DNA of 61,578 nucleotides, taken from assembly GCA_937867305.1 (NCBI GenBank), contig CALMKJ010000025.1, positions 76,196 to 137,773 of the forward strand. Reading direction: 5' to 3'. The notes under the pieces are model-generated. The model was not told where the DNA came from, did not search any database, and worked only from the letters and a program-made list of their open reading frames with translations. Below, piece by piece: positions 1-61,578 of this stretch. Source of the stretch: an uncultured Ectothiorhodospiraceae bacterium. Its GTDB lineage: Bacteria; Pseudomonadota; Gammaproteobacteria; JAABTG01. A program made the translations under genes and the position numbers. Each line of letters opens with the position of its first letter. Positions within the stretch are counted from its first letter, which is position 1.

Positions 1-1089
1 CCCGACGATGCCCTCAGCCTGGATGGGGACCGCGTCTGGGTGCACGTCGCCGACGTCGCGGCGCTGGTCTCGCCGGACAGCCCGCTGGACCTGGAGGCCC
101 GGGGACGGGCGGCCAACCTGTACCTGCCGGAGCGGACCGTCCCGATGCTGCCCTGGGCCGTCACCGAGCGCCTGGGGCTCGGTCTGCAGCCGGTCTCCCC
201 AGCGCTCTCCCTCGGGTTCCACCTGGCAGGAGACGGGACACCGACGGGACTCGAAGTGGTGCGAAGCTGGGTGCGGGTGAGCCGGTTGTCGTACGCGGAG
301 GCGGAAGGGCGTCTGCAGGAGGAGCCCTTTCGCACCCTCTACGCCGCTGCCCTGCGGTTCCAGGCCCGGCGGCGCGCGGCCGGGGCGGCTCCGATCGTGT
401 TGCCCGAGGCGAAGGTGCGCGCCGAAGGCGGCGCGGTTACCGTCAAGCCCATACCCCGACTGCGCAGCCGCGACCTGGTCGCGGAGGTCATGCTCATGGC
501 CGGCGAGGCCGCCGGCCGGCTGGCGCTGGAGCAGGGTCTCGCCTTCCCGTTCGCGACCCAGTCGGGCCCGGACGAAGCCGTACCCGCCCCCGAGGGGCTC
601 GCCGCCAGCTTCGCGTACCGGCGCCTCCTCAAGCGTACCCAGATGCGTACCGCCCCGGACCGGCACGCGGGGCTGGGGCTCGCGGTCTATTCCCAGGTGA
701 CGAGCCCCCTGCGCCGGTATCTGGATCTGGTTGCCCACCAGCAATTGCGGGCCTGGGTCACCGGTCAACCGCTGCTGGGGCAGGAGGAGATCCTGGAGCG
801 GATCGGGGCTGCCGATGCACTGACCGGCAGCCTGCGCCAGGCCGAGCGAGCCTCCAACCGGCACTGGACCCTCGTGCACCTGAGCCGGCAGCCCGGGTGG
901 CGCGGCACCGGCGTTCTCGTCGAGTCGCGCGGGGGCCGAGGGACCGTGGTCCTGCCGGAGCTCGCCTTCGAGGCGCCGCTCCATCTCCCGCAGGAGATGG
1001 AGCTGGACGCCGCCGTCGATCTTCAGTTGAGCGGGGTGGATCTCCCGTCTCTTTCCGCGTACTTCAATGGCGTGCCCCGGGAGACGTGA
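1..1089 (+). CDS. RNase II/R-family exoribonuclease (RNB domain), 5'-truncated
   Basis: Reading frame 1 is open from the first base, so the gene starts outside the window. The visible 362 residues hold most of an RNB catalytic domain. The first residues (PDDALSLDG) match the end of the acidic metal-binding cluster of RNase II/R. Residues around 235-250 (TSPLRRYLDLVAHQQL) match the conserved TSPIRRYxDxxxHxxL block with the catalytic arginine. About 70 further residues form a short S1-like tail. Family members degrade single-stranded RNA 3' to 5'. The compact C-terminus looks more like the diverged RNB proteins of proteobacteria than full-length RNase R. An internal GTG at 40 lies within the conserved domain and is not the true start. 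The substrate is unknown. Confidence 0.85.
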   Translation, partial: PDDALSLDGDRVWVHVADVAALVSPDSPLDLEARGRAANLYLPERTVPMLPWAVTERLGLGLQPVSPALSLGFHLAGDGTPTGLEVVRSWVRVSRLSYAEAEGRLQEEPFRTLYAAALRFQARRRAAGAAPIVLPEAKVRAEGGAVTVKPIPRLRSRDLVAEVMLMAGEAAGRLALEQGLAFPFATQSGPDEAVPAPEGLAASFAYRRLLKRTQMRTAPDRHAGLGLAVYSQVTSPLRRYLDLVAHQQLRAWVTGQPLLGQEEILERIGAADALTGSLRQAERASNRHWTLVHLSRQPGWRGTGVLVESRGGRGTVVLPELAFEAPLHLPQEMELDAAVDLQLSGVDLPSLSAYFNGVPRET

Positions 1090-1099
1090 CCCGGCCGCT

Positions 1100-1345
1100 T
1101 CAGTCCTTCTTCATGCGCTCGTCGATCTGGCGCTCGGCCTCGAGCCAATCCTGGGCCGGGTCTCCGCCGAGGAACCCGCGTTTCTCGGCGATGTAGTAGG
1201 CCGCGTCCGAGATCATCTTCCAGCGCTCCTCGGGCGTCGGTGCGAGGCTGGGGGCAGGGGTCGCCGCCTTTGCCCGGGTGGTCTTCGGCGCCGCGCCCTT
1301 TCCACCAGCCGGCTTCGCCCCGGATGTCTTCCTCGTGCTGTTCAT
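1100..1345 (-). CDS. DUF2934 domain protein
   Basis: An 81-residue protein. The N-terminal half is a low-complexity Lys/Ala/Pro/Thr tail. The C-terminal half (about residues 40-75, with AAYYIAEKRGFLGGDPAQDW) matches DUF2934, a short helical domain of unknown function often found in small basic bacterial proteins. The start at 1345 is chosen because GGGGAGG stands 7-8 bases upstream; the longer open frame to 1447 has no better site. It is convergent with the RNB gene, with a 10-base gap. No function can be assigned from the sequence. Confidence 0.75.
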   Translation of the reverse strand: MNSTRKTSGAKPAGGKGAAPKTTRAKAATPAPSLAPTPEERWKMISDAAYYIAEKRGFLGGDPAQDWLEAERQIDERMKKD

Positions 1346-1518
1346 GGTGCTGCCTCCCCTGTCGGTAACCACGCCGCTGCGCGGCTTGACGCTCGAGCCT
1401 ATGAGACACTGACCCGGCGGCCGTGTCCAGCGAAGGACCGGCACCATGGCGCCTGCCGAGACCTGGAGGAAGTGGAAGTGCGGCCCTCGCCCGGGGCGTT
1501 CCCGGCCGGCCGGTGAAT

Positions 1519-1544
1519 CGGAGGGGCCGGCAGCGGCCCCTCCG
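1519..1544 (-). terminator. Stem-loop downstream of the IalB-like gene
   Basis: A perfect 11-bp inverted repeat (CGGAGGGGCCG / CGGCCCCTCCG) around the 4-nt loop GCAG begins about 30 bases after the stop of the minus-strand IalB-like gene. It is a plausible terminator or mRNA 3' stabiliser. No run of T follows on the minus strand, so rho-independent function is uncertain. The rest of the 1346-1574 gap shows nothing recognisable. Confidence 0.5.
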
Positions 1545-1574
1545 GGACACGGATGAAGTGTGCCTGTCGGACGC

Positions 1575-2132
1575 CTACTTGCGGGCGTCCTGCAGCGCCT
1601 TGTATCCGGCGCTGAATCCCTTCAGCGAGACCGGGAAGGTCACGGGCTTCTGGGGATTCGCGTAGAAGGTGAGCTTCGCCTGGCTGCCGCTGCGCAGGGC
1701 CTTCAGAAGGTCGTCGTTGGTGGCGAGCGCGGCGCGGCAGCCGTCCGGCACGCACACCTCCACCGGGAAGCGCTTGGCTTCGCCTTCGTCCACCTGGAGG
1801 CTGAGGCCCTGGGGCAGGAAGAACCCCAGAGGCAGGGCGAAGATCATCCCGGACTCGCCGGTGTTGGTGATGACCGTCTCCACCCTCATCAGGGGCCGCT
1901 CCTTGTCGGACTCCTTGTCCTTGCTGACCAGCGTCTGAACGAGCACGCACACGTCCTTGTCCGCCTTCTCGGGCTTCTGGCAGACCAGCGTCCAGTCCTG
2001 GAAGTTCTTCTGGGTGGGCTTCTTGGGCTCGTCCTTGGCGTGAGCGGCCGTTGCGAGCAGCGGCAGCGTGAGCGCCGCAGCGAGGGCGTGGCGCGCGAGG
2101 CGGTCCCAGCCGCCCGAAACGGGTGAGTGCAT
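1575..2132 (-). CDS. Invasion-associated locus B (IalB) family secreted protein
   Basis: A 185-residue protein with a typical signal peptide (about residues 1-32, hydrophobic core ALAAALTLPLLATAA, cleavage near AHA). The mature part fits the IalB family (PF06776): an NFQDWTLVCQ segment near the N-terminus, then VCVLVQTLV, MRVETVI, a Gly/Phe-rich hydrophobic strand and EVCVPDGCRAAL. Two cysteine pairs could form disulphides in the periplasm. IalB was named for erythrocyte invasion in Bartonella, but homologues are widespread in free-living proteobacteria and their role is unclear. The start at 2132 has AGGAGG seven bases upstream. Confidence 0.88.
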   Translation of the reverse strand: MHSPVSGGWDRLARHALAAALTLPLLATAAHAKDEPKKPTQKNFQDWTLVCQKPEKADKDVCVLVQTLVSKDKESDKERPLMRVETVITNTGESGMIFALPLGFFLPQGLSLQVDEGEAKRFPVEVCVPDGCRAALATNDDLLKALRSGSQAKLTFYANPQKPVTFPVSLKGFSAGYKALQDARK

Positions 2133-2387
2133 CACTTCCTCCTGGCGAGACAGTCTGCCGCGGGACACCCCGCGTGTCCCCAATGGTACCTGAAAACGGC
2201 CCGGGACGGTCCGTGGCCCCCACCAGCACGCGTAGAATCCGGTCCTGCCGGGCAACCGGACGCTGCGCGCCGGCGTTGCCCGAAACGATGCCGAAGGGAG
2301 AAGATTGGCCGGTGACGTTTGCGGGCCGGTGGGGCGAGGTTCCTGGCCCAAAGGAGTCCGTAACCCGTGGTGGGGAGGGGCATCGCC

Positions 2388-3263
2388 GTGGAGACTGGCG
2401 TGACGGAGGGGCGGGTCGCCCTGCCGGATGGGCGTACCCTCGCCTGGGCGGAGTTCGGTGACCCGCGCGGCCGGCCGGTGGTCTACTGCCACGGGTTCCC
2501 GGGCTCTCGGCTCGAGCCCCGAGTGGCGGACGAGTTGGCCAGCCGGTTGGAGGTGCACCTGATCGGAGTGGACCGCCCGGGCTATGGCCAATCCACGCCC
2601 GCGTCGGGCCGCCGGATCCGCGAGTGGCCGCGCGACGTCGAGGCGGTGGCCGACGCCCTCGGCCTGGAGCGGTTCGCAGTGATCGGGGTGTCCGCGGGTG
2701 GCCCCTACGCCGCGGCCTGCGGCTGCGAACTGCCGGAGCGCGTGTCGCGGGTGGCCATCGTCTGCGGGCTCGGGCCCCCGGAGTCGATGGGGCGGGGGGC
2801 GCAGATGCACTGGTACGCCCGGTGGGGTCTGCGTGTCGCGGCGGGTTTCAGTCCGGTCTCCCGGTGGCTCCTCGCGCTCTTTGCGCTCGGGGTGCGCTCG
2901 GTCGGCGAGAGGGGCTACGAGCTCTGGGTCAGACGCTACTCGGCTGCCGACCGCGAGGTACTCCAGCGCCCGGAGGTTCGCTCATTGCTGCTCGCGGCGT
3001 TCCGCGAGGGTGCCCGTAACGGTGGGGCCGCCCTGGCGGAGGACCTGGCGCTGCTGGCGAGGCCGTGGGATTTTCCGCTGGACGGCGTCCAGGTACCTGT
3101 CGACCTCTGGCACGGGGAGGCCGACGCCGTCGTCCCGCCCGAGATGGGGCGGTACGTCGCCTCACGGCTCAAGAACTGCCGCGCCCGCTTCCTGCCCGGC
3201 GAGGGTCACTTCTCGCTGCCCCTTGCCCACATGGACGTCATCCTTTCCGCCCTGGTTCGCTGA
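2388..3263 (+). CDS. Alpha/beta-fold hydrolase
   Basis: A protein of about 291 residues. It has the oxyanion-region HGFPGSR near residue 40, the nucleophile elbow GVSAGG (Ser about 102), an acid in HGEADAVVP and the catalytic His in GEGHFSL near the C-terminus. That is a complete alpha/beta-hydrolase triad in the usual order. No signal peptide is present, so it is likely cytoplasmic. GTG at 2388 is preceded by GGGGAGGGG; GTG at 2367 with AAGGAG upstream is a competing start adding seven residues. The substrate cannot be told. Its 3' end overlaps the convergent DUF457 gene by 58 bases. The 255-base gap upstream shows no clear promoter. Confidence 0.85.
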   Translation: METGVTEGRVALPDGRTLAWAEFGDPRGRPVVYCHGFPGSRLEPRVADELASRLEVHLIGVDRPGYGQSTPASGRRIREWPRDVEAVADALGLERFAVIGVSAGGPYAAACGCELPERVSRVAIVCGLGPPESMGRGAQMHWYARWGLRVAAGFSPVSRWLLALFALGVRSVGERGYELWVRRYSAADREVLQRPEVRSLLLAAFREGARNGGAALAEDLALLARPWDFPLDGVQVPVDLWHGEADAVVPPEMGRYVASRLKNCRARFLPGEGHFSLPLAHMDVILSALVR

Positions 3264-3988
3264 GCGCGGCAGGGTGGAGGGCAGGGTGCCGCACGAAACC
3301 ACCCTTCGCGGGGCCAGATGCGCTGCCACACCTCCCCGCGCCCGCCCGGGTCGCTGACGGCTTCGAGGAGTGGCCCGGACGGCGGTGCGACGAGGAAGGC
3401 CGAAACGGCGGCCAGATAGGCGGCGAGCGTCGCGGCCGGTCCCCGGCGCGACCAGAGCTTGAGCGCGCTCCCGAGGGAGCGGCGGGTGCGGGCCCCGAAG
3501 AGATTGACGCTGTAGACCTCGTCGAGCAGCAGGTGGACCAGGTAACCGAGTGTGACGAAGGCCCCGGCCGTCCAGGCTGCAACGGCGGGTGTCCCGGCGC
3601 CCCGGTGCGCGGCTGCGGCTGCGGCGAGGCCGAAGAAGACGGCGGCCGGGACCGAGTGCAGCATCCCCCGGTGCACCGTCACCCGGGTCAGCAGGGCGAA
3701 GAGGGCCCAGCGCGCGAACAGGAACGCGGCGACCCAGAGAAGCACCAGTTCGGCGACCGTCGGGAAACGCTCCGCCAGCAGGAACATGGCCAGGAAGGCG
3801 AGTGCCGCGGCGGCCAGCGTGAAGCTCGCGCGCACGGGCGCCGACCCGTCCGCGTCCAGGTCCGGCAGGAGCGAGCCGAGTGTCCCGAGTGCCAGGTAGG
3901 CGAGGGTCTCCCCGGGCGTGGCGAGCCCCCCCACCAGGGCGGTGGTCGCGGCCAGGCCGCTCGCGGCGAGACCGACCGAGAGATGCAC
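3206..3988 (-). CDS. DUF457/YdjM-like membrane-bound metal-dependent hydrolase
   Basis: The frame encodes four to five hydrophobic helices and the family landmarks of PF04307 (DUF457): HLSVGLAASG near the start, GTLGSLLPDLDAD, HRGMLHS and HLLLDEVYSVNLFG. The conserved His/Asp residues are taken as a putative metal site; E. coli YdjM is the known relative. The start is unresolved. The frame stays open to 4207 and contains no ATG near the expected N-terminus. GTG at 3988 is the most N-terminal start keeping the first conserved His, and CTG 4042 or GTG 4090 are alternatives. None has a good ribosome site. The C-terminal 19 codons overlap the convergent hydrolase gene. Confidence 0.75.
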   Translation of the reverse strand: MHLSVGLAASGLAATTALVGGLATPGETLAYLALGTLGSLLPDLDADGSAPVRASFTLAAAALAFLAMFLLAERFPTVAELVLLWVAAFLFARWALFALLTRVTVHRGMLHSVPAAVFFGLAAAAAAHRGAGTPAVAAWTAGAFVTLGYLVHLLLDEVYSVNLFGARTRRSLGSALKLWSRRGPAATLAAYLAAVSAFLVAPPSGPLLEAVSDPGGRGEVWQRIWPREGWFRAAPCPPPCRAQRTRAERMTSMWARGSEK

Positions 3989-4058
3989 GGAGAAGGCGGC
4001 CAGGGCCAGGTCTCCCGAGACTGACGTTTCTCTCGAGAGCAGGCTCCCGAGGCAAGTT

Positions 4059-4068
4059 CTACATGTAG
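4059..4068. promoter_or_regulatory. Perfect 10-bp palindrome in a divergent AT-rich intergenic patch
   Basis: CTACATGTAG is a perfect palindrome at the edge of an AT-rich patch (about 4056-4100) in otherwise GC-rich DNA. It lies between the minus-strand DUF457 gene and the plus-strand thioesterase gene. Such a site could bind a dimeric regulator or be part of divergent promoters. No regulator is identified, and chance is a fair alternative. Nothing else is recognised between 3989 and 4221. Confidence 0.25.
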
Positions 4069-4221
4069 TTATCGCAGAAAAATCTAGCACAACATCATGA
4101 GGGATGCCGAGCGGGGCCCGCAGGTTGCACTGGCGGCGTGTCTTCGCGGCCGGGCCGGGGCTATGATGGTGGCGTGGGGCGGGACGCCCCGCGGGAAGCG
4201 AGCCCACTGGAGGGGGCGACG

Positions 4222-4752
4222 ATGGAGACTGCGCGCAAGGATGCCCGGGCCTTCGAGGTCCACATTCCGCTGACCGTCAAGACCTACGACGTCGACTTTT
4301 CGGGGGTCGTGAGCCACATCACGTACCTCCGATGGCTCGAGGACTTGCGGTTGCAGATGCTGGCGAGCCACCCGCCGCTGCAGTGGCAGGTGGACGGGGG
4401 AGGTGTCCCGGTGGTGGCCCGTACCTCGGTGCACTACCGCGCCCCGGTCAGCCTCGGCCAGGCCCTCCGGGGAAGCCTCTGGGTGAGTCGCGCGGGATTC
4501 TCCCGCTGGACCCTGTCGGCGGAGTTCAGTTCGGGCGGGCTTGTCGTCGCCGAGGCGCTGCAGTCCGGTTGCTTCCTCGACCGGGACACGCGGCGCCCCG
4601 TCGCCTTGCGCCAGGAGATCCGGGAGCGGGTGGCTGCCCCGCGGCGGACCGCGCCCCCGCCGGTCTCCTGTGACGAGGCCGGCCCGCCCGGGCGGCGTGG
4701 CTGGCGCGAGTTGATGGCTGTGCGCGCCGGTGCCGTTGCGGCGGGGCGCTGA
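4222..4752 (+). CDS. Acyl-CoA thioesterase-like (4HBT hotdog-fold) protein
   Basis: A 176-residue protein whose first 130 residues match the 4-hydroxybenzoyl-CoA thioesterase hotdog family: VKTYDVDFSGVVSHITYLRWLEDLR corresponds to the YxDxDxxGHVxNxxYxxxxE core, followed by strands with VHYRAPV and EAL. The usual Asp/His positions are partly altered (SGVVSHITY), so the substrate is uncertain. The C-terminal 40 residues are Arg/Pro/Ala-rich and look unstructured. ATG at 4222 has GGAGGGGG seven bases upstream, whereas the longer frame from 4138 has no support. The methyltransferase gene follows after 31 bases, likely in one transcript. Confidence 0.8.
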   Translation: METARKDARAFEVHIPLTVKTYDVDFSGVVSHITYLRWLEDLRLQMLASHPPLQWQVDGGGVPVVARTSVHYRAPVSLGQALRGSLWVSRAGFSRWTLSAEFSSGGLVVAEALQSGCFLDRDTRRPVALRQEIRERVAAPRRTAPPPVSCDEAGPPGRRGWRELMAVRAGAVAAGR

Positions 4753-4783
4753 GTCGGGGCGGAAGGAAGATGGGAGGTCCCGG

Positions 4784-5398
4784 ATGGTCGACTTTGACAG
4801 CAGGGCGCGGCAGTGGGACTCCAACCCCGTCTTCCTGGAGCGAGCGCTCCGCGTGGCGGATGGCATCCGCGCCCGCGTGCCGCTCGGCCCCTCCACGCGG
4901 GCCCTCGACTTCGGCTGCGGGACGGGACTGCTGAGCTTCGCCCTGAAGGACCACGTGGGGCACATCACGCTCCAGGACAGCTCTGCCGGAATGCTCGAAG
5001 TCCTGCGGGAGAAGATCGCCCTTCAGGGCACGAGGAACATGACGGTGCTCGAGGGCGAGCAGCTGGTCGACCTGCCGCCCGAGGAACGCTACACGCTCGT
5101 CTACACCTCCATGACCCTGCACCACATCCCCGACACCGACGCCACGCTCCGCGCATTTCACGGGGCGCTCCGACCGGGAGGGTTCCTCTGCGTCGCCGAC
5201 CTGGACGCCGAGGACGGCACCTTTCACGGCCCGGAGGTCGAGGTCCACCGCGGCTTCGAGCGCGGGGAGCTCGCCCGGCGCGCCGCCCGGGCCGGCTTCG
5301 CGGACGTGAGCTTCGACACGGTCTTCGAGATGCGCAGGGAGATCGCGGGGGAGGACCGTCGCTACCCCGTGTTCCTCATGGTCGCCCGCAGGGTCTGA
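4784..5398 (+). CDS. Class I SAM-dependent methyltransferase
   Basis: A 204-residue protein with a Rossmann-type methyltransferase fold. Motif I is ALDFGCGTGLLSFAL (about residues 41-55), an acidic strand end follows in LQDSSAGML, and motif IV/post-I is YTSMTLHHIPD. This is the methyltransferase 11/12 type seen in small-molecule and quinone-like methylases. The start at 4784 has GGGAGG eight bases upstream. It probably forms a two-gene unit with the thioesterase-like gene. The substrate is unknown. Its last 37 bases overlap the convergent MrfB-like gene. Confidence 0.87.
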   Translation: MVDFDSRARQWDSNPVFLERALRVADGIRARVPLGPSTRALDFGCGTGLLSFALKDHVGHITLQDSSAGMLEVLREKIALQGTRNMTVLEGEQLVDLPPEERYTLVYTSMTLHHIPDTDATLRAFHGALRPGGFLCVADLDAEDGTFHGPEVEVHRGFERGELARRAARAGFADVSFDTVFEMRREIAGEDRRYPVFLMVARRV

Positions 5399-6678
5399 AG
5401 CCCGGTCCTTCTTCGCGGTGTCGCGGCGCGCCCGGCCAGGCGCTCGAGCCTGTGCCGGTGATCGGGGCTCTCCGGCTCCAGGGCGACGAGCCGCTCGGTG
5501 AGCACGCGCGCCCCCTCGAGGTCACGCTCGGCGTGCTCGGCGTGCTTGGCCAGGGCCTCGATGGCCCGGGGGTTGCCCTGCGCGGCCAACTCACGCCAGA
5601 TCTCGACGGCTCCCTGCAGGTCCCCCTGGCGGCGGTCGAGACGGGCAAGCTCCAGCAGCCCCTGCGCGTCGAGCCGCTCCCGGTCGGAAGCCAGCAGGTC
5701 GCGGGCGGACGCCAGGCCCTCCCGGGCGTGGCGGTGGCGCGCTACCCCGAGGGGGTTGGCCCCGTGCGCCCGCGGCGCGGCATAGGCGGCGGACAGCGCC
5801 GGGACCAGGGCGACCAGGGAGACCAGGTCCCAGCGGTTGTGCTCGAGGACGGCCGGCAGGCGTCCCACGTCGCGGTGGCGCAGCCAGTGCAGCCAGACCG
5901 CGGGCACCTCGGCGCTCGGCAGGTCCGCGGGCCGGGCGAAGCCAAGCAAACGGCGCTCCGCGGTCCCCAGCCGGCAATCCGACCACTCGCGCCCGAAGGC
6001 CCGGCGGACCGGGGGCAGCAGGTCCGCGTGGGGCCAGCCCCGGAAGGGGTCCGGCAGGCCTGCGAGACGGTAGCGCGTGGCGAGAAGGGGCAGGTCGAAG
6101 CACTTGCCGTTGAAGCTCACCAGCGTGCGGGCCGTGGCGGCGAAATCGGCTACTGCGCGCAGCAGGGCGGGCTCGCCGCCGAAGCGTGTGATCAGGTACT
6201 GACGGACGACCAGTGCGTCGTTCGTGAGCCTCGCGAGGCCCACCAGGAAGGCCGTGGTGCCGGTTCCACCGGCGAGCCCCGTGGTCTCGGTGTCGACGAA
6301 CAGCGGCTCGGCTCCCGGCAGGTCCAGGGCGCAGAGGTGCTTGGACGTCTCCCCGCCGACGCTCCAGTGGCCGTGCCGCGCGGGTAGCGGCACGCGGTGC
6401 TCCACGGAGACGAGGCCGTCCTCGGCCAGTTGACCGCCCAGCCGTTCGGCGAGCTCGGCATCGCTCGGTCCTCCGCGGGGGGGGCGCGCGCCGGCGCCCC
6501 GCACGGCGAGGAGGCGCTCGATCCCCTGGGGCAGAGGGTCCGACCGGGGCGCTGGCGGCGCGTCCGCGCCGGACGGGGACCGGCCCTGCCCGGTTTCCCC
6601 GGTGGGCATCGCAGAGGGTCCGGGCGCGCCCCCGGCCTGACGGCGCAGGTTGCCGAGCCGGTCGCGGAGCCCGCTCAC
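5362..6678 (-). CDS. MrfB/YprB-like RNase H-fold exonuclease with TPR-like tail
   Basis: A 438-residue protein. After about 90 variable residues comes a YprB-type RNase H-like exonuclease domain (PF13482): LFVDTETTGLAGGTGTT supplies the first Asp/Glu pair, LVSFNGKCFDLPLL the second acidic site, and HNRWDLVSL the late His/Asp block, giving a DEDD-type active site. The last 150 residues (ARDLLASDRERLDAQGLLEL onward) look like helical TPR repeats. GTG at 6678 overlaps the TGA of the helicase gene (GTGA), so the two are translationally coupled. In Bacillus subtilis, MrfA helicase and MrfB exonuclease act together in mitomycin C damage repair; the same role here is inferred. Confidence 0.85.
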   Translation of the reverse strand: MSGLRDRLGNLRRQAGGAPGPSAMPTGETGQGRSPSGADAPPAPRSDPLPQGIERLLAVRGAGARPPRGGPSDAELAERLGGQLAEDGLVSVEHRVPLPARHGHWSVGGETSKHLCALDLPGAEPLFVDTETTGLAGGTGTTAFLVGLARLTNDALVVRQYLITRFGGEPALLRAVADFAATARTLVSFNGKCFDLPLLATRYRLAGLPDPFRGWPHADLLPPVRRAFGREWSDCRLGTAERRLLGFARPADLPSAEVPAVWLHWLRHRDVGRLPAVLEHNRWDLVSLVALVPALSAAYAAPRAHGANPLGVARHRHAREGLASARDLLASDRERLDAQGLLELARLDRRQGDLQGAVEIWRELAAQGNPRAIEALAKHAEHAERDLEGARVLTERLVALEPESPDHRHRLERLAGRAATPRRRTGLQTLRATMRNTG

Positions 6679-9110
6679 GCCGGGGGTCCCTCGCTCGCGA
6701 GCAGGTCGAGCACCGTCAACGCGGTCGCCTTGGGGGAGAAGCCCCGGCTCTCGTCCGTGGCGAGGATCGGTCCGACGCAAGCGGGGCAGCCGGACCGGCA
6801 GGGACATCCCGCGACCAGCGACCGGGCGCGATTCACGATTTCCCCGGCCTGTTGGAAGAGCGGGGCGGACAGGCCGATCCCGCCGGGGTAGTTGTCGTAC
6901 AGGAACACGGTGGGGCGGAAGGGTGCCGCCGGGACCTCTCCCTGAGCGGTCGGGTCGCCCGTCGCGAAGGCCCGCAGCTCCCCCCGGCCGCCCGTGCCCA
7001 CCGTCGCGAACCACGTGGACTCGCTGTCCCCGACGGCGCGCCCCAGGTCCCTCGGCTCGGACATGCTCAGGACGGCGGCCACGAAGTGCATGGCGTGGGC
7101 CGCGCCGAGGAACCCGTCCAGGGCCTGCTGGCGCGAGGGGAAGGCCACCTCCAGGGCGTCGGGTGAGACGGTCCACCAGACCGCGGTCGTGTGCAGCTCC
7201 TGGTCCGGCAGGTTGACGTTGCCGTACCCGACGTTCTCATGGGTGTAGTAGCGGATCTTCTTGTAGCCGGCGACCCGCCGCACCAGATGGACCTCTCCGT
7301 GGGCCGTCCGGGCCCGGGTGCCGGGGTGGCCCTCGAACTCCTCCAGGACCTTGAGCCGGGTGTAGTCGATCGCGTCGGTGTAATAGTCGGCCTCGGTCCT
7401 GCGCACGAAGGCCTTGCGACCCACCCAGTCGAGCCGCTCGACCTGCCAGGGCTGGGCCTGGACCATGTAGATCGCGCCCTCGTAGAGCGTCATCGCGGCC
7501 CCCGAGTAGTCGACCTCCGCGATGACCTTCTTGCCCCCGTCGGTCACGTCGACGACCACGAAATTGCCCTCGGCCACCGAGCGCAGGCTGACGGCGTTGG
7601 CAGGATAGCTGTCGGCCATCCAGTGCCAGCGCCCCCCTTCGTGATGCAGCACCTGCTGTTCGGCGAGGTACGCGAGCAGCGCGCCCACGTCCCGGCCCCC
7701 GAAGGCCTCCCCGTCGGCGAACGGCAGCTCGAAGGCCGCGCAGCGCACGTGGTCGAGCAGGATGAGCAGTTGGTCGGGGTCGATGCGGGCGTGCTCGGGG
7801 GATGCGCCGAGGAGGAACTCGGGCTCGCGCACCAGGAACTGGTCCAGGGGCTGGCTCGAAGCGACGAGCACCCCGAGCGACGGACGGTTGCGGCGCCCGG
7901 CCCGCCCCAGGCGCTGCCAGGTGCCGGCGATCGTCCCCGGATACCCGTTCAGGACGCAGACGTCGAGCGCGCCGATGTCCACCCCGAGCTCCAGCGCCGA
8001 GGTAGCGACCACGCAGTCGACCGTGCCCGCCCGCAGGTCCTTCTCCGTCGCCCGCCGTTCGGTGGGCAGGTAGCCCCCGCGATAGGCGCGCACCCGCGGG
8101 GGGCGGCGGGGGTCGCGGTCGAAGGTGTCCTTCAGGTACTTGGTCAGCACCTCCACCATCAGGCGCGTCTGGGCGAAGACGATGGTCTTGAGCCCGGATT
8201 TCACGGCCATGCGTGCGATGCGCGCGGTCTGGGAGCGGGCCGAGGCGCGGATCCCCAGGTCGGGGTTCACCACCGGGGGATTCCACAGCAGCACGTGCCG
8301 GCGCCCCCGGGGCGCGCCGCTCTCGGTGACGCTCGCCACCGCGGCCCCGACGAGGCGCTCGGCGAGCTCCTGGGGGTTCGCGATGGTCGCGGAGGTCAGC
8401 ACGAAGATCGGCTCACTGCCGTAGAACCGGCAGACCCGGGTGAGCCGGCGCAGCACGTTCGCCACGTGGGCGCCGAACACCCCCCGGTAGGTGTGCAGCT
8501 CGTCGACCACCACGTAACGCAGCTGCTCGAAGAACTGCGCCCACTTGGTATGGTGGGGGAGGATCCCCTGGTGCAGCATGTCGGGGTTGGTGACGACCAC
8601 GTCGCCGCGCGTGCGCACGGCCTTGCGCGCGTCGCCCGGCGTGTCCCCGTCGAAGGTGAAGGCGCGCACGCCGAGCCCGCCGGCCCGACTCAGCTCGGTC
8701 AGCTCGGCGACCTGATCCTGGGAGAGGGCCTTGGTGGGGAACAGGTACAGAGCCTTCGCGCCCTCGGTGAGGGCGGCGTGCAGGGCCGGGAGGTTGTAGC
8801 AGAGGGTCTTGCCCGAAGCGGTGGGTGTGACGACCACCGTGTGGTGGCCGGCCCGCACGTGGTCCCACGCCTCGCGCTGGTGACTGTAGAGCCGACTGAC
8901 GCCACGCTCCCTCAGGGCCGCTGCAAGGCGTGGCTCCAGCTCCGGAGGCAGGTCCGCGTAACGCCCGGCTGCTTCGGGCTGCACCTGCTCGCCCGTGATT
9001 CGGGCCCGGTAGCGGCGCTTGAGCCCGGCGACCAGGGAGTCCACGTCGCCTGCCGGGAGCGGGCCTTCGTCCTCGGGGTCCGCCGGCTCTTCCAACAAGG
9101 CGTCGAGCAT
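6675..9110 (-). CDS. MrfA/YprA-like DEAD/DEAH-box helicase with C-terminal DUF1998 zinc motif
   Basis: An 811-residue superfamily 2 helicase. Visible motifs are Walker A (TPTASGKT, about residue 100), the DEAH-like VVDELH, SAT-type TSATIANP, TSALELGVDIG and motif VI QRLGRAGR. The C-terminal third is the DUF1998 region ending in four close cysteines (CPCRSGCPACVG), matching the zinc-binding cluster of B. subtilis MrfA. The order helicase then MrfB-like exonuclease with a 4-nt overlap reproduces the mrfAB operon of nucleotide excision repair of crosslink-type damage. ATG 9110 is used; the open frame continues upstream but into the divergent promoter region. Confidence 0.9.
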   Translation of the reverse strand: MLDALLEEPADPEDEGPLPAGDVDSLVAGLKRRYRARITGEQVQPEAAGRYADLPPELEPRLAAALRERGVSRLYSHQREAWDHVRAGHHTVVVTPTASGKTLCYNLPALHAALTEGAKALYLFPTKALSQDQVAELTELSRAGGLGVRAFTFDGDTPGDARKAVRTRGDVVVTNPDMLHQGILPHHTKWAQFFEQLRYVVVDELHTYRGVFGAHVANVLRRLTRVCRFYGSEPIFVLTSATIANPQELAERLVGAAVASVTESGAPRGRRHVLLWNPPVVNPDLGIRASARSQTARIARMAVKSGLKTIVFAQTRLMVEVLTKYLKDTFDRDPRRPPRVRAYRGGYLPTERRATEKDLRAGTVDCVVATSALELGVDIGALDVCVLNGYPGTIAGTWQRLGRAGRRNRPSLGVLVASSQPLDQFLVREPEFLLGASPEHARIDPDQLLILLDHVRCAAFELPFADGEAFGGRDVGALLAYLAEQQVLHHEGGRWHWMADSYPANAVSLRSVAEGNFVVVDVTDGGKKVIAEVDYSGAAMTLYEGAIYMVQAQPWQVERLDWVGRKAFVRRTEADYYTDAIDYTRLKVLEEFEGHPGTRARTAHGEVHLVRRVAGYKKIRYYTHENVGYGNVNLPDQELHTTAVWWTVSPDALEVAFPSRQQALDGFLGAAHAMHFVAAVLSMSEPRDLGRAVGDSESTWFATVGTGGRGELRAFATGDPTAQGEVPAAPFRPTVFLYDNYPGGIGLSAPLFQQAGEIVNRARSLVAGCPCRSGCPACVGPILATDESRGFSPKATALTVLDLLASEGPPA

Positions 9111-9258
9111 GACGGGTTTCCGATTCGTTCTCCCTGCCCGGCACGAGTGTAGTGAAGGGCTTGCGGGCCCGCAAGCGCCGGAATCGGCTGCCTTGCCGGG
9201 GGTCCCTGGGTTATCCTGCGACATCACCGCGCCGCGGTCCGGTGCGGCGGCAGCGACC

Positions 9259-9870
9259 GTGGGGGACAGCTTGGGAGGCGAGGGGACGGAGGTCGTGCTG
9301 CTGGAGCACCCGGACAGCCCCCCCGGCCCGGTGCAGGGGCTGCGGGCCCGGGTGCTCGTGCAAGGCGGGCGCCGGCTCGGTCTGGTGTTCCGGCTCGAGG
9401 GAGCCCTGGAAGGGCTGCGCCTGCCCCCGCCCGGTCTCGCGCGGCGGGGCGACCGCCTCTGGGAACACACCTGCTTCGAGGTCTTCCTGGCGCCCGCGGG
9501 GTCTGCCGCGTACCACGAGGTCAATCTCTCGCCTTCGGGGGAATGGGCCGAGTACCCGTTCCTGAGCTATCGCGAGCGTGGTCCGGCGGGGCCGCCCCTG
9601 GCCCCGGGGCTCGAGACTTCCACGGTGCCGGGGTGCCTCGAGCTGGCGGTCTCCCTGGACCTCGGCCGGCTGCCCCTGCTGGCGGGGGCCTCGTCCCTGC
9701 GGGTGGGCCTTTCCGCGGTGACGGAGGACGCCGCGGGGCGACTGTCCCACTGGGCGCTGCGCCACCCGCCCGGGAGACCGGACTTTCACCGGATGGAGGC
9801 CTTCGCGCTGGCACTGGACGTCGGCCAGCCCGTACCCGCCACGGGTCCCGGGGCAGGGAGGGGAGGATGA
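9259..9870 (+). CDS. DOMON-like domain protein
   Basis: A protein of about 200 residues with the signature of the bacterial DOMON-like family: an N-terminal LLEHPDSPP strand, LVFRLEG, RRGDRLWEHTCFEVFLAP, YHEVNLSPSGEWAEYPF and the late LSHWALRHPPGRPDFH. Related domains bind heme or sugars; for this cytoplasmic version the ligand is not known. The start is uncertain: GTG 9259, TTG 9271 and GTG 9295 are all in frame, and the last has GGAGG only two bases away. Its stop overlaps the ATG of the DUF1343 gene (ATGA), a pairing that suggests a shared pathway. Confidence 0.78.
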   Translation: MGDSLGGEGTEVVLLEHPDSPPGPVQGLRARVLVQGGRRLGLVFRLEGALEGLRLPPPGLARRGDRLWEHTCFEVFLAPAGSAAYHEVNLSPSGEWAEYPFLSYRERGPAGPPLAPGLETSTVPGCLELAVSLDLGRLPLLAGASSLRVGLSAVTEDAAGRLSHWALRHPPGRPDFHRMEAFALALDVGQPVPATGPGAGRGG

Positions 9871-11072
9871 GGTTCGGCATCGACCGTCTGCTGGAGGAGC
9901 CGGCGCTGCGCGCTCCGCTCGCGAATCGCCGGGTTGCCCTGCTCGCCCACCCGGCCTCGGTCACGCGGGACCTGCGGCACTCCTTCGACGCCCTCGCCGC
10001 GCTGGGCGACCTGCGCGTCACTGTCGCCTTCGGTCCGCAGCACGGCCTGCGCGGCGACAAGCAGGACAACATGGTGGAGTCCCCGGACTTCACCGACCCC
10101 GTGCACGGCGTGCCCGTGTTCAGCCTCTACGGCGAGGTGCGGCGCCCCACGCCCGAGATGATGGACGCATTCGACGTGCTCCTGGTGGACCTCCAGGACC
10201 TGGGCTGCCGCGTCTACACCTTCGTCACCACCCTGCGTTACGTGCTCGAGGCCGCTGCCCGGCACGGAAAGGCCGTTTGGGTCCTGGACCGGCCGAATCC
10301 GGTGGGGCGCCGGGTCGAAGGGTTGCGCCTGCGCCCCGGGTGGGAGAGCTTCGTCGGCGCCGGGGCGCTGCCCATGCGCCACGGCCTGACCCTGGGAGAG
10401 CTGGGGCGTTGGCTCGTCGCCGAGCTGGGACTGGACGTGGAGTACGAGGTCGTGACCCTGGAGGGGTGGGACCCCGGCGGGGGCCCCGGCTTCGGCTGGC
10501 CCCTGGGGGAGAGGGTCTGGGTCAACCCGAGCCCCAACGCCCCCAACCTCTGGATGGCGCGCTGCTACCCGGGGACCGTCCTCCTGGAGGGGACGACCCT
10601 CTCGGAGGGGAGGGGCACGACACGCCCGCTGGAACTCCTGGGGGCACCGGACCTCGTCCCGCGCCAGCTGATCGGCGCGATGCACGCCCTGGCCCCCCAG
10701 TGGCTGCGGGGCTGCCGGCTGCGCGAATGCTGGTTCGAGCCGACCTTCCACAAGCACTCCGGCAGGCTGTGCGCCGGTGTCCAGATCCACGTGGACGACG
10801 GCGCCTACGTGCCCGGGGACTTCCGGCCGTGGCGTTTGGTGGCCCTGGCGCTGAAGGCGGTTCGAGCCCTGCGGGGCGACCGGGAGCTCTGGCGCCGGTT
10901 TGCCTACGAGTACGAGTACGAGCGCCTCGCCATCGACGTGATCAACGGCGGCGAGACCCTGCGGGAATGGGTGGAGGACCCGGCCAGCTCCCCGGGCGAC
11001 CTGGAGGCCCTGGCGCGGGCCGACGAGGCCTCCTGGCTCGAGGAGCGCGAGGCCGTGCTCCTCTACCGCTGA
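9867..11072 (+). CDS. DUF1343/NamZ-like exo-beta-N-acetylmuramidase family protein
   Basis: A 401-residue protein covering the DUF1343 family (PF07075) end to end. Landmarks are VALLAHPASV near residue 24, GPQHGLRGDKQDN, VFSLYGEVRRPT, LLVDLQDLGCRVYTF, VLDRPNPVG, LPMRHGLTLGE, PSPNAPNL, EGTTLSEGRGTTRPLELLGAP and the C-terminal FEYE-like block. In Bacillus subtilis and Tannerella the family member NamZ removes MurNAc from the non-reducing end of peptidoglycan fragments. No signal peptide is present, so a cytoplasmic role in muropeptide recycling is likelier than wall lysis. Translation is coupled to the DOMON-like gene by the 4-nt overlap. Confidence 0.88.
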   Translation: MRFGIDRLLEEPALRAPLANRRVALLAHPASVTRDLRHSFDALAALGDLRVTVAFGPQHGLRGDKQDNMVESPDFTDPVHGVPVFSLYGEVRRPTPEMMDAFDVLLVDLQDLGCRVYTFVTTLRYVLEAAARHGKAVWVLDRPNPVGRRVEGLRLRPGWESFVGAGALPMRHGLTLGELGRWLVAELGLDVEYEVVTLEGWDPGGGPGFGWPLGERVWVNPSPNAPNLWMARCYPGTVLLEGTTLSEGRGTTRPLELLGAPDLVPRQLIGAMHALAPQWLRGCRLRECWFEPTFHKHSGRLCAGVQIHVDDGAYVPGDFRPWRLVALALKAVRALRGDRELWRRFAYEYEYERLAIDVINGGETLREWVEDPASSPGDLEALARADEASWLEEREAVLLYR

Positions 11073-11100
11073 CGCCGAGGCTCGAAGGGGCTTGCGCGGG

Positions 11101-11397
11101 TCAGACTCGGCGCGCCGTTGCGGCCGTATGCCTCGCGAGGGGGGTGCGGACCCTTCGAGTCCGGGGTGCGTGCTCCCGGTGGTCTCCGGCGAGGAGGGTG
11201 ACCCCCAGGAGCAGCGTTCCCACCAGCACTGCCGCCTGGTAGAGGCCTCCGACGTCCGTACAGTGGGTATCGCTGCAGACCACCCGGGCGAGGTCGTCCC
11301 CGGTGCCCCCGAGTCCCCATAGGCCTGCGCTGAGGATTCCGGTGCCGAGGCCGCCCAGGGCGAATCTGACCGTTGCGCCGATGCCTCGCGTTCTCAT
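11101..11397 (-). CDS. Small two-helix membrane protein, unknown function
   Basis: A 98-residue protein with two hydrophobic segments (about residues 9-28 and 51-68) separated by a short loop holding two cysteines (CSDTHC). The C-terminal 30 residues are Arg/His-rich and probably cytoplasmic. A strong ribosome site, AGGAGGT, lies six bases before ATG 11397, which supports a real gene. I do not recognise the family. It is convergent with the NamZ-like gene and downstream of the thioredoxin-like gene on the same strand. Confidence 0.6.
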   Translation of the reverse strand: MRTRGIGATVRFALGGLGTGILSAGLWGLGGTGDDLARVVCSDTHCTDVGGLYQAAVLVGTLLLGVTLLAGDHREHAPRTRRVRTPLARHTAATARRV

Positions 11398-11461
11398 GCC
11401 GCTACCTCCTGCGTGGATACGCAGGTTATCGGCAGGGCCCGCCGGGACCGGAGGGCTTGTG

Positions 11462-11815
11462 TCAACGCTCCGCGAAGATCAGGCCGTAGGGCCGGTCCAG
11501 CCCCGAGCGGATCTCTTCGAGCCCGACGCTGCGTCCCCAGCGCCGCCACTCACGACCCTCGAAGAACCCGATCATCGTCGGGACCGAGAACACCTGGTAT
11601 TGCCCTGCCGCGTCCGGCAGGGCGGCGCAGTCGACGTAAAGGCCGGAGAGGCGGGGGAAATCCCGCGCCAGCAGCTCGGCGACCTTGGGGCGCAGCGCCT
11701 GGCAGACCCGGCAGTCCGGGGTGCTGAAGTAGACGAGCACGGCCGGTTGCGCCGCGAGGAGCGCGTGCAGCTCGGCGAGGCTGCCGACGGGGAGCAGGTC
11801 ACCCGCGGGGGTCAT
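11462..11815 (-). CDS. Thioredoxin-like protein with CRVC active site
   Basis: A 117-residue thioredoxin fold: VLVYFSTPDCRVCQALRPKVAELL carries a CxxC motif (CRVC) at the end of strand 1, followed by LYVDCA and the cis-Pro loop FSVPTMIGF. There is no signal peptide, so it is likely a cytoplasmic thiol-disulphide protein. CRVC differs from the CGPC of canonical thioredoxin, which would shift the redox potential. It starts 25 bases after the stop of the RCK-containing antiporter gene on the same strand, so a link to redox control of that transporter is possible but unproven. Confidence 0.85.
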   Translation of the reverse strand: MTPAGDLLPVGSLAELHALLAAQPAVLVYFSTPDCRVCQALRPKVAELLARDFPRLSGLYVDCAALPDAAGQYQVFSVPTMIGFFEGREWRRWGRSVGLEEIRSGLDRPYGLIFAER

Positions 11816-11840
11816 GCGCGCCGCCCGGGGCGCAGGACCC

Positions 11841-13814
11841 TCATCCGTGCACCAGCCGTTGCTCGGCCTGGGCGAGGTCCTCGGCCGGGCCCTGCAGGAC
11901 CACCGCGTCTCCAGCGCGAAGGGTCATCCCGGGACTGGGCTCTTCGCCGCGGATGTCGCCCCGGCGCACGGCGAACACGGTGACCGGGCCTCCCGGAACG
12001 CCAAAATCCGCCAGGGTGCGCCCGACGGCGGGGCTCTCGGCCGGAATCACGACAGTGTGCAACTGGTGGGGGTCGGGGTGCTCGACGCTGCGCGGCTCGT
12101 CTCCGTGGAACACCCCCCGCAGGCGCCGGTAGTGGTCGTGGCGGGCGGCCTCCACCAGACGCAGGACCTCCTCCGGCGCGACACCGAGCCTCTGCAGGAG
12201 ATGGGTGGCCAGCATCATGCTTGCCTCGACCGACTCCGGCACCACCACGGACGCACCTGCCAGCTCGAGCTCCTCCATGTGGGAGTCGTCGTGGGTGCGC
12301 ACCACGACCGGCAGACTGGGCTGCAGCGCCCGGCAGGCGTGGATGATGCGGGTGGAGGTCTGGGCGTCGTCGAACGTGACGACCACGGCTCGGGCTCGGG
12401 AGATGCCTGCGGCCTCCAGGACTTCCCGGTGCGTGCTGTCACCGAAGAAGACCTGCTCGCCGGCCTCCCAGGCCTCGCGAATCAGCGTCGCGTCGAGGTC
12501 GAGACCCACGTACGGGATGTCCTCCTGGCGCAGGAAGGCCGCCAGGTTCTGGCCGATGCGTCCGAACCCGCAGATCACCACGTGCCCGCTCACGTCCCGC
12601 AGGGCCTCGGTGATCTGTCGTGAGGTGACTGCCCGGCCCTGCAGGTAGGAGACGGCGCAGAATCGATCGGCAAGGGGGCCGTTCTGCCGGATGAGGAACG
12701 GGGCGAGCAGCATGCTGAACAGCATCGCGGCCAGCACGGGCTGGGTCTGTTCGGCGGAGAGCACCTGCTGGCCGACGGCGAGCGTGAGCAGGGCAAACCC
12801 GAATTCTCCTCCCTGAGCGAGCACCACCCCCGTGCGCAGGGCGACCCCGGGCTCGTAGCCGACAAGGCGCGTGAGCAGGGCGATCAGGAGGCCCTTGCCC
12901 ACGACCAGGCCGAAGAGGATCACGGCGGTGGCCTTCCAGACCCCGGGCAGCGCCACGGGGTTGAGCTGGGCCCCTACGGTGATGAAGAAGATGGCGAGCA
13001 GTACGTCCCGGAAGGGCCGGATGTCCGCCTCCACCTGATGACGGTACTCGGTCTCGCCCAGCATCATCCCGGCGAGGAAGGCGCCGAGGGCGAGGGAGAG
13101 GCCGGCCAGGCCGGTGCCCCAGGCGGCGGCGAGCGCCAGCAGGACCACGGCCAGGGTGAAGATCTCGGCCGAGTGTGCGCTGGCGACGGCGTGGAGCAGC
13201 GGCCGCAGCATCCATCGTCCGAGGGCCCACATCACCACCAGGGCGGCCACCCCCTTCAGCAAGGCGATCCCCAGGACCCCCGCCAACGAGTCGGCCGTCC
13301 CGCCGGCGAGCAGCGGAATCGCCACGAGAAACGGCACTGCCGCCAGGTCCTGGGACAGGAGTACCGCCAGGGCGACCCGCCCGTGGCGGGACTGCATCTC
13401 GAGCTGGTCCCGCAACTGGCGGACGACGAGTGCGGTGGACGACATGGCGAGCGCGCCGCCCACCACCAACGCACCCTCCCAGGGGAGTCCCAGGAGCCAG
13501 GAGGCCACACCGAACAGGGTGGTGGACAGGAGCACCTGTGCGGTTCCGAGCCCGAAGACCTCGCGCCGCAGGGTCAGCAGACGGGGAATCGAGATCTCGA
13601 GGCCGATCGTGAAGAGCAGGAACACCACGCCGACCTCCGCCATGAAGGCGATCACGTCGCTCGCCGGGATCCAGCCGAGGGCGTGAGGCCCGGCGACGAG
13701 GCCGACGATCAGGTACCCGAGCAGTGGCGGCAGATGCAACCGACGCACCGCCCATGCGGTGGGCAGGGACAGGGTCAGGAGCACCATCATGTCCCGGAGC
13801 AGGTCGTGGGTCAC
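11841..13814 (-). CDS. CPA2-family cation:proton antiporter with TrkA-N/TrkA-C domains (KefB/YbaL-like)
   Basis: A 657-residue protein. Residues 1 to about 385 form 11-13 membrane helices of the Na+/H+ exchanger fold (PF00999), with LLFTIGLEIS, LSSTALVVRQL, LSQDLAAVP and VLAQGGEFGF. Around residue 410 an RCK/TrkA-N Rossmann domain begins (VVICGFGRIGQNLAAFL), followed from about 570 by a TrkA-C domain. This architecture is that of KefB/KefC and YbaL, which exchange K+ or Na+ for protons and are gated by nucleotides or glutathione adducts. No Kef-type ancillary KefF/KefG gene is beside it; a thioredoxin-like gene is downstream instead. Confidence 0.9.
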   Translation of the reverse strand: MTHDLLRDMMVLLTLSLPTAWAVRRLHLPPLLGYLIVGLVAGPHALGWIPASDVIAFMAEVGVVFLLFTIGLEISIPRLLTLRREVFGLGTAQVLLSTTLFGVASWLLGLPWEGALVVGGALAMSSTALVVRQLRDQLEMQSRHGRVALAVLLSQDLAAVPFLVAIPLLAGGTADSLAGVLGIALLKGVAALVVMWALGRWMLRPLLHAVASAHSAEIFTLAVVLLALAAAWGTGLAGLSLALGAFLAGMMLGETEYRHQVEADIRPFRDVLLAIFFITVGAQLNPVALPGVWKATAVILFGLVVGKGLLIALLTRLVGYEPGVALRTGVVLAQGGEFGFALLTLAVGQQVLSAEQTQPVLAAMLFSMLLAPFLIRQNGPLADRFCAVSYLQGRAVTSRQITEALRDVSGHVVICGFGRIGQNLAAFLRQEDIPYVGLDLDATLIREAWEAGEQVFFGDSTHREVLEAAGISRARAVVVTFDDAQTSTRIIHACRALQPSLPVVVRTHDDSHMEELELAGASVVVPESVEASMMLATHLLQRLGVAPEEVLRLVEAARHDHYRRLRGVFHGDEPRSVEHPDPHQLHTVVIPAESPAVGRTLADFGVPGGPVTVFAVRRGDIRGEEPSPGMTLRAGDAVVLQGPAEDLAQAEQRLVHG

Positions 13815-13884
13815 TTCAGGGCTCCGTGCCTTGGACTACGAAAGGGAGGCGCACGCAGGCGAGACGGACCGGCCGCGGTCTCCG

Positions 13885-13907
13885 GCTCCCCGAGGCTCAC
13901 GGGGAGC
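13885..13907 (-). terminator. Stem-loop between cimA and the antiporter gene
   Basis: An 8-bp inverted repeat GCTCCCCG / CGGGGAGC around a 7-nt loop lies about 10 bases past the stop of cimA in the 100-base gap before the next minus-strand gene. It probably ends or attenuates the cimA transcript. No T-run follows, so the call is tentative. Confidence 0.4.
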
Positions 13908-13914
13908 ACGGCCG

Positions 13915-15519
13915 TCAGGCCGGTTCGGTCTGCAAGGACAGGGGCGAGCCGTTGCCGAAGACGCCCCGTGAGGCGAAGAGGGCGTACTCCATGCTGTCCG
14001 AGAGCGCCTGCCAACTCGCCTCGATGATGTTCGGGCTCGCCCCGACCGTGGTCCAGGTGTCCTCGCCGCTCTGGAAGTCGATCAGCACCCGCACCGTCGC
14101 GGCGGTGCCGCGGTCGCTGTTGAGGATGCGGACCTTGTAGTCGGTCAGGCGGACGTCCCGCAGTTCGGGGTAGACGTCCGACAGGGCGTCGTGCAAGGCG
14201 CTGCCGAGCGCGTCCACCGGCCCGCTGCCTTCGGCGGCCGTGAGCTTGACCCGGTCGCCGATGCGAACCTTCACGGTCGCCTCGGCGAGGAGTCCGCGCC
14301 CGAGGCGGTGCTCGGTCACCACCATGAAGTCGACCAGCTCGAAGGGTGCCCGGTACTCCTGGCGGGTGCGGTAGAGCATCAGGTCGACCGATGCCTCCGC
14401 CGCCTCGAAGGTGAAGCCGCGGTGCTCCAGTTCCTTGATCTGGTGCAGCACGCGCTGGGCATCCTCGCGATTGACCTGCAGCCCGTGGGCGCGCGCCTGG
14501 TAGAGCAGATTGCCGCGGCCGGAGAGTTCGGAGACGACCGCCCGGGGCTCGTTGCCCACCAGGGCGGGGTCCACGTGCTGATAGCTTTCGACACGCTTCA
14601 GGACGGCCGCCACGTGGATGCCGCCCTTGTGGGCGAAGGCGCTCTCCCCCACGTAGGGGGCGTGATCGTCGTGCTTGAGGTTGGCGACCTCCGCCACGTA
14701 GCGGGACAAACGCGTTAGCCCGCGCAGCTGTTCCGGGCTCATCACCTCGAGGCCCATCTTGAGCTGCAGGTCGGGAATGATGGCGGAGAGATCGGCGTTG
14801 CCGACGCGCTCCCCGTAGCCGTTGATCGTGCCCTGCACCTGCACACAGCCGGCGCGCACCGCCGCGAGCGAATTCGCGACCGCGCACCCGCCGTCGTTGT
14901 GCACGTGGATGGCGAGCGGCGTGTCGAAGCGCTCGCGCACCGCGCGGACGATGTCCTCGACCTCCCACGGCAGGCTGCCCCCGTTGGTGTCGCAGAGCAC
15001 CAGGAAGTCCGCGCCCGCCTCCGCCGCCGCGGCGAGGGTCCGCAGGGCGTATTCCGGATTGGCCTTGTAGCCGTCGAAGAAGTGCTCGGCGTCGAACATG
15101 ACCTCCTTGCCGAAGCCCTTCATGTGGGCGACGCTCTCGCCGATCATCGCGAGGTTCTCTTCGTGCGTCGTCTCCAGCACCTCGTTCACCTGGAAGTCCC
15201 AGCTCTTTCCGACCAGCGTGACCACGGGCGTTCCGGCGTCGAGGAGGGCCTTGAGGTTGGCGTCTTCGGCGCAGCGGATGCCCTTGCGGCGGGTGCTCCC
15301 GAACGCTGCCACGCGGGCCTGGGTCAGCCCGAGCTCGCCCAACCGCGAGAAGAACTCGGCGTCCTTCGGGTTCGAGCCGGGCCAGCCGCCTTCGATGTAG
15401 TGCACGCCGAACTGGTCGAGGCGGCGTGCGACGGCCAGCTTGTCGTCGCAGGACAGGGAAACGTCCGCGCGTTGGGTGCCATCGCGCAGGGTGGTGTCGT
15501 AGATCAGGATGCGGGTCAT
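13915..15519 (-). CDS. cimA: (R)-citramalate synthase
   Basis: A 534-residue enzyme of the isopropylmalate/citramalate synthase family. The N-terminal TIM-barrel opens with ILIYDTTLRDGTQRADVSLS and contains the metal-binding HVHNDGGCAVANS and the GTINGYGERVGNADL block typical of CimA rather than LeuA. A linker with GGIHVAAV and a C-terminal regulatory LeuA dimerisation domain (about residues 400-525) follow. It condenses pyruvate and acetyl-CoA to citramalate, feeding 2-oxobutyrate for isoleucine without threonine deaminase. An alternative reading as homocitrate synthase is disfavoured by length and motifs. Confidence 0.92.
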   Translation of the reverse strand: MTRILIYDTTLRDGTQRADVSLSCDDKLAVARRLDQFGVHYIEGGWPGSNPKDAEFFSRLGELGLTQARVAAFGSTRRKGIRCAEDANLKALLDAGTPVVTLVGKSWDFQVNEVLETTHEENLAMIGESVAHMKGFGKEVMFDAEHFFDGYKANPEYALRTLAAAAEAGADFLVLCDTNGGSLPWEVEDIVRAVRERFDTPLAIHVHNDGGCAVANSLAAVRAGCVQVQGTINGYGERVGNADLSAIIPDLQLKMGLEVMSPEQLRGLTRLSRYVAEVANLKHDDHAPYVGESAFAHKGGIHVAAVLKRVESYQHVDPALVGNEPRAVVSELSGRGNLLYQARAHGLQVNREDAQRVLHQIKELEHRGFTFEAAEASVDLMLYRTRQEYRAPFELVDFMVVTEHRLGRGLLAEATVKVRIGDRVKLTAAEGSGPVDALGSALHDALSDVYPELRDVRLTDYKVRILNSDRGTAATVRVLIDFQSGEDTWTTVGASPNIIEASWQALSDSMEYALFASRGVFGNGSPLSLQTEPA

Positions 15520-15534
15520 CGATCGGTCAGCCTG

Positions 15535-15669
15535 TCACCGGGAGCTCTTTTCCTGGATGACCTGGCCGCCTTTCTCGATGTCCCTCCCGAGCCCTGCCAT
15601 GGTGTTGCAGCCCGTGACGGCGACCGTCACCAGCCCGGCGAGAACGAGAGCGATTGCACGCCTCAGCAT
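15535..15669 (-). CDS. Entericidin A/B-family lipoprotein
   Basis: A 44-residue peptide: a signal sequence (RRAIALVLAGLVTVAVTG) runs to a lipobox cysteine near residue 21 (TGCNTMAGLG), followed by GRDIEKGGQVIQEKSSR. This is the entericidin family pattern of tiny outer-membrane lipoproteins linked to antidote/toxin peptides and stress lysis in E. coli. ATG 15669 has GAGGAGG upstream. It is the last gene of the kinase/REC-PAS/ArsR string, 47 bases after the ArsR stop, which may place it under that signalling system. Confidence 0.85.
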   Translation of the reverse strand: MLRRAIALVLAGLVTVAVTGCNTMAGLGRDIEKGGQVIQEKSSR

Positions 15670-15716
15670 GAGTGGTCCTCCTCGGGTCGTCAGTTTGCGC
15701 AGACGCGCGACCGCCA

Positions 15717-16052
15717 TCACGGATGGCGCCCCTGGTCCAGGTTGGCCGGGCAGAGCACGTCACGCATGGTGTTGATGAGCATCAGGAGCTGGTCGTTCCG
15801 GATGCGGTAGAAGACCTTGTTCGCCTCCTTGCGCGCGAGAACGATGTGCTTGTCCCGCAGTTGCTCGAGGTGCTGGGAGATGTTGCTCTGGGTCGTTCCG
15901 GCCCTTTCGACGATTTCTCCCACCGACAGCTCGCGATCGCCCAGGGTGCAGATGATCTTCCAGCGCAACGGGTGCGCCATGGCCTTGAGGGCATTCGCGG
16001 TGAGGACGGTGTCCTCACTGGGAGGGGAGGGCTCGAGTAAGGGCTTGCTCAT
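15717..16052 (-). CDS. ArsR-family repressor with SqrR/BigR-like cysteine pair
   Basis: A 111-residue winged-helix protein. The ArsR core is visible as ALKAMAHPLRWKIICTLGDRELSV, then recognition helix TTQSNISQHLEQL and wing KEANKVFYRI. Cys35 (IICTLG) and Cys101 (DVLCP) are 66 residues apart, the same arrangement as the two cysteines of SqrR/BigR that form a tetrasulphide bridge with persulphides. The metal ligands of ArsR/SmtB are absent. Its ATG overlaps the stop of the REC-PAS gene (ATGA). Sulphide or persulphide sensing is inferred from the cysteines only. Confidence 0.87.
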   Translation of the reverse strand: MSKPLLEPSPPSEDTVLTANALKAMAHPLRWKIICTLGDRELSVGEIVERAGTTQSNISQHLEQLRDKHIVLARKEANKVFYRIRNDQLLMLINTMRDVLCPANLDQGRHP

Positions 16053-16939
16053 ACGCGCTCCGTCTGGGCGATCTCGCTGGTCATTGCCGCCTGGTCTCCT
16101 TCATCGAGTTCCCGCACGTATCCGGTCATGTCCTTCGCCACGCAGATGATGTCCGTCATGTTGCCTTCGCTGTCCGTGATGGCGGTCCGCGAAAACAGGA
16201 TGGGGACCCTCCGGCGGTCGCTGGCGATGAATCGCGCGTCGATGGCGCTCAGCGCGCCCGTCCGGATGAGCGCCTCGAGCCACGTCCCCATGAAGGCGCC
16301 CGCCTGTTCCTGGTCCGCCTCCTCGAACACGTCGCCGATCGACATCCCGACCAGTTGCGGCTCGCTGTAGCCGAGCATGCGACAGGCGGCCGGGTTGACC
16401 CACTTGATGCAGCCGTCGGGCGAGAGCACCAGGAGCGCCTCGCCCATCGTGTTGATGATGTTCTGCAGGTACTGGCGGGCCTGATCGAGCTCGCGCGTAC
16501 GTTCGGCAACCTTCGCCTCCAGCACCCGATTGAGGTCGCGCTCCTTCTGGATCACGCGAAAATAGGTGCTGATCTTGTTGAGGAGCAGGTTGTCGTCGAT
16601 GGGCTTCAAGAGGTAGTCGGCCGCCCCGAGGGCGTAGCCCCGCTTCTGGAACTCGTCGGTCTTGAACGCCGCGGTGAGGAAGATGATGGGGATCTCGCGG
16701 GTCTTCCTGCGGATCTTCAGCATCGAGGCCGTCTGGAACCCGTCCATCTCCGGCATCTGGATGTCGAGGATGATCAAGTCGATGTCCGGCTCGCGCACGG
16801 CGATGTCGATCGCGTCCTTGCCCGAGCTCGCCTCGAGCACGGTGACGTCCATGTGTTTCTGGATGAGTGTGCGCAGCGCGAACAGATTGTTCGCGTTGTC
16901 GTCGACGATGAGGACCTTGAATCCGGCGTAGCGGTTCAC
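16049..16939 (-). CDS. Response regulator with C-terminal PAS domain
   Basis: A 296-residue protein. Residues 5-125 are a receiver domain (VLIVDDNANN, phospho-acceptor Asp in LIILDIQMPEMDG, LTAAF, LLKPID). A coiled-coil linker (ERDLNRVLEAKVAERTRELD, about 130-165) leads to a PAS domain (IINTMGEALLVLSPDGCIKW to CVAKDMTGY). No DNA-binding, GGDEF or phosphatase output domain follows, so it likely signals through protein contacts. Its start overlaps the hybrid kinase stop and its stop overlaps the ArsR start, which means the three are translated together. The kinase is the probable phosphodonor. Confidence 0.9.
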   Translation of the reverse strand: MNRYAGFKVLIVDDNANNLFALRTLIQKHMDVTVLEASSGKDAIDIAVREPDIDLIILDIQMPEMDGFQTASMLKIRRKTREIPIIFLTAAFKTDEFQKRGYALGAADYLLKPIDDNLLLNKISTYFRVIQKERDLNRVLEAKVAERTRELDQARQYLQNIINTMGEALLVLSPDGCIKWVNPAACRMLGYSEPQLVGMSIGDVFEEADQEQAGAFMGTWLEALIRTGALSAIDARFIASDRRRVPILFSRTAITDSEGNMTDIICVAKDMTGYVRELDEGDQAAMTSEIAQTERV

Positions 16940-19299
16940 GCGGGCTCCCGGGGCTGATGTGCGGGTTCCGTGGGCAGCGCGCGCGCGAGTGCGTCCCGGA
17001 GCTCCTGGGGATCCACCGGCTTGCCCAGGAGCTCGCTCGCCCCCGCGGCCAGGGTCCGGGCCCGGGCGTCGGGGTCGGTTCTGGCGGTCAGCGCCACGAC
17101 GGGTAATTCTCGAAAACGGGTGTCGGCCTTGATTTGCTTAATCATATCATTGCCGTCCCGGCCGGGCAGCATGATGTCCATGAGCACCACGTCCACCGGC
17201 TCGTCGCGCAGGACCTCCATGGCCTCCTGACCGTCGCCCGCGGCCAGCACCGTCAGCTTCCAGCGCTCCAGCAGGGGCGTGATGGCGAGCAGGTCACGCA
17301 CGTCGTCGTCCACCAGCAGTACCCTTCGACCGCCGAAGTCTGCGCTCGGCAGGGCAACGACCCGGTTGGGCGCACCCCTCACGCGCGGCGGGGTCGGCTC
17401 CACGTCCAGTCCGCTTCGCTCGGGCTCCAGGGGCAGGCAGAGGCAGAAGCGGGAGCCCTTGCCCACCTCGCTCTGCAGCGTGATCCGCGCCCCCAGCAGG
17501 TCCGCGAGCCCGCGGCTGATGGCGAGACCGAGACCGCTGCCGCCGTAACGGCGGCTGGTGGACCCATCGGCCTGCTTGAAGGCCTCGAAGATGACCTCGT
17601 GCTTGTCCTCCGGGATGCCGATGCCGGTGTCGGTAACCTCGATCCGGGCCGGACGCGCCGCCGCATCGTCTGCGGTGCTGGCGGTGAGAGCCACACGGAT
17701 GCCGCCGTGGTCGGTGAACTTCACGGCGTTGCCGAGGAAGTTCTTGATGATCTGCCGGAGCTTGTCAGAGTCCGTGACCACGGTGGTGGGGGCCTCGGGG
17801 TCGACCTCGAGCCGCAGGCTCAGGCCCTTCGCGTCGGTCTGGGGGCGCACCAGGTCGAGGAGGCTCTCCAGCAGGGTGGGCAGGTGGGTCTCCTCGAGGT
17901 TCACGGTCGCCCGTCGAGCCTCGATCCGCGCCAGGTCGAGGATGTTGTCGATCAGGCCCGAGAGGTCCTGGCCCGCGTCGTGGATGACCCTCGCCTGGCG
18001 GCCCTGCTCCGCCGACAGGTCCTGCCCGCAGCTCTCGGCGAGGAGCTTCGAGAGGAGCAGGATGGAGTTGAGGGGCGTGCGCAGCTCGTGGCTGACGTTC
18101 GCCAGGAACTCCGACTTGTAGCGGTTCGACTCCTCGAGCTCCCTGGCATGTTGCCGCAGGGCCTCGCTGTTCGCGGCGTGGGTCTCGGCGAGGCGGGTCA
18201 GGTTGGCGGCGAGCGCCTGCAGCTCCTGGGGGCCCTGGGGGGCGAAGCGCACGGGCTCTCCGGTCTGGAGCACGCCGGCGATGCCGTCGGTCAGTTCCCG
18301 GCCATAGCGTTCCGCGCGCCCGGCGAACCACCGGGCGAGCAGCAGGATGAGCGCGATGAAGGGCAGCACGATGGCGCCGACGCGCACCTGGAGCGCGTCC
18401 CGGAACTGGGCGAGTGGCGAGGCGTCGACCTGGCGCCCCACCCACAGGGGGCCCGAGCGCTCGGTCGAGAGCAGGGGAACCCAGATGACCTGCTCGTTTC
18501 CGGCCCCTTTCCAGAGCGCGAGCTCGCCCTTGCGGAAGATCTCCTCCAGGCCCGGGAACTCCGTGAAGGCCGCCGACTGGGGGCCCGCGGTCCCGCCATA
18601 CCGCAGAAAGCTGCCGTCGCTCAGCACCCAGTAGGTCTTCGGGTAGGCCTCGGCGAGCCCTCCCACGTCGATGTCGATCACCGCGACTCCGGGCGGGAGG
18701 GCAGGGGTGCCCTGGGCCCCGGCCTGCAGGCCGGCGAGCGGACTGATGAGCCGCAGGACCATGAATCGGGTCGGGTCGCGGGCCCCGGCCTCCGGGTTCA
18801 CGCTGATGGGGCTGATGAGGACGCCGCCGGCCTCCAGGCGCAGACCGGCCTCGAAGAAGGTGGTCTGGGGCAGGTCGAGCAGCGTGGGCTCGGGCTCCAG
18901 CCGGCGCGTGGCGGGGTTGCGCTCGAGCCAGTAGCCGGGCTTTCCCTCCCGGTCCATGAACAGGACCTGCACGATGTCACGCTGGTCGTAGAGGATGCGG
19001 TTGACCGAGTCGACGAAGCGCTGCTCGATCCTCTGGCGAACGCCCGGGTCGATGCGCGAGGGGTCGGCGATGAGCTGCTCGCCGTCCGGGAGCTTGGCGA
19101 GCAGGCGCACCATCTCGACGCGGCTGGCGATGTGCTGGTCGAGGTCGCGGAAGTCGGCCCGCAGGTTCTGCAGGTGGGCCTTGTGATAGAACAGCTCCAG
19201 GCTGTTGAAGACCAGGGGAATGTTGATGGCGAACGCGAGCAGCAGCGGTGCCAGGCCGAACAGCAGCAGGAAGATCAGGATCTGGGTGCGCAGCCGCAT
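16936..19299 (-). CDS. Hybrid sensor histidine kinase
   Basis: A 787-residue membrane kinase. TM1 is about residues 8-30, a large periplasmic sensor domain spans 31-305, and TM2 is about 306-324. After a linker with coiled coil comes the H-box (FLANVSHELRTPLNS, His404), N-box (IIKNFLGNAVKFT), G-boxes (DTGIGIPED, GGSGLGLAISRGL) and a C-terminal receiver with VLMDIMLPGRDG. No cytoplasmic PAS domain is seen; the partner REC-PAS protein carries one. The gene directly upstream encodes a polyamine-type periplasmic binding protein, a possible ligand presenter. A short AT-rich run of codons occurs near 17130-17156. Confidence 0.92.
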   Translation of the reverse strand: MRLRTQILIFLLLFGLAPLLLAFAINIPLVFNSLELFYHKAHLQNLRADFRDLDQHIASRVEMVRLLAKLPDGEQLIADPSRIDPGVRQRIEQRFVDSVNRILYDQRDIVQVLFMDREGKPGYWLERNPATRRLEPEPTLLDLPQTTFFEAGLRLEAGGVLISPISVNPEAGARDPTRFMVLRLISPLAGLQAGAQGTPALPPGVAVIDIDVGGLAEAYPKTYWVLSDGSFLRYGGTAGPQSAAFTEFPGLEEIFRKGELALWKGAGNEQVIWVPLLSTERSGPLWVGRQVDASPLAQFRDALQVRVGAIVLPFIALILLLARWFAGRAERYGRELTDGIAGVLQTGEPVRFAPQGPQELQALAANLTRLAETHAANSEALRQHARELEESNRYKSEFLANVSHELRTPLNSILLLSKLLAESCGQDLSAEQGRQARVIHDAGQDLSGLIDNILDLARIEARRATVNLEETHLPTLLESLLDLVRPQTDAKGLSLRLEVDPEAPTTVVTDSDKLRQIIKNFLGNAVKFTDHGGIRVALTASTADDAAARPARIEVTDTGIGIPEDKHEVIFEAFKQADGSTSRRYGGSGLGLAISRGLADLLGARITLQSEVGKGSRFCLCLPLEPERSGLDVEPTPPRVRGAPNRVVALPSADFGGRRVLLVDDDVRDLLAITPLLERWKLTVLAAGDGQEAMEVLRDEPVDVVLMDIMLPGRDGNDMIKQIKADTRFRELPVVALTARTDPDARARTLAAGASELLGKPVDPQELRDALARALPTEPAHQPREPA

Positions 19300-19360
19300 G
19301 ACCGGAAGCGTAGCGTGAATCCAGGCCCTGCGGGGAGTCCACCCACCCGGGGGGGAGTGG

Positions 19361-20461
19361 TCAACGGCCGGTCGTGGCCCGGGTCCAGGCGCGCGTGCGC
19401 AGGCGCTGGGTCTCCGCCGGCGGCGATTCCGTCGTCACCAGGCGGGCCCGAAGTTCCCGGGGCGGATAGATCCCCGGGTCCTCCCGGATCTCCTCGTCCA
19501 CGAGCTTCGTGGCGGCCTGGTTGGCGTTGGCGTACGAAATGAAATTGCTGACGTCCGCGATGATGTCGGGGCGGAGCAGGAAGTCGATGAACGCGTGCGC
19601 GTTGTCCGGGCGCGGGGCGTCCTTCGGGATCGCCATGACGTCGACCCAGAGCAGCGCGCCCTCCTTCGGGATGCTGAAGCTGACCTCCACGCCGTTGTCC
19701 GCCTCCTCGGCGCGGTCGCGGGCCCGCAGGACGTCGCCGGAGTGCCCCAGGGAGACGCAGACGCTCCCATCGGCGAGGTCGTCGATGTACCGGGAGGAGT
19801 GGAAGTATCGTACGTGCGGCCGCGCCTGGGCGACGACCTCGGCCGCTGCCTCGATGTCCTTTTCGTTCGTGGTGTTGGGGTCCTTCCCGAGATAGAGGAG
19901 CGCGGCGCCGAGGCCCTGCCCCTCGTCGTCCAGGACGGTGACGCCACAACGGGCGAGTCTGGAGACGACCTCCGGGTCGAACAGCATGCGCAGGCTGTCG
20001 ACGGGGGCTGCGTCGCCCAGCACCTCCCGCACCTTCGCCGCGTTGTAGCCGATTCCCGTGGTCCCCCACATGTAGGGGACCAGGTGCCGGTTGCCCGGGT
20101 CGACCTTCTCCAGGGCCTTCAGGATGGCGGGGTCGAGGTTCTTGAAGCGGGGGAGCTTCGCCCGATCGACGGGACGGTACACGCCGCGCGCGACGTGCTG
20201 CTGGGCGAAGGGCTGGGCGGGGGAGAAGACCACGTCGTAGCCGCTCCCGCCCGCCAGGAGCTTCCTGTCGAAGGTCTCGTAGGCATCGTAGACGTCGTAG
20301 GTGACGTGGATGCCCGTCGCGTGCGTGAAGTTCTCGACCGTGTCTTCGGCGACGTAGTCCGGGGAGTTGTAGACGCTGAGGGTCCTGGGCTCGGCAGCGC
20401 TCGCGAGAGACACGCACAGCAAGAGCCCGGCGGCGGCCTGGGCGCGCGAAAGGCTCGGCAT
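19361..20461 (-). CDS. Polyamine-type extracellular solute-binding protein (PotF/PotD-like)
   Basis: A 366-residue protein with a signal peptide (cleavage near ASA, residue 22). The mature part fits the PotD/PotF family: LSVYNSPDYVAEDTVENF, YDVVFSPAQPFAQQ, VPYMWGTTGIGYN, YIDDLADGSVCVSLGHSGDV and IPKEGALLWVDVMAIPKDA. The characteristic WGTTGI hinge segment and C-terminal FIDFLLRPD support binding of putrescine or spermidine-like ligands. No permease or ATPase gene is adjacent. It lies 61 bases upstream of the hybrid kinase on the same strand, so a sensory rather than a transport role is plausible. Gene start by ATG at 20461, preceded by a GGGG-rich stretch. Confidence 0.88.
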   Translation of the reverse strand: MPSLSRAQAAAGLLLCVSLASAAEPRTLSVYNSPDYVAEDTVENFTHATGIHVTYDVYDAYETFDRKLLAGGSGYDVVFSPAQPFAQQHVARGVYRPVDRAKLPRFKNLDPAILKALEKVDPGNRHLVPYMWGTTGIGYNAAKVREVLGDAAPVDSLRMLFDPEVVSRLARCGVTVLDDEGQGLGAALLYLGKDPNTTNEKDIEAAAEVVAQARPHVRYFHSSRYIDDLADGSVCVSLGHSGDVLRARDRAEEADNGVEVSFSIPKEGALLWVDVMAIPKDAPRPDNAHAFIDFLLRPDIIADVSNFISYANANQAATKLVDEEIREDPGIYPPRELRARLVTTESPPAETQRLRTRAWTRATTGR

Positions 20462-20536
20462 GGAAAGAGTCCCCCGGGGTGAGTTACGGGACCCGCCACC
20501 CCGCCCGTCGGAGTCTCCCCGGCGGGTCCGCGCCGC

Positions 20537-21484
20537 TCAATGTTCCGGCGCTGCGGGCACCCTGTCAACGGCGTGATTCGCGCCGGACCCCGGGCCGCCC
20601 GGCGGAGCGTCCCAGGAGCTTTCGTCCTCCTCGGGCTCGACGTGGATCGTGGCGTGCGCGTTGGGCAGGCGTGCCCCGATGGCGGCCTCGATGGTGTTGC
20701 AGAGGTCGTGGGCTGCCTGAACCGTCGTGGCCCCCGGAACCGTGAGGTGCAGGTCGATGAACCGGCGGGAGCCCGACTTGCGGGTTCGCAGGTTGTGCCA
20801 GGACGCGTCCGGGCCGCAGGCCTCTCGCAGGGCCTCTTCGATCCGGGCCCGCTCCCCGGCGGGCAGGGAGAGGTCCATCAGCCCGTGGACGGACCGGGTC
20901 ACCAGGTCTACCCCCGTGTACACGATGCGGACGGCGACGACGCACGCGATGAGCGGGTCGAGCACGGCCCATTCGGGGAAGAACATCACGACCAGGAGCC
21001 CTGCGATGACCCCTCCGGACGTCCAGACGTCCGTCATCAGGTGGTGGGCGTCGGCCTCGATGGTGATGCTGTCGTACTGCTGCCCGACCCGGAGCATGAC
21101 CGTGGCGACGACCCAGTTGACCCCGGCCGCGGCGGCGGCCACCAGCAGGCCGGGGCCGAGGTCGGTGAGGGGGCTGGGGGCCAGGAAGCGGCCGACCGCC
21201 GCATAGACGATCGTGGCGGCCGCCACCAGGATGAGGGTGCCCTCCGCGCCGCTCGAGAAGTACTCGGCCTTGTAGTGCCCGTAGGCGTGGTCGTCGTCCG
21301 CAGGCCGATGGGCGATGGTGACCGCGGCGAGCGCGATGAGGCCGGCCAGGAGGTTGACCGAGGACTCGGCGGCGTCGGAGAAGAGGCTGACCGAGTCGGT
21401 GAGCCAGTAGGCGAGAAACTTCAGGCCCATGGTCACGAGCGCGGCCGTGACCGAAAGGTAGGCCATGCGCCGCAGTTCCGCCAT
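20537..21484 (-). CDS. Cation diffusion facilitator (CDF) family metal transporter
   Basis: A 315-residue protein with six membrane helices in the first 200 residues and a cytoplasmic C-terminal domain. Family marks are SLFSDAAESSVNLLAGL (first metal site in TM2), DDDHAYGHYKAEYFSSG, and ADAHHLMTDVWTSGGV (HxxxD site in TM5). Members export Zn2+, Fe2+, Mn2+ or other divalent cations using the proton gradient. The histidine-rich loop typical of Zn-specific members is absent, so specificity is open. ATG 21484 follows a GGAGAGAGGG sequence. Confidence 0.9.
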   Translation of the reverse strand: MAELRRMAYLSVTAALVTMGLKFLAYWLTDSVSLFSDAAESSVNLLAGLIALAAVTIAHRPADDDHAYGHYKAEYFSSGAEGTLILVAAATIVYAAVGRFLAPSPLTDLGPGLLVAAAAAGVNWVVATVMLRVGQQYDSITIEADAHHLMTDVWTSGGVIAGLLVVMFFPEWAVLDPLIACVVAVRIVYTGVDLVTRSVHGLMDLSLPAGERARIEEALREACGPDASWHNLRTRKSGSRRFIDLHLTVPGATTVQAAHDLCNTIEAAIGARLPNAHATIHVEPEEDESSWDAPPGGPGSGANHAVDRVPAAPEH

Positions 21485-21539
21485 GCGTGTTCCCTCTCTC
21501 CTCGCGCTGTCCGCGCGCAGATCTCCCTCTCGGCCCCCT

Positions 21540-24053
21540 TCAGGCGAGCGGGAGCGGGGCCACCGGCTCGACCCCCCAGATGTCGCTCGCGTATTCGGCG
21601 ATGGTGCGGTCGGAGGAGAACCGCCCGCTGGCCGCCGTATTGGCAACGCTCATCCGCGTCCAACGCCCGCGGTCGCGGTAGGCCTCCGACGCCCGCTGAT
21701 GTGCCTCGGCGTACGCGCGGAAGTCGGCGGCGACCATCCAGGGGTCGTGGGGGCTGGTGACGGCGGCGACGATGGGGTCGAAGAGGCCGGGCTCGAACCG
21801 GTTGAAGTGTCCCGACCGCACCAGGTCCAGCACCCGGCGCAGGGCCGGGTCGCCCGCGACGATGCCCTCCGGGTCGTAGCGTCCCCGCAGGGACTCGACT
21901 TCCTCGGCGGTGAGCCCGAAGAGAAAGAAGTTCCGGTCTCCGACCGCTTCGCGGATCTCGATGTTGGCGCCGTCCAGGGTGCCGATGGTGACCGCCCCGT
22001 TCATCATGAACTTCATGTTCCCGGTCCCCGACGCCTCCTTGCCGGCGGTGGAGATCTGCTCCGAGAGGTCGGTGCCCGGGGCAATCACCTCCATGCCCGA
22101 CACGCGGTAGTCCGGCAGGAACGCCGCGCGCAGGAACGGGGCGACCGCCGGGTCGTCGTTCAGCACCCGGGCGACGTTGTTGATGAGCTTGACGATGAGC
22201 TTCGCCATCGCGTAGCCGGGGGCGGCCTTGCCCCCGAAGATCACCGTACGCGGCGTCCAGTCGCCGGTCTCGCCGTCCTTGACCCGCAGGTAGAGGTGGA
22301 TCAGGTGCAGGACGTTCAGGAGCTGGCGTTTGTATTCGTGGACCCGCTTGACCTGGACGTCGAACAGGGCGGCCGGGTCGACCGACACGCCACTCTCATG
22401 CCGGACGAATTCGGCAAGCCGTTGTTTGTTCGCCTCCCGGACCTTCACCCAGCGGTCGCGGAAGACGGCGTCTCCGGCGAGCGGTGCCAGGCGCGCGAGC
22501 TGGCTCAGGTCGGTCACCCAGCCATCGCCGATCGCCTCGCTGACCAGCCTGGCCAGGCCGGGATTGGCGGCTGCCAGCCAGCGGCGCTGCGTGACCCCGT
22601 TGGTCTTGTTATTGAACTTCGCCGGCCACAGCTCGTGGAAGTCCCGGAACAGCCCTTCGCGCAGCAGGCGTGAGTGCAGCTCGGCGACCCCGTTGACGGA
22701 GTGGCTTCCCACGATGGCCAGATAAGCCATGCGCACCTGCGGGTCACCGGTCTCCTCGATGATCGACATGCGCCGCAGCCGGGCGGGGTCCTCGGGCCAG
22801 CGCTGGGCGACCTGGGCCAGGAACCGGGCGTTGATCTCGTAGATGATCTCGAGAAGGCGGGGCAGAAGGTGCTGGAACAGGCGCACGGGCCAGCGCTCGA
22901 GGGCCTCGGGCAGCAGCGTGTGGTTGGTGTAGGCCATGGTCCGGCTGGTGATGCCCCACGCCTCGCTCCAGCCCATGTCGTAGACGTCCATCAGCAGGCG
23001 CATCAGCTCGGCGACCGCGATCGCGGGGTGGGTGTCGTTCAGCTGAAAGCAATTCTTTTCCGCGAAGTCGCTGAAGTCCTTGCCGTGAAAGCGCTGCCAC
23101 TGGCGGATCACGTCCTGCAGCGTGGCCGAGGCGAGGAAGTACTGCTGGCGCAGCCGCAGCTCCTTGCCGTTCTCGCTGGCGTCGTTCGGATAGAGCACCA
23201 TCGTGATGTGCTCCGCGGCGTTCTTCGCCGCGACCGACTCCGGATAGCTCCCGGCGTTGAACTCGCCGAGGTTGAACTCGTCGGTTGCCGCCGCCTTCCA
23301 GAGTCGCAGCGTGTTCACCGTGCCGTTGCGGTACCCGGGGATGGGGATGTCGTAGGGCACGGCGAGAACGTCCTGGCTGTCGACCCAGCGCACGCGCCAC
23401 TCGCCCCCCTCGTCGTGGTAGGTCTCCGTGCGTCCGCCGTACTGGACCCGGCGGGTGTACTCGGGGCGCTCCAGCTCCCAGGGGTTGCCGTCGCGCAGCC
23501 AGTGGTCGGGCTCCTCGAGCTGGAAGCCGTTTTCGATCCGCTGGCGGAACATCCCGTACTCGTAGCGGATGCCGTAGCCCGTCACGGGCAGCTGGAGCGC
23601 CGCGCAGCTGTCGAGGAAGCAGGCCGCCAGTCGCCCGAGGCCGCCGTTGCCGAGCCCTGCGTCGTGCTCGGCGTCCACGAGCTCCTCGAGCGAGATGCCG
23701 AGGTCGTAGAGCGCGCGGTGCACGGCGTCGGTGATGCCCAGGCTCAACATCGCGTTGCTCAGGCTGCGGCCCATCAGGAACTCGAGCGACAGGTAGTGCA
23801 CCCGCCGCGAGTCCTCTGCGTAGTAGGCCTCGAAGGTGCCCTTCCAGCGCTGCATCAGGCGGTCGCGGATGGCCATGGCGATCGCCTCGAAGGGGTAGTG
23901 CACCGAGCGGCAGTGCCGGTCCCTGCCCAGCGTGTGGCTGAAGTACCGGCGGAAGTCGAGGGAGAGGCTCGCGGCGTCGAGGCCGAGGGCCGGCAGCTCG
24001 GTGAGGCCGGGCACGGGGTGGCTACTGCGAAGCGATTTGCTGCGGGGTGGCAT
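21540..24053 (-). CDS. glgP: Glycogen/starch phosphorylase
   Basis: An 837-residue enzyme of the usual family length. Recognisable are DAGLGNGGLGRLAACFLDS, the GYGIRYEYGMFRQ segment, NAGSYPES and the pyridoxal-phosphate lysine block EASGTGNMKFMMNGAVTIGT near residue 650. It releases glucose-1-phosphate from alpha-1,4-glucans. No other glycogen gene is adjacent. ATG 24053 is chosen because homologues align from there and AAGGAA lies about 12 bases upstream; an in-frame ATG at 24113 falls within the -10 region and is unlikely. Confidence 0.95.
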   Translation of the reverse strand: MPPRSKSLRSSHPVPGLTELPALGLDAASLSLDFRRYFSHTLGRDRHCRSVHYPFEAIAMAIRDRLMQRWKGTFEAYYAEDSRRVHYLSLEFLMGRSLSNAMLSLGITDAVHRALYDLGISLEELVDAEHDAGLGNGGLGRLAACFLDSCAALQLPVTGYGIRYEYGMFRQRIENGFQLEEPDHWLRDGNPWELERPEYTRRVQYGGRTETYHDEGGEWRVRWVDSQDVLAVPYDIPIPGYRNGTVNTLRLWKAAATDEFNLGEFNAGSYPESVAAKNAAEHITMVLYPNDASENGKELRLRQQYFLASATLQDVIRQWQRFHGKDFSDFAEKNCFQLNDTHPAIAVAELMRLLMDVYDMGWSEAWGITSRTMAYTNHTLLPEALERWPVRLFQHLLPRLLEIIYEINARFLAQVAQRWPEDPARLRRMSIIEETGDPQVRMAYLAIVGSHSVNGVAELHSRLLREGLFRDFHELWPAKFNNKTNGVTQRRWLAAANPGLARLVSEAIGDGWVTDLSQLARLAPLAGDAVFRDRWVKVREANKQRLAEFVRHESGVSVDPAALFDVQVKRVHEYKRQLLNVLHLIHLYLRVKDGETGDWTPRTVIFGGKAAPGYAMAKLIVKLINNVARVLNDDPAVAPFLRAAFLPDYRVSGMEVIAPGTDLSEQISTAGKEASGTGNMKFMMNGAVTIGTLDGANIEIREAVGDRNFFLFGLTAEEVESLRGRYDPEGIVAGDPALRRVLDLVRSGHFNRFEPGLFDPIVAAVTSPHDPWMVAADFRAYAEAHQRASEAYRDRGRWTRMSVANTAASGRFSSDRTIAEYASDIWGVEPVAPLPLA

Positions 24054-24111
24054 GGGTCGGGTCGTTTCCTTCGGGGGCGCGCGGCGGGATTCGGGCGCAT
24101 CGTTCGGGCGC

Positions 24112-24117
24112 ATTATA
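24112..24117 (-). promoter_or_regulatory. Putative -10 element for glgP
   Basis: On the minus strand this reads TATAAT, an exact sigma-70 -10 hexamer in GC-rich surroundings, about 60 bases before the glgP ATG. A TCGCCA -35-like hexamer stands 15 bases upstream, which is short. The rest of 24118-24330 is the leader and promoter region of the divergent cold-shock gene; no clear promoter for that gene was found. Confidence 0.45.
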
Positions 24118-24330
24118 GACAGTGCGGACGCCTGGCGAGGACGCTGGTGCCCCCGGCGGCGATCGGCAGGCATGGCAATCAGGCGGAAAGTGTGCTTTCA
24201 TAAGGGGGCCTGCAGTTACGTCCCGTCGGTCGTTTCGGAAAATCCCGCTGGGCCTACCCCGTGACATCCCCGCCGAGAGCCTGCAAGCAAGGCACACTCT
24301 GAATGATTCTTTGAGGAAAGGCAGTTACTT

Positions 24331-24534
24331 ATGCGTACTGGAACAGTGAAGTGGTTTAACGACGCCAAGGGTTTCGGCTTCATCGCGCCTGCTGACGGCG
24401 GCGAGGACGTGTTCGTGCACTACAGCGCGATCGCGGGCTCCGGCTTCCGTTCTCTGGCCGAGGGGCAGCGGGTCAACTTCGAGGTGGAGAAGGGACCCAA
24501 GGGCCTTCAGGCCCGGCAGGTCACCCCCGCCTGA
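24331..24534 (+). CDS. CspA-family cold-shock protein
   Basis: A 67-residue single cold-shock domain: [20 protein letters not shown] carries RNP1 (KGFGFI), DVFVHYSAI carries RNP2, and the end [16 protein letters not shown] closes the beta-barrel. These proteins bind single-stranded nucleic acid and melt RNA structure. GAGGAAAGG precedes ATG with a 9-base spacer. A leader of up to about 200 bases separates it from glgP, as is usual for csp genes. A strong intrinsic terminator follows. Paralogue identity (CspA, CspD, CspE) cannot be settled. Confidence 0.95.
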
Positions 24535-24558
24535 CGTAACGTCGAGCCACTTCGACGC

Positions 24559-24583
24559 GAAGCCCCGCCCCGTGCGGGGCTTC
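24559..24583 (+). terminator. Intrinsic terminator after the cold-shock gene
   Basis: A perfect 10-bp stem GAAGCCCCGC / GCGGGGCTTC with a 5-nt loop, followed by GTCTCTCT, starts 25 bases after the csp stop. It is the clearest rho-independent-like hairpin in the window. It ends only 16 bases before the GTG start of prfC, so it also occupies the translation-initiation region of that gene. Confidence 0.8.
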
Positions 24584-24599
24584 GTCTCTCTGACCCCCC

Positions 24600-26186
24600 G
24601 TGTCCACCCACATCGACGAAACCTCCCGCCGCCGCACCTTCGCCATCGTCTCTCACCCCGACGCCGGCAAGACGACCCTGACCGAGCAGCTCCTGCTGTT
24701 CGGGGGCGCGATCCAGATGGCCGGGACGGTAAAGGCGCGCAAGGCTGCGCGTCACGCCACCTCGGACTGGATGCAGATGGAAAAGGAGCGGGGGATCTCC
24801 ATCACCTCCTCGGTGATGCAGTTCCCGTACCGGGGGCGGGTGGTGAACCTCCTGGACACCCCGGGTCACGCGGACTTCTCGGAGGACACCTACCGCACGC
24901 TGACCGCCGTCGACGCCGCGCTGATGGTCATCGACGCGGCCAAGGGCGTCGAGGAGCGTACCGTCAAGCTGATGGAGGTCTGCCGGCTGCGGGACACTCC
25001 GATCGTGACCTTCGTGAACAAGCTGGACCGGGACGGGCGCGAGCCGCTGGAGCTCCTCGACGAGATCGAGCGGGTGCTGCGCATCCGCGGGGCGCCCGTC
25101 ACCTGGCCCATCGGCATGGGCCGCGAGCTGCGGGGCATCTATCACATCCTGAACGACACCGTTCACCTCTACGCCCCGAATGCTGACCACCGCTGGAGCG
25201 GGGGCGGGGTGCTGCACGGCATCGACAACCCGCTGCTCGACGAGGCCCTCGGGCCCTACGCCGCGGAGCTGCGCGAGCAGATGGAGCTCGTGCGGGGCGC
25301 GAGCCACCCCTTCGACCTCGCGGCCTATCGATCGGGCGCCCTGACCCCCGTGTTCTTCGGTACCGCGTTGAACAATTTCGGGGTCGACGAGCTGATGGAC
25401 GCCTTCGTGGAGTGGGCCCCCCCCCCGCAGCCGTACGCGACCGAGACCCGGGAGGTCCGACCGGAGGAAGAGGTCTTCAGCGGCTTCGTCTTCAAGATCC
25501 AGGCGAACATGGACCCGGCGCACCGGGACCGCATCGCCTTCCTGCGAGTGTGCTCGGGCGTCTACCGCAAGGGGATGAGGCTCTTCCACGTGCGCGCCGG
25601 CAAAGAGGTCCGGGTCTCCGACGCCCTGACCTTCCTCGCCTCCGACCGGGCGCACCTGGAAGAGGCGTATCCCGGGGACATCATCGGTCTGCACAACCAC
25701 GGGACGATCCGGATCGGCGACACCTTCACCGAAGGCGAGCCCCTGAAGTTCACCGGTATCCCGAATTTCGCCCCCGAGATCTTCCGCCGGGTCCGACTGC
25801 GCGATCCCCTCAAGGCGAAGGCCCTTCAGAAGGGCCTGGATCAGCTCTGCGAGGAGGGAGCCACCCAGGTCTTCCGGCCCCTCGTGGGCAATGACGTGGT
25901 GCTGGGCGCGGTGGGGATCCTGCAGTTCGACGTGGTCGCCTATCGCCTGCGCGACGAGTACCGGGTGGACTGTGCCTTCGAGCCGGTCCCGGTCGCGACC
26001 GCCCGCTGGGTCGTCTGCGACGACAGGCGCAAGCTCGAGGAGTTTCGCGACCGCAATGCAGGGAACCTGGGCACGGACCATGCCGGCGAGCTGGTCTATC
26101 TGGCGCCGACCCAGGTCAACCTGAACCTGACCCGGGAGCGGTGGCCGGACGTGCGATTCCTGGCGACCCGCGAACAGCTCGGCTGA
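24600..26186 (+). CDS. prfC: Peptide chain release factor 3 (RF3)
   Basis: A 528-residue translational GTPase. G1 is SHPDAGKTT (about residues 18-26), the G2/switch region is [17 protein letters not shown]3 is [14 protein letters not shown] and G4 is NKLDRDG. The RF3-specific domains 2 and 3 follow ([31 protein letters not shown]). It recycles RF1/RF2 after peptide release. GTG 24600 is the only start giving the standard N-terminus before [12 protein letters not shown], yet no Shine-Dalgarno sequence is visible because the csp terminator hairpin ends 16 bases upstream. It is convergent with the J-domain gene, 3 bases apart. Confidence 0.94.
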
Positions 26187-26189
26187 GGT

Positions 26190-26696
26190 TCAGCCCTTCA
26201 GCAGCAGGTCCTTGGCCCGGTTGATCAGGGCGGCCACGTAGTCCGAGCCACCCCGGTCGGGGTGCACCTTCTGCATCAGCCGCCGGTGAGCCTCGCGAAT
26301 CTCCTCGACGGTCGCGTCGGGCTTCAGCCCGAGGATTTCGTAGGCCTGCGCACGGGTCATGGGCCCCTGGGTGCGGGCCGTGGGCCCCTGGTCACCGCTC
26401 GCGGTCCCCTGGGGGTCCGCCTGGCCCTTCCACGTCGCCATCAGGCGTTGCAGGAGCGGGGCGATCTGGAGGAGGGAGGCCAGGCGCTGCACCAGCGGCA
26501 CGGCGGCGGCCAGCGCGGCGAATACCCAGTTCAGGCGCCCGGTGGCCGCCAGGAGGACGGCGCCGCCCACCAGGACGCCCATTGCGATCCGTCGCAGAAG
26601 ACGCGTCACCTGGCGGGGTGGGGTGTGGGTGAACCAGCGCAGGGCGAGCAGGACACCCACCACCAGGCCCAGCAGGACGACGAGCTTCGCGAGCAC
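26190..26696 (-). CDS. Membrane-anchored J-domain protein
   Basis: A 168-residue protein. The N-terminus has two hydrophobic segments (about residues 2-19 and 34-70) and the C-terminal 60 residues form a J-domain: [36 protein letters not shown] contains the HPD tripeptide needed to stimulate DnaK ATPase. The layout (TM, linker, C-terminal J-domain) resembles Tim14/Pam18 and the proteobacterial DnaJ-like membrane proteins. It would recruit DnaK to the inner membrane; the client is unknown. ATG at 26696. Confidence 0.88.
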
Positions 26697-26792
26697 GTCC
26701 GGTCAGGCCGGGCCGGGGCCGGTGTTCGCGGGAGGGTTTCCCTGGGGATGCACGTGGTTCGCCACAATCGCGGGTCCGACGGTGACTATACC

Positions 26793-28223
26793 CTATCCCT
26801 TGACGCAGACGAGCGGCCTCAGCCGGGCCACCTTGCGGGCGAGGCCCGCGGACTCCGACGCGTCCACCACTGCGGAGACGTCCTTGTACGCGCCCGGCGC
26901 CTCCTCGGCGATCCCGCGCAGGGACGGACTCCGCACGACGACCCCGTCGCGGGCGAGGCGCTCCACGACGTCCCGCCCCTGCCACTGCCGGGTGGCCTGG
27001 TGGCGGCTCATCGCGCGCCCCGCGCCGTGGCAGGCGGAGCTGAAGGAACGCCGCTCGCCCTCGGTGGTGCCCACCAGCACGTAGGAGGACGTGCCCATGG
27101 TGCCGCCGACGAGGACCGGCTGTCCGGCGTCGCGCAGGGCCGTGGGCAGCTCCGGGTGGCCGGGGCCGTACGCGCGGGTGGCGCCCTTGCGGTGCACGAA
27201 GAGCTGCCGCCTGCGTCCCTCGACCTCGTGCTCTTCGACCTTGCAGGTGTTGTGCGAGACGTCGTAGAGAAGCCTGAGGTCTGCGCGGGGGAAGCGCTGG
27301 GCGAACGCGAGCCGGGTCAGGTGGGTCAGGACCTCGCGATTGGCGAGTGCGCAGTTGATGCCGGCGCGCATGGCTCCGAGGTAGGACTGGCCGAGCTCCG
27401 AATCGATGGGTGCACAGGCCAGCTCCCGGTCGGGCAGCGAGAGCCCGTGCCGGGGTGCCTCGACGGTCATGCGCTTGAGAAAATCCGTGCCGATCTGGTG
27501 TCCGAGGCCCCGGGACCCGCAGTGGATGCTCACGAGGATGTCCCCCGGGCGCAGACCGAAGGCGGCCGCGGTCTGCTGGTCGTAGACCTCGACCACCTCC
27601 TGGACCTCGGCGTAGTGATTGCCGGACCCGAGCGTGCCCATCTCCGCCCGTTGACGCTTCTTCGCCTGCTCGGAGACCTGGTCCGGGCGGGCTCCGCGCA
27701 TCCGACCGTGCTCCTCGATGCGCTCCAGGTCCTCGTGCCGGCCCCAACCCTGCTCGACGGCCCACCGGGCGCCGCCCGCGAGCATGGCGTCCATCTGCCG
27801 GGCATCGAGGCGGACCGCCCCGGTGCTGCCGAGTCCGGCGGGGATGAAGGCGTACAGGTCATCGGCGAGCTCGCGCTTCAGCGGCTCCACGTCCTCGCGG
27901 GTGAGCCCCGTGTGGAGCGAGCGGACCCCGCAGGAGATGTCGAAGCCGACACCGCCGGCCGAGACGACCCCGCCTTCGGCCGGGTCGAACGCGGCCACGC
28001 CACCGATGGGAAACCCGTAGCCCCAGTGGGCGTCGGGCATCGCGTAGGACGCCTGGACGATCCCGGGCAGGCTCGCGACGTTGCAGACCTGCTCGACGAC
28101 CTTTTCGTCCATGTCGCGCAGGAGCGCCTCGCTGGCATAGAGGACGCCCGGCACGCGCATCGCGCCCCGCGGGGCGATGCGCCACTCGATCTCGCTGACA
28201 CGGGTGAGGCGGGAGGTGTCCAT
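26793..28223 (-). CDS. rtcB: RtcB RNA ligase
   Basis: A 476-residue RNA 2',3'-cyclic phosphate/3'-phosphate to 5'-OH ligase. Metal and GMP-binding landmarks are present: GVGFDISCGVRS (Cys ligand), GTLGSGNHYAEVQ, SIHCGSRGLGHQIG, YDVSHNTCK, GGTMGTSSYVLVGT and ACHGAGRAMSR with the guanylylated histidine. It repairs or splices broken RNA using GTP. The archease gene lies 69 bases upstream on the same strand, which fits a functional pair. No rtcA or rtcR is next to it. Confidence 0.95.
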   Translation of the reverse strand: MDTSRLTRVSEIEWRIAPRGAMRVPGVLYASEALLRDMDEKVVEQVCNVASLPGIVQASYAMPDAHWGYGFPIGGVAAFDPAEGGVVSAGGVGFDISCGVRSLHTGLTREDVEPLKRELADDLYAFIPAGLGSTGAVRLDARQMDAMLAGGARWAVEQGWGRHEDLERIEEHGRMRGARPDQVSEQAKKRQRAEMGTLGSGNHYAEVQEVVEVYDQQTAAAFGLRPGDILVSIHCGSRGLGHQIGTDFLKRMTVEAPRHGLSLPDRELACAPIDSELGQSYLGAMRAGINCALANREVLTHLTRLAFAQRFPRADLRLLYDVSHNTCKVEEHEVEGRRRQLFVHRKGATRAYGPGHPELPTALRDAGQPVLVGGTMGTSSYVLVGTTEGERRSFSSACHGAGRAMSRHQATRQWQGRDVVERLARDGVVVRSPSLRGIAEEAPGAYKDVSAVVDASESAGLARKVARLRPLVCVKG

Positions 28224-28292
28224 GGGTCGCTCGGGGCGGCGGCGCTGTCCGGGGTGGTGGGGGTTCCCGTAAGGGTAGGATACCGCGGGCTC

Positions 28293-28727
28293 TCAGACGT
28301 CCACGACCGCCTGGGCCACCCAGGCCCCGTCGGGCTCCCGGGCGACCCGCAGCGCGGTGTACGTGGCGCCCTTCACCTCCACGGCCGGACGGTGGCGGTC
28401 CCGGTCGACGGGCTCGCCCCAGGCGGTGGCCTGCAGCCGGGTCCCTTCGATGCGGACCTCGAAGCGCCCGAACAGCATCTGGCGGGTCGCCATCTCGAAG
28501 ACGAGGGCGTTCAGCCAATCGGCGAAGAGCAACTCCAGGTCGGGCGCCTCGCAGGCGACCTCGACGGGATGCTTCGCCGCCACCTCCGCGGGGGGCACGA
28601 TGACCGCCGTCAGGGCCAGGGCACCCTGCACGAAGGCCTCGGCGGGCGTCGGTCCACGGCCGCGGACCCCGATGTCGGCCTGGTGGGGGAAGTGCTCCCA
28701 AGTGCTTCCCGGTCGGGTGGCGTCCAT
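28293..28727 (-). CDS. Archease (RtcB cofactor)
   Basis: A 144-residue protein matching archease from end to end: WEHFPHQADIGVRGRG at the start (HTADIG motif with the metal-binding Asp), LFADWLNALVFEM in the middle, ATAWGEPVDRDRHRP, EVKGATYTAL and the terminal VVDV. Archease speeds guanylylation and turnover of RtcB and widens its nucleotide use. ATG 28727 has AGGGGG four bases upstream; the frame remains open to 29006 but this part lacks family similarity. Transcribed together with rtcB. Confidence 0.92.
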   Translation of the reverse strand: MDATRPGSTWEHFPHQADIGVRGRGPTPAEAFVQGALALTAVIVPPAEVAAKHPVEVACEAPDLELLFADWLNALVFEMATRQMLFGRFEVRIEGTRLQATAWGEPVDRDRHRPAVEVKGATYTALRVAREPDGAWVAQAVVDV

Positions 28728-28789
28728 CGTCCCCCTGATCTCGACCGCCCATGACCGCGACGCGGTCGCCGCGCAAGGACCCCGGCAGT

Positions 28790-28795
28790 TAGAAT
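28790..28795 (+). promoter_or_regulatory. Possible -10 element for the CBS-domain gene
   Basis: TAGAAT, five of six matches to the sigma-70 -10 hexamer, lies in a locally AT-rich patch of the 199-base divergent region between archease and the CBS-domain gene. No good -35 is seen at 16-18 bases. The start of transcription would be about 125 bases before the ATG. Confidence 0.3.
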
Positions 28796-28926
28796 ACAAC
28801 GCACGTTCAGGGGCCGCGGGCCGTGCGCCGCGAGAGACGGTCCTGCACGGACATCGGCGACCAGTTCCAGGGCTGCAGAGGCAGCGGTATGGCTGGGGCG
28901 CACTAACCAAGACGGAGGAGAGCACC

Positions 28927-29385
28927 ATGTCGGTCGGCGAGATCTGCAACCGGGAAGTCGTGACCATCGAGAAGAGCGCGCCGGTCGTGCGGGCTGCGAA
29001 GCTCATGCGCCAGTTCCACGTCGGCTGTGTCGTCGTCGTCGCCGACGGCGTTCAGCCCCTGCAACCCGTCGGGGTCGTCACGGACCGGGACCTGGCCATC
29101 GAGATCCTCGCCCAGGAGGTCCCGGCGGAGACCGTGATCGTGGGGGACGTGATGGGCGCGGAGCTGCTGACGGCCCGCGAGGAAGACGGGATCTGGGAGA
29201 CCATCATGCGCATGCGCGCCGTGGGGGTGCGCAGGCTGCCCATCGTAAGTCGCCACGGCGAGCTGGTGGGGATCCTGACCATGGACGACCTGCTCCAGTT
29301 CATCGTGGGTGAGCTCTCCGACCTGGTGAAGCTGGTGCGCCGGGAGCAGAAACGCGAGGAGGTGGCACGCCACGCACCCGTCTAG
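28927..29385 (+). CDS. CBS-domain pair protein
   Basis: A 152-residue protein made of two CBS motifs: residues about 8-65 (REVVTIEKSAPVVRAAKLMRQFHVGCVVVV, then GVVTDRDLAIEIL) and 75-130 (DVMGAELLTAREEDGIWETIMRMRAVGVRRLPIV, then LVGILTMDDLLQFI). Such stand-alone pairs bind adenosyl nucleotides and regulate partner proteins. GGAGGAGA precedes ATG 28927. The Pcm-like gene follows after 22 bases on the same strand. The partner is not evident. Confidence 0.9.
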   Translation: MSVGEICNREVVTIEKSAPVVRAAKLMRQFHVGCVVVVADGVQPLQPVGVVTDRDLAIEILAQEVPAETVIVGDVMGAELLTAREEDGIWETIMRMRAVGVRRLPIVSRHGELVGILTMDDLLQFIVGELSDLVKLVRREQKREEVARHAPV

Positions 29386-29407
29386 CCGCGAGACCGAGGC
29401 GGAGCGC

Positions 29408-30043
29408 ATGCTCCGCGACATCGAGCGTGAGGTCGAGCTGACGCACGGCCTCACCGGGCGGGCCCGGATCTCGGACCGGGTCCTCGACGCGCTCCGCTGT
29501 GTCCCGAGGCACGCCTTCGTGGACGAGGGGATGCGCCGGCACGCCTACGACGACGGTCCCCTGCCCATCGGGCACGGGCAGACGATCTCCCAGCCGTTCA
29601 TCGTCGGGCTGATGACCGACCTGCTGGACCCCGAGCCGGGGGACAGGGTCCTCGAGGTCGGCACGGGCTCCGGATACCAGGCGGCGGTCCTCTCGCGCGT
29701 GGTGTCGCGGGTGTATTCGGTCGAGATCATCGAGGCCCTGGCGGTGCGGGCCTCGGAGCGGCTGGCGGCGCTCGGTTACCACAATGTCGAGACGCAGGTC
29801 GGCGACGGCTACCACGGGTGGGTGGAGCACTCGCCCTACGACGGGATCCTGGTGACTGCGGCTGCGCGGGCCGTTCCTCCCGCCCTGGTGGAGCAGTTGA
29901 AGCCCGGGGCCCGCCTCGTGATCCCGGTGGGCGAGCCCTATCTGCCCCAGCGCCTCCTGCTGCTCCAGAAGGAGGAGGGGGGGCTCGTGTCGGAGACCGA
30001 GGTGCTCCCGGTGGCGTTCGTGCCCCTGACCGGGGGCCACTGA
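29408..30043 (+). CDS. pcm: Protein-L-isoaspartate O-methyltransferase
   Basis: A 211-residue methyltransferase of the PCMT family. The N-terminal ISDRVLDALRCVPRHAFVDEG segment, the PIGHGQTISQPFIVGLMTDLL substrate loop, motif I VLEVGTGSGYQAAVLS, acidic VYSVEI and DGILVTAAARAVPPALVEQLKPGARLVIPVG are all characteristic. It methylates L-isoaspartyl residues in damaged proteins to start their repair. It may be cotranscribed with the CBS-domain gene. The ribosome site at 29408 is weak. Confidence 0.93.
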   Translation: MLRDIEREVELTHGLTGRARISDRVLDALRCVPRHAFVDEGMRRHAYDDGPLPIGHGQTISQPFIVGLMTDLLDPEPGDRVLEVGTGSGYQAAVLSRVVSRVYSVEIIEALAVRASERLAALGYHNVETQVGDGYHGWVEHSPYDGILVTAAARAVPPALVEQLKPGARLVIPVGEPYLPQRLLLLQKEEGGLVSETEVLPVAFVPLTGGH

Positions 30044-30050
30044 GTCCCCG

Positions 30051-30893
30051 TCAGCGCGCGATGATGACCGGGCACCCGACGCGCTCGAGCAGCGCGGCGA
30101 AGGCGGTTGCCTCGCAGAGCGGGTGACCGGCCGGCAGAACCAGCAGGCGGCCGCCCGCGGCACGGACCTCCGCGGCGAGGGCCCCGGGGCTTTCCGAGGG
30201 GACCTCGTGGACTCTCGCCTGCAGGCCCTGGGTGCGCAGGCTCGTCTCGACCTCCGAAGTGAGGCCCGGTGCTCGCCCCCGGGGCCTGGAGGGCACCAGG
30301 GCGACGAGGTTGCGCCCGTCCTCGCGCGCGAGCCGGCCGGCCAACGCCAGGGCCCGCAGGGCGGCCCCGGAGCCATCGCAGAGGACGGCGACGGGGCGGC
30401 CCGGGACGGTGCCGGGCCTGAGGAAGGCCACGCTGCTCGGCGAGAGCTGCGCCACGGCGCGGGCCGTGGACCCGAGGTTGCCCCCGACCGCGGGGTTGCG
30501 CCCCGCCGAGCCCATGACCACCAGGTCGACACGCTCCGCGGCCTCGACGAGCTCCCGGGCGACGGTCCCGCGCGTCACCCGGAACGACCACCTCAGGTGC
30601 AGGCGCTCGGCCTCCCGGGCGAGGAGCTCGCGCAAGAGGGCCGCCTCCGCGCGCAGGGCCCGTGCCATCGTCTCCTCGTTGCGGGCCTCCTCGGCCGCAG
30701 GCCCCCAGGCGCTCCGCGCGCTGAAGGGGAGGGAGGCGAGCCGCAGCAGGTTGGCGTCCTCGACGAAGAGACCGAGCAGCTCGGCCTGAAGCTCGGCCGC
30801 CAGGGCCGCGGCACCGGCCAGGGCCGCGCGGCCGCTGGCCGAGGCGTCCAGTGCCACCAGGATCCGTGCAAGGCCCCGCTCAGTCGGGCTCAT
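30051..30893 (-). CDS. Tandem universal stress protein (UspA domains)
   Basis: A 280-residue protein. The first UspA domain (ILVALDASASGRAALAGAAALAAEL to VVMGSAGRNPAVGGNLGSTARAV) retains the ATP-binding GxxG-x9-G(S/T) pattern. The second, from about residue 165 (PVAVLCDGSGAALRALALA to VLPAGHPL), is shorter and lacks it. Its first 14 bases overlap the end of the Lon-like protease gene, so the two are coupled. Membership in a stress response is likely; the precise task is unknown. Confidence 0.85.
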   Translation of the reverse strand: MSPTERGLARILVALDASASGRAALAGAAALAAELQAELLGLFVEDANLLRLASLPFSARSAWGPAAEEARNEETMARALRAEAALLRELLAREAERLHLRWSFRVTRGTVARELVEAAERVDLVVMGSAGRNPAVGGNLGSTARAVAQLSPSSVAFLRPGTVPGRPVAVLCDGSGAALRALALAGRLAREDGRNLVALVPSRPRGRAPGLTSEVETSLRTQGLQARVHEVPSESPGALAAEVRAAGGRLLVLPAGHPLCEATAFAALLERVGCPVIIAR

Positions 30894-33303
30894 CTTCCTC
30901 GGAAACGCCCCGCAGCGCCGTGGCGTAGGTCTGGGCGAGCACCGTGAGCTCCGCCAGCCTGCCCTGCACCCGCCCGTTCACCGTGTCCGGCGGGTAGAGG
31001 CCATCGCCGTCGGGCTCGCCCGCGGGCAGGCCGGTCAGGAGCTCGACCGCCTCGTCCACGGTACTCACCGGGTACACGGAGAATTGGCCGGCCGCGGCCG
31101 CCTCCACGACGTTGCGCCGCAGCATCAGGTGCTTGACGTTGGCGGCCGGGACCAGGACTCCCTGCCGGGAGTCGAGGCCCTGCAGGCGGCAGACCTCGAA
31201 GAAGCCTTCGATCTTCTCGTTGACGCTGCCGACGGCCTGCACGTCGCCGCGCTGGTTCACCGACCCCGTCACCGCGAGGGACTGGCGGACCGGGAGGCCC
31301 GCGAGAGCCGAGAGAAGCGCGCACGCCTCGGCGAGCGAGGCGCTGTCGCCCTCCACCATGGCGTAGGACTGCTCGAAGGCGAGGCTCGCGGAAAAGGACA
31401 GCGGCTGGTTGCGCCCGAAGCGGTGAGCGAGGAAGTGGGAGAGGATGAGCACCCCTTTGGAGTGGATGGCCCCGCCCAGCTCGACCTCACGCTCGATGTC
31501 GACGACCTTCCCGTCGCCGAGCCGGGCGGTGGCGGTGATCCGGGAGGGCTGGCCAAAGGCGTAGTCGCCCAGCTGGATGACCGAGAGGCCGTTCACCTGG
31601 GCAACGGCGCTGCCCCGCGTGTCGATGACGAGAGTCCCCCGCCGGATGTCGTCCTGAACCCTTTCCCGCACCCGGCTCGATCGGTGCTCCCGGGCGTCCA
31701 CCGCGCGCTGCACATCGTCGGCGCGGACCCGGTCGCGGCCGGCCTCCCCGGCCCAGTAGTCCGCCTCCCGCAACAGGTCGGCGACCCGTTGCAGGGCGGT
31801 CGTGAACCTCTCGCTGTCCGCCGCCAGCCGCCCGCTCTCCTCGAGGACCCGGGCCACGGCCTCGCGCCCGAGAGGCCGCAGGCCCTCGTGCCGGGCCACC
31901 GAGGCGAGCAGTCGCGCGTACTCGAGCTGGGTGTCGTCCGTGCGCTCGGTCTCCTCGTCGAAATCCGCGACGACCTTGAAGAGCTCTGCGAGCTCGGGGT
32001 CGAGGTATTGCAGCGCATAGAAGAGGGCGCGGTCCCCCACCAGCACCACCTTCGCGTCGAGGGGGATGGGCTCGGGCTCGATCGACACCGTGCTGATGAG
32101 GCTCAGGACCTCGCCGAGGGACTCGATCCGGATGCTGCGCGCGGACAGCGCGCGCTTCAGCCCCTCCCATGCGTAGGGGGCCATCAGCACCTTGCGCGCG
32201 TCCAGCACCAGATACCCGCCGTTGGCCCAGTGCAGTGCCCCGGGCTTGACCAGCGTGAAGTCCGTGGCGAGGGTTCCCATCTGCGCGACGTGCTCGGCGC
32301 GTCCGATCAGGTTCTGGTAGATGGGATTGTCCTCCACGACCACGGGAGCCCCGGGGCTGCGGCCGTGGTCCACGAGGAGATTCACCCGGTAGCGCCGGAA
32401 GGAGGGGCCCCCGCCGCCGCCGAAGACGAGAAACGCCGGGCGCTCCTCGTCCGACTTGCGAAAATCGTCCACGTTCTCGACGACGTCCTGCCCCACGGCG
32501 TCGAGATAGGCGAGGACCTGGGGCAGCTCCGCGTAGGCCTTGCGCAGCTCGTCGATGAGGTGGCCGACGGCGAAGCGGGCCACCTCCCGATTGAGCTCCT
32601 TCAGCTTGGACCGGGTCTCCTTCTGCCAACCGGGCAGCCGCGCGAGCAGGCGCTTGAGCTTCTCCTGCAGCGCCGCCACCGCCTGCTCGACCCGACCCTG
32701 TTCGTCCTTCGGCAGTTTCTCGAACTCGGCGGGTGAGAGCACCTCCCCGTCCCTCACGGGACCGAAGGCGAAGCCCGTCGGGGTGTGGATGAGGGCGATG
32801 CCCTGTTGGCTCGCCTCGTGCCCGAGCTCGCTGAAGGCCTGGCTCTGCCGCTCCTTGAGCTCTTCCTCGATCTCCTGTACCCGCGTCCGATACGGGTCGC
32901 TCTCGAAGGCGGAAGGGACCGCGCTGCGCAGGTCCTCGAGCAGTTGCACCATGTCCTGGCGCAGGGCCGCCCCCCGCCCCGGGGGCAGGCGCAGGGCGAC
33001 GGGCCGGTGGGGTTGCTCGAAGTTGTGCACGTAGCACCAGTCGGAGGGCACCGGCGCCGTGCGGGCGCGCTCTTCGAGGACCCGGCGGACGACCTCGTGC
33101 TTGCCCAGGCCCGGTGGCCCCAGCACGAACAGGTTGAAGCCGGGCTGCCGGATCCCGGTGCCGAAGCGCAAGGCGTCCATGGCGCGCTTCTGACCCACGA
33201 CCGACTCCGGGTCCGGCAGCTCGTCGGTGGACTCGAACGGCAGGGATTCGGGGTCGCAGCGGCGGTGAAGCCGCTCGGGAGGAAGGGGACCTGGGGCGGT
33301 CAT
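30880..33303 (-). CDS. Lon-like AAA+ protease (YcbZ/LonH type, S16 family)
   Basis: An 807-residue protein. An N-terminal helical region includes VVGQKRAMDALRFG, Walker A-like FVLGPPGLGKHE (about residues 59-70), a long coiled-coil insertion (residues 120-260) and the AAA_32 core with GALHWANGGYLVLDA and LVGDRALFYALQ. The C-terminal S16 protease domain has catalytic Ser654 (VEGDSAS) and Lys697 (VNEK), 43 residues apart as in Lon. The first domain differs from classical Lon, which has an N-terminal LON domain that is absent here. E. coli YcbZ is the nearest named relative. It overlaps the Usp gene downstream. Confidence 0.9.
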   Translation of the reverse strand: MTAPGPLPPERLHRRCDPESLPFESTDELPDPESVVGQKRAMDALRFGTGIRQPGFNLFVLGPPGLGKHEVVRRVLEERARTAPVPSDWCYVHNFEQPHRPVALRLPPGRGAALRQDMVQLLEDLRSAVPSAFESDPYRTRVQEIEEELKERQSQAFSELGHEASQQGIALIHTPTGFAFGPVRDGEVLSPAEFEKLPKDEQGRVEQAVAALQEKLKRLLARLPGWQKETRSKLKELNREVARFAVGHLIDELRKAYAELPQVLAYLDAVGQDVVENVDDFRKSDEERPAFLVFGGGGGPSFRRYRVNLLVDHGRSPGAPVVVEDNPIYQNLIGRAEHVAQMGTLATDFTLVKPGALHWANGGYLVLDARKVLMAPYAWEGLKRALSARSIRIESLGEVLSLISTVSIEPEPIPLDAKVVLVGDRALFYALQYLDPELAELFKVVADFDEETERTDDTQLEYARLLASVARHEGLRPLGREAVARVLEESGRLAADSERFTTALQRVADLLREADYWAGEAGRDRVRADDVQRAVDAREHRSSRVRERVQDDIRRGTLVIDTRGSAVAQVNGLSVIQLGDYAFGQPSRITATARLGDGKVVDIEREVELGGAIHSKGVLILSHFLAHRFGRNQPLSFSASLAFEQSYAMVEGDSASLAEACALLSALAGLPVRQSLAVTGSVNQRGDVQAVGSVNEKIEGFFEVCRLQGLDSRQGVLVPAANVKHLMLRRNVVEAAAAGQFSVYPVSTVDEAVELLTGLPAGEPDGDGLYPPDTVNGRVQGRLAELTVLAQTYATALRGVSEEDEPD

Positions 33304-33432
33304 GGTCTGGTCTGCCGCAATCGCGTGGCCCTCAATGTACCACGGGGCCCGGAGTCGGACGCCGGCCCCGCCGGGGCGAAGCTTGGCGGGGCGGGGGAGG
33401 GAGGGGCGCAGGGTGGCCGGGCGGCGGGGGGC

Positions 33433-34581
33433 TCAACGGGGCCGGGCGTAGTGCCGGCGCAGGACCTCTCGCGTGAAGGCGGTTCTCAGATAGAAACCGC
33501 GCGGGTTCGTCCAGACAGGGGCCCCGTCCTCGCCGACGCCTCGACAGAGGGTGCGCGAGCTCGCGGCCTTGGGACGCACTTGCAGGAAAGTACCGGTTCG
33601 TGCGGACAGCTCGCCGAGACGACCGAGACAGACCATCTCCATCAGCTCTTCCCAGTCGGCGCGCAGCGTTTCCTCCAGGTCCGGCTCCAGGGACCAGAGG
33701 AGGGGGCTGCCGATTCGGCGCGCCCCCACGGGGATCCCGCGGTCGGCCTCGATGGGCACCCAGAGCACCCGGGCCAGCTTGCGCCGGACCCAGCTGGCCT
33801 TCCACGTCTCGGCACACGCGCCCTCGAGAGGGACGGTGCAGACGTAGGTGGACTCGAGCGGTCCGCCGTCCCGTCCCACGGGCAGCGTCTTCAATTCGAT
33901 CCCCAGGGCCCGGAAATCGGGCTCGGCGAGGGAGCCCGCGTCCGCGCCGAGCCAGGCCTCGACCAGCTGCCCCGCCCAGCCCTTGGCGCGGCGCAGGTCC
34001 GGGGGTGCCTCGAGCCCGAATGCCCGGCCGAGCTCCTCGAGCCGCAGACCGGCCAGCCCCTCGGCCCGCTTCAGGAGCTCCCCCTCGGTGCGTGGCGCGG
34101 GTGCCGGGGCCGGGGCCGAGCCCTCCGTCGCTCGTGGGCGGCGCTCGCGGGAAGCGCCGTCACGCCGCGGGACCCAGCCCTGGACGTGTACCGTGACGGA
34201 CGCGGGGCCGGCGGTGGTGTCTCCGCCCACCAGCTCGAGCCCGGCCTGTGCCGCGAGCTCGAGGAGGGTTCCGCTGAAGGCCTCGACCCAGGCCACGTCC
34301 GGGGTTGGGAGGGTGATCGCCAGCGTGAGCCACGCGGGTGTCCCGCCGGCTGCCGCGAGCCCGGCGAGGACCTCCTCGAGCACCCCGTGGGCCCACTCGG
34401 AGGCGGGCGGCAGCCCGGAGTCCTGAGTCTCGACCGACCGGCTCGCCCCCGCGACCACCGCCTCGGTGCCGGGAGGAAGCGTCAGGACCGCGGCATCGTC
34501 CCCGATCCCGACGCGCACGTCCGCCCGCCGCCGGGACCGGTCGAAGTACCGCTCGATCAGGGCAAATTCGCTGAGGGACAC
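33433..34581 (-). CDS. ThiL-like N-terminal (AIRS) domain fused to MutH endonuclease
   Basis: A 382-residue fusion. Residues 1-140 align almost without gaps to the N-terminal domain of thiamine-monophosphate kinase: SEFALIERYFDRSRR, GIGDDAAV (25-32) and LVGGDTTAGP (118-126) are kept. The DTLVxGVHF stretch (here GASRSVETQD) and NLSDLAAMGA (here VLAGLAAAGG) are lost. An Ala-Pro linker (about 152-164) leads to a complete MutH (165-380) with Glu208, Asp222, Glu229, Lys231 and Lys268 at the spacing of E. coli E56, D70, E77, K79 and K116. MutH nicks unmethylated GATC in mismatch repair. No start codon exists in the linker, so MutH is only made as the fusion. GTG start at 34581. Confidence 0.88.
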   Translation of the reverse strand: MSLSEFALIERYFDRSRRRADVRVGIGDDAAVLTLPPGTEAVVAGASRSVETQDSGLPPASEWAHGVLEEVLAGLAAAGGTPAWLTLAITLPTPDVAWVEAFSGTLLELAAQAGLELVGGDTTAGPASVTVHVQGWVPRRDGASRERRPRATEGSAPAPAPAPRTEGELLKRAEGLAGLRLEELGRAFGLEAPPDLRRAKGWAGQLVEAWLGADAGSLAEPDFRALGIELKTLPVGRDGGPLESTYVCTVPLEGACAETWKASWVRRKLARVLWVPIEADRGIPVGARRIGSPLLWSLEPDLEETLRADWEELMEMVCLGRLGELSARTGTFLQVRPKAASSRTLCRGVGEDGAPVWTNPRGFYLRTAFTREVLRRHYARPR

Positions 34582-34621
34582 GCGGCTACGCGGGCCCGAT
34601 GCCGTCGCGCGCGTTGGGGGC

Positions 34622-34984
34622 TCAGTGGCTCTCGTGACAGAAGACCGAGCGCATCGCGACCATCAACGACAGGACGCGCCGGTCGCGAATGCGGTACAGC
34701 ACCTGGTTGCCCCGTTTGCGGTTTCCGAGCACCCCCCGTTCCAGCATTTGCGCCAGATGCTGGGAGACGTTGCTCTGGGACGTCTGGTCCACCCGGTTCG
34801 TGAGGTCCTGCACCGAGACCTCGCCGGTGCCAATGAGGCAGAGGAGCCGCAGGCGCAGGGGGTGCGCCATGGCCTTGACGGCGTGCGCCGTGCGGTGGAG
34901 CTCCCATTCCTCCATGTCGAGCCCTCTCCCGACGTCCAGAGCCGGCAATGGCAAGGACTCCGTTTCGGACTCCTGCGTCCCCAT
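34622..34984 (-). CDS. ArsR-family repressor with SqrR/BigR-like cysteine pair (second copy)
   Basis: A protein of up to 120 residues: AHAVKAMAHPLRLRLLCLIGTGEVSV, recognition helix SQSNVSQHLAQML and wing RKRGNQVLYRI. Cys49 (LLCLIG) and Cys116 (VFCHESH) are 67 residues apart, as in SqrR/BigR persulphide sensors. It resembles the repressor at 15717-16052. ATG 34984 is the longest start; ATG 34915, with GGGAGAGGG upstream, is at least as good and would give 97 residues. An AT-rich inverted repeat at 35025-35045 lies just upstream and may be its operator. The ThiL-MutH fusion gene begins 40 bases downstream. Confidence 0.87.
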   Translation of the reverse strand: MGTQESETESLPLPALDVGRGLDMEEWELHRTAHAVKAMAHPLRLRLLCLIGTGEVSVQDLTNRVDQTSQSNVSQHLAQMLERGVLGNRKRGNQVLYRIRDRRVLSLMVAMRSVFCHESH

Positions 34985-35024
34985 GGTCTACGCCCCCGTG
35001 GCCTCGGGCCGGGCGCCCGGGCCC

Positions 35025-35045
35025 AAATTAACTTTTAATAAATTT
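35025..35045. promoter_or_regulatory. AT-rich inverted repeat, possible ArsR operator
   Basis: AAATT and AATTT arms separated by 11 AT-rich bases form an inverted repeat inside one of the most AT-rich patches of the window (35024-35050), about 40 bases upstream of the ArsR-family gene. Autoregulation through such a site would be typical of ArsR proteins. The remainder of 34985-35180 shows nothing else recognisable. Confidence 0.4.
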
Positions 35046-35180
35046 CTACAGGGCTGTGTAAGGGAATGCTTGCACGCTGTCAAGGACGGGAGCGCGGGGT
35101 ATCGCGTTCCGGCCTCGTGTCGGGGGCGGAGCCCAGGCCAGGGACCCGGGATGGGCGCGGCTGGCGCGCCGAGGGGCGCG

Positions 35181-35837
35181 TCAGCCGTCTCGATCGAGAT
35201 TGCGAAAGAAGAGCCCCATGACGCGCTGCACGTAGGTCTGGGTCTCCTGGTAGGGAGGGACCTGGTTTCCGTGCTGTTCCACCGCACCCTCCCCGGCGTT
35301 GTAGGCGGCGAGGGCGAGCTTCAGGTTCTGGAAACGGTCCAGCAGTTCGCGCAGGTAGCGCACACCGCCGTGGACGTTCTGTTCCGGGTCCCAGGGGTCT
35401 GCCACCCCGAAGCGCCGTGCGGTCCCGGGCATGAGCTGCATGAGGCCCATGGCCCCAGCCCGCGACAGGGCCTCCGGGTCGTAGTTGGACTCCGCGGTGA
35501 TCACGGCGTGGACCAGTGCAGGGCTCACGCCCCAGCGCTCGGAGGCCTCGTGCACGAGCGGCGAGAATTCCCTGGAGCCGGACGAGCGCTTGCTCGCCGG
35601 GCGGGCCCGCAGGGCCGCGCGCGCCTCCGCCAGCCCCGTGGGCGCGGCGGGCTGTGCCTCCGATCGCATGAAGAGCTTGTACCCCGGGTGCGACGGCTTG
35701 TCCGTGAAGTGGACCGTGCCGCGCGGGTCCACGTAACGGTAGATGTCGGCCCGAGCCGGGGACGAGAAGAGAAAAAGGGCCACGGCGCAGCCGAAACCGG
35801 TCAGCGCGGCGGTGCGGAGAAGCCGGTTATCCACCAT
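35181..35837 (-). CDS. Lytic transglycosylase (SLT domain) with N-terminal DUF4124
   Basis: A 218-residue exported protein. The signal peptide is residues 1-30 (cleavage near ARA). Next comes a short DUF4124 segment (DIYRYVDPRGTVHFTDKPSH). From about residue 90 there is a C-terminal SLT goose-lysozyme-like domain: VITAESNYDPEALSRAGAMGLMQLMPGTARRFGV contains the catalytic Glu in AESNYDP, and LALAAYNAGEGAV closes the active site. It cleaves peptidoglycan, forming anhydroMurNAc ends. It is likely periplasmic. The 173-base region between it and thiL shows no gene. Confidence 0.92.
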   Translation of the reverse strand: MVDNRLLRTAALTGFGCAVALFLFSSPARADIYRYVDPRGTVHFTDKPSHPGYKLFMRSEAQPAAPTGLAEARAALRARPASKRSSGSREFSPLVHEASERWGVSPALVHAVITAESNYDPEALSRAGAMGLMQLMPGTARRFGVADPWDPEQNVHGGVRYLRELLDRFQNLKLALAAYNAGEGAVEQHGNQVPPYQETQTYVQRVMGLFFRNLDRDG

Positions 35838-36010
35838 TCGTGATCCACCCCCCGATGGCTCACGGAAACCTCAGCCAGTGCGCGCAAGAGTGTAGTACGA
35901 AAGCGCCCCGGTTTCTCGCCGCGCTTCCCCGGGAGGCACGAGCCGTGGTCCCCGTCGTTCCTGGTCTATCCGTCTGTAGCGGCCTGTGGATCGAAAGCTC
36001 GAGGTCCGGC

Positions 36011-37066
36011 TCACTCCCGACGGGGTGAAGCCGGTCCGGGTTTGAAGTGCTCGTAACCGTGGGGCACGGCCAGCGGTGCGCCGTCCGGGCCGTGACAGGC
36101 AAGGCCGGGCGTGACGACGATACGGCCGATCCGCGTCACCGGCACGCCGGCCTCTCGTGCCGCCCGGGCGACCTCATCCCCGCGCCCCGCGGGTGCCGTG
36201 AAGAGCAGTTCGTAGTCGTCGCCGCCCCCCAGTGCCAACCGCCAGCCGCTCACGGGGTCCAGCGCCGCGCGGAGGGTTTCGGAGAGCGGCAGGCGGGCGG
36301 CCTCGATCTCGGCCCCCACCCCGCTCGCGGCCAGCACGTGCCCCAGGTCTGCGGCCAGCCCGTCGGAGACGTCGATCGCCGCGCTCGCCAGCCCACGCAG
36401 TGCCAGGCCCAACGCGACACGCGGCTCCGGGCGGTCCAGCCGGTCCCGCACCCGCGCGAGGACTGCGGGGGCGTGCGGGTGTCGGCCCGAGAGGACCTCG
36501 AGGGCAAAGGCCGCGTCGCCCACGGTGCCGGACACGTACACATCGTCTCCCGCCTGCGCGCCCCGGCGCAGGATGGCTGCGTCGGCCGACACCTGGCCGT
36601 AGACCTCCACGGTGACCCGCACAGGGCCCTCGACGCGATGTTCGGCGACCTGGCGTACCCCGTAGCGGTCCGCCAGCCCTTGCAGCCCCCCCCGGAATTC
36701 CTCGAGCCACCGGGCGGAGGAAACGCCGGGCGGAAGTCCCTCGGACCCGCGGGGCGCCGTGTCGCCGGCAGCCACGGCTCCTCCCGAAGACCGCCGGGCC
36801 GGCGCCGGTAGGCTCAGCGCGACGCTGCAGGCCAGGGGGCCCGCACCCATCGCGGCCAGATCACTCAGGTTCACGGCGAGGGCCTTGTGGCCGACGGCGG
36901 CCGGGGCGGTGTCGAGGGGAAAGTGGACGCCCGCCACCAGCGTGTCCACGGCGACGACCAGCGCGGCACCCGGGGGCAGGCGGATGGTCCCCCAGGGGCG
37001 GGGCGCCTTCCGGCCGGCACCCGCCTCCGTCCCCTTTCGCGCGCCAGGTCCCCGGGGCCGGGTCAC
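36011..37066 (-). CDS. thiL: Divergent thiamine-monophosphate kinase lacking two active-site motifs
   Basis: A 351-residue protein after nusB, where thiL normally sits; its GTG overlaps the nusB stop (GTGA). DTLVAGVHF (41-49), KALAVNLSDLAAMGA (61-75), SGTVGDAAFAL, AIDVSDGLAADLGH (230-243) and GGGDDYELLF (280-289) are intact ThiL motifs. However, the N-terminal 30 residues are an Arg/Gly/Pro-rich stretch with neither EFxLIxRYF nor GIGDDAA. The VGGDTT motif is replaced (VRQVAEHRVEGP, 137-148), and a 30-residue insertion (about 88-118) interrupts the segment before it. The lost motifs bind Mg2+ and phosphate in ThiL, so activity alone is doubtful. No reading frame restores them. Confidence 0.8.
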   Translation of the reverse strand: MTRPRGPGARKGTEAGAGRKAPRPWGTIRLPPGAALVVAVDTLVAGVHFPLDTAPAAVGHKALAVNLSDLAAMGAGPLACSVALSLPAPARRSSGGAVAAGDTAPRGSEGLPPGVSSARWLEEFRGGLQGLADRYGVRQVAEHRVEGPVRVTVEVYGQVSADAAILRRGAQAGDDVYVSGTVGDAAFALEVLSGRHPHAPAVLARVRDRLDRPEPRVALGLALRGLASAAIDVSDGLAADLGHVLAASGVGAEIEAARLPLSETLRAALDPVSGWRLALGGGDDYELLFTAPAGRGDEVARAAREAGVPVTRIGRIVVTPGLACHGPDGAPLAVPHGYEHFKPGPASPRRE

Positions 37067-37518
37067 TCCGGCAGGGGACCTCCGGCCTCGAGCGGGCGCA
37101 GGTGACGTGCCAGCCGGTCGAGGGTCGCGTTGACGTAGCGGTGACCCTGCTCGGCGCCGAAGAGGCGTGCGATGTCCACCGCCTCGTTGAGGACCACGCG
37201 ATAGGGCACCTCGGGGCGTTGCGCCAGCTCGTAGGCCGCGAGTCGCAGGATCGCCCGTTCCACGGGGTCGACCTGGGCGAGCGGACGGTCGAGGAGAGGG
37301 GCGAGGTAGGCATCCAGCTCGCCGACGCGGGCCGGCACCCCGTGAACGAGCTCGTGAAAGTACTCGGTGTCCACCCGAGCCATGTCCTGCTCTTCCCGGA
37401 ACTGGCGCTCGATGTCCGCCGGCTCCTGGGCCGTCATCTGCCACTGGTAGACCGCCTGGAGCGCCGCGCGCCGGGCGTGTCGGCGGGCCTGGTGGCCGCG
37501 CCCGGCGGGAGACGTCAT
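37063..37518 (-). CDS. nusB: Transcription antitermination factor NusB
   Basis: A 151-residue all-helical RNA-binding protein: [18 protein letters not shown] at the start, [20 protein letters not shown] in the middle and [52 protein letters not shown] near the end are the NusB landmarks. It binds boxA RNA with NusE/S10 for rRNA antitermination. It is coupled by ATGA-type overlaps to ribH upstream and thiL downstream. Confidence 0.95.
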
Positions 37519-37991
37519 GGGGCGATCTTGCGCAGGAGGCTCACCATCTCCATCGCGGAGAGCGCGGCCTCGGCACCCTTGTTGCCGGCCTTGGTGCCCG
37601 CGCGCTCGATGGCCTGCTCGATGCTGTCCACCGTGAGCACGCCGAACCCGATCGGGACGCCGTGGGCCAGGGTGACCTGGGCGAGCCCCTTGACCGTCTC
37701 ACCCGCCACGTACTCGAAGTGCGGCGTGCCCCCGCGGATGACCGCCCCGACGGCCACGATGGCGTCGAAGCGCCGGGTCGCCGCCAGGCGCTGGGCCGTG
37801 AGGGGGATCTCCCACGCTCCCGGCACGCGCACGACGGTGATGTCGGAGCGGGCGACCCCGTGGCGGGTGAGGGCGTCCATGGCGCCGGTGAGCAGGTTCT
37901 CCACCACGAAGCTGTTGAACCGGCTCACGACGACCGCGAAGCGCGCACCCTCCGCGCGGAATTCGCCTTCCAGCATGGTCACGTCCGTCAT
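37515..37991 (-). CDS. ribH: 6,7-dimethyl-8-ribityllumazine synthase
   Basis: A 158-residue lumazine synthase: [62 protein letters not shown] and the [34 protein letters not shown] end. It condenses 3,4-dihydroxybutanone phosphate with the ribitylamino pyrimidine. It sits 16 bases after ribB and overlaps nusB by 4 bases. Confidence 0.96.
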
Positions 37992-38007
37992 CGTCCTCCC
38001 TCCCGCC

Positions 38008-39126
38008 TCACTCAGGTTGACCGGTCACGTACCCCACCACCTCCAGACCGAAGCCCGAGATGGCGTGCATCTTCTTCGGGGCGGACAGAACCCGCATCTG
38101 CCGCACGCCCAGGTCCAGCAGGATCTGGGCCCCGACACCGTAGGTCCGGAGATTCTCTCCCGGCTCGCGGCGCGCGGTCTCCTCGCCGTGGTCCCGGTCC
38201 CGGTAATGGAGCACCCGCTGCAGCAGGTCCTCGGAATCCTCGTGCTGGCGCAGGATCACCACGATGCCGGAGCCGGCCTCGGAGATGTGGTGCATCACGT
38301 CGCTCAGCGGCCAGCCGCACTCCTCGCGCTGGCTGTCGAACAGGTCGCAGAGGCTGTCCTGGATGTGCACGCGCACCAGGGCCGGCTCCTTGGGCGAGAC
38401 CTGTCCCATGGCGAGGGCGAAGTGCGCCACGCCGGTCCCCGTCTCGCGATAGGCCACCAGGCGGTAGCGGCCGAACTTCGTCGGCATGTCGCACTCGGCC
38501 ACGCGCTGGACGGTCTTCTCGTTCATCATCCGGTAGCGGATCAGGTCGGCGATGGTCCCGATCTTGATCCCGTGCACGCGGGCGAACTCCTCCAGGTCGG
38601 CCCGGCGCGCCATCGTCCCGTCTTCCTTCATGACCTCCACGATCACCGCCGCCGGCTCGAGCCCGGCGAGACGCGTCAGGTCGCAGCCCGCCTCGGTGTG
38701 CCCCGCGCGGGTCAGGACCCCGCCCGGCTGGGCCATGATGGGGAAGACGTGGCCGGGATGGACCAGGTCGCTCGGGCGGGCGTCCGGGGCCACCGCCGCG
38801 CGAACGGTCGTCGCCCGGTCGGCCGCCGAGATGCCGGTGGTCACGCCGCGGGCCGCCTCGATGGTGACGGTGAAGTTCGTGCGGTGCGCGTCCGAGGTCT
38901 CGCGCACCATCAGCGGGAGCCGCAGTTGCTCGCAGCGCTCGCGGGTGAGCGTGAGGCAGATGAGCCCGCGCCCGTGCCGGGCCATGAAGTTGATGTCCTC
39001 GGGCCGGACGAGGGAGGCCGCCATGATCAGGTCGCCCTCGTTCTCCCGGTCCTCGTCGTCCATGATGAGCACCATGCGGCCGGCGCGGATGTCTTCGATG
39101 ATGTCTTCGATGGTGTTGAAATCCAT
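38008..39126 (-). CDS. ribB: 3,4-dihydroxy-2-butanone 4-phosphate synthase with degenerate GTP cyclohydrolase II domain (RibBX-type)
   Basis: A 372-residue protein. The N-terminal 200 residues are an intact DHBP synthase: [13 protein letters not shown] (acidic metal site), [14 protein letters not shown] and [15 protein letters not shown]. The C-terminal 165 residues align with GTP cyclohydrolase II but have lost its zinc and catalytic motif. The region matching HSECLTGD is HIQDSLCD and that matching RCDCG is REECG, leaving one of three zinc cysteines; the GRGIGL equivalent is HEDSEDLL. That is the RibBX architecture known from proteobacteria, with the cyclohydrolase activity absent. A separate ribA would be needed elsewhere. 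Confidence 0.9.
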
Positions 39127-39170
39127 GGTTTGCGGATCCGTGCTCGGGTGTGCTGTCGGCGGCGCCGCGT

Positions 39171-39827
39171 CTACTTCACGAAGCCGTGGCGGGCCAGCAG
39201 TTCCAGGGTCACGCCGCCCGCGGACTCCGCGGCGGCGTCTCCCAGGAGGAGGCGCTCCAGGTGGCGGGCGATCACGTCGACCTCGAGGTTCACCGGGCGC
39301 CCCGGCTGGTACTGGTCGATCGTGGTCCCCTGGAGCGTGTGGGGAACGATGTTGAGATCGAATCGGGCGCCTTCGACGCGGTTCACGGTCAGGCTGACCC
39401 CGTCGACCGCGATCGATCCCTTCTCGGCAATGTAACGGGCGAGCTCCCGGGGGGCCTCGATCACGAAGCGCACCGAGCGCGCCTCGGGGCGGCGCTCCAG
39501 GACCCGACCGACGCCGTCCACGTGGCCCGCGACCATGTGACCCCCGAGACGACTGGTGGGCGTCAGGGCCTTTTCCAGGTTGACCGGGTCGCCCGGCCGC
39601 AGCGCCCCGAGGGTCGTGCGGGACAGGGACTCGGCCGACACGTCCGCCCAGAACCCGTCGCCGGGAAGCTCGACCGCGGTGAGGCACACGCCGTTGACGG
39701 CGATGCTGTCGCCGACCCGCACGTCGCCGAGGTCGAGGCCGCCGGAGGCCACCCGCAGACGTGCGTCGCCCCGGCGGTCCTCCCGCGCGAGCACCCTGCC
39801 GACCGCCTCGATGATGCCGGTGAACAT
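39171..39827 (-). CDS. ribE: Riboflavin synthase alpha subunit
   Basis: A 218-residue protein with the two internal lumazine-binding repeats: [28 protein letters not shown] and [14 protein letters not shown] in the first half, then [30 protein letters not shown] in the second. It dismutates two lumazines to riboflavin. It lies between ribD (8-base gap) and ribB on the same strand. Confidence 0.96.
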
Positions 39828-39835
39828 GCCTCGCG

Positions 39836-40957
39836 CTACGGGATGGAGGGCCGGGCCGTGACGCGCCAGTCGTTGCCGATGGCGCGAACCTCCAGGATCT
39901 CCAGTCCGACCGCCTCCTCCATCCGCTCCAGCCCGGGCAAGCGGAACAGGCCGCGGGCGTCCGATCCCAGGATCTTCGGTGCCACGTACAGGACCAGCTC
40001 GTCGACCAACCCGGCCCGCAGCATGGACCCGCTCAGCGTTGCGCCCGCCTCCAGCAGCAGCTCGTTGACCTCCTCCTCCTGCGCCAGGTAGTGGAGCAGG
40101 GCCGTCAGGTCGATGCCGTCGGCGTGACCCGGGAATCGTATCACCTCGGCCGTGCCGTCGATAATCGCCTCGGGGAGCTCCTCGTCGGGGCAGCAGGTCG
40201 CGATCAGGGTGCGGCCCGGGGCCGTGAGCATCCTTGCGCTCGGGGGCGTGCTGAGGCGGGGGTCGAGGACCACTCGCAGGGGTTGGCGCCAGCCCCCCGG
40301 GGGCGGAGGCTCGCCGAGCTCCGCGGCCCGTACGGTCAGCGACGGGTCGTCGGCGAGCACGGTGCCAATCCCGGTCAGGATCGCAGCGCTGCGCGCGCGC
40401 AGGCGCTGGACGTCCCGGCGAGCCTCGGGTCCCGTGATCCAGCGGCTCTCGCCCGAGGCCATGGCGGTGCGCGCGTCGAGGCTCATGCCGAGCTTGGCCC
40501 GGACGTACGGCCGGCCCTGCGTCATCCGCATCACGAAACCGGGGTTGAGGGCGTGGGCCTGGGCCTCGAGCAGGCCGCACTCCACGGCGACCCCGGCGGC
40601 CCGCAGCCGGGAGAGCCCCGCACCCCGGACGAGGGGATTGGGGTCCTCCATGGCGACCACCACCCGTGAGACCCCCGCCGCCGCCAGGGCGTCGGCACAG
40701 GGGGGCGTGCGGCCGTGGTGCGCGCAGGGCTCGAGCGTCACGTAGGCGGTAGCCCCTGCGGCGTGTGGGCCGGCGGCGCGGAGCGCCACCACCTCCGCGT
40801 GGGGCTCGCCTGCGCGCTCGTGCCAGCCTTCGCCCACCACCTCACCGTGCCGCACCAGCACGCAGCCGACGCGGGGGTTGGGGTCGGTCGTGTAGAGGCC
40901 GCGCTCCGCCAGGCGCAGGGCCCGACCCATGTGGCCGTGGTCGTCACCGGAGAACAT
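39836..40957 (-). CDS. ribD: Bifunctional riboflavin deaminase/reductase
   Basis: A 373-residue protein. The deaminase half (1-145) has the zinc site HAEVVAL and PCAHHGRTPPCADA. The reductase half begins near residue 145 (YVRAKLGMSLDARTAMASGESRWITGPEARRDVQRLRARSAAILTGIGTVLADDP) and ends with LLEAGATLSGSMLRAGLVDEL. It carries out two successive steps after GTP cyclohydrolase. It starts 10 bases after nrdR. Confidence 0.96.
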   Translation of the reverse strand: MFSGDDHGHMGRALRLAERGLYTTDPNPRVGCVLVRHGEVVGEGWHERAGEPHAEVVALRAAGPHAAGATAYVTLEPCAHHGRTPPCADALAAAGVSRVVVAMEDPNPLVRGAGLSRLRAAGVAVECGLLEAQAHALNPGFVMRMTQGRPYVRAKLGMSLDARTAMASGESRWITGPEARRDVQRLRARSAAILTGIGTVLADDPSLTVRAAELGEPPPPGGWRQPLRVVLDPRLSTPPSARMLTAPGRTLIATCCPDEELPEAIIDGTAEVIRFPGHADGIDLTALLHYLAQEEEVNELLLEAGATLSGSMLRAGLVDELVLYVAPKILGSDARGLFRLPGLERMEEAVGLEILEVRAIGNDWRVTARPSIP

Positions 40958-40967
40958 GGGCGCGGGG

Positions 40968-41471
40968 CTAACGCCCCTCCGGCAGCAGGGGTAGCTGTTG
41001 CTTGCGCTCCTCGGGGGAGAGGGTGTGCTGGAGGCGCTCGACCTCGTCCCGGAAGTCCTGCAGGTCCTGGAACTTGCGGTAGACCGAGGCGAAGCGGACG
41101 TACGCCACCTGGTCGAGGCCGCGCAGCTCGTCCATGACCCATTCGCCGATGGTGCGGCTCGCGATCTCCCGTTCCGGGTGGGCGATCAGGCGTTTCTTGA
41201 TGCGGCTCACCGCCCGCTCCAGGTCGTCGGCCCCCACCGGCCGCTTCTCCAGGGCGCGCGCCATGCCGGCCCGAAGCTTCTCCTCCAGGAACGGTTGGCG
41301 GCTGCCGTCCGACTTCACGACCCGCGGCAGGCTCAGCTCGACGGTCTCATAGGTGGTGAAGCGCTCCTTGCACTCCAGACACTCGCGCCGGCGCCGCACC
41401 GAGTCGCCCTCGCCCCCGAGGCGCGAATCCACCACGCGGGTATCGGGCGCTCCGCAGAAAGGGCAGCGCAC
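40968..41471 (-). CDS. nrdR: Transcriptional repressor NrdR
   Basis: A 167-residue protein: a zinc ribbon ([17 protein letters not shown], later [14 protein letters not shown]) is followed by an ATP-cone domain ([29 protein letters not shown] to [13 protein letters not shown]). NrdR represses ribonucleotide reductase genes in response to ATP/dATP. It is placed between glyA and ribD, a common gammaproteobacterial order. Confidence 0.96.
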
Positions 41472-41477
41472 CGCGCC

Positions 41478-42734
41478 TTACGCCGGGTAGACGGGAAATC
41501 TCCCGCAGAGGTCGAGCGCCTGCTGCCGGACCCGGCCGATGACCGCCTCGTTGCGGACGTCGCCCAGGATGTCGCACATCCAGCCGGCCAGCTCCCGGCA
41601 CTCCGCCTCGCGGAACCCCCGGGTCGTCACGGCGGGCGTGCCCGCGCGGATCCCGCTCGTCACCATCGGCGGCTGCGGGTCCCCGGGAATGGCGTTCTTG
41701 TTGACCGTGATGTTGGCCCGCCCCAGGGCCGCGTCGGCCTCCTTCCCGGTGATCCCCTGGGCCACCAGGTCGAGCAGGAACAGGTGGTTGTCCGTGCCTC
41801 CCGAGACCACCTTGAGCCCGCGCTCCAGGAACACCCCCGCCATGGCGCGGGCGTTGCTCACCACCTGCCGCGAGTACTCGCGGAATTCCGGCTGCAGGGC
41901 CTCCTGGAGGGCCACCGCCTTGGCGGCGATCACGTGCATCAGGGGCCCACCCTGGGTCCCGGGGAAGACCAGCGAGTTGAACCTCTTCTCCAGGTCCGGG
42001 TTCGAGCGGGCGAGGATCAGGCCCCCGCGGGGCCCCCGCAGGGTCTTGTGGGTGGTGGTGGTCACCACGTCCGCCACCGGGATCGGGCTCGGGTAGAGGC
42101 CGCTCGCCACGAGGCCCGCCACGTGCGCCATGTCGACGAAGAGGTACGCGCCGACCGCGTCGGCGATCGCGCGGAAGCGCCCCCAGTCCACGATGCGGGA
42201 GTAGGCCGAGAACCCGGCCACGATCATCTTCGGCCGGTGCTCGAGCGCGAGGCGCTCCACCTCGGCGTAGTCGATGAGGCCGGTGTCCCGCTCCACCCCG
42301 TACTGGACGGCGCGGTAGATCTTGCCGGAGAAATTCGGCCTGGCGCCGTGGGTGAGGTGGCCGCCCGCGTCGAGGCTCATCCCCAGGATGGTGTCGCCGG
42401 GGTTGAGCAGCGCCATGTAGACGGCGGCGTTGGCCTGGGAGCCGGAGTGGGGCTGGACGTTGGCGTAGGCCGCACCGAAGAGGCTCTTGGCCCGCTCGAT
42501 GGCGAGGCGCTCCGCGACGTCCACGAACTCGCAGCCACCGTAATAACGCTTCCCGGGGTAGCCCTCCGCGTACTTGTTGGTCAGCACCGAGCCCTGGGCT
42601 TCGAGCACCCGGGGGCTGGCGTAGTTCTCGGAGGCGATGAGCTCGATGTGCTCCTCCTGGCGCCGGCGCTCGGCCGTGATGGCGGCAGCGAGCTCGTCAT
42701 CGAAGCCCGCGATGGTCATGTCGCTCGAAAACAT
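41478..42734 (-). CDS. glyA: Serine hydroxymethyltransferase
   Basis: A 418-residue PLP enzyme: [38 protein letters not shown], the serine/folate motif [18 protein letters not shown] and the PLP lysine in [13 protein letters not shown]. It interconverts serine and glycine while loading tetrahydrofolate. It heads the operon glyA-nrdR-ribDEBH-nusB-thiL. GAGGG lies eight bases before ATG 42734. The 174-base gap to the divergent ettA holds the likely promoters, none clear by eye. Confidence 0.96.
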
Positions 42735-42908
42735 GGTTATCCCTCGATTGCCAGGCGCCAGGACGGCGAGATCGTGAGCCTCGAAGTCTACCAGAGCGCC
42801 ACCACCCCCCGCAGCGGGAGCGTCCCCCACGAGGCGCCCGGCCCAGGGGGACAGTCCTGGCGGTCTGTGCGATCATGGGTCCCGAATCCAGCGTGGCTCG
42901 GCGATCCC

Positions 42909-44576
42909 ATGGCGCAATTCATCTACACCATGAACCGGGTGGGCAAGGTCGTGCCCCCCAAGCGGGAAATCCTGAAGGACATCTCGCTCTCCTTCTTCCC
43001 CGGGGCGAAGATCGGGGTGCTCGGTCTGAACGGCTCGGGCAAGTCCACCCTGCTGCGGATCATGGCGGGGGTCGACACGGAGATCCTCGGCGAGGCCCGG
43101 CCCCAGCCGGGGATCCGGATCGGGTACCTGCCCCAGGAGCCGCAGCTCGACCCGGCCAAGGACGTGCGCGGGAACGTGGAGGAGGCGCTTGCGGCGCTCA
43201 AGCAGGCGCAGGAGCGGCTGGAAGCGGTGTACGCGGCCTACGCCGAGCCGGACGCCGACTTCGAGGCCCTGGCCGCGGAGCAGGCCCAGCTCGAGAACCT
43301 GATCCACGCGGCCGACGCGCACGACCTGGACCGCCGCCTCGAGGTGGCCGCCGACGCCCTGCGCCTGCCGCCGTGGGACGCCGACGTCGCCAGACTCTCC
43401 GGCGGCGAGCGGCGGCGCGTGGCGCTCTGCCGGCTGCTCCTGTCCAGCCCGGACATGCTCCTGTTGGACGAGCCCACGAACCATCTGGACGCCGAATCGG
43501 TCGCCTGGCTCGAGCGGTTTCTCCAGGAGTACCCGGGGACCGTCGTGGCGGTCACCCACGACCGGTATTTCCTCGACAACGTGGCCGGCTGGATCCTGGA
43601 GCTCGACCGGGGCCGCGGGATCCCCTGGGAGGGCAACTATTCCTCCTGGCTCGAGCAGAAGGAGCGCCGGCTCGAGGTCGAGGAGAAGCAGGAGACCGCC
43701 CGCCAGAAGGCGATGCAGTCCGAGCTCGAGTGGGTGCGCGCGAACCCCAAGGGCCGGCATGCCAAGAGCCGGGCCCGGATCGCGCGGTTCGAGGAGCTGT
43801 CCTCCCAGGAGTACCAGGCCCGAAGCGAGACGAAGGAGATCTACATTCCGCCGGGGCCGCGACTGGGTGACCTGGTGGTGGAGGCGGTCGACCTGAAGAA
43901 GGGCTTCGGGGACCGGCTTCTCATCGACGGGCTCTCGTTCAACCTGCCGCGCGGGGGCATCGTCGGGGTCATCGGTCCGAACGGGGCCGGCAAGACCACG
44001 CTCTTCCGGATGATCACCGGGCGCGAGGCGCCCGACGGCGGCGAGCTGCGGGTGGGACCCACCGTGCAGATCGCCTACGTGGACCAGAGCCGCGACTCCC
44101 TGGACGGGAGCAAGACGGTGTGGGAGGAGATCTCCGACGGCCAGGACATCATCGTCGTCGGCAAGTACGAGGTGCCTTCCCGCGCCTACGTGGGGCGCTT
44201 CAACTTCAAGGGTCCGGACCAGCAGAAGCGGGTCGGCGACCTCTCCGGGGGGGAGCGCAACCGCGTCCACCTCGCGAAGCTGCTGAAGAGCGGCGGCAAC
44301 GTCCTGCTGCTGGACGAGCCTACCAACGACCTCGACGTGGAGACCCTGCGGGCGCTCGAGGAGGCGTTGCTGGCGTTTCCGGGCTGCGCCGTGGTCATCT
44401 CCCACGACCGCTGGTTCCTCGACCGAATCGCGACCCACATCCTGGCCTTCGAGGGTGAGAGCCAGGTCGTGTGGTTCGAGGGCAACTACGCCGACTACCA
44501 CGCCGAGCTCCGGCGGCGCAAAGGCGAGGACGCGGACCAGCCGCACCGGCTCAAGTACCGGCGCCTGGTCCCGTGA
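42909..44576 (+). CDS. ettA: Energy-dependent translational throttle protein EttA (ABC-F)
   Basis: A 555-residue ABC-F ATPase, the same length as E. coli EttA. It has two nucleotide-binding domains with Walker [10 protein letters not shown] and GPNGAGKTT, signatures [11 protein letters not shown] and [11 protein letters not shown], and [10 protein letters not shown] and [10 protein letters not shown]. Between them is the PtIM linker ([17 protein letters not shown]). It binds the ribosomal E site and gates initiation of elongation by ATP/ADP ratio. Its TGA overlaps the GTG of the DUF815 ATPase gene. Confidence 0.95.
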
Positions 44577-45487
44577 GCGCGCCCGACTGGGCGGGGGTCC
44601 TGACGGCCCTGGACGGACTGGTGGCGAGGCTCGAGCGTCTGCTGCCCGGCCCGCCGCCCCCGGTGGACTGGGACCGGTATCGGGCGTTCCGGTGGCGGCG
44701 CGAGAGGGGGCGCGGGTTCCTCGAGGCGGTTCGCCACCCCCACCGGGTGCGACTCGAGGACTTGCGGGGCGTGGATGCCCAGAAGTCGGTGCTCCTGCGT
44801 AACACCCGGCAGTTCCTCGCCGGGCTGCCCGCGAACAACGCGCTGCTCTGGGGCGCCCGGGGTACGGGCAAGTCTTCGCTCGTCAAGGCGCTGCTCGAAG
44901 AGCTCTCGGGCGAGGGGCTGAGGCTCGTCGAGGTGGACGCCCACGCGCTCGTCGACCTGCCGGACGTCGTGGCGGCCCTGGACGGCCGGCCCGAGCACTT
45001 CATCCTCTTCAGTGACGACCTCTCGTTCGAGGCGGGCGACCCGAGCTACAAGGCGCTCAAAGCTGCGCTCGACGGCTCGGTCGCGGGGCTGCCCGAAAAC
45101 GTCTTGATCTACGCCACGTCCAACCGCCGGCACCTGATGCCGGAGTACTTCCAGGACAACCTGGAGGCGCGCACGGTCGACGGCGAGATCCACCCCGGAG
45201 AGGGGGTGGAGGAGAAGGTCTCGCTCTCCGAGCGGTTCGGCGTCTGGCTGTCCTTCTACCCCTTCGACCAGGAGGCCTACCTCGAGATCGCGACCGCCTG
45301 GGTTGCCCGTCTGGGCGGCGTGGAGGAGGAGCCGGATGACCCGGAGGACCTGCGCCGGGAGGCCCTGCGGTGGGCGCTGGCCCACGGGTCGCGCAGCGGA
45401 CGCTCCGCCTGGCAGTTTGCCCGGGACCGCGTGGGGCGCCGCGGTCTCGCCGACCCTGGTGGCGGCCGGGCCGAAGAGGGAGGGTGA
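44573..45487 (+). CDS. DUF815-family ATP-binding protein
   Basis: A 304-residue AAA+-like protein: a disordered N-terminal 60 residues, then [48 protein letters not shown] with Walker [22 protein letters not shown] as Walker B region, and [13 protein letters not shown] as sensor. The family (PF05673) is common in proteobacteria; its function is unclear. GTG 44573 overlaps the ettA stop. It precedes the HPRT-like gene by 3 bases. Confidence 0.88.
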
Positions 45488-45490
45488 GCC

Positions 45491-46054
45491 ATGGCGAGTC
45501 CCTTGCCCAATCCCGAAGAGGTTCGCCGCGTCCAGCAGGAGGCGGACCTTCTGCATTCGGAACGGGAGGTGGAAGCGGCCCTCGACGGGATGGCCGCCGC
45601 GATGACCGGGCGCCTGGCCGAGCTCGACCCCTTGCTCCTGGGGGTGATGGTGGGGGGCATGGCCCCGCTCGGCTGCCTGCTCCGGCGGCTTCCCTTTCCA
45701 CTGCAGGTGGATTACCTGCACGCGACGCGTTATCGCGGCGGGGTCCGGGGCGGGGGGCTCGAGTGGCGGGCAAGACCCGTGACGCCCCTCTCGGGCCGGG
45801 TGGTGGTGGTGGTGGACGACATCCTGGACGAGGGGCTCACCCTCACGGAGATCCTGGACTGGTGTCGGGGGGCCGGTGCCGCCCGGGTCTACAGCGCGGT
45901 TCTGGTGCACAAGCGGCACGACCGCAAGCCAGGGTTGCGCCGGGCCGATTTCACCGGACTCGAGGTGCCCGACCGCTACGTCTTCGGGTACGGGATGGAT
46001 TACCGCGGCTACCTGCGTAACGCCCCCGGCATCTTCGCCGTCCGGGGGCTGTGA
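45491..46054 (+). CDS. Hypoxanthine-guanine phosphoribosyltransferase-like protein
   Basis: A 187-residue type I phosphoribosyltransferase. The PRPP loop VVVVDDILDEGLTLTEIL (about residues 106-123), a preceding LEWRARP/VVV strand and the C-terminal VPDRYVFGYGMDYRGYLRN match the HPRT/HGPRT class, where the last segment contacts the purine ring. It salvages hypoxanthine or guanine to nucleotides. It starts 3 bases after the DUF815 gene and is followed by a thioinosine phosphorylase-like gene, consistent with a purine salvage unit. Confidence 0.88.
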   Translation: MASPLPNPEEVRRVQQEADLLHSEREVEAALDGMAAAMTGRLAELDPLLLGVMVGGMAPLGCLLRRLPFPLQVDYLHATRYRGGVRGGGLEWRARPVTPLSGRVVVVVDDILDEGLTLTEILDWCRGAGAARVYSAVLVHKRHDRKPGLRRADFTGLEVPDRYVFGYGMDYRGYLRNAPGIFAVRGL

Positions 46055-46076
46055 CCGCTCGGGGGGAGGAGGGCGC

Positions 46077-46820
46077 GTGACGGCCGTGGCACTCATCGGT
46101 GGCACCGGGCTGACGGTCCTGGAGGGGCTCGAGGTCCTGCGCCGGGACACGGTGGATACGCCCTGGGGAGCGCCCTCTGCGCCGCTGGTGCACGGCCTCG
46201 TTCACGGCTGCCCGGTGGTGTTCCTGGCCCGTCACGGGCCGGCGGGAACCATACCGCCCCACCGGGTGAACTATCGCGCGAATCTCTCGGCGCTGCAGGA
46301 GGCGGGTGCCCGCCGGGTGATCGCGGTGAACGCGGTCGGCGGCATCCGCCCGGGACTCGACGTGCCCGGACGGTTGGTGGTCCCCCACCAGATCGTCGAC
46401 TACACCTACGGGCGGGCGCACACGTTCTTCGAGGACGACCTCGAGCATGTGATGCACGTGGATTTCACCGAGCCCTACTGCCAGCCCCTGCGCGAGACCC
46501 TGATCGAGGCCGGACGGCGAGCCGGGCTCGAGGTCGTCGGGCGCGGCGTCTACGGCGCGACGCAGGGGCCGCGCCTGGAGACCGCGGCGGAGGTGGACCG
46601 TCTGGAGCGGGACGGCTGCGACATCGTGGGGATGACGGGGATGCCCGAGGCGTCCCTCGCGCGCGAGCTGGGTCTGTGCTACGCGGCCATCGCCCTCGTC
46701 GCCAACGCGGCGGCCGGCCGGGGGCCGGGCGTCCTCTCGATGGAGGAGATCGAACGCAACCTGCGAGAGGGCATGCGCTCCGTGCGTTCCCTGCTGGAGC
46801 AGGCGATCCCGCTGGCCTGA
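46077..46820 (+). CDS. S-methyl-5'-thioinosine phosphorylase-like (MTAP/MTIP family)
   Basis: A 247-residue nucleoside phosphorylase: ALIGGTGLTVLEGL at the start, FLARHGPAGTIPPHRVNYRANL, AVNAVGGIRPGLDVPG, GRGVYGATQGPRLETAAEVDRL and IVGMTGMPEASLARELGLCYAAIA. The MTGMPEA segment and the NAVGGI motif fit the gammaproteobacterial MTIP group, which cleaves methylthioinosine rather than methylthioadenosine; the distinction needs an assay. GTG 46077 has GGGGAGGAGGG upstream. It lies 22 bases after the HPRT-like gene. Confidence 0.87.
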   Translation: MTAVALIGGTGLTVLEGLEVLRRDTVDTPWGAPSAPLVHGLVHGCPVVFLARHGPAGTIPPHRVNYRANLSALQEAGARRVIAVNAVGGIRPGLDVPGRLVVPHQIVDYTYGRAHTFFEDDLEHVMHVDFTEPYCQPLRETLIEAGRRAGLEVVGRGVYGATQGPRLETAAEVDRLERDGCDIVGMTGMPEASLARELGLCYAAIALVANAAAGRGPGVLSMEEIERNLREGMRSVRSLLEQAIPLA

Positions 46821-46841
46821 AGCGCGCCGGAGCCCCCTGGC

Positions 46842-48380
46842 TCAGGGCCGGGGTGGGTCGGCCGCGACGGTCGGTCGGGTGATCCGCCCGTCCAGGGTCA
46901 CCGAGACCGCGCCCCGTTCCCGAAAGGCCTCCATCACCAGGTCCGAGATGAGGCGCCCCGTGGCCACCCGGTCTTCCATCGCCTTCAGCATGAGGTAGTT
47001 GTCGCCCCCCTCCGCGAGGAAGTCCGGAAGCACGACGCGATAGCGGGCGGCGGGGGCGAGCGGTTCGCCGGCCGCGGTGACGGCCCGGGCCGTGCCGTTC
47101 GTGATGGCGTAGCGAAGGCCCGAGACCTGCAGGAAGCCTCCCGGGTTGTCCTGGGGGTCCAGGGAGGCCGAGCGGTCGAGCGCCGCCTGGATCTGGGCGC
47201 CGGTCAGGGTGCCCGTGACGAGCTCGTTGCCGAAGGGAAACGCCTGGTAGACGTCCTTGACCCGGACCTCGCCTGCGGGTATCGAAGCCCGGAAGCCGCC
47301 GCCGTTGAACAGGGCGACGTCGGTGGCGGTGAGCTCGCGCGCGAGGTCGGCCAGGAAGTTCCCGAAGTTGCTCTCCCCGCGCCGGATCCTCTCCCGGCTG
47401 GCGTCCAGCTCCACGGCGTTGCGCCCCACCACGACCGCGACCTCTTGCTCCAGTCGGGCGGCGAGGGCCCGCACTTCCGCGGCGAGCCTCGCGTCCTCCG
47501 GGACGCCCTCGTCCATCGGCAAGAGTCGGTAGGCGGTGACCTCGGCCCGGCCATCACGCACCCGCAGGTCCAGGCGCCCCAGGTGGGTTCCGCGGTCGCC
47601 CGCCTGGAGGACCGGAACGCCGTTCTCGATGAGGGGTTCCGGGAAGAGGTGGTGGTTGTGGCCGCCCACCACCAGGTCCACCCCCGGGACCTCCCGCGCC
47701 AGCCGGCGGTCCTCCGCCACGCCCAGGTGCGAGAGCACGACCACCAGCTCGGCTTCCCTCTCCAACCGGGGTACCAGTCGGCGGGCCGCCGCCACGGGGT
47801 CCTCGACGCGGATCCCGGCGATGTTCCGGGGGTGCGTGGTCGAGGTCAGCTCGTCGGTGACGAGACCGAGTACCGCCACCCGGGGCCCGCCGGGCGGGGC
47901 CAGGACGACGGCGTCACGGACCGGGAAGGGGCTCGGCTCGGCTTGCAGGTTGGCGGCCAGGATGGGGAAGCGGGCCTCCCCCAGGAGGTCGCGGAAGTGC
48001 GCCTGCCCGTAGTCGAGCTCGTGGTTTCCCACCACCGCGGCGTCCACCCCGATGTCACCCAGGAAGCCCAGGTCGGGCAGACCGAGGAACACCGTGGAGG
48101 TCACCGTGCCCTGCAGGAGGTCCCCTGCGAACAACAGCAGCACGGGGCGCTGCGGGTCCTCGGCGCGGACCGCGCGCGCTGCCGCGGCGAGGCGGGCGAT
48201 GCCGCCGAGGGTCCGGCCGCTCGCGGGGTCGGCGACCGGCTCGAGCTGCCCGTGAAGGTCGTTGAAGTGCAGAATCGTGAGGGCCTGTCCGTCCTCCGCG
48301 TGGCCGGGCGCCGTGGCGCCGAGGACCAGGGTGAGCGCCAGCAGGCAGCGCGCCAGCAGGTCCCGCAGCGCCCTGCCCAT
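46842..48380 (-). CDS. Secreted bifunctional metallophosphatase/5'-nucleotidase (UshA/YfkN-like)
   Basis: A 512-residue protein with a signal peptide (1-28, cleavage near GHA). The metallophosphatase half has LTILHFNDLHGQLEPV, LLFAGDLLQGT, VVGNHELDYG and GGHNHHLFPEP. The C-terminal 5'-nucleotidase half contains FGNFLADLARELT, ALFNGGGFRASIPAG and the LPDFLAEGGDNYLML segment that binds the nucleoside base. It releases phosphate from periplasmic nucleotides. It is convergent with the phosphorylase gene and 6 bases downstream of purB. Confidence 0.93.
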   Translation of the reverse strand: MGRALRDLLARCLLALTLVLGATAPGHAEDGQALTILHFNDLHGQLEPVADPASGRTLGGIARLAAAARAVRAEDPQRPVLLLFAGDLLQGTVTSTVFLGLPDLGFLGDIGVDAAVVGNHELDYGQAHFRDLLGEARFPILAANLQAEPSPFPVRDAVVLAPPGGPRVAVLGLVTDELTSTTHPRNIAGIRVEDPVAAARRLVPRLEREAELVVVLSHLGVAEDRRLAREVPGVDLVVGGHNHHLFPEPLIENGVPVLQAGDRGTHLGRLDLRVRDGRAEVTAYRLLPMDEGVPEDARLAAEVRALAARLEQEVAVVVGRNAVELDASRERIRRGESNFGNFLADLARELTATDVALFNGGGFRASIPAGEVRVKDVYQAFPFGNELVTGTLTGAQIQAALDRSASLDPQDNPGGFLQVSGLRYAITNGTARAVTAAGEPLAPAARYRVVLPDFLAEGGDNYLMLKAMEDRVATGRLISDLVMEAFRERGAVSVTLDGRITRPTVAADPPRP

Positions 48381-48386
48381 GACCCG

Positions 48387-50670
<2,284 letters not shown>

Positions 50671-50849
50671 CGGGTGCCTCGAGAAGGAGAAGGGTGGCAG
50701 GTTGGTCCGGGCGGGAGTATACCTGCGCGCTGGATCCCGTACCGGCTGGTGGACCGGCCGTGGCCTGGCGTGGCCCGGATACGGCACTCGACGGTCGCGC
50801 GGTAGCGCTTTCTGACCCCGTAGGCCATCGGCTCCGAGGAGGTTCGGCC

Positions 50850-52214
50850 GTGCAAACGAAGATCCTGCTGGAAGAGAACGACATCCCGACCCACTGGTAC
50901 AACGTGGTGGCCGACATGCCGAGCCCCCCGTACCCGTCGTTCGGGCCCGACGGCAAGCCGCTGAAGCCGGAGATGATGCTGGCGATCTTCCCCGGAAACC
51001 TCCTGGAGCAGGAGGCGTCCCGGGAGCGCTGGGTCCCCATCCCCGAGGCGGTGCGGGAGATCTACCGCATCTGGCGCCCTTCGCCCCTGGTGCGGGCGCA
51101 CCGCCTGGAGCGGATGCTCGGCACCCCGGCCAAAATCTACTTCAAGAACGAGTCGGTCTCCCCGGCCGGGTCCCACAAGCCCAACTCGGCCGTGGCCCAG
51201 GCCTATTTCAACAAGATGGCGGGCTTCAATCGCCTCACCACGGAGACCGGCGCCGGCCAGTGGGGCAGCGCGCTCTCCATGGCTGCCGAGATGCTCGGGA
51301 TGGAGGCGCGGGTCTTCATGGTGAGGGTGAGCTACGACCAGAAGCCCTTCCGCCGCTCCATGATGAAGACCTGGGGCGCGGAGGTCTTCGCCAGTCCCTC
51401 GGAGCTCACGCAGGCAGGGCGCGCGGTGCTCGCGAAGGACCCGAACAGCCCGGGCAGCCTGGGCATCGCGATCTCGGAAGCGGTGGAGGAGGCGGCCTCG
51501 CGCAAGGACACCAACTACACGCTCGGCTCCGTGCTGAACCACGTGCTGCTGCACCAGACCGTGATCGGTCTGGAGGCCAGGAAGCAATTCGAGAAGGTCG
51601 GCGACTATCCGGACGTGATCTTCGCCCCCTGCGGCGGTGGCTGTAACCTGGCTGGCCTGAGCTTCCCGTTCTTCGCGGACAAGGCCGCCGGCGACAAGAG
51701 GGCGCGAAATCTGCGGATCGTCGCGGTCGAGCCCTCCTCCTGCCCGACCCTGACCAAGGGGGTGTTCGCCTACGACTTCGGCGACGCCTCTGGCTACACG
51801 CCCCTGATGAAGATGTATACCCTGGGCCACGACTTCATGCCCCCCGGGATCCACGCGGGAGGTCTGCGCTACCACGGCGCCGCGCCCCTCGTCTCCCAGT
51901 TGGTCCACGAGAAGCTGCTGGAGGCGGTGGCGGTGCCCCAGCTGGCGACCTTCGAGGCGGGCGTGATGTTCGCGCGCGCCGAGGGCATCATCCCCGCCCC
52001 CGAGTCCTCACACGCGATCCGCGCCTGCATCGAGGAGGCGCTGCGCTGCAAGGAGACCGGAGAGCCCAAGACGCTCCTGTTCAACCTGTCCGGGCACGGC
52101 CATTTCGACATGGCCTCGTACGACAAGTACTTCGCCGGGGCGCTCGAGGACTATGAGTACCCGGAGAGCGCCATCCACGAGGCGCTCCAGCGGCTACCCA
52201 AGGTCCCGGAGTGA
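50850..52214 (+). CDS. trpB2: Tryptophan synthase beta-like protein TrpB2
   Basis: A 454-residue PLP enzyme of the TrpB2 type: [29 protein letters not shown] lysine in [42 protein letters not shown] (phosphate loop) and the C-terminal [16 protein letters not shown]. TrpB2 proteins are longer than TrpB1, lack strong TrpA contacts and are used either as stand-alone tryptophan synthases or serine deaminases. GTG 50850 has GAGGAGG upstream. No other trp gene is nearby. Its 3' end overlaps the convergent peptidase gene by 21 bases. Confidence 0.92.
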
Positions 52215-54107
52215 GGAAGGCCCGAGGCCGAGCGCGCGGCGGTAGAAGGCGAGCTCGGCCTCGAGGCAGCGGCGGATGGTCTCGGCCTGGCGGAAGCCGT
52301 GCTGCTCCCCCGGGAAGGCGAGGTACTCCGCCGTGATGCCTCGCTCGCGCAGGGCGGCGACCATGCGCTCGGTCTGGTCGGGGGGAACGACGCGGTCCTC
52401 GAGGCCCTGAAAGAAGATCACCGGCTCGGTAATCCGGTCGGCGTGGTACAGGGGAGAGCGCGCCCGGTAGGTCTCGGCGGCGTCCGGGTAGGGACCGACC
52501 AGGCGGTCCAGGTAGTGGGACTCGAACTTGTGCGTGTCGCGCGCGAGGGTCTCCAGGTCGCTCACCCCGTAGTAGACCGCGCCCGCCCGGAACGTCTCCC
52601 CGGAGGCGAGGGTCGCGAGGACGGTGAAGCCGCCCGCGCTCGAGCCGCGTATGGCGATCCGCCGCGGGTCGACCTCCCCGCGCTCTGCGAGATGCTGTGC
52701 CGCCGCCACGCAGTCCGCCACGTCCACCAGCCCCCAGCGCCCCTCCAGACGTCGGCGGTACGCCCTTCCGTAGCCGCTGCTGCCCCCGTAATTGACGTCA
52801 ACGAAGGCGAATCCACGGGTCGTCCAGAACTGTACGACCGCGTCGAAGGCCGGGGTCGCGGCCCCCGTCGGCCCCCCGTGGCAGCGGACCAGCAGCGGCG
52901 GCCGCTCGCCGCTGGGACCGGTCGCCTCGGGATTGCGGGGGCGGTAGAAGAGCGCGTGGGCGTGCGCGCCACCCGCGGTGGGGAAGGTGATCGCGCGGGG
53001 CCGGGAGAGCCAGTCGGGCGCGAGGGGGACCGAGCCCCCCTGGCGCAAAACGTCGAGTTGTCCCGTGGCGGGGTCCAGACGCAGCACGGCGGTGTCGCTG
53101 TCCGGGCTCGCCCCGGTGAAGACGACGCCGTCGCCGTCCGGCCACAGGTCCGCGATCAGGGTGAAGGGGGTGGGGAGGGTCTCCAGGGCGGAGCCGGGGG
53201 CCGCGATGCGACCGAGATGCCAGCTGCCGTCGCGGGCAAAGGCGCAGACTACGGACCGGTCACCGAGGACTGCGTAGGTGCTCATGCCGAACAGCCACTG
53301 GGGCAGCCCGAACTCCGCCTCGGCCGGAGCCAGCGCCTCCAGCCGGCCTCGTGTCCAGCGGTACAGGTTCCACCACCCGCTGCGGTCGGAGACGAAGTAC
53401 AGGCTCCCGTCCGGGCCCCACTCGGGCTGGAACACCGACTCCCCGGGGCCGCCGGCCACCGTCACGGTCCGTTCCGGGACTCCGTCCGCGCCGAGCCCCG
53501 CCACCCTCAACCGGGTGCCGTCCCAGGGCATGTCCGGGTGGTCCCACTCGAGCCAGGCGAGACTTGCGCCGTCGGGAGAGGCGCGGGGCGAGGCGAGAAA
53601 GTCCGGTCCTGTCACGAGCGTGCGCGCCGGGCTGCCCCGTCCCGCAACGAGTCCGAAGGCCACCACTGAGGAGCGGGGTTCGGCCCCGGACGTGGGGTCC
53701 TCGCGCACACAGAGCAGACGTCCCCGCGCCGGGTCCAGCGTCAGATCCGCGTGCCGCCAGGGGCCGGGTTGCCCGAGCAATTCCGGGTCGGCCCCGGGCG
53801 CCTGCCGATAGACCTGCTGGTCGTGGAGATTGACGAAGTACGCCGTCCCCGCGCGGACGGCGTAGGCACCCCCGCCGTACTCGTGGACCCGGCTGCGCAC
53901 GCTGTAGGCGGGCGGCGTCAGGTCGCTCGCCGCACCACCCGCAGGGCGCCGCACCAGTACGCTACGTCCCCCTTCGGAAGGGCGGGTCTCGGTCCAGTAG
54001 CCGACGTCCTCGTCCACCCGGGGTGACCCGAGGCGAACCGAGGCCGCGGCCACGTCGGCCGGTCCCAGGGGGGAGGCCCAACCTCCGTACGGAACCTCTC
54101 GCGTCAT
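52194..54107 (-). CDS. S9-family prolyl oligopeptidase-like peptidase
   Basis: A 637-residue protein. The first 370 residues are a beta-propeller ([25 protein letters not shown] and related strands). The C-terminal hydrolase domain has the triad Ser in [14 protein letters not shown], Asp in [13 protein letters not shown] and His in [11 protein letters not shown], the layout of S9C acylaminoacyl/dipeptidyl peptidases. No signal peptide, so it is likely cytoplasmic. ATG 54107 is the only good start. The substrate peptides are unknown. Confidence 0.92.
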
Positions 54108-54168
54108 GGGTCTCGCAACGCCGTCCGCCCGCGCCGGCGCGCCTCCGGAGGACGGCTGCCTGCAGCGG

Positions 54169-56829
<2,661 letters not shown>

Positions 56830-56867
56830 CGCGGGGGGTGGCTCCGGTCCTGGAGGCAATGGGGCGG

Positions 56868-56873
56868 ATTATA
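56868..56873 (-). promoter_or_regulatory. Putative -10 element for acnA
   Basis: The minus strand reads TATAAT, an exact -10 hexamer, 39 bases before the acnA ATG. The -35 region is GC-rich and weak. On the plus strand, TTGCCA (56906-56911), a 16-base spacer and TTTACC (56928-56933) could form the promoter of the divergent tRNA gene, but this is weaker. Confidence 0.45.
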
Positions 56874-57016
56874 CGGCCAGGGCCTCGAATCCCGGGCAGT
56901 ATACGTTGCCAGGGTCGCCGGCCGTGGTTTACCCTTCCGCCCCTGCCCGCGCCCTGACGGGCGCGTCAGCCTTGCGGACTCCAGGACGGGGTCGGCAGGC
57001 GAGATGGGCAGCCGCC

Positions 57017-57107
57017 GGAGAGGTGGCCGAGTGGTTGAAGGCGCACGCCTGGAAAGCGTGTATACGCTAAAACCGTATCGTGGGTTCGAATCCCACCCTC
57101 TCCGCCA
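57017..57107 (+). tRNA. tRNA-Ser (anticodon GGA)
   Basis: The 91-base cloverleaf is complete with encoded CCA. The acceptor stem is GGAGAGG / CCTCTCC and the D arm is GCC...GGC. Anticodon stem CACGC / GCGTG has the loop CTGGAAA (anticodon GGA, reading UCC/UCU). There is a long variable arm typical of class II tRNAs and a T arm GTGGG TTCGAAT CCCAC. The lipocalin ATG is only 31 bases downstream. Confidence 0.96.
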
Positions 57108-57138
57108 ACCCCCTGCCCCCCGTAACAGGTGTGTAACC

Positions 57139-57714
57139 ATGGCTGACCCGACCGTCGCGAGTCGTTCCCGCAGGCTGTCCGTGCGCTTTGCGGCCGTCCT
57201 CCTGACTGCGCTGCTCGGGACGAGCGGGTGTTCCACCGCACCCCCCGAGGGCGTCTCCGCCGTCACGCCCTTCGACGTCGACCGCTATGTCGGCAAGTGG
57301 TACGAAATCGCGCGTCTCGATCACTCGTTCGAGAGGGGTCTCACCGACGTCAGCGCGACCTACCGTCTGCAGGCGGACGGCAGTGTCCAGGTCGTGAATC
57401 GGGGCTTCGACCCCACGCGGGGGAGCTGGCGGGAAGCGGTCGGGCGGGCGGTCTTCACGGGCGATTCCGGCCGCGGCTCGCTGAAGGTCTCTTTCTTCGG
57501 GCCTTTCTACGGCGGCTACCACGTGGTGGCGCTGGACCAGAAGGGGTACGCGTGGTCCCTGGTGATGGGTCCCGACCGGGACTACCTCTGGATCCTGGCC
57601 CGTGAGAAGCGGTTGCCCGAGGACGTTCGGGCGCGGCTCCTGGAGCAGGCCCGGGGTTACGGCATCGACGTCGGCCGGCTGATCTGGGTCGAGCAGTCGC
57701 GCGGCGACAGTTGA
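57139..57714 (+). CDS. blc: Lipocalin-family outer-membrane lipoprotein (Blc-like)
   Basis: A 191-residue protein. A signal peptide with lipobox LLGTSGC (Cys near residue 33) marks it as a lipoprotein. The lipocalin core opens with VDRYVGKWYEIARLDHSFERGL (GxW motif), continues with VSATYRLQADGSVQVVNRGFD and ends in YLWILAREKRL. Blc-type bacterial lipocalins bind lysophospholipids and are tied to membrane stress. It starts 31 bases after tRNA-Ser, so it is either cotranscribed with it or uses a promoter inside the tRNA. No clear ribosome site is seen. Its last codons are repeated in tandem (57680-57743). Confidence 0.9.
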   Translation: MADPTVASRSRRLSVRFAAVLLTALLGTSGCSTAPPEGVSAVTPFDVDRYVGKWYEIARLDHSFERGLTDVSATYRLQADGSVQVVNRGFDPTRGSWREAVGRAVFTGDSGRGSLKVSFFGPFYGGYHVVALDQKGYAWSLVMGPDRDYLWILAREKRLPEDVRARLLEQARGYGIDVGRLIWVEQSRGDS

Positions 57715-57743
57715 TCTGGGTCGAGCAGTCGCGCGGCGACAGT
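57680..57743 (+). repeat. 32-bp direct tandem duplication across the lipocalin stop codon
   Basis: Two identical adjacent 32-base units (57680-57711 and 57712-57743), each beginning TGATCTGGGTCGAG and ending GCGACAGT, plus a partial third start TGATCTGGG. The lipocalin TGA is formed by the first bases of unit two. The duplication therefore leaves the protein unchanged and lengthens the 3' non-coding part. Confidence 0.95.
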
Positions 57744-57789
57744 TGATCTGGGGCGCGATGCCGGGCGGCGCTCGCGCTCAGGCGCTGGC

Positions 57790-58332
57790 TCAGGAGGCGC
57801 CGCGGACGTACTCCAGGCCCCTGCGGTAGGCCGTCAGATTCAGCTCCCGGGTGGTCTGCGGCACGGATTCCCCCACCGCCTTCTCCAGGGCCTGCGGCGA
57901 GACGACCGACGTGAGGCCCGCGAACACCCCCACCATCACGGCGTTCAGGATGATGCGCCGCCCCAGTTCTTCGGCAAGGCGCGCGGCAGGGACCCCGAAC
58001 GCCCGCGCCCCCTGGGGCAGGGGCCGGTCGAGCGTGATGAGCTCGCTCTCGTAGATGAGGAGCCCTCCCGGCTTCAACGTCGCCCCGAATTGCCGGTACG
58101 CGTCGGGCGACATCAGGATCAGGATGTCCGCGTGCTTGACGTAGGGGTAGCCGATGGGGGTGTCGTCGATGGTGACCTGGGCGCTCGACGCGCTCCCCCG
58201 GGCCTCGGGTCCGAAGGACTGGAGGACGGTCGCGTGCCTCCCGTCGTAGATGGACGCGGCCATCCCGATGATCATCCCGCAGCGGATGACACCCTGACCG
58301 CCGAGGCCGCTGACCCGGATCTCCGTCTTCAT
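57790..58332 (-). CDS. korC: 2-oxoacid:ferredoxin oxidoreductase gamma subunit
   Basis: A 180-residue protein of the pyruvate/2-ketoglutarate ferredoxin oxidoreductase gamma domain: EIRVSGLGGQGVIRCGMIIGMAAS, VLQSFGPEARGSASSAQVTI, YVKHADILILMSPDAYRQF and the ending ILNAVMVGVFAGLTSVVSPQAL. This subunit binds coenzyme A. Its ATG overlaps the beta-subunit stop (ATGA). It is the last gene of the delta-alpha-beta-gamma operon. Substrate preference (2-oxoglutarate versus other oxoacids) is inferred from gene order and subunit form. Confidence 0.92.
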   Translation of the reverse strand: MKTEIRVSGLGGQGVIRCGMIIGMAASIYDGRHATVLQSFGPEARGSASSAQVTIDDTPIGYPYVKHADILILMSPDAYRQFGATLKPGGLLIYESELITLDRPLPQGARAFGVPAARLAEELGRRIILNAVMVGVFAGLTSVVSPQALEKAVGESVPQTTRELNLTAYRRGLEYVRGAS

Positions 58333-59216
58333 CGCACACCCCAGGGCCGGTACTGCTCGCCGATGACCTTCGCGTGATGGCCGTTCATCGCATCGAGCCA
58401 GGTCGGCCGCTCCCGATCGACGAACTTGCCTACCCCGATCTCCCCCTGGAACCCGATGTCGAGCTCCGCCGTGGGGGCGCCGTGCTTGAGGACGCTGTTC
58501 TCCTTGTAGTACTTCAGCTGCTCCACGCCGTTCCCCAGACGGTTTCTCCGGGAGTAGAGGGTGGGGCAGGGCGCCAGGACCTCGACGAAGGAAAACCCTC
58601 TCTTGTTCATGGCCTCCTTCATGGCGCGGGTCAGCTGCTTCACGTGGTACACCGTCCAGCGGGCCACGTACACCGCGCCGCAGGCGTCGGCCAGGTGAGG
58701 GAGGTTGAAGGACGGCTCGTGATTGCCGAAGGGCATCGTGGTCTGGATGGCCCCCGGAGGCGTGGTCGGGGCCACCTGGCCTCCCGTCATGCCGTAGGTG
58801 AAGTTGTTCACGCAGATGACGGTGAGGTCCATGTTGCGGCGGGCGGCGTGGATGAAGTGGTTTCCGCCGATCGCGAAGAGGTCCCCGTCCCCCGAGAAGA
58901 CCACGACCTTGAGCTCTGGATTCGCGAGCTTCATGCCCGTTGCGAACGGGATCGCCCGGCCGTGGGTCGTGTGGAAGGAGTCGAGATTCACGTAACCGGC
59001 GACGCGGCCGGTGCAGCCGATTCCGCTCACGAGCGTCGTCTTGTCGAGATCCAGGCCCGACTCGCCCAGCGCGCGGCCGAAGCAGTTGACGGCCGTCCCG
59101 ATCCCACAGCCCGGGCACCACATGTGGGGCATGCGGTCCTTGCGCAGGTAGGAGAGGACCGCGTGCTCCGGCATTTCCTCGGTCTCGCAGACAGGCTCCA
59201 GTTCCATGGGGTTCAT
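58329..59216 (-). CDS. korB: 2-oxoacid:ferredoxin oxidoreductase beta subunit (TPP-binding)
   Basis: A 295-residue subunit: MWCPGCGIGTAVNCFGRAL, LVSGIGCTGRVAGY, VVVFSGDGDLFAIGGNHFIHAARRNMDLTVICVNNFTYGMTGGQ binds thiamine diphosphate (GDGD..N motif). The CPGC cysteines contribute to a [4Fe-4S] cluster. Overlaps by 4 bases with the alpha gene before and the gamma gene after. Confidence 0.94.
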   Translation of the reverse strand: MNPMELEPVCETEEMPEHAVLSYLRKDRMPHMWCPGCGIGTAVNCFGRALGESGLDLDKTTLVSGIGCTGRVAGYVNLDSFHTTHGRAIPFATGMKLANPELKVVVFSGDGDLFAIGGNHFIHAARRNMDLTVICVNNFTYGMTGGQVAPTTPPGAIQTTMPFGNHEPSFNLPHLADACGAVYVARWTVYHVKQLTRAMKEAMNKRGFSFVEVLAPCPTLYSRRNRLGNGVEQLKYYKENSVLKHGAPTAELDIGFQGEIGVGKFVDRERPTWLDAMNGHHAKVIGEQYRPWGVR

Positions 59217-60370
59217 CGGACGGCCTCCAGGATCGTCGCAACGATCGCCTCGGGCTCGTGCACTGAGCCACCCGCGTGGGGCATGGGGACGACCCTCGCC
59301 CGCCCGGCGACGGCCCGCTCGACCTCGTGCACGATCTGGCCCATGTTCAGCTCCGGGACGACGAAGGCCTTCGTATGGGCGGCGAGGGCGGCGATGTGCT
59401 CCGCAGGGAAGGGCCAGACGATGACGAGGCGCAGGTGCCCCACCTTGACGCCCTGGCCCCGGGCCTCTTCCACCGCCGCTGCGGCAACGCGCGAGGTGAT
59501 CCCGAAGGACACGACCACGACGTCCGCCCCCTCGACCCCGTCCTCGCGCACGTCGAGGAGTTTGTCGCAGTTCTGGCGGACCTTGCCGACCAGGCGCTCG
59601 ATGAGCTTCTTCTGGGTCCCGGGGTTCATGACCGGATAACCCCGGTCGTCGTGGGTGAGGCCCGTCACGTGGATCCGGTAGCCGTCCCCGGTCTTCGCCA
59701 TGTCCGGCACGAGGTCCGCACCGGCCTCGAAGACCCGGTACTCCCCGGGCTTCTTCTTCGTCCATCGCCGCTGGACGACGTCGATCTCCGAGGCCTGCGG
59801 GATGGTCACCCGCTCCGTCATGTGGCCCACCACCTCGTCCATCATGAAGAACACGGGCACGCGGTAGGTCTCGGCCAGGTTGAAGGCCTGGATCATCAGG
59901 TCGAAGCACTCCTGGGGGGACTGGGGGGAGAGCGCGATCACCTCGTAGTCCCCGTGGGAGCCCCACTTCACCTGCATCATGTCGGCCTGGGCCGGCAGGG
60001 TGGGAAGCCCCGTCGAAGGGCCCCCGCGCTGCACGTCGACGATGACCAGGGGTGTCTCGGTGATCGCCGCGTATCCCACGTGCTCCATCATGAGGGAGAG
60101 GCCCGGACCGGAGGTGACGGTCATGGCCTTGAGCCCCGCCCACACCGCTCCCTGGATGGCGATGGAGGAGGCCAACTCGTCCTCGAGCTGGATGAAGACC
60201 CCGCCCACCAGGGGGATGCGGCTCGCAAAGCGCTCCACGACCTCCGTCGAGGGGGTGATGGGATAGCCGGCCACGAAACGGCACCCGGCGGCCAGCGCCC
60301 CTTCGCAGGCCGCGTGGTCTCCGTCGATGAAGTGGTCGCCGGTCAGAACGCCACGAGGGTCGGCTTTCAA
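59213..60370 (-). CDS. korA: 2-oxoacid:ferredoxin oxidoreductase alpha subunit
   Basis: A 385-residue subunit: GYPITPSTEVVERFA, FIQLEDELASSIAIQGAVWAGLKAMTVTSGPGLSLMMEHVGYA and VPVFFMMDEVVGHMTE are characteristic of KorA-type alpha chains. The start is taken as TTG 60370, overlapping the delta-subunit TGA (TTGA); a GGGG-rich run with GTGAAG is upstream. GTG or other starts would truncate the N-terminal domain. Confidence 0.9.
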   Translation of the reverse strand: MKADPRGVLTGDHFIDGDHAACEGALAAGCRFVAGYPITPSTEVVERFASRIPLVGGVFIQLEDELASSIAIQGAVWAGLKAMTVTSGPGLSLMMEHVGYAAITETPLVIVDVQRGGPSTGLPTLPAQADMMQVKWGSHGDYEVIALSPQSPQECFDLMIQAFNLAETYRVPVFFMMDEVVGHMTERVTIPQASEIDVVQRRWTKKKPGEYRVFEAGADLVPDMAKTGDGYRIHVTGLTHDDRGYPVMNPGTQKKLIERLVGKVRQNCDKLLDVREDGVEGADVVVVSFGITSRVAAAAVEEARGQGVKVGHLRLVIVWPFPAEHIAALAAHTKAFVVPELNMGQIVHEVERAVAGRARVVPMPHAGGSVHEPEAIVATILEAVR

Positions 60371-60678
60371 GGCTTCACCCCCCCTGCGCTCGCGGGAGAG
60401 GACTCGGCCGCCGGCGCCGCGCCGCGCCGCTTCTCGAGGTCCTTGTGGCGCATGCCGAAGATGGCGAAGTCGGGGCAATACAGCCCGCAGAGGTCGCACC
60501 CCGTGCACTCGTCGGGGCGTGCCAGGACGGGGAAGAAGTAACCCTTCGCGTTGAATTCCTTGGAGAGCTCGAGGCAGTGTGGGGGACAGAAGTCCACGCA
60601 ATACGAGCAGCCCTTGCAGACCTCCCGTAAAACGAAAACAGTCCCCTTGCCCCGCTTGCCGGCGTGGCCCTCACTCAT
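60367..60678 (-). CDS. korD: 2-oxoacid:ferredoxin oxidoreductase delta (ferredoxin-like) subunit
   Basis: A 103-residue protein with two [4Fe-4S] motifs, CKGCSYCVDFCP (about residues 22-33) and CTGCDLCGLYCP (58-69), on a bacterial ferredoxin fold. It passes electrons from the oxidoreductase to ferredoxin. ATG 60678 with AGAGG upstream is chosen over the 10-codon longer start. First gene of the operon korDABC. The 201-base gap upstream leads to a divergent membrane-protein gene. Confidence 0.92.
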   Translation of the reverse strand: MSEGHAGKRGKGTVFVLREVCKGCSYCVDFCPPHCLELSKEFNAKGYFFPVLARPDECTGCDLCGLYCPDFAIFGMRHKDLEKRRGAAPAAESSPASAGGVKP

Positions 60679-60879
60679 TCCTGCCTCTCCCCAGAGACGA
60701 AACCGCAAACTGTAAGGCCCTCATCGGCAGAGTCAACCCATTGACGGAGGGAGCTTTCCGTGCTCGGGCTCCACTTCCGGCCCCGCTTCCTGGCATTCTG
60801 GACGCTCGCCGACATCCCGCCCGCGCGGTCCCAGCGCCTCGCCCTCCGGCGGCTCGGCCCAACTCAGGTGCCCTCGTCC

Positions 60880-61578
60880 ATGCTGCCCGAAGTCCTTCTT
60901 CTCCTGCTGCTCGTCTCCCTGAACGGACTGTTCGCCATGTCCGAGCTCGCGATCGTCTCCTCGCGCCGCGTGCGTCTGCAGCACATGGCGGAGGACGGCC
61001 GGCCGGGGGCCGCCCGCGCGCTCGAGTTGGCCGGTGAGCCGACGCGCTTCCTGTCGACCGTCCAGGTGGGGATCACCGGTATCGGGGTCCTGCTCGGTGC
61101 CATCGGTGAGGCGAGCCTCGCCGAGTCCTTCCGGAATTGGCTGGAGCGCTGGTCGCTCACCGCGCCGCACGCCGAGGGCATCGCTCTCGCGCTGATGGTG
61201 GTGGTCGTCACGTACGTCTCCCTGATCGTGGGCGAGCTGGTGCCGAAGCGCATCGCGATGCTGAACCCGGAGCCCATTGCGGTCCGGGTCGCCCGGCCGA
61301 TGCACTGGCTCTCGCTGCTCTCGCAGCCCCTGGTGCGCTTGCTGAGCCTGTCCACGGAAGGGGTCCTGCGGCTCCTCGGGGTGCGGCGACCGAGCGAGCC
61401 GTCGGTGACGGAGGAGGAGATCAAGATCCTGATGGAGCAGGGAACCGAGGAGGGGGTGTTCGAGCGAACGGAACTGGAGCTCGTGGAGAACATCCTGCGG
61501 CTCGACATCCGCCGGGTGGGGGCGGTGATGACGCCCCGCATGGAAATCGTCTGCGTGGACACGACCGAGGCCTTCGCC
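60880..61578 (+). CDS. CNNM/CorC (HlyC) family membrane protein, 3'-truncated
   Basis: The frame runs to the end of the window (233 codons visible). The N-terminal DUF21 domain starts LLLLLVSLNGLFAMSELAIVSSRRVRL with several membrane helices, including VGITGIGVLLGAIGEASLAE and YVSLIVGELVPKRIA. After it the CBS-pair region begins (VTEEEIKILMEQGTEEGVFERTELELVENILRLDIRRVGAVMTPR). Members are linked to Mg2+/Co2+ efflux. ATG 60880 matches homologue N-termini. A GTG at 60760 with a strong GGAGGGAG site is in frame and would add 40 residues. Confidence 0.9.
   Translation, partial: MLPEVLLLLLLVSLNGLFAMSELAIVSSRRVRLQHMAEDGRPGAARALELAGEPTRFLSTVQVGITGIGVLLGAIGEASLAESFRNWLERWSLTAPHAEGIALALMVVVVTYVSLIVGELVPKRIAMLNPEPIAVRVARPMHWLSLLSQPLVRLLSLSTEGVLRLLGVRRPSEPSVTEEEIKILMEQGTEEGVFERTELELVENILRLDIRRVGAVMTPRMEIVCVDTTEAFA

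Follow-up and report, generated by a model that had tools for sequence, protein, structure and literature searches.

The window, the whole 61,578-nucleotide stretch of DNA analysed here, contains one reading frame in which a ThiL A-domain (hereafter ThiL2) is fused to a complete MutH (Table 1). Judged from comparison with related genomes, the A-domain very probably serves as the ATP-binding subunit of a thiamine-monophosphate kinase that has been split into a heterodimer; MutH would be a translationally coupled neighbour that was later fused to it.

The earlier note had described a 382-codon frame that joins a ThiL N-terminal domain, a linker and a complete MutH, and open reading frame, Pfam, NCBIfam and PDB matches all agree with this description. 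In Pfam, the same chain matches AIRS PF00586 (residues 27-133, 47.3 bits, cut-off 24) and MutH PF02976 (residues 211-309, 99.5 bits, cut-off 23). Two MutH equivalog models of NCBIfam, including the NF003458 family, are exceeded (296.7 against 243 bits and 261.4 against 229.9 bits). The thiL model TIGR01379 matches residues 5-146 with 84.6 bits, under the whole-protein cut-off of 184.15, as expected because the A-domain is half a ThiL. PDB searches align residues 1-148 with ThiL 6xep (E 2e-22) and residues 156-378 with E. coli MutH 2azo (E 1e-71). Motif placement puts all five acidic and basic key residues of MutH (E208, D222, E229, K231 and K268) where they had been claimed. The lack of a separate start for MutH was also confirmed, as no in-frame ATG, GTG or TTG was found when codons 118-230 of the window fusion and codons 118-247 of its sister-species counterpart were searched. 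The fused MutH is the only one in the window's genome.

The same fusion was found in G001, a second species of the genus, as a 410-aa open frame with 92% identity to the window fusion. Between the two species, dN/dS is 0.146 for the whole fusion, 0.20 for the A-domain, 1.35 for the linker (24 codons) and 0.036 for MutH, which is the best-conserved portion.

Table 1. Features of the thiL2-mutH fusion gene and of the neighbouring thiL1 locus in the window. PaThiL, Pseudomonas ThiL.
Feature	Position	Strand	Basis and remarks
ThiL2A-MutH fusion gene	33433..34581	(-)	382 aa, GTG start; same fusion in G001
ThiL A-domain (AIRS, PF00586), residues 1-139	34165..34581	(-)	predicted ATP-binding subunit of heterodimeric ThiL; Pfam, AF2 model, PDB match
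GIGDD loop, residues 25-29, kept	34495..34509	(-)	ATP side; PaThiL Gly28-Asp30; role from PMC13254938
GGDTT, residues 119-123, kept	34213..34227	(-)	ATP side; PaThiL Gly121-Asp122-Thr123; role from PMC13254938
Ala/Pro-rich linker, residues about 140-161	34099..34164	(-)	no in-frame start codon; relaxed, dN/dS 1.35 over 24 codons
Complete MutH, residues 162-382	33436..34098	(-)	E208, D222, E229, K231, K268; dN/dS 0.036
Lytic-transglycosylase-like gene between thiL1 and thiL2-mutH	35181..35837	(-)	name by sequence resemblance only
ThiL1, two-domain ThiL without helix a1/strand b1 with GIGDD and without GGDT	36011..37066	(-)	alignment, AF2 model
ThiL1 Asp232 = PaThiL Asp211, DVSDG motif, kept	36371..36373	(-)	alignment
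ThiL1 AEHRV, residues 141-145, at GGDT position: ATP-side motif lost	36632..36646	(-)	alignment
ThiL1 Asp69 = PaThiL Asp75, NLSD motif, kept	36860..36862	(-)	alignment
ThiL1 Asp41 = PaThiL Asp47, TMP/metal side, kept	36944..36946	(-)	alignment
nusB, directly upstream of thiL1	37063..37518	(-)	canonical ribH-nusB-thiL order

The earlier note overlooked that the thiL gene 1.4 kb upstream of the fusion also encodes only half an enzyme. Its product, ThiL1, is the only ThiL proper of the window's genome and reaches 257.1 bits with TIGR01379 (cut-off 184.15). Its TMP and metal side is present (Asp47, Asp75, Asp211 and SDG in PaThiL numbering), and its ATP side, the GIGDD loop and GGDT, is absent. 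A search of all three forward frames, begun 500 nt upstream, found the lost motifs nowhere in place. Masking by a frameshift is ruled out, as no other frame within this distance carries GIGDD or GGDT. TIGR01379 thus passes a protein without a recognisable ATP side, and automatic annotation would name it a complete kinase. The lytic-transglycosylase-like gene also lies between thiL1 and thiL2 in L048, L055, L070, L089 and L098. Between NLSDLAAMGA and the next helix, the window's ThiL1 contains an additional segment rich in Gly, Ala and Ser (about 28 residues, about 91-118; 36713-36796, minus strand), which is missing in G001.

The fusion A-domain is eroded in a complementary way. It keeps EFxLI, GIGDD and GGDTT and has lost DTLVxGVHF and NLSDLAAMGA; the ATP side is represented by GIGDD and GGDT, and Asp47, Asp75 and the B-domain Asp211 of the TMP side are absent. 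The partition of residues was scored on an alignment of 11 ThiL1/ThiL2 pairs with 32 canonical ThiL proteins, using PaThiL numbering. Asp29/Asp30 and Asp122 are missing from ThiL1 in 11 of 11 cases, and Asp47, Asp75, Asp211, Ser213, Asp214 and Gly215 are present in the same proteins. All 11 ThiL2 proteins keep Gly28-Asp29-Asp30 and Gly121-Asp122-Thr123 and have lost Asp47 and Asp75; their invariant columns include E5 F6, G27 D28 D29 and G119-T123, and the B-domain is absent in 8 of the 11 genomes. Canonical ThiL proteins keep both sets of aspartates (32/32, with one Asn at position 122). The complementary pattern is found in every one of the 11 and, slightly modified, in two genomes of another family (f2).

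Crystal structures give this partition a meaning. In PaThiL, one protomer holds AMP-PNP via Gly28, Asp30, Gly121, Asp122, Thr123 and helix a1, and TMP and metals are held by Ser45', Asp47', Asp75' and Asp211' of the other protomer (PMC13254938). ATP and TMP are likewise found on different protomers in A. baumannii ThiL (AbThiL; PMC6416309). Since each composite site combines the ATP side of one protomer with the TMP side of its partner, pairing ThiL1 with ThiL2 would restore exactly one full active site, and the other site would be dead.

AF2 models of the single chains fit these assignments. The fusion A-domain (pLDDT 84.9) is modelled with the AIRS N-terminal fold and the same order of elements as in the N-domain of PaThiL; among PDB structures it is most similar to P. 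aeruginosa ThiL 8yku (TMq 0.79). The ThiL1 model is a two-domain ThiL (pLDDT 86.2, TMt 0.86 to AbThiL 5cm7), in which residues 1-19 are disordered where helix a1 and strand b1 would be expected.

The 11 genomes with the pair (the window's genome, G001, G003, G004 and the MAG loci L047, L048, L055, L070, L089, L098 and L110) were gathered by a scan with the fusion plus genome-search loci; they are assemblies of mostly uncultured organisms, and most are MAGs. Among 369 genomes of the class, matches to the ThiL2 profile above 195 bits were confined to the window's family and to f112, whose three genomes are the OFTM MAGs L048, L055 and L070 already counted; the next matches were long ThiL frames. 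The f2 cases were found by inspecting genomes with a good ThiL match but no ThiL2-profile match. In two of them (G005 and G162), the nusB-linked ThiL is a ThiL1 that lacks GIGDD and GGDT, and a free-standing A-domain ORF with both motifs lies far from thiL1 (L247:3351-3959 and L246:421-831, respectively). Next to these ORFs are two genes named by resemblance, one for a DAHP synthase and one Sel1-repeat-like. A search of three f2 genomes detected no MutH. Asp30/Asp122 and Asp75 partition in f2 as elsewhere; the deviations in G162 are an Asp aligned at position 29 in ThiL1 and another at 47 in ThiL2, both in weakly aligned stretches. An AU test of one origin for all 13 ThiL1 proteins gave p 0.33, which is compatible with one origin as well as with two.

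Several stages can still be seen among these genomes. ThiL2 is full length with an eroded B-domain in G003, G004 and L098, and the B-domain is absent in the other ten genomes. An A-domain-only gene precedes mutH in L047, L048, L055, L070, L089 and L110, lies away from mutH in f2, and is fused to MutH in the window's genus. In several relatives with separate genes, the stop codon of thiL2 and the start codon of mutH overlap or adjoin (GTGA, ATGA, TGATG), an arrangement that resembles that of translationally coupled genes.

From these observations a likely course of events can be proposed. In the ancestral ThiL, a symmetric homodimer, one protomer would have contributed ATP and the second TMP together with most metal ligands to each of the two composite sites. 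Once the gene had been duplicated, the ATP side would have disappeared from ThiL1 and the TMP side from ThiL2, leaving the heterodimer alone with a complete site, one per dimer. The B-domain of ThiL2 may have become dispensable because the ATP side lies wholly within the A-domain. In the window's genus, the thiL2 and mutH frames appear to have been joined, where in most relatives the thiL2 stop and the mutH start overlap or are close together; the exact event we infer to have been a stop loss, with or without a frame change, combined with loss of the B-domain, which would yield the fusion. The fusion protein probably has two functions, with the MutH domain itself serving Dam-directed mismatch repair.

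Five genomes of the family were tested for thiamine and mismatch-repair genes. ThiE was present in all five, and a search for thiamine pyrophosphokinase (TPK) found none in any of them. No second complete ThiL was recognised in the family, where the other AIRS proteins inspected were SelD, HypE and PurM; in OY282433.1, a single chromosome record of 5.1 Mb, nothing but ThiL1 exceeds the ThiL cut-off. Dam was found in 5/5 and MutL in 4/5 of the genomes; in the window's genome, Dam (167 bits) and MutL (370 bits, at a contig end) are both over their cut-offs. Because of this gene content, and because no other part of the fusion is as conserved as MutH, the MutH part is probably active.

Other explanations have to be weighed against a split ThiL. 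The earlier note had proposed that the AIRS domain serves MutH, by dimerising it, by sensing ATP or by tying thiamine metabolism to mismatch repair. What stands of this interpretation is a real fusion of A-domain and MutH with its ATP-binding residues kept; the proposed roles are disfavoured by the comparison. They would fit the conservation of the fusion in two species, the presence of Dam and MutL, and the position of mutH, which is fused to or adjoins thiL2 in 11 of the 13 genomes. Against them, thiL2 stands as a gene by itself in 11 of the 13, two of which (f2) have no detectable MutH, it is always paired with a ThiL1 that has lost exactly the motifs ThiL2 keeps, and the linker evolves without constraint. 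We therefore regard a service to MutH as quite unlikely. Across genomes it is ThiL1, not MutH, that ThiL2 accompanies, so a ThiL function is the best explanation of the A-domain, and its separate occurrence in most genomes makes MutH most likely a fused neighbour and not the purpose of the A-domain. It is also unlikely that the fusion, in addition to its part in a split ThiL, physically couples TPP synthesis to mismatch repair, such that ThiL1 binding or the ATP/TMP state alters MutH activity; if it did, an essential metabolic complex would hold MutH or regulate it.

Alternatively, ThiL1 alone could work via a changed ATP site, with ThiL2 only a regulator or structural partner. Its score above the TIGR01379 cut-off and its place as the nusB-linked orthologue speak for this, but the GIGDD segment and the Asp122 ligand are lost from ThiL1 in 13 of 13 genomes, and ThiL2 keeps both without exception, which makes this explanation very improbable. 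Nor is it at all probable that both copies are decaying in cells that import TPP or use another kinase. The erosion of the ThiL2 B-domain does look like a decay series, but both halves are under purifying selection, with dN/dS values well below 1 (0.14-0.41 for ThiL1, 0.11-0.45 for the ThiL2 A-domain). In the 11-genome set, ThiL1 and ThiL2 form one clade each, with the same five sub-clades in both, and functional residues are invariant over these divergent sub-clades; in addition, ThiE is kept, and the same complementary pair is found in 13 genomes.

The probability of an assembly or binning artefact is negligible, for although the assembly of the window's genome consists of 222 contigs and has 4.1% contamination, the same fusion, in the same frame and with the same linker position, is present in the independent sister species on a 744-kb contig, and the complementary pair recurs in the 13 genomes. 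The earlier note had stated that separate full-length thiL and mutH genes at this place in close relatives, if found, would point to such an artefact. Separate ThiL2 and mutH genes were indeed found there (L034, L035, L098, L048 and others), but the joint is inherited, as its presence in the sister species rules out an assembly error.

The proposed split, heterodimeric ThiL can be compared with several known systems. With ThiL (TIGR01379; P. aeruginosa 8yku/8yks, A. baumannii 5cm7/5cc8), the pair described here has in common the fold, the A- and B-domains and the nusB linkage of ThiL1, and all active-site residues are matched when ThiL1 and ThiL2 are pooled. Known ThiL enzymes, however, are homodimers with two identical sites, whereas in the pair the two substrate sides, ATP and TMP, belong to different gene products, one of which is fused to MutH in this genus. 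The MutH part likewise agrees with known MutH (PF02976, NF003458) in its complete domain, its five key residues and the presence of Dam in the genome, and differs in that a ThiL A-domain precedes it and that it lacks a separate start. Metazoan mitochondrial SerRS2a/SLIMP is also a homodimer turned heterodimer, in which one subunit lost a domain and the active site of the other was ablated (PMC10570016); there the enzyme is another one, and in ThiL the losses are complementary halves of one composite site. Deoxyhypusine synthase of trypanosomatids is duplicated and has active sites at the interface, and both paralogues are needed although one is catalytically dead (PMC3663545); it differs in that one dead copy activates the other, without a full partition of two substrate sides. 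In both precedents, duplication turned a homomeric enzyme into a heteromeric one. In the open-access literature searched, we found no heterodimeric ThiL or ThiL paralogues, no description of a ThiL-MutH protein and nothing relevant on MutH fusions.

The pair appears to be a natural case of a homodimeric enzyme with composite sites that was divided between two genes, substrate side by substrate side. A full-length eroded copy, a free-standing half and a half fused to an unrelated enzyme are all still visible, and complementary degeneration after duplication becomes directly testable in a small and well-understood enzyme.

A few observations concern single assemblies. No ThiL above the cut-off was found in G002 (window's family) and G272 (f2), probably because these assemblies are incomplete. 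A search for MutL in G001 (98% complete) found none, although the MutH fusion and Dam are present; in the window's genome, MutL is in pieces on two contigs (G000 C90:6-800 and C112:2706-3452). The same genome has two near-equal ThiE matches (G000 C94:2412-2993 and C163:5042-5623), possibly due to a strain mixture (contamination 4.1%), and G001 has one above the cut-off. Further short ORFs with a ThiL A-domain in genomes of the class were considered as additional splits and rejected: those in G358 and G160 are at contig ends, that in G169 has a run of N, and that in G060 belongs to a canonical ThiL with a frame change. The G060 protein is encoded in two overlapping frames (L207:3241-3810 and 3725-4252) with the break between the A- and B-domains, which is probably a frameshift or sequencing error, unlike the ThiL1/ThiL2 split.
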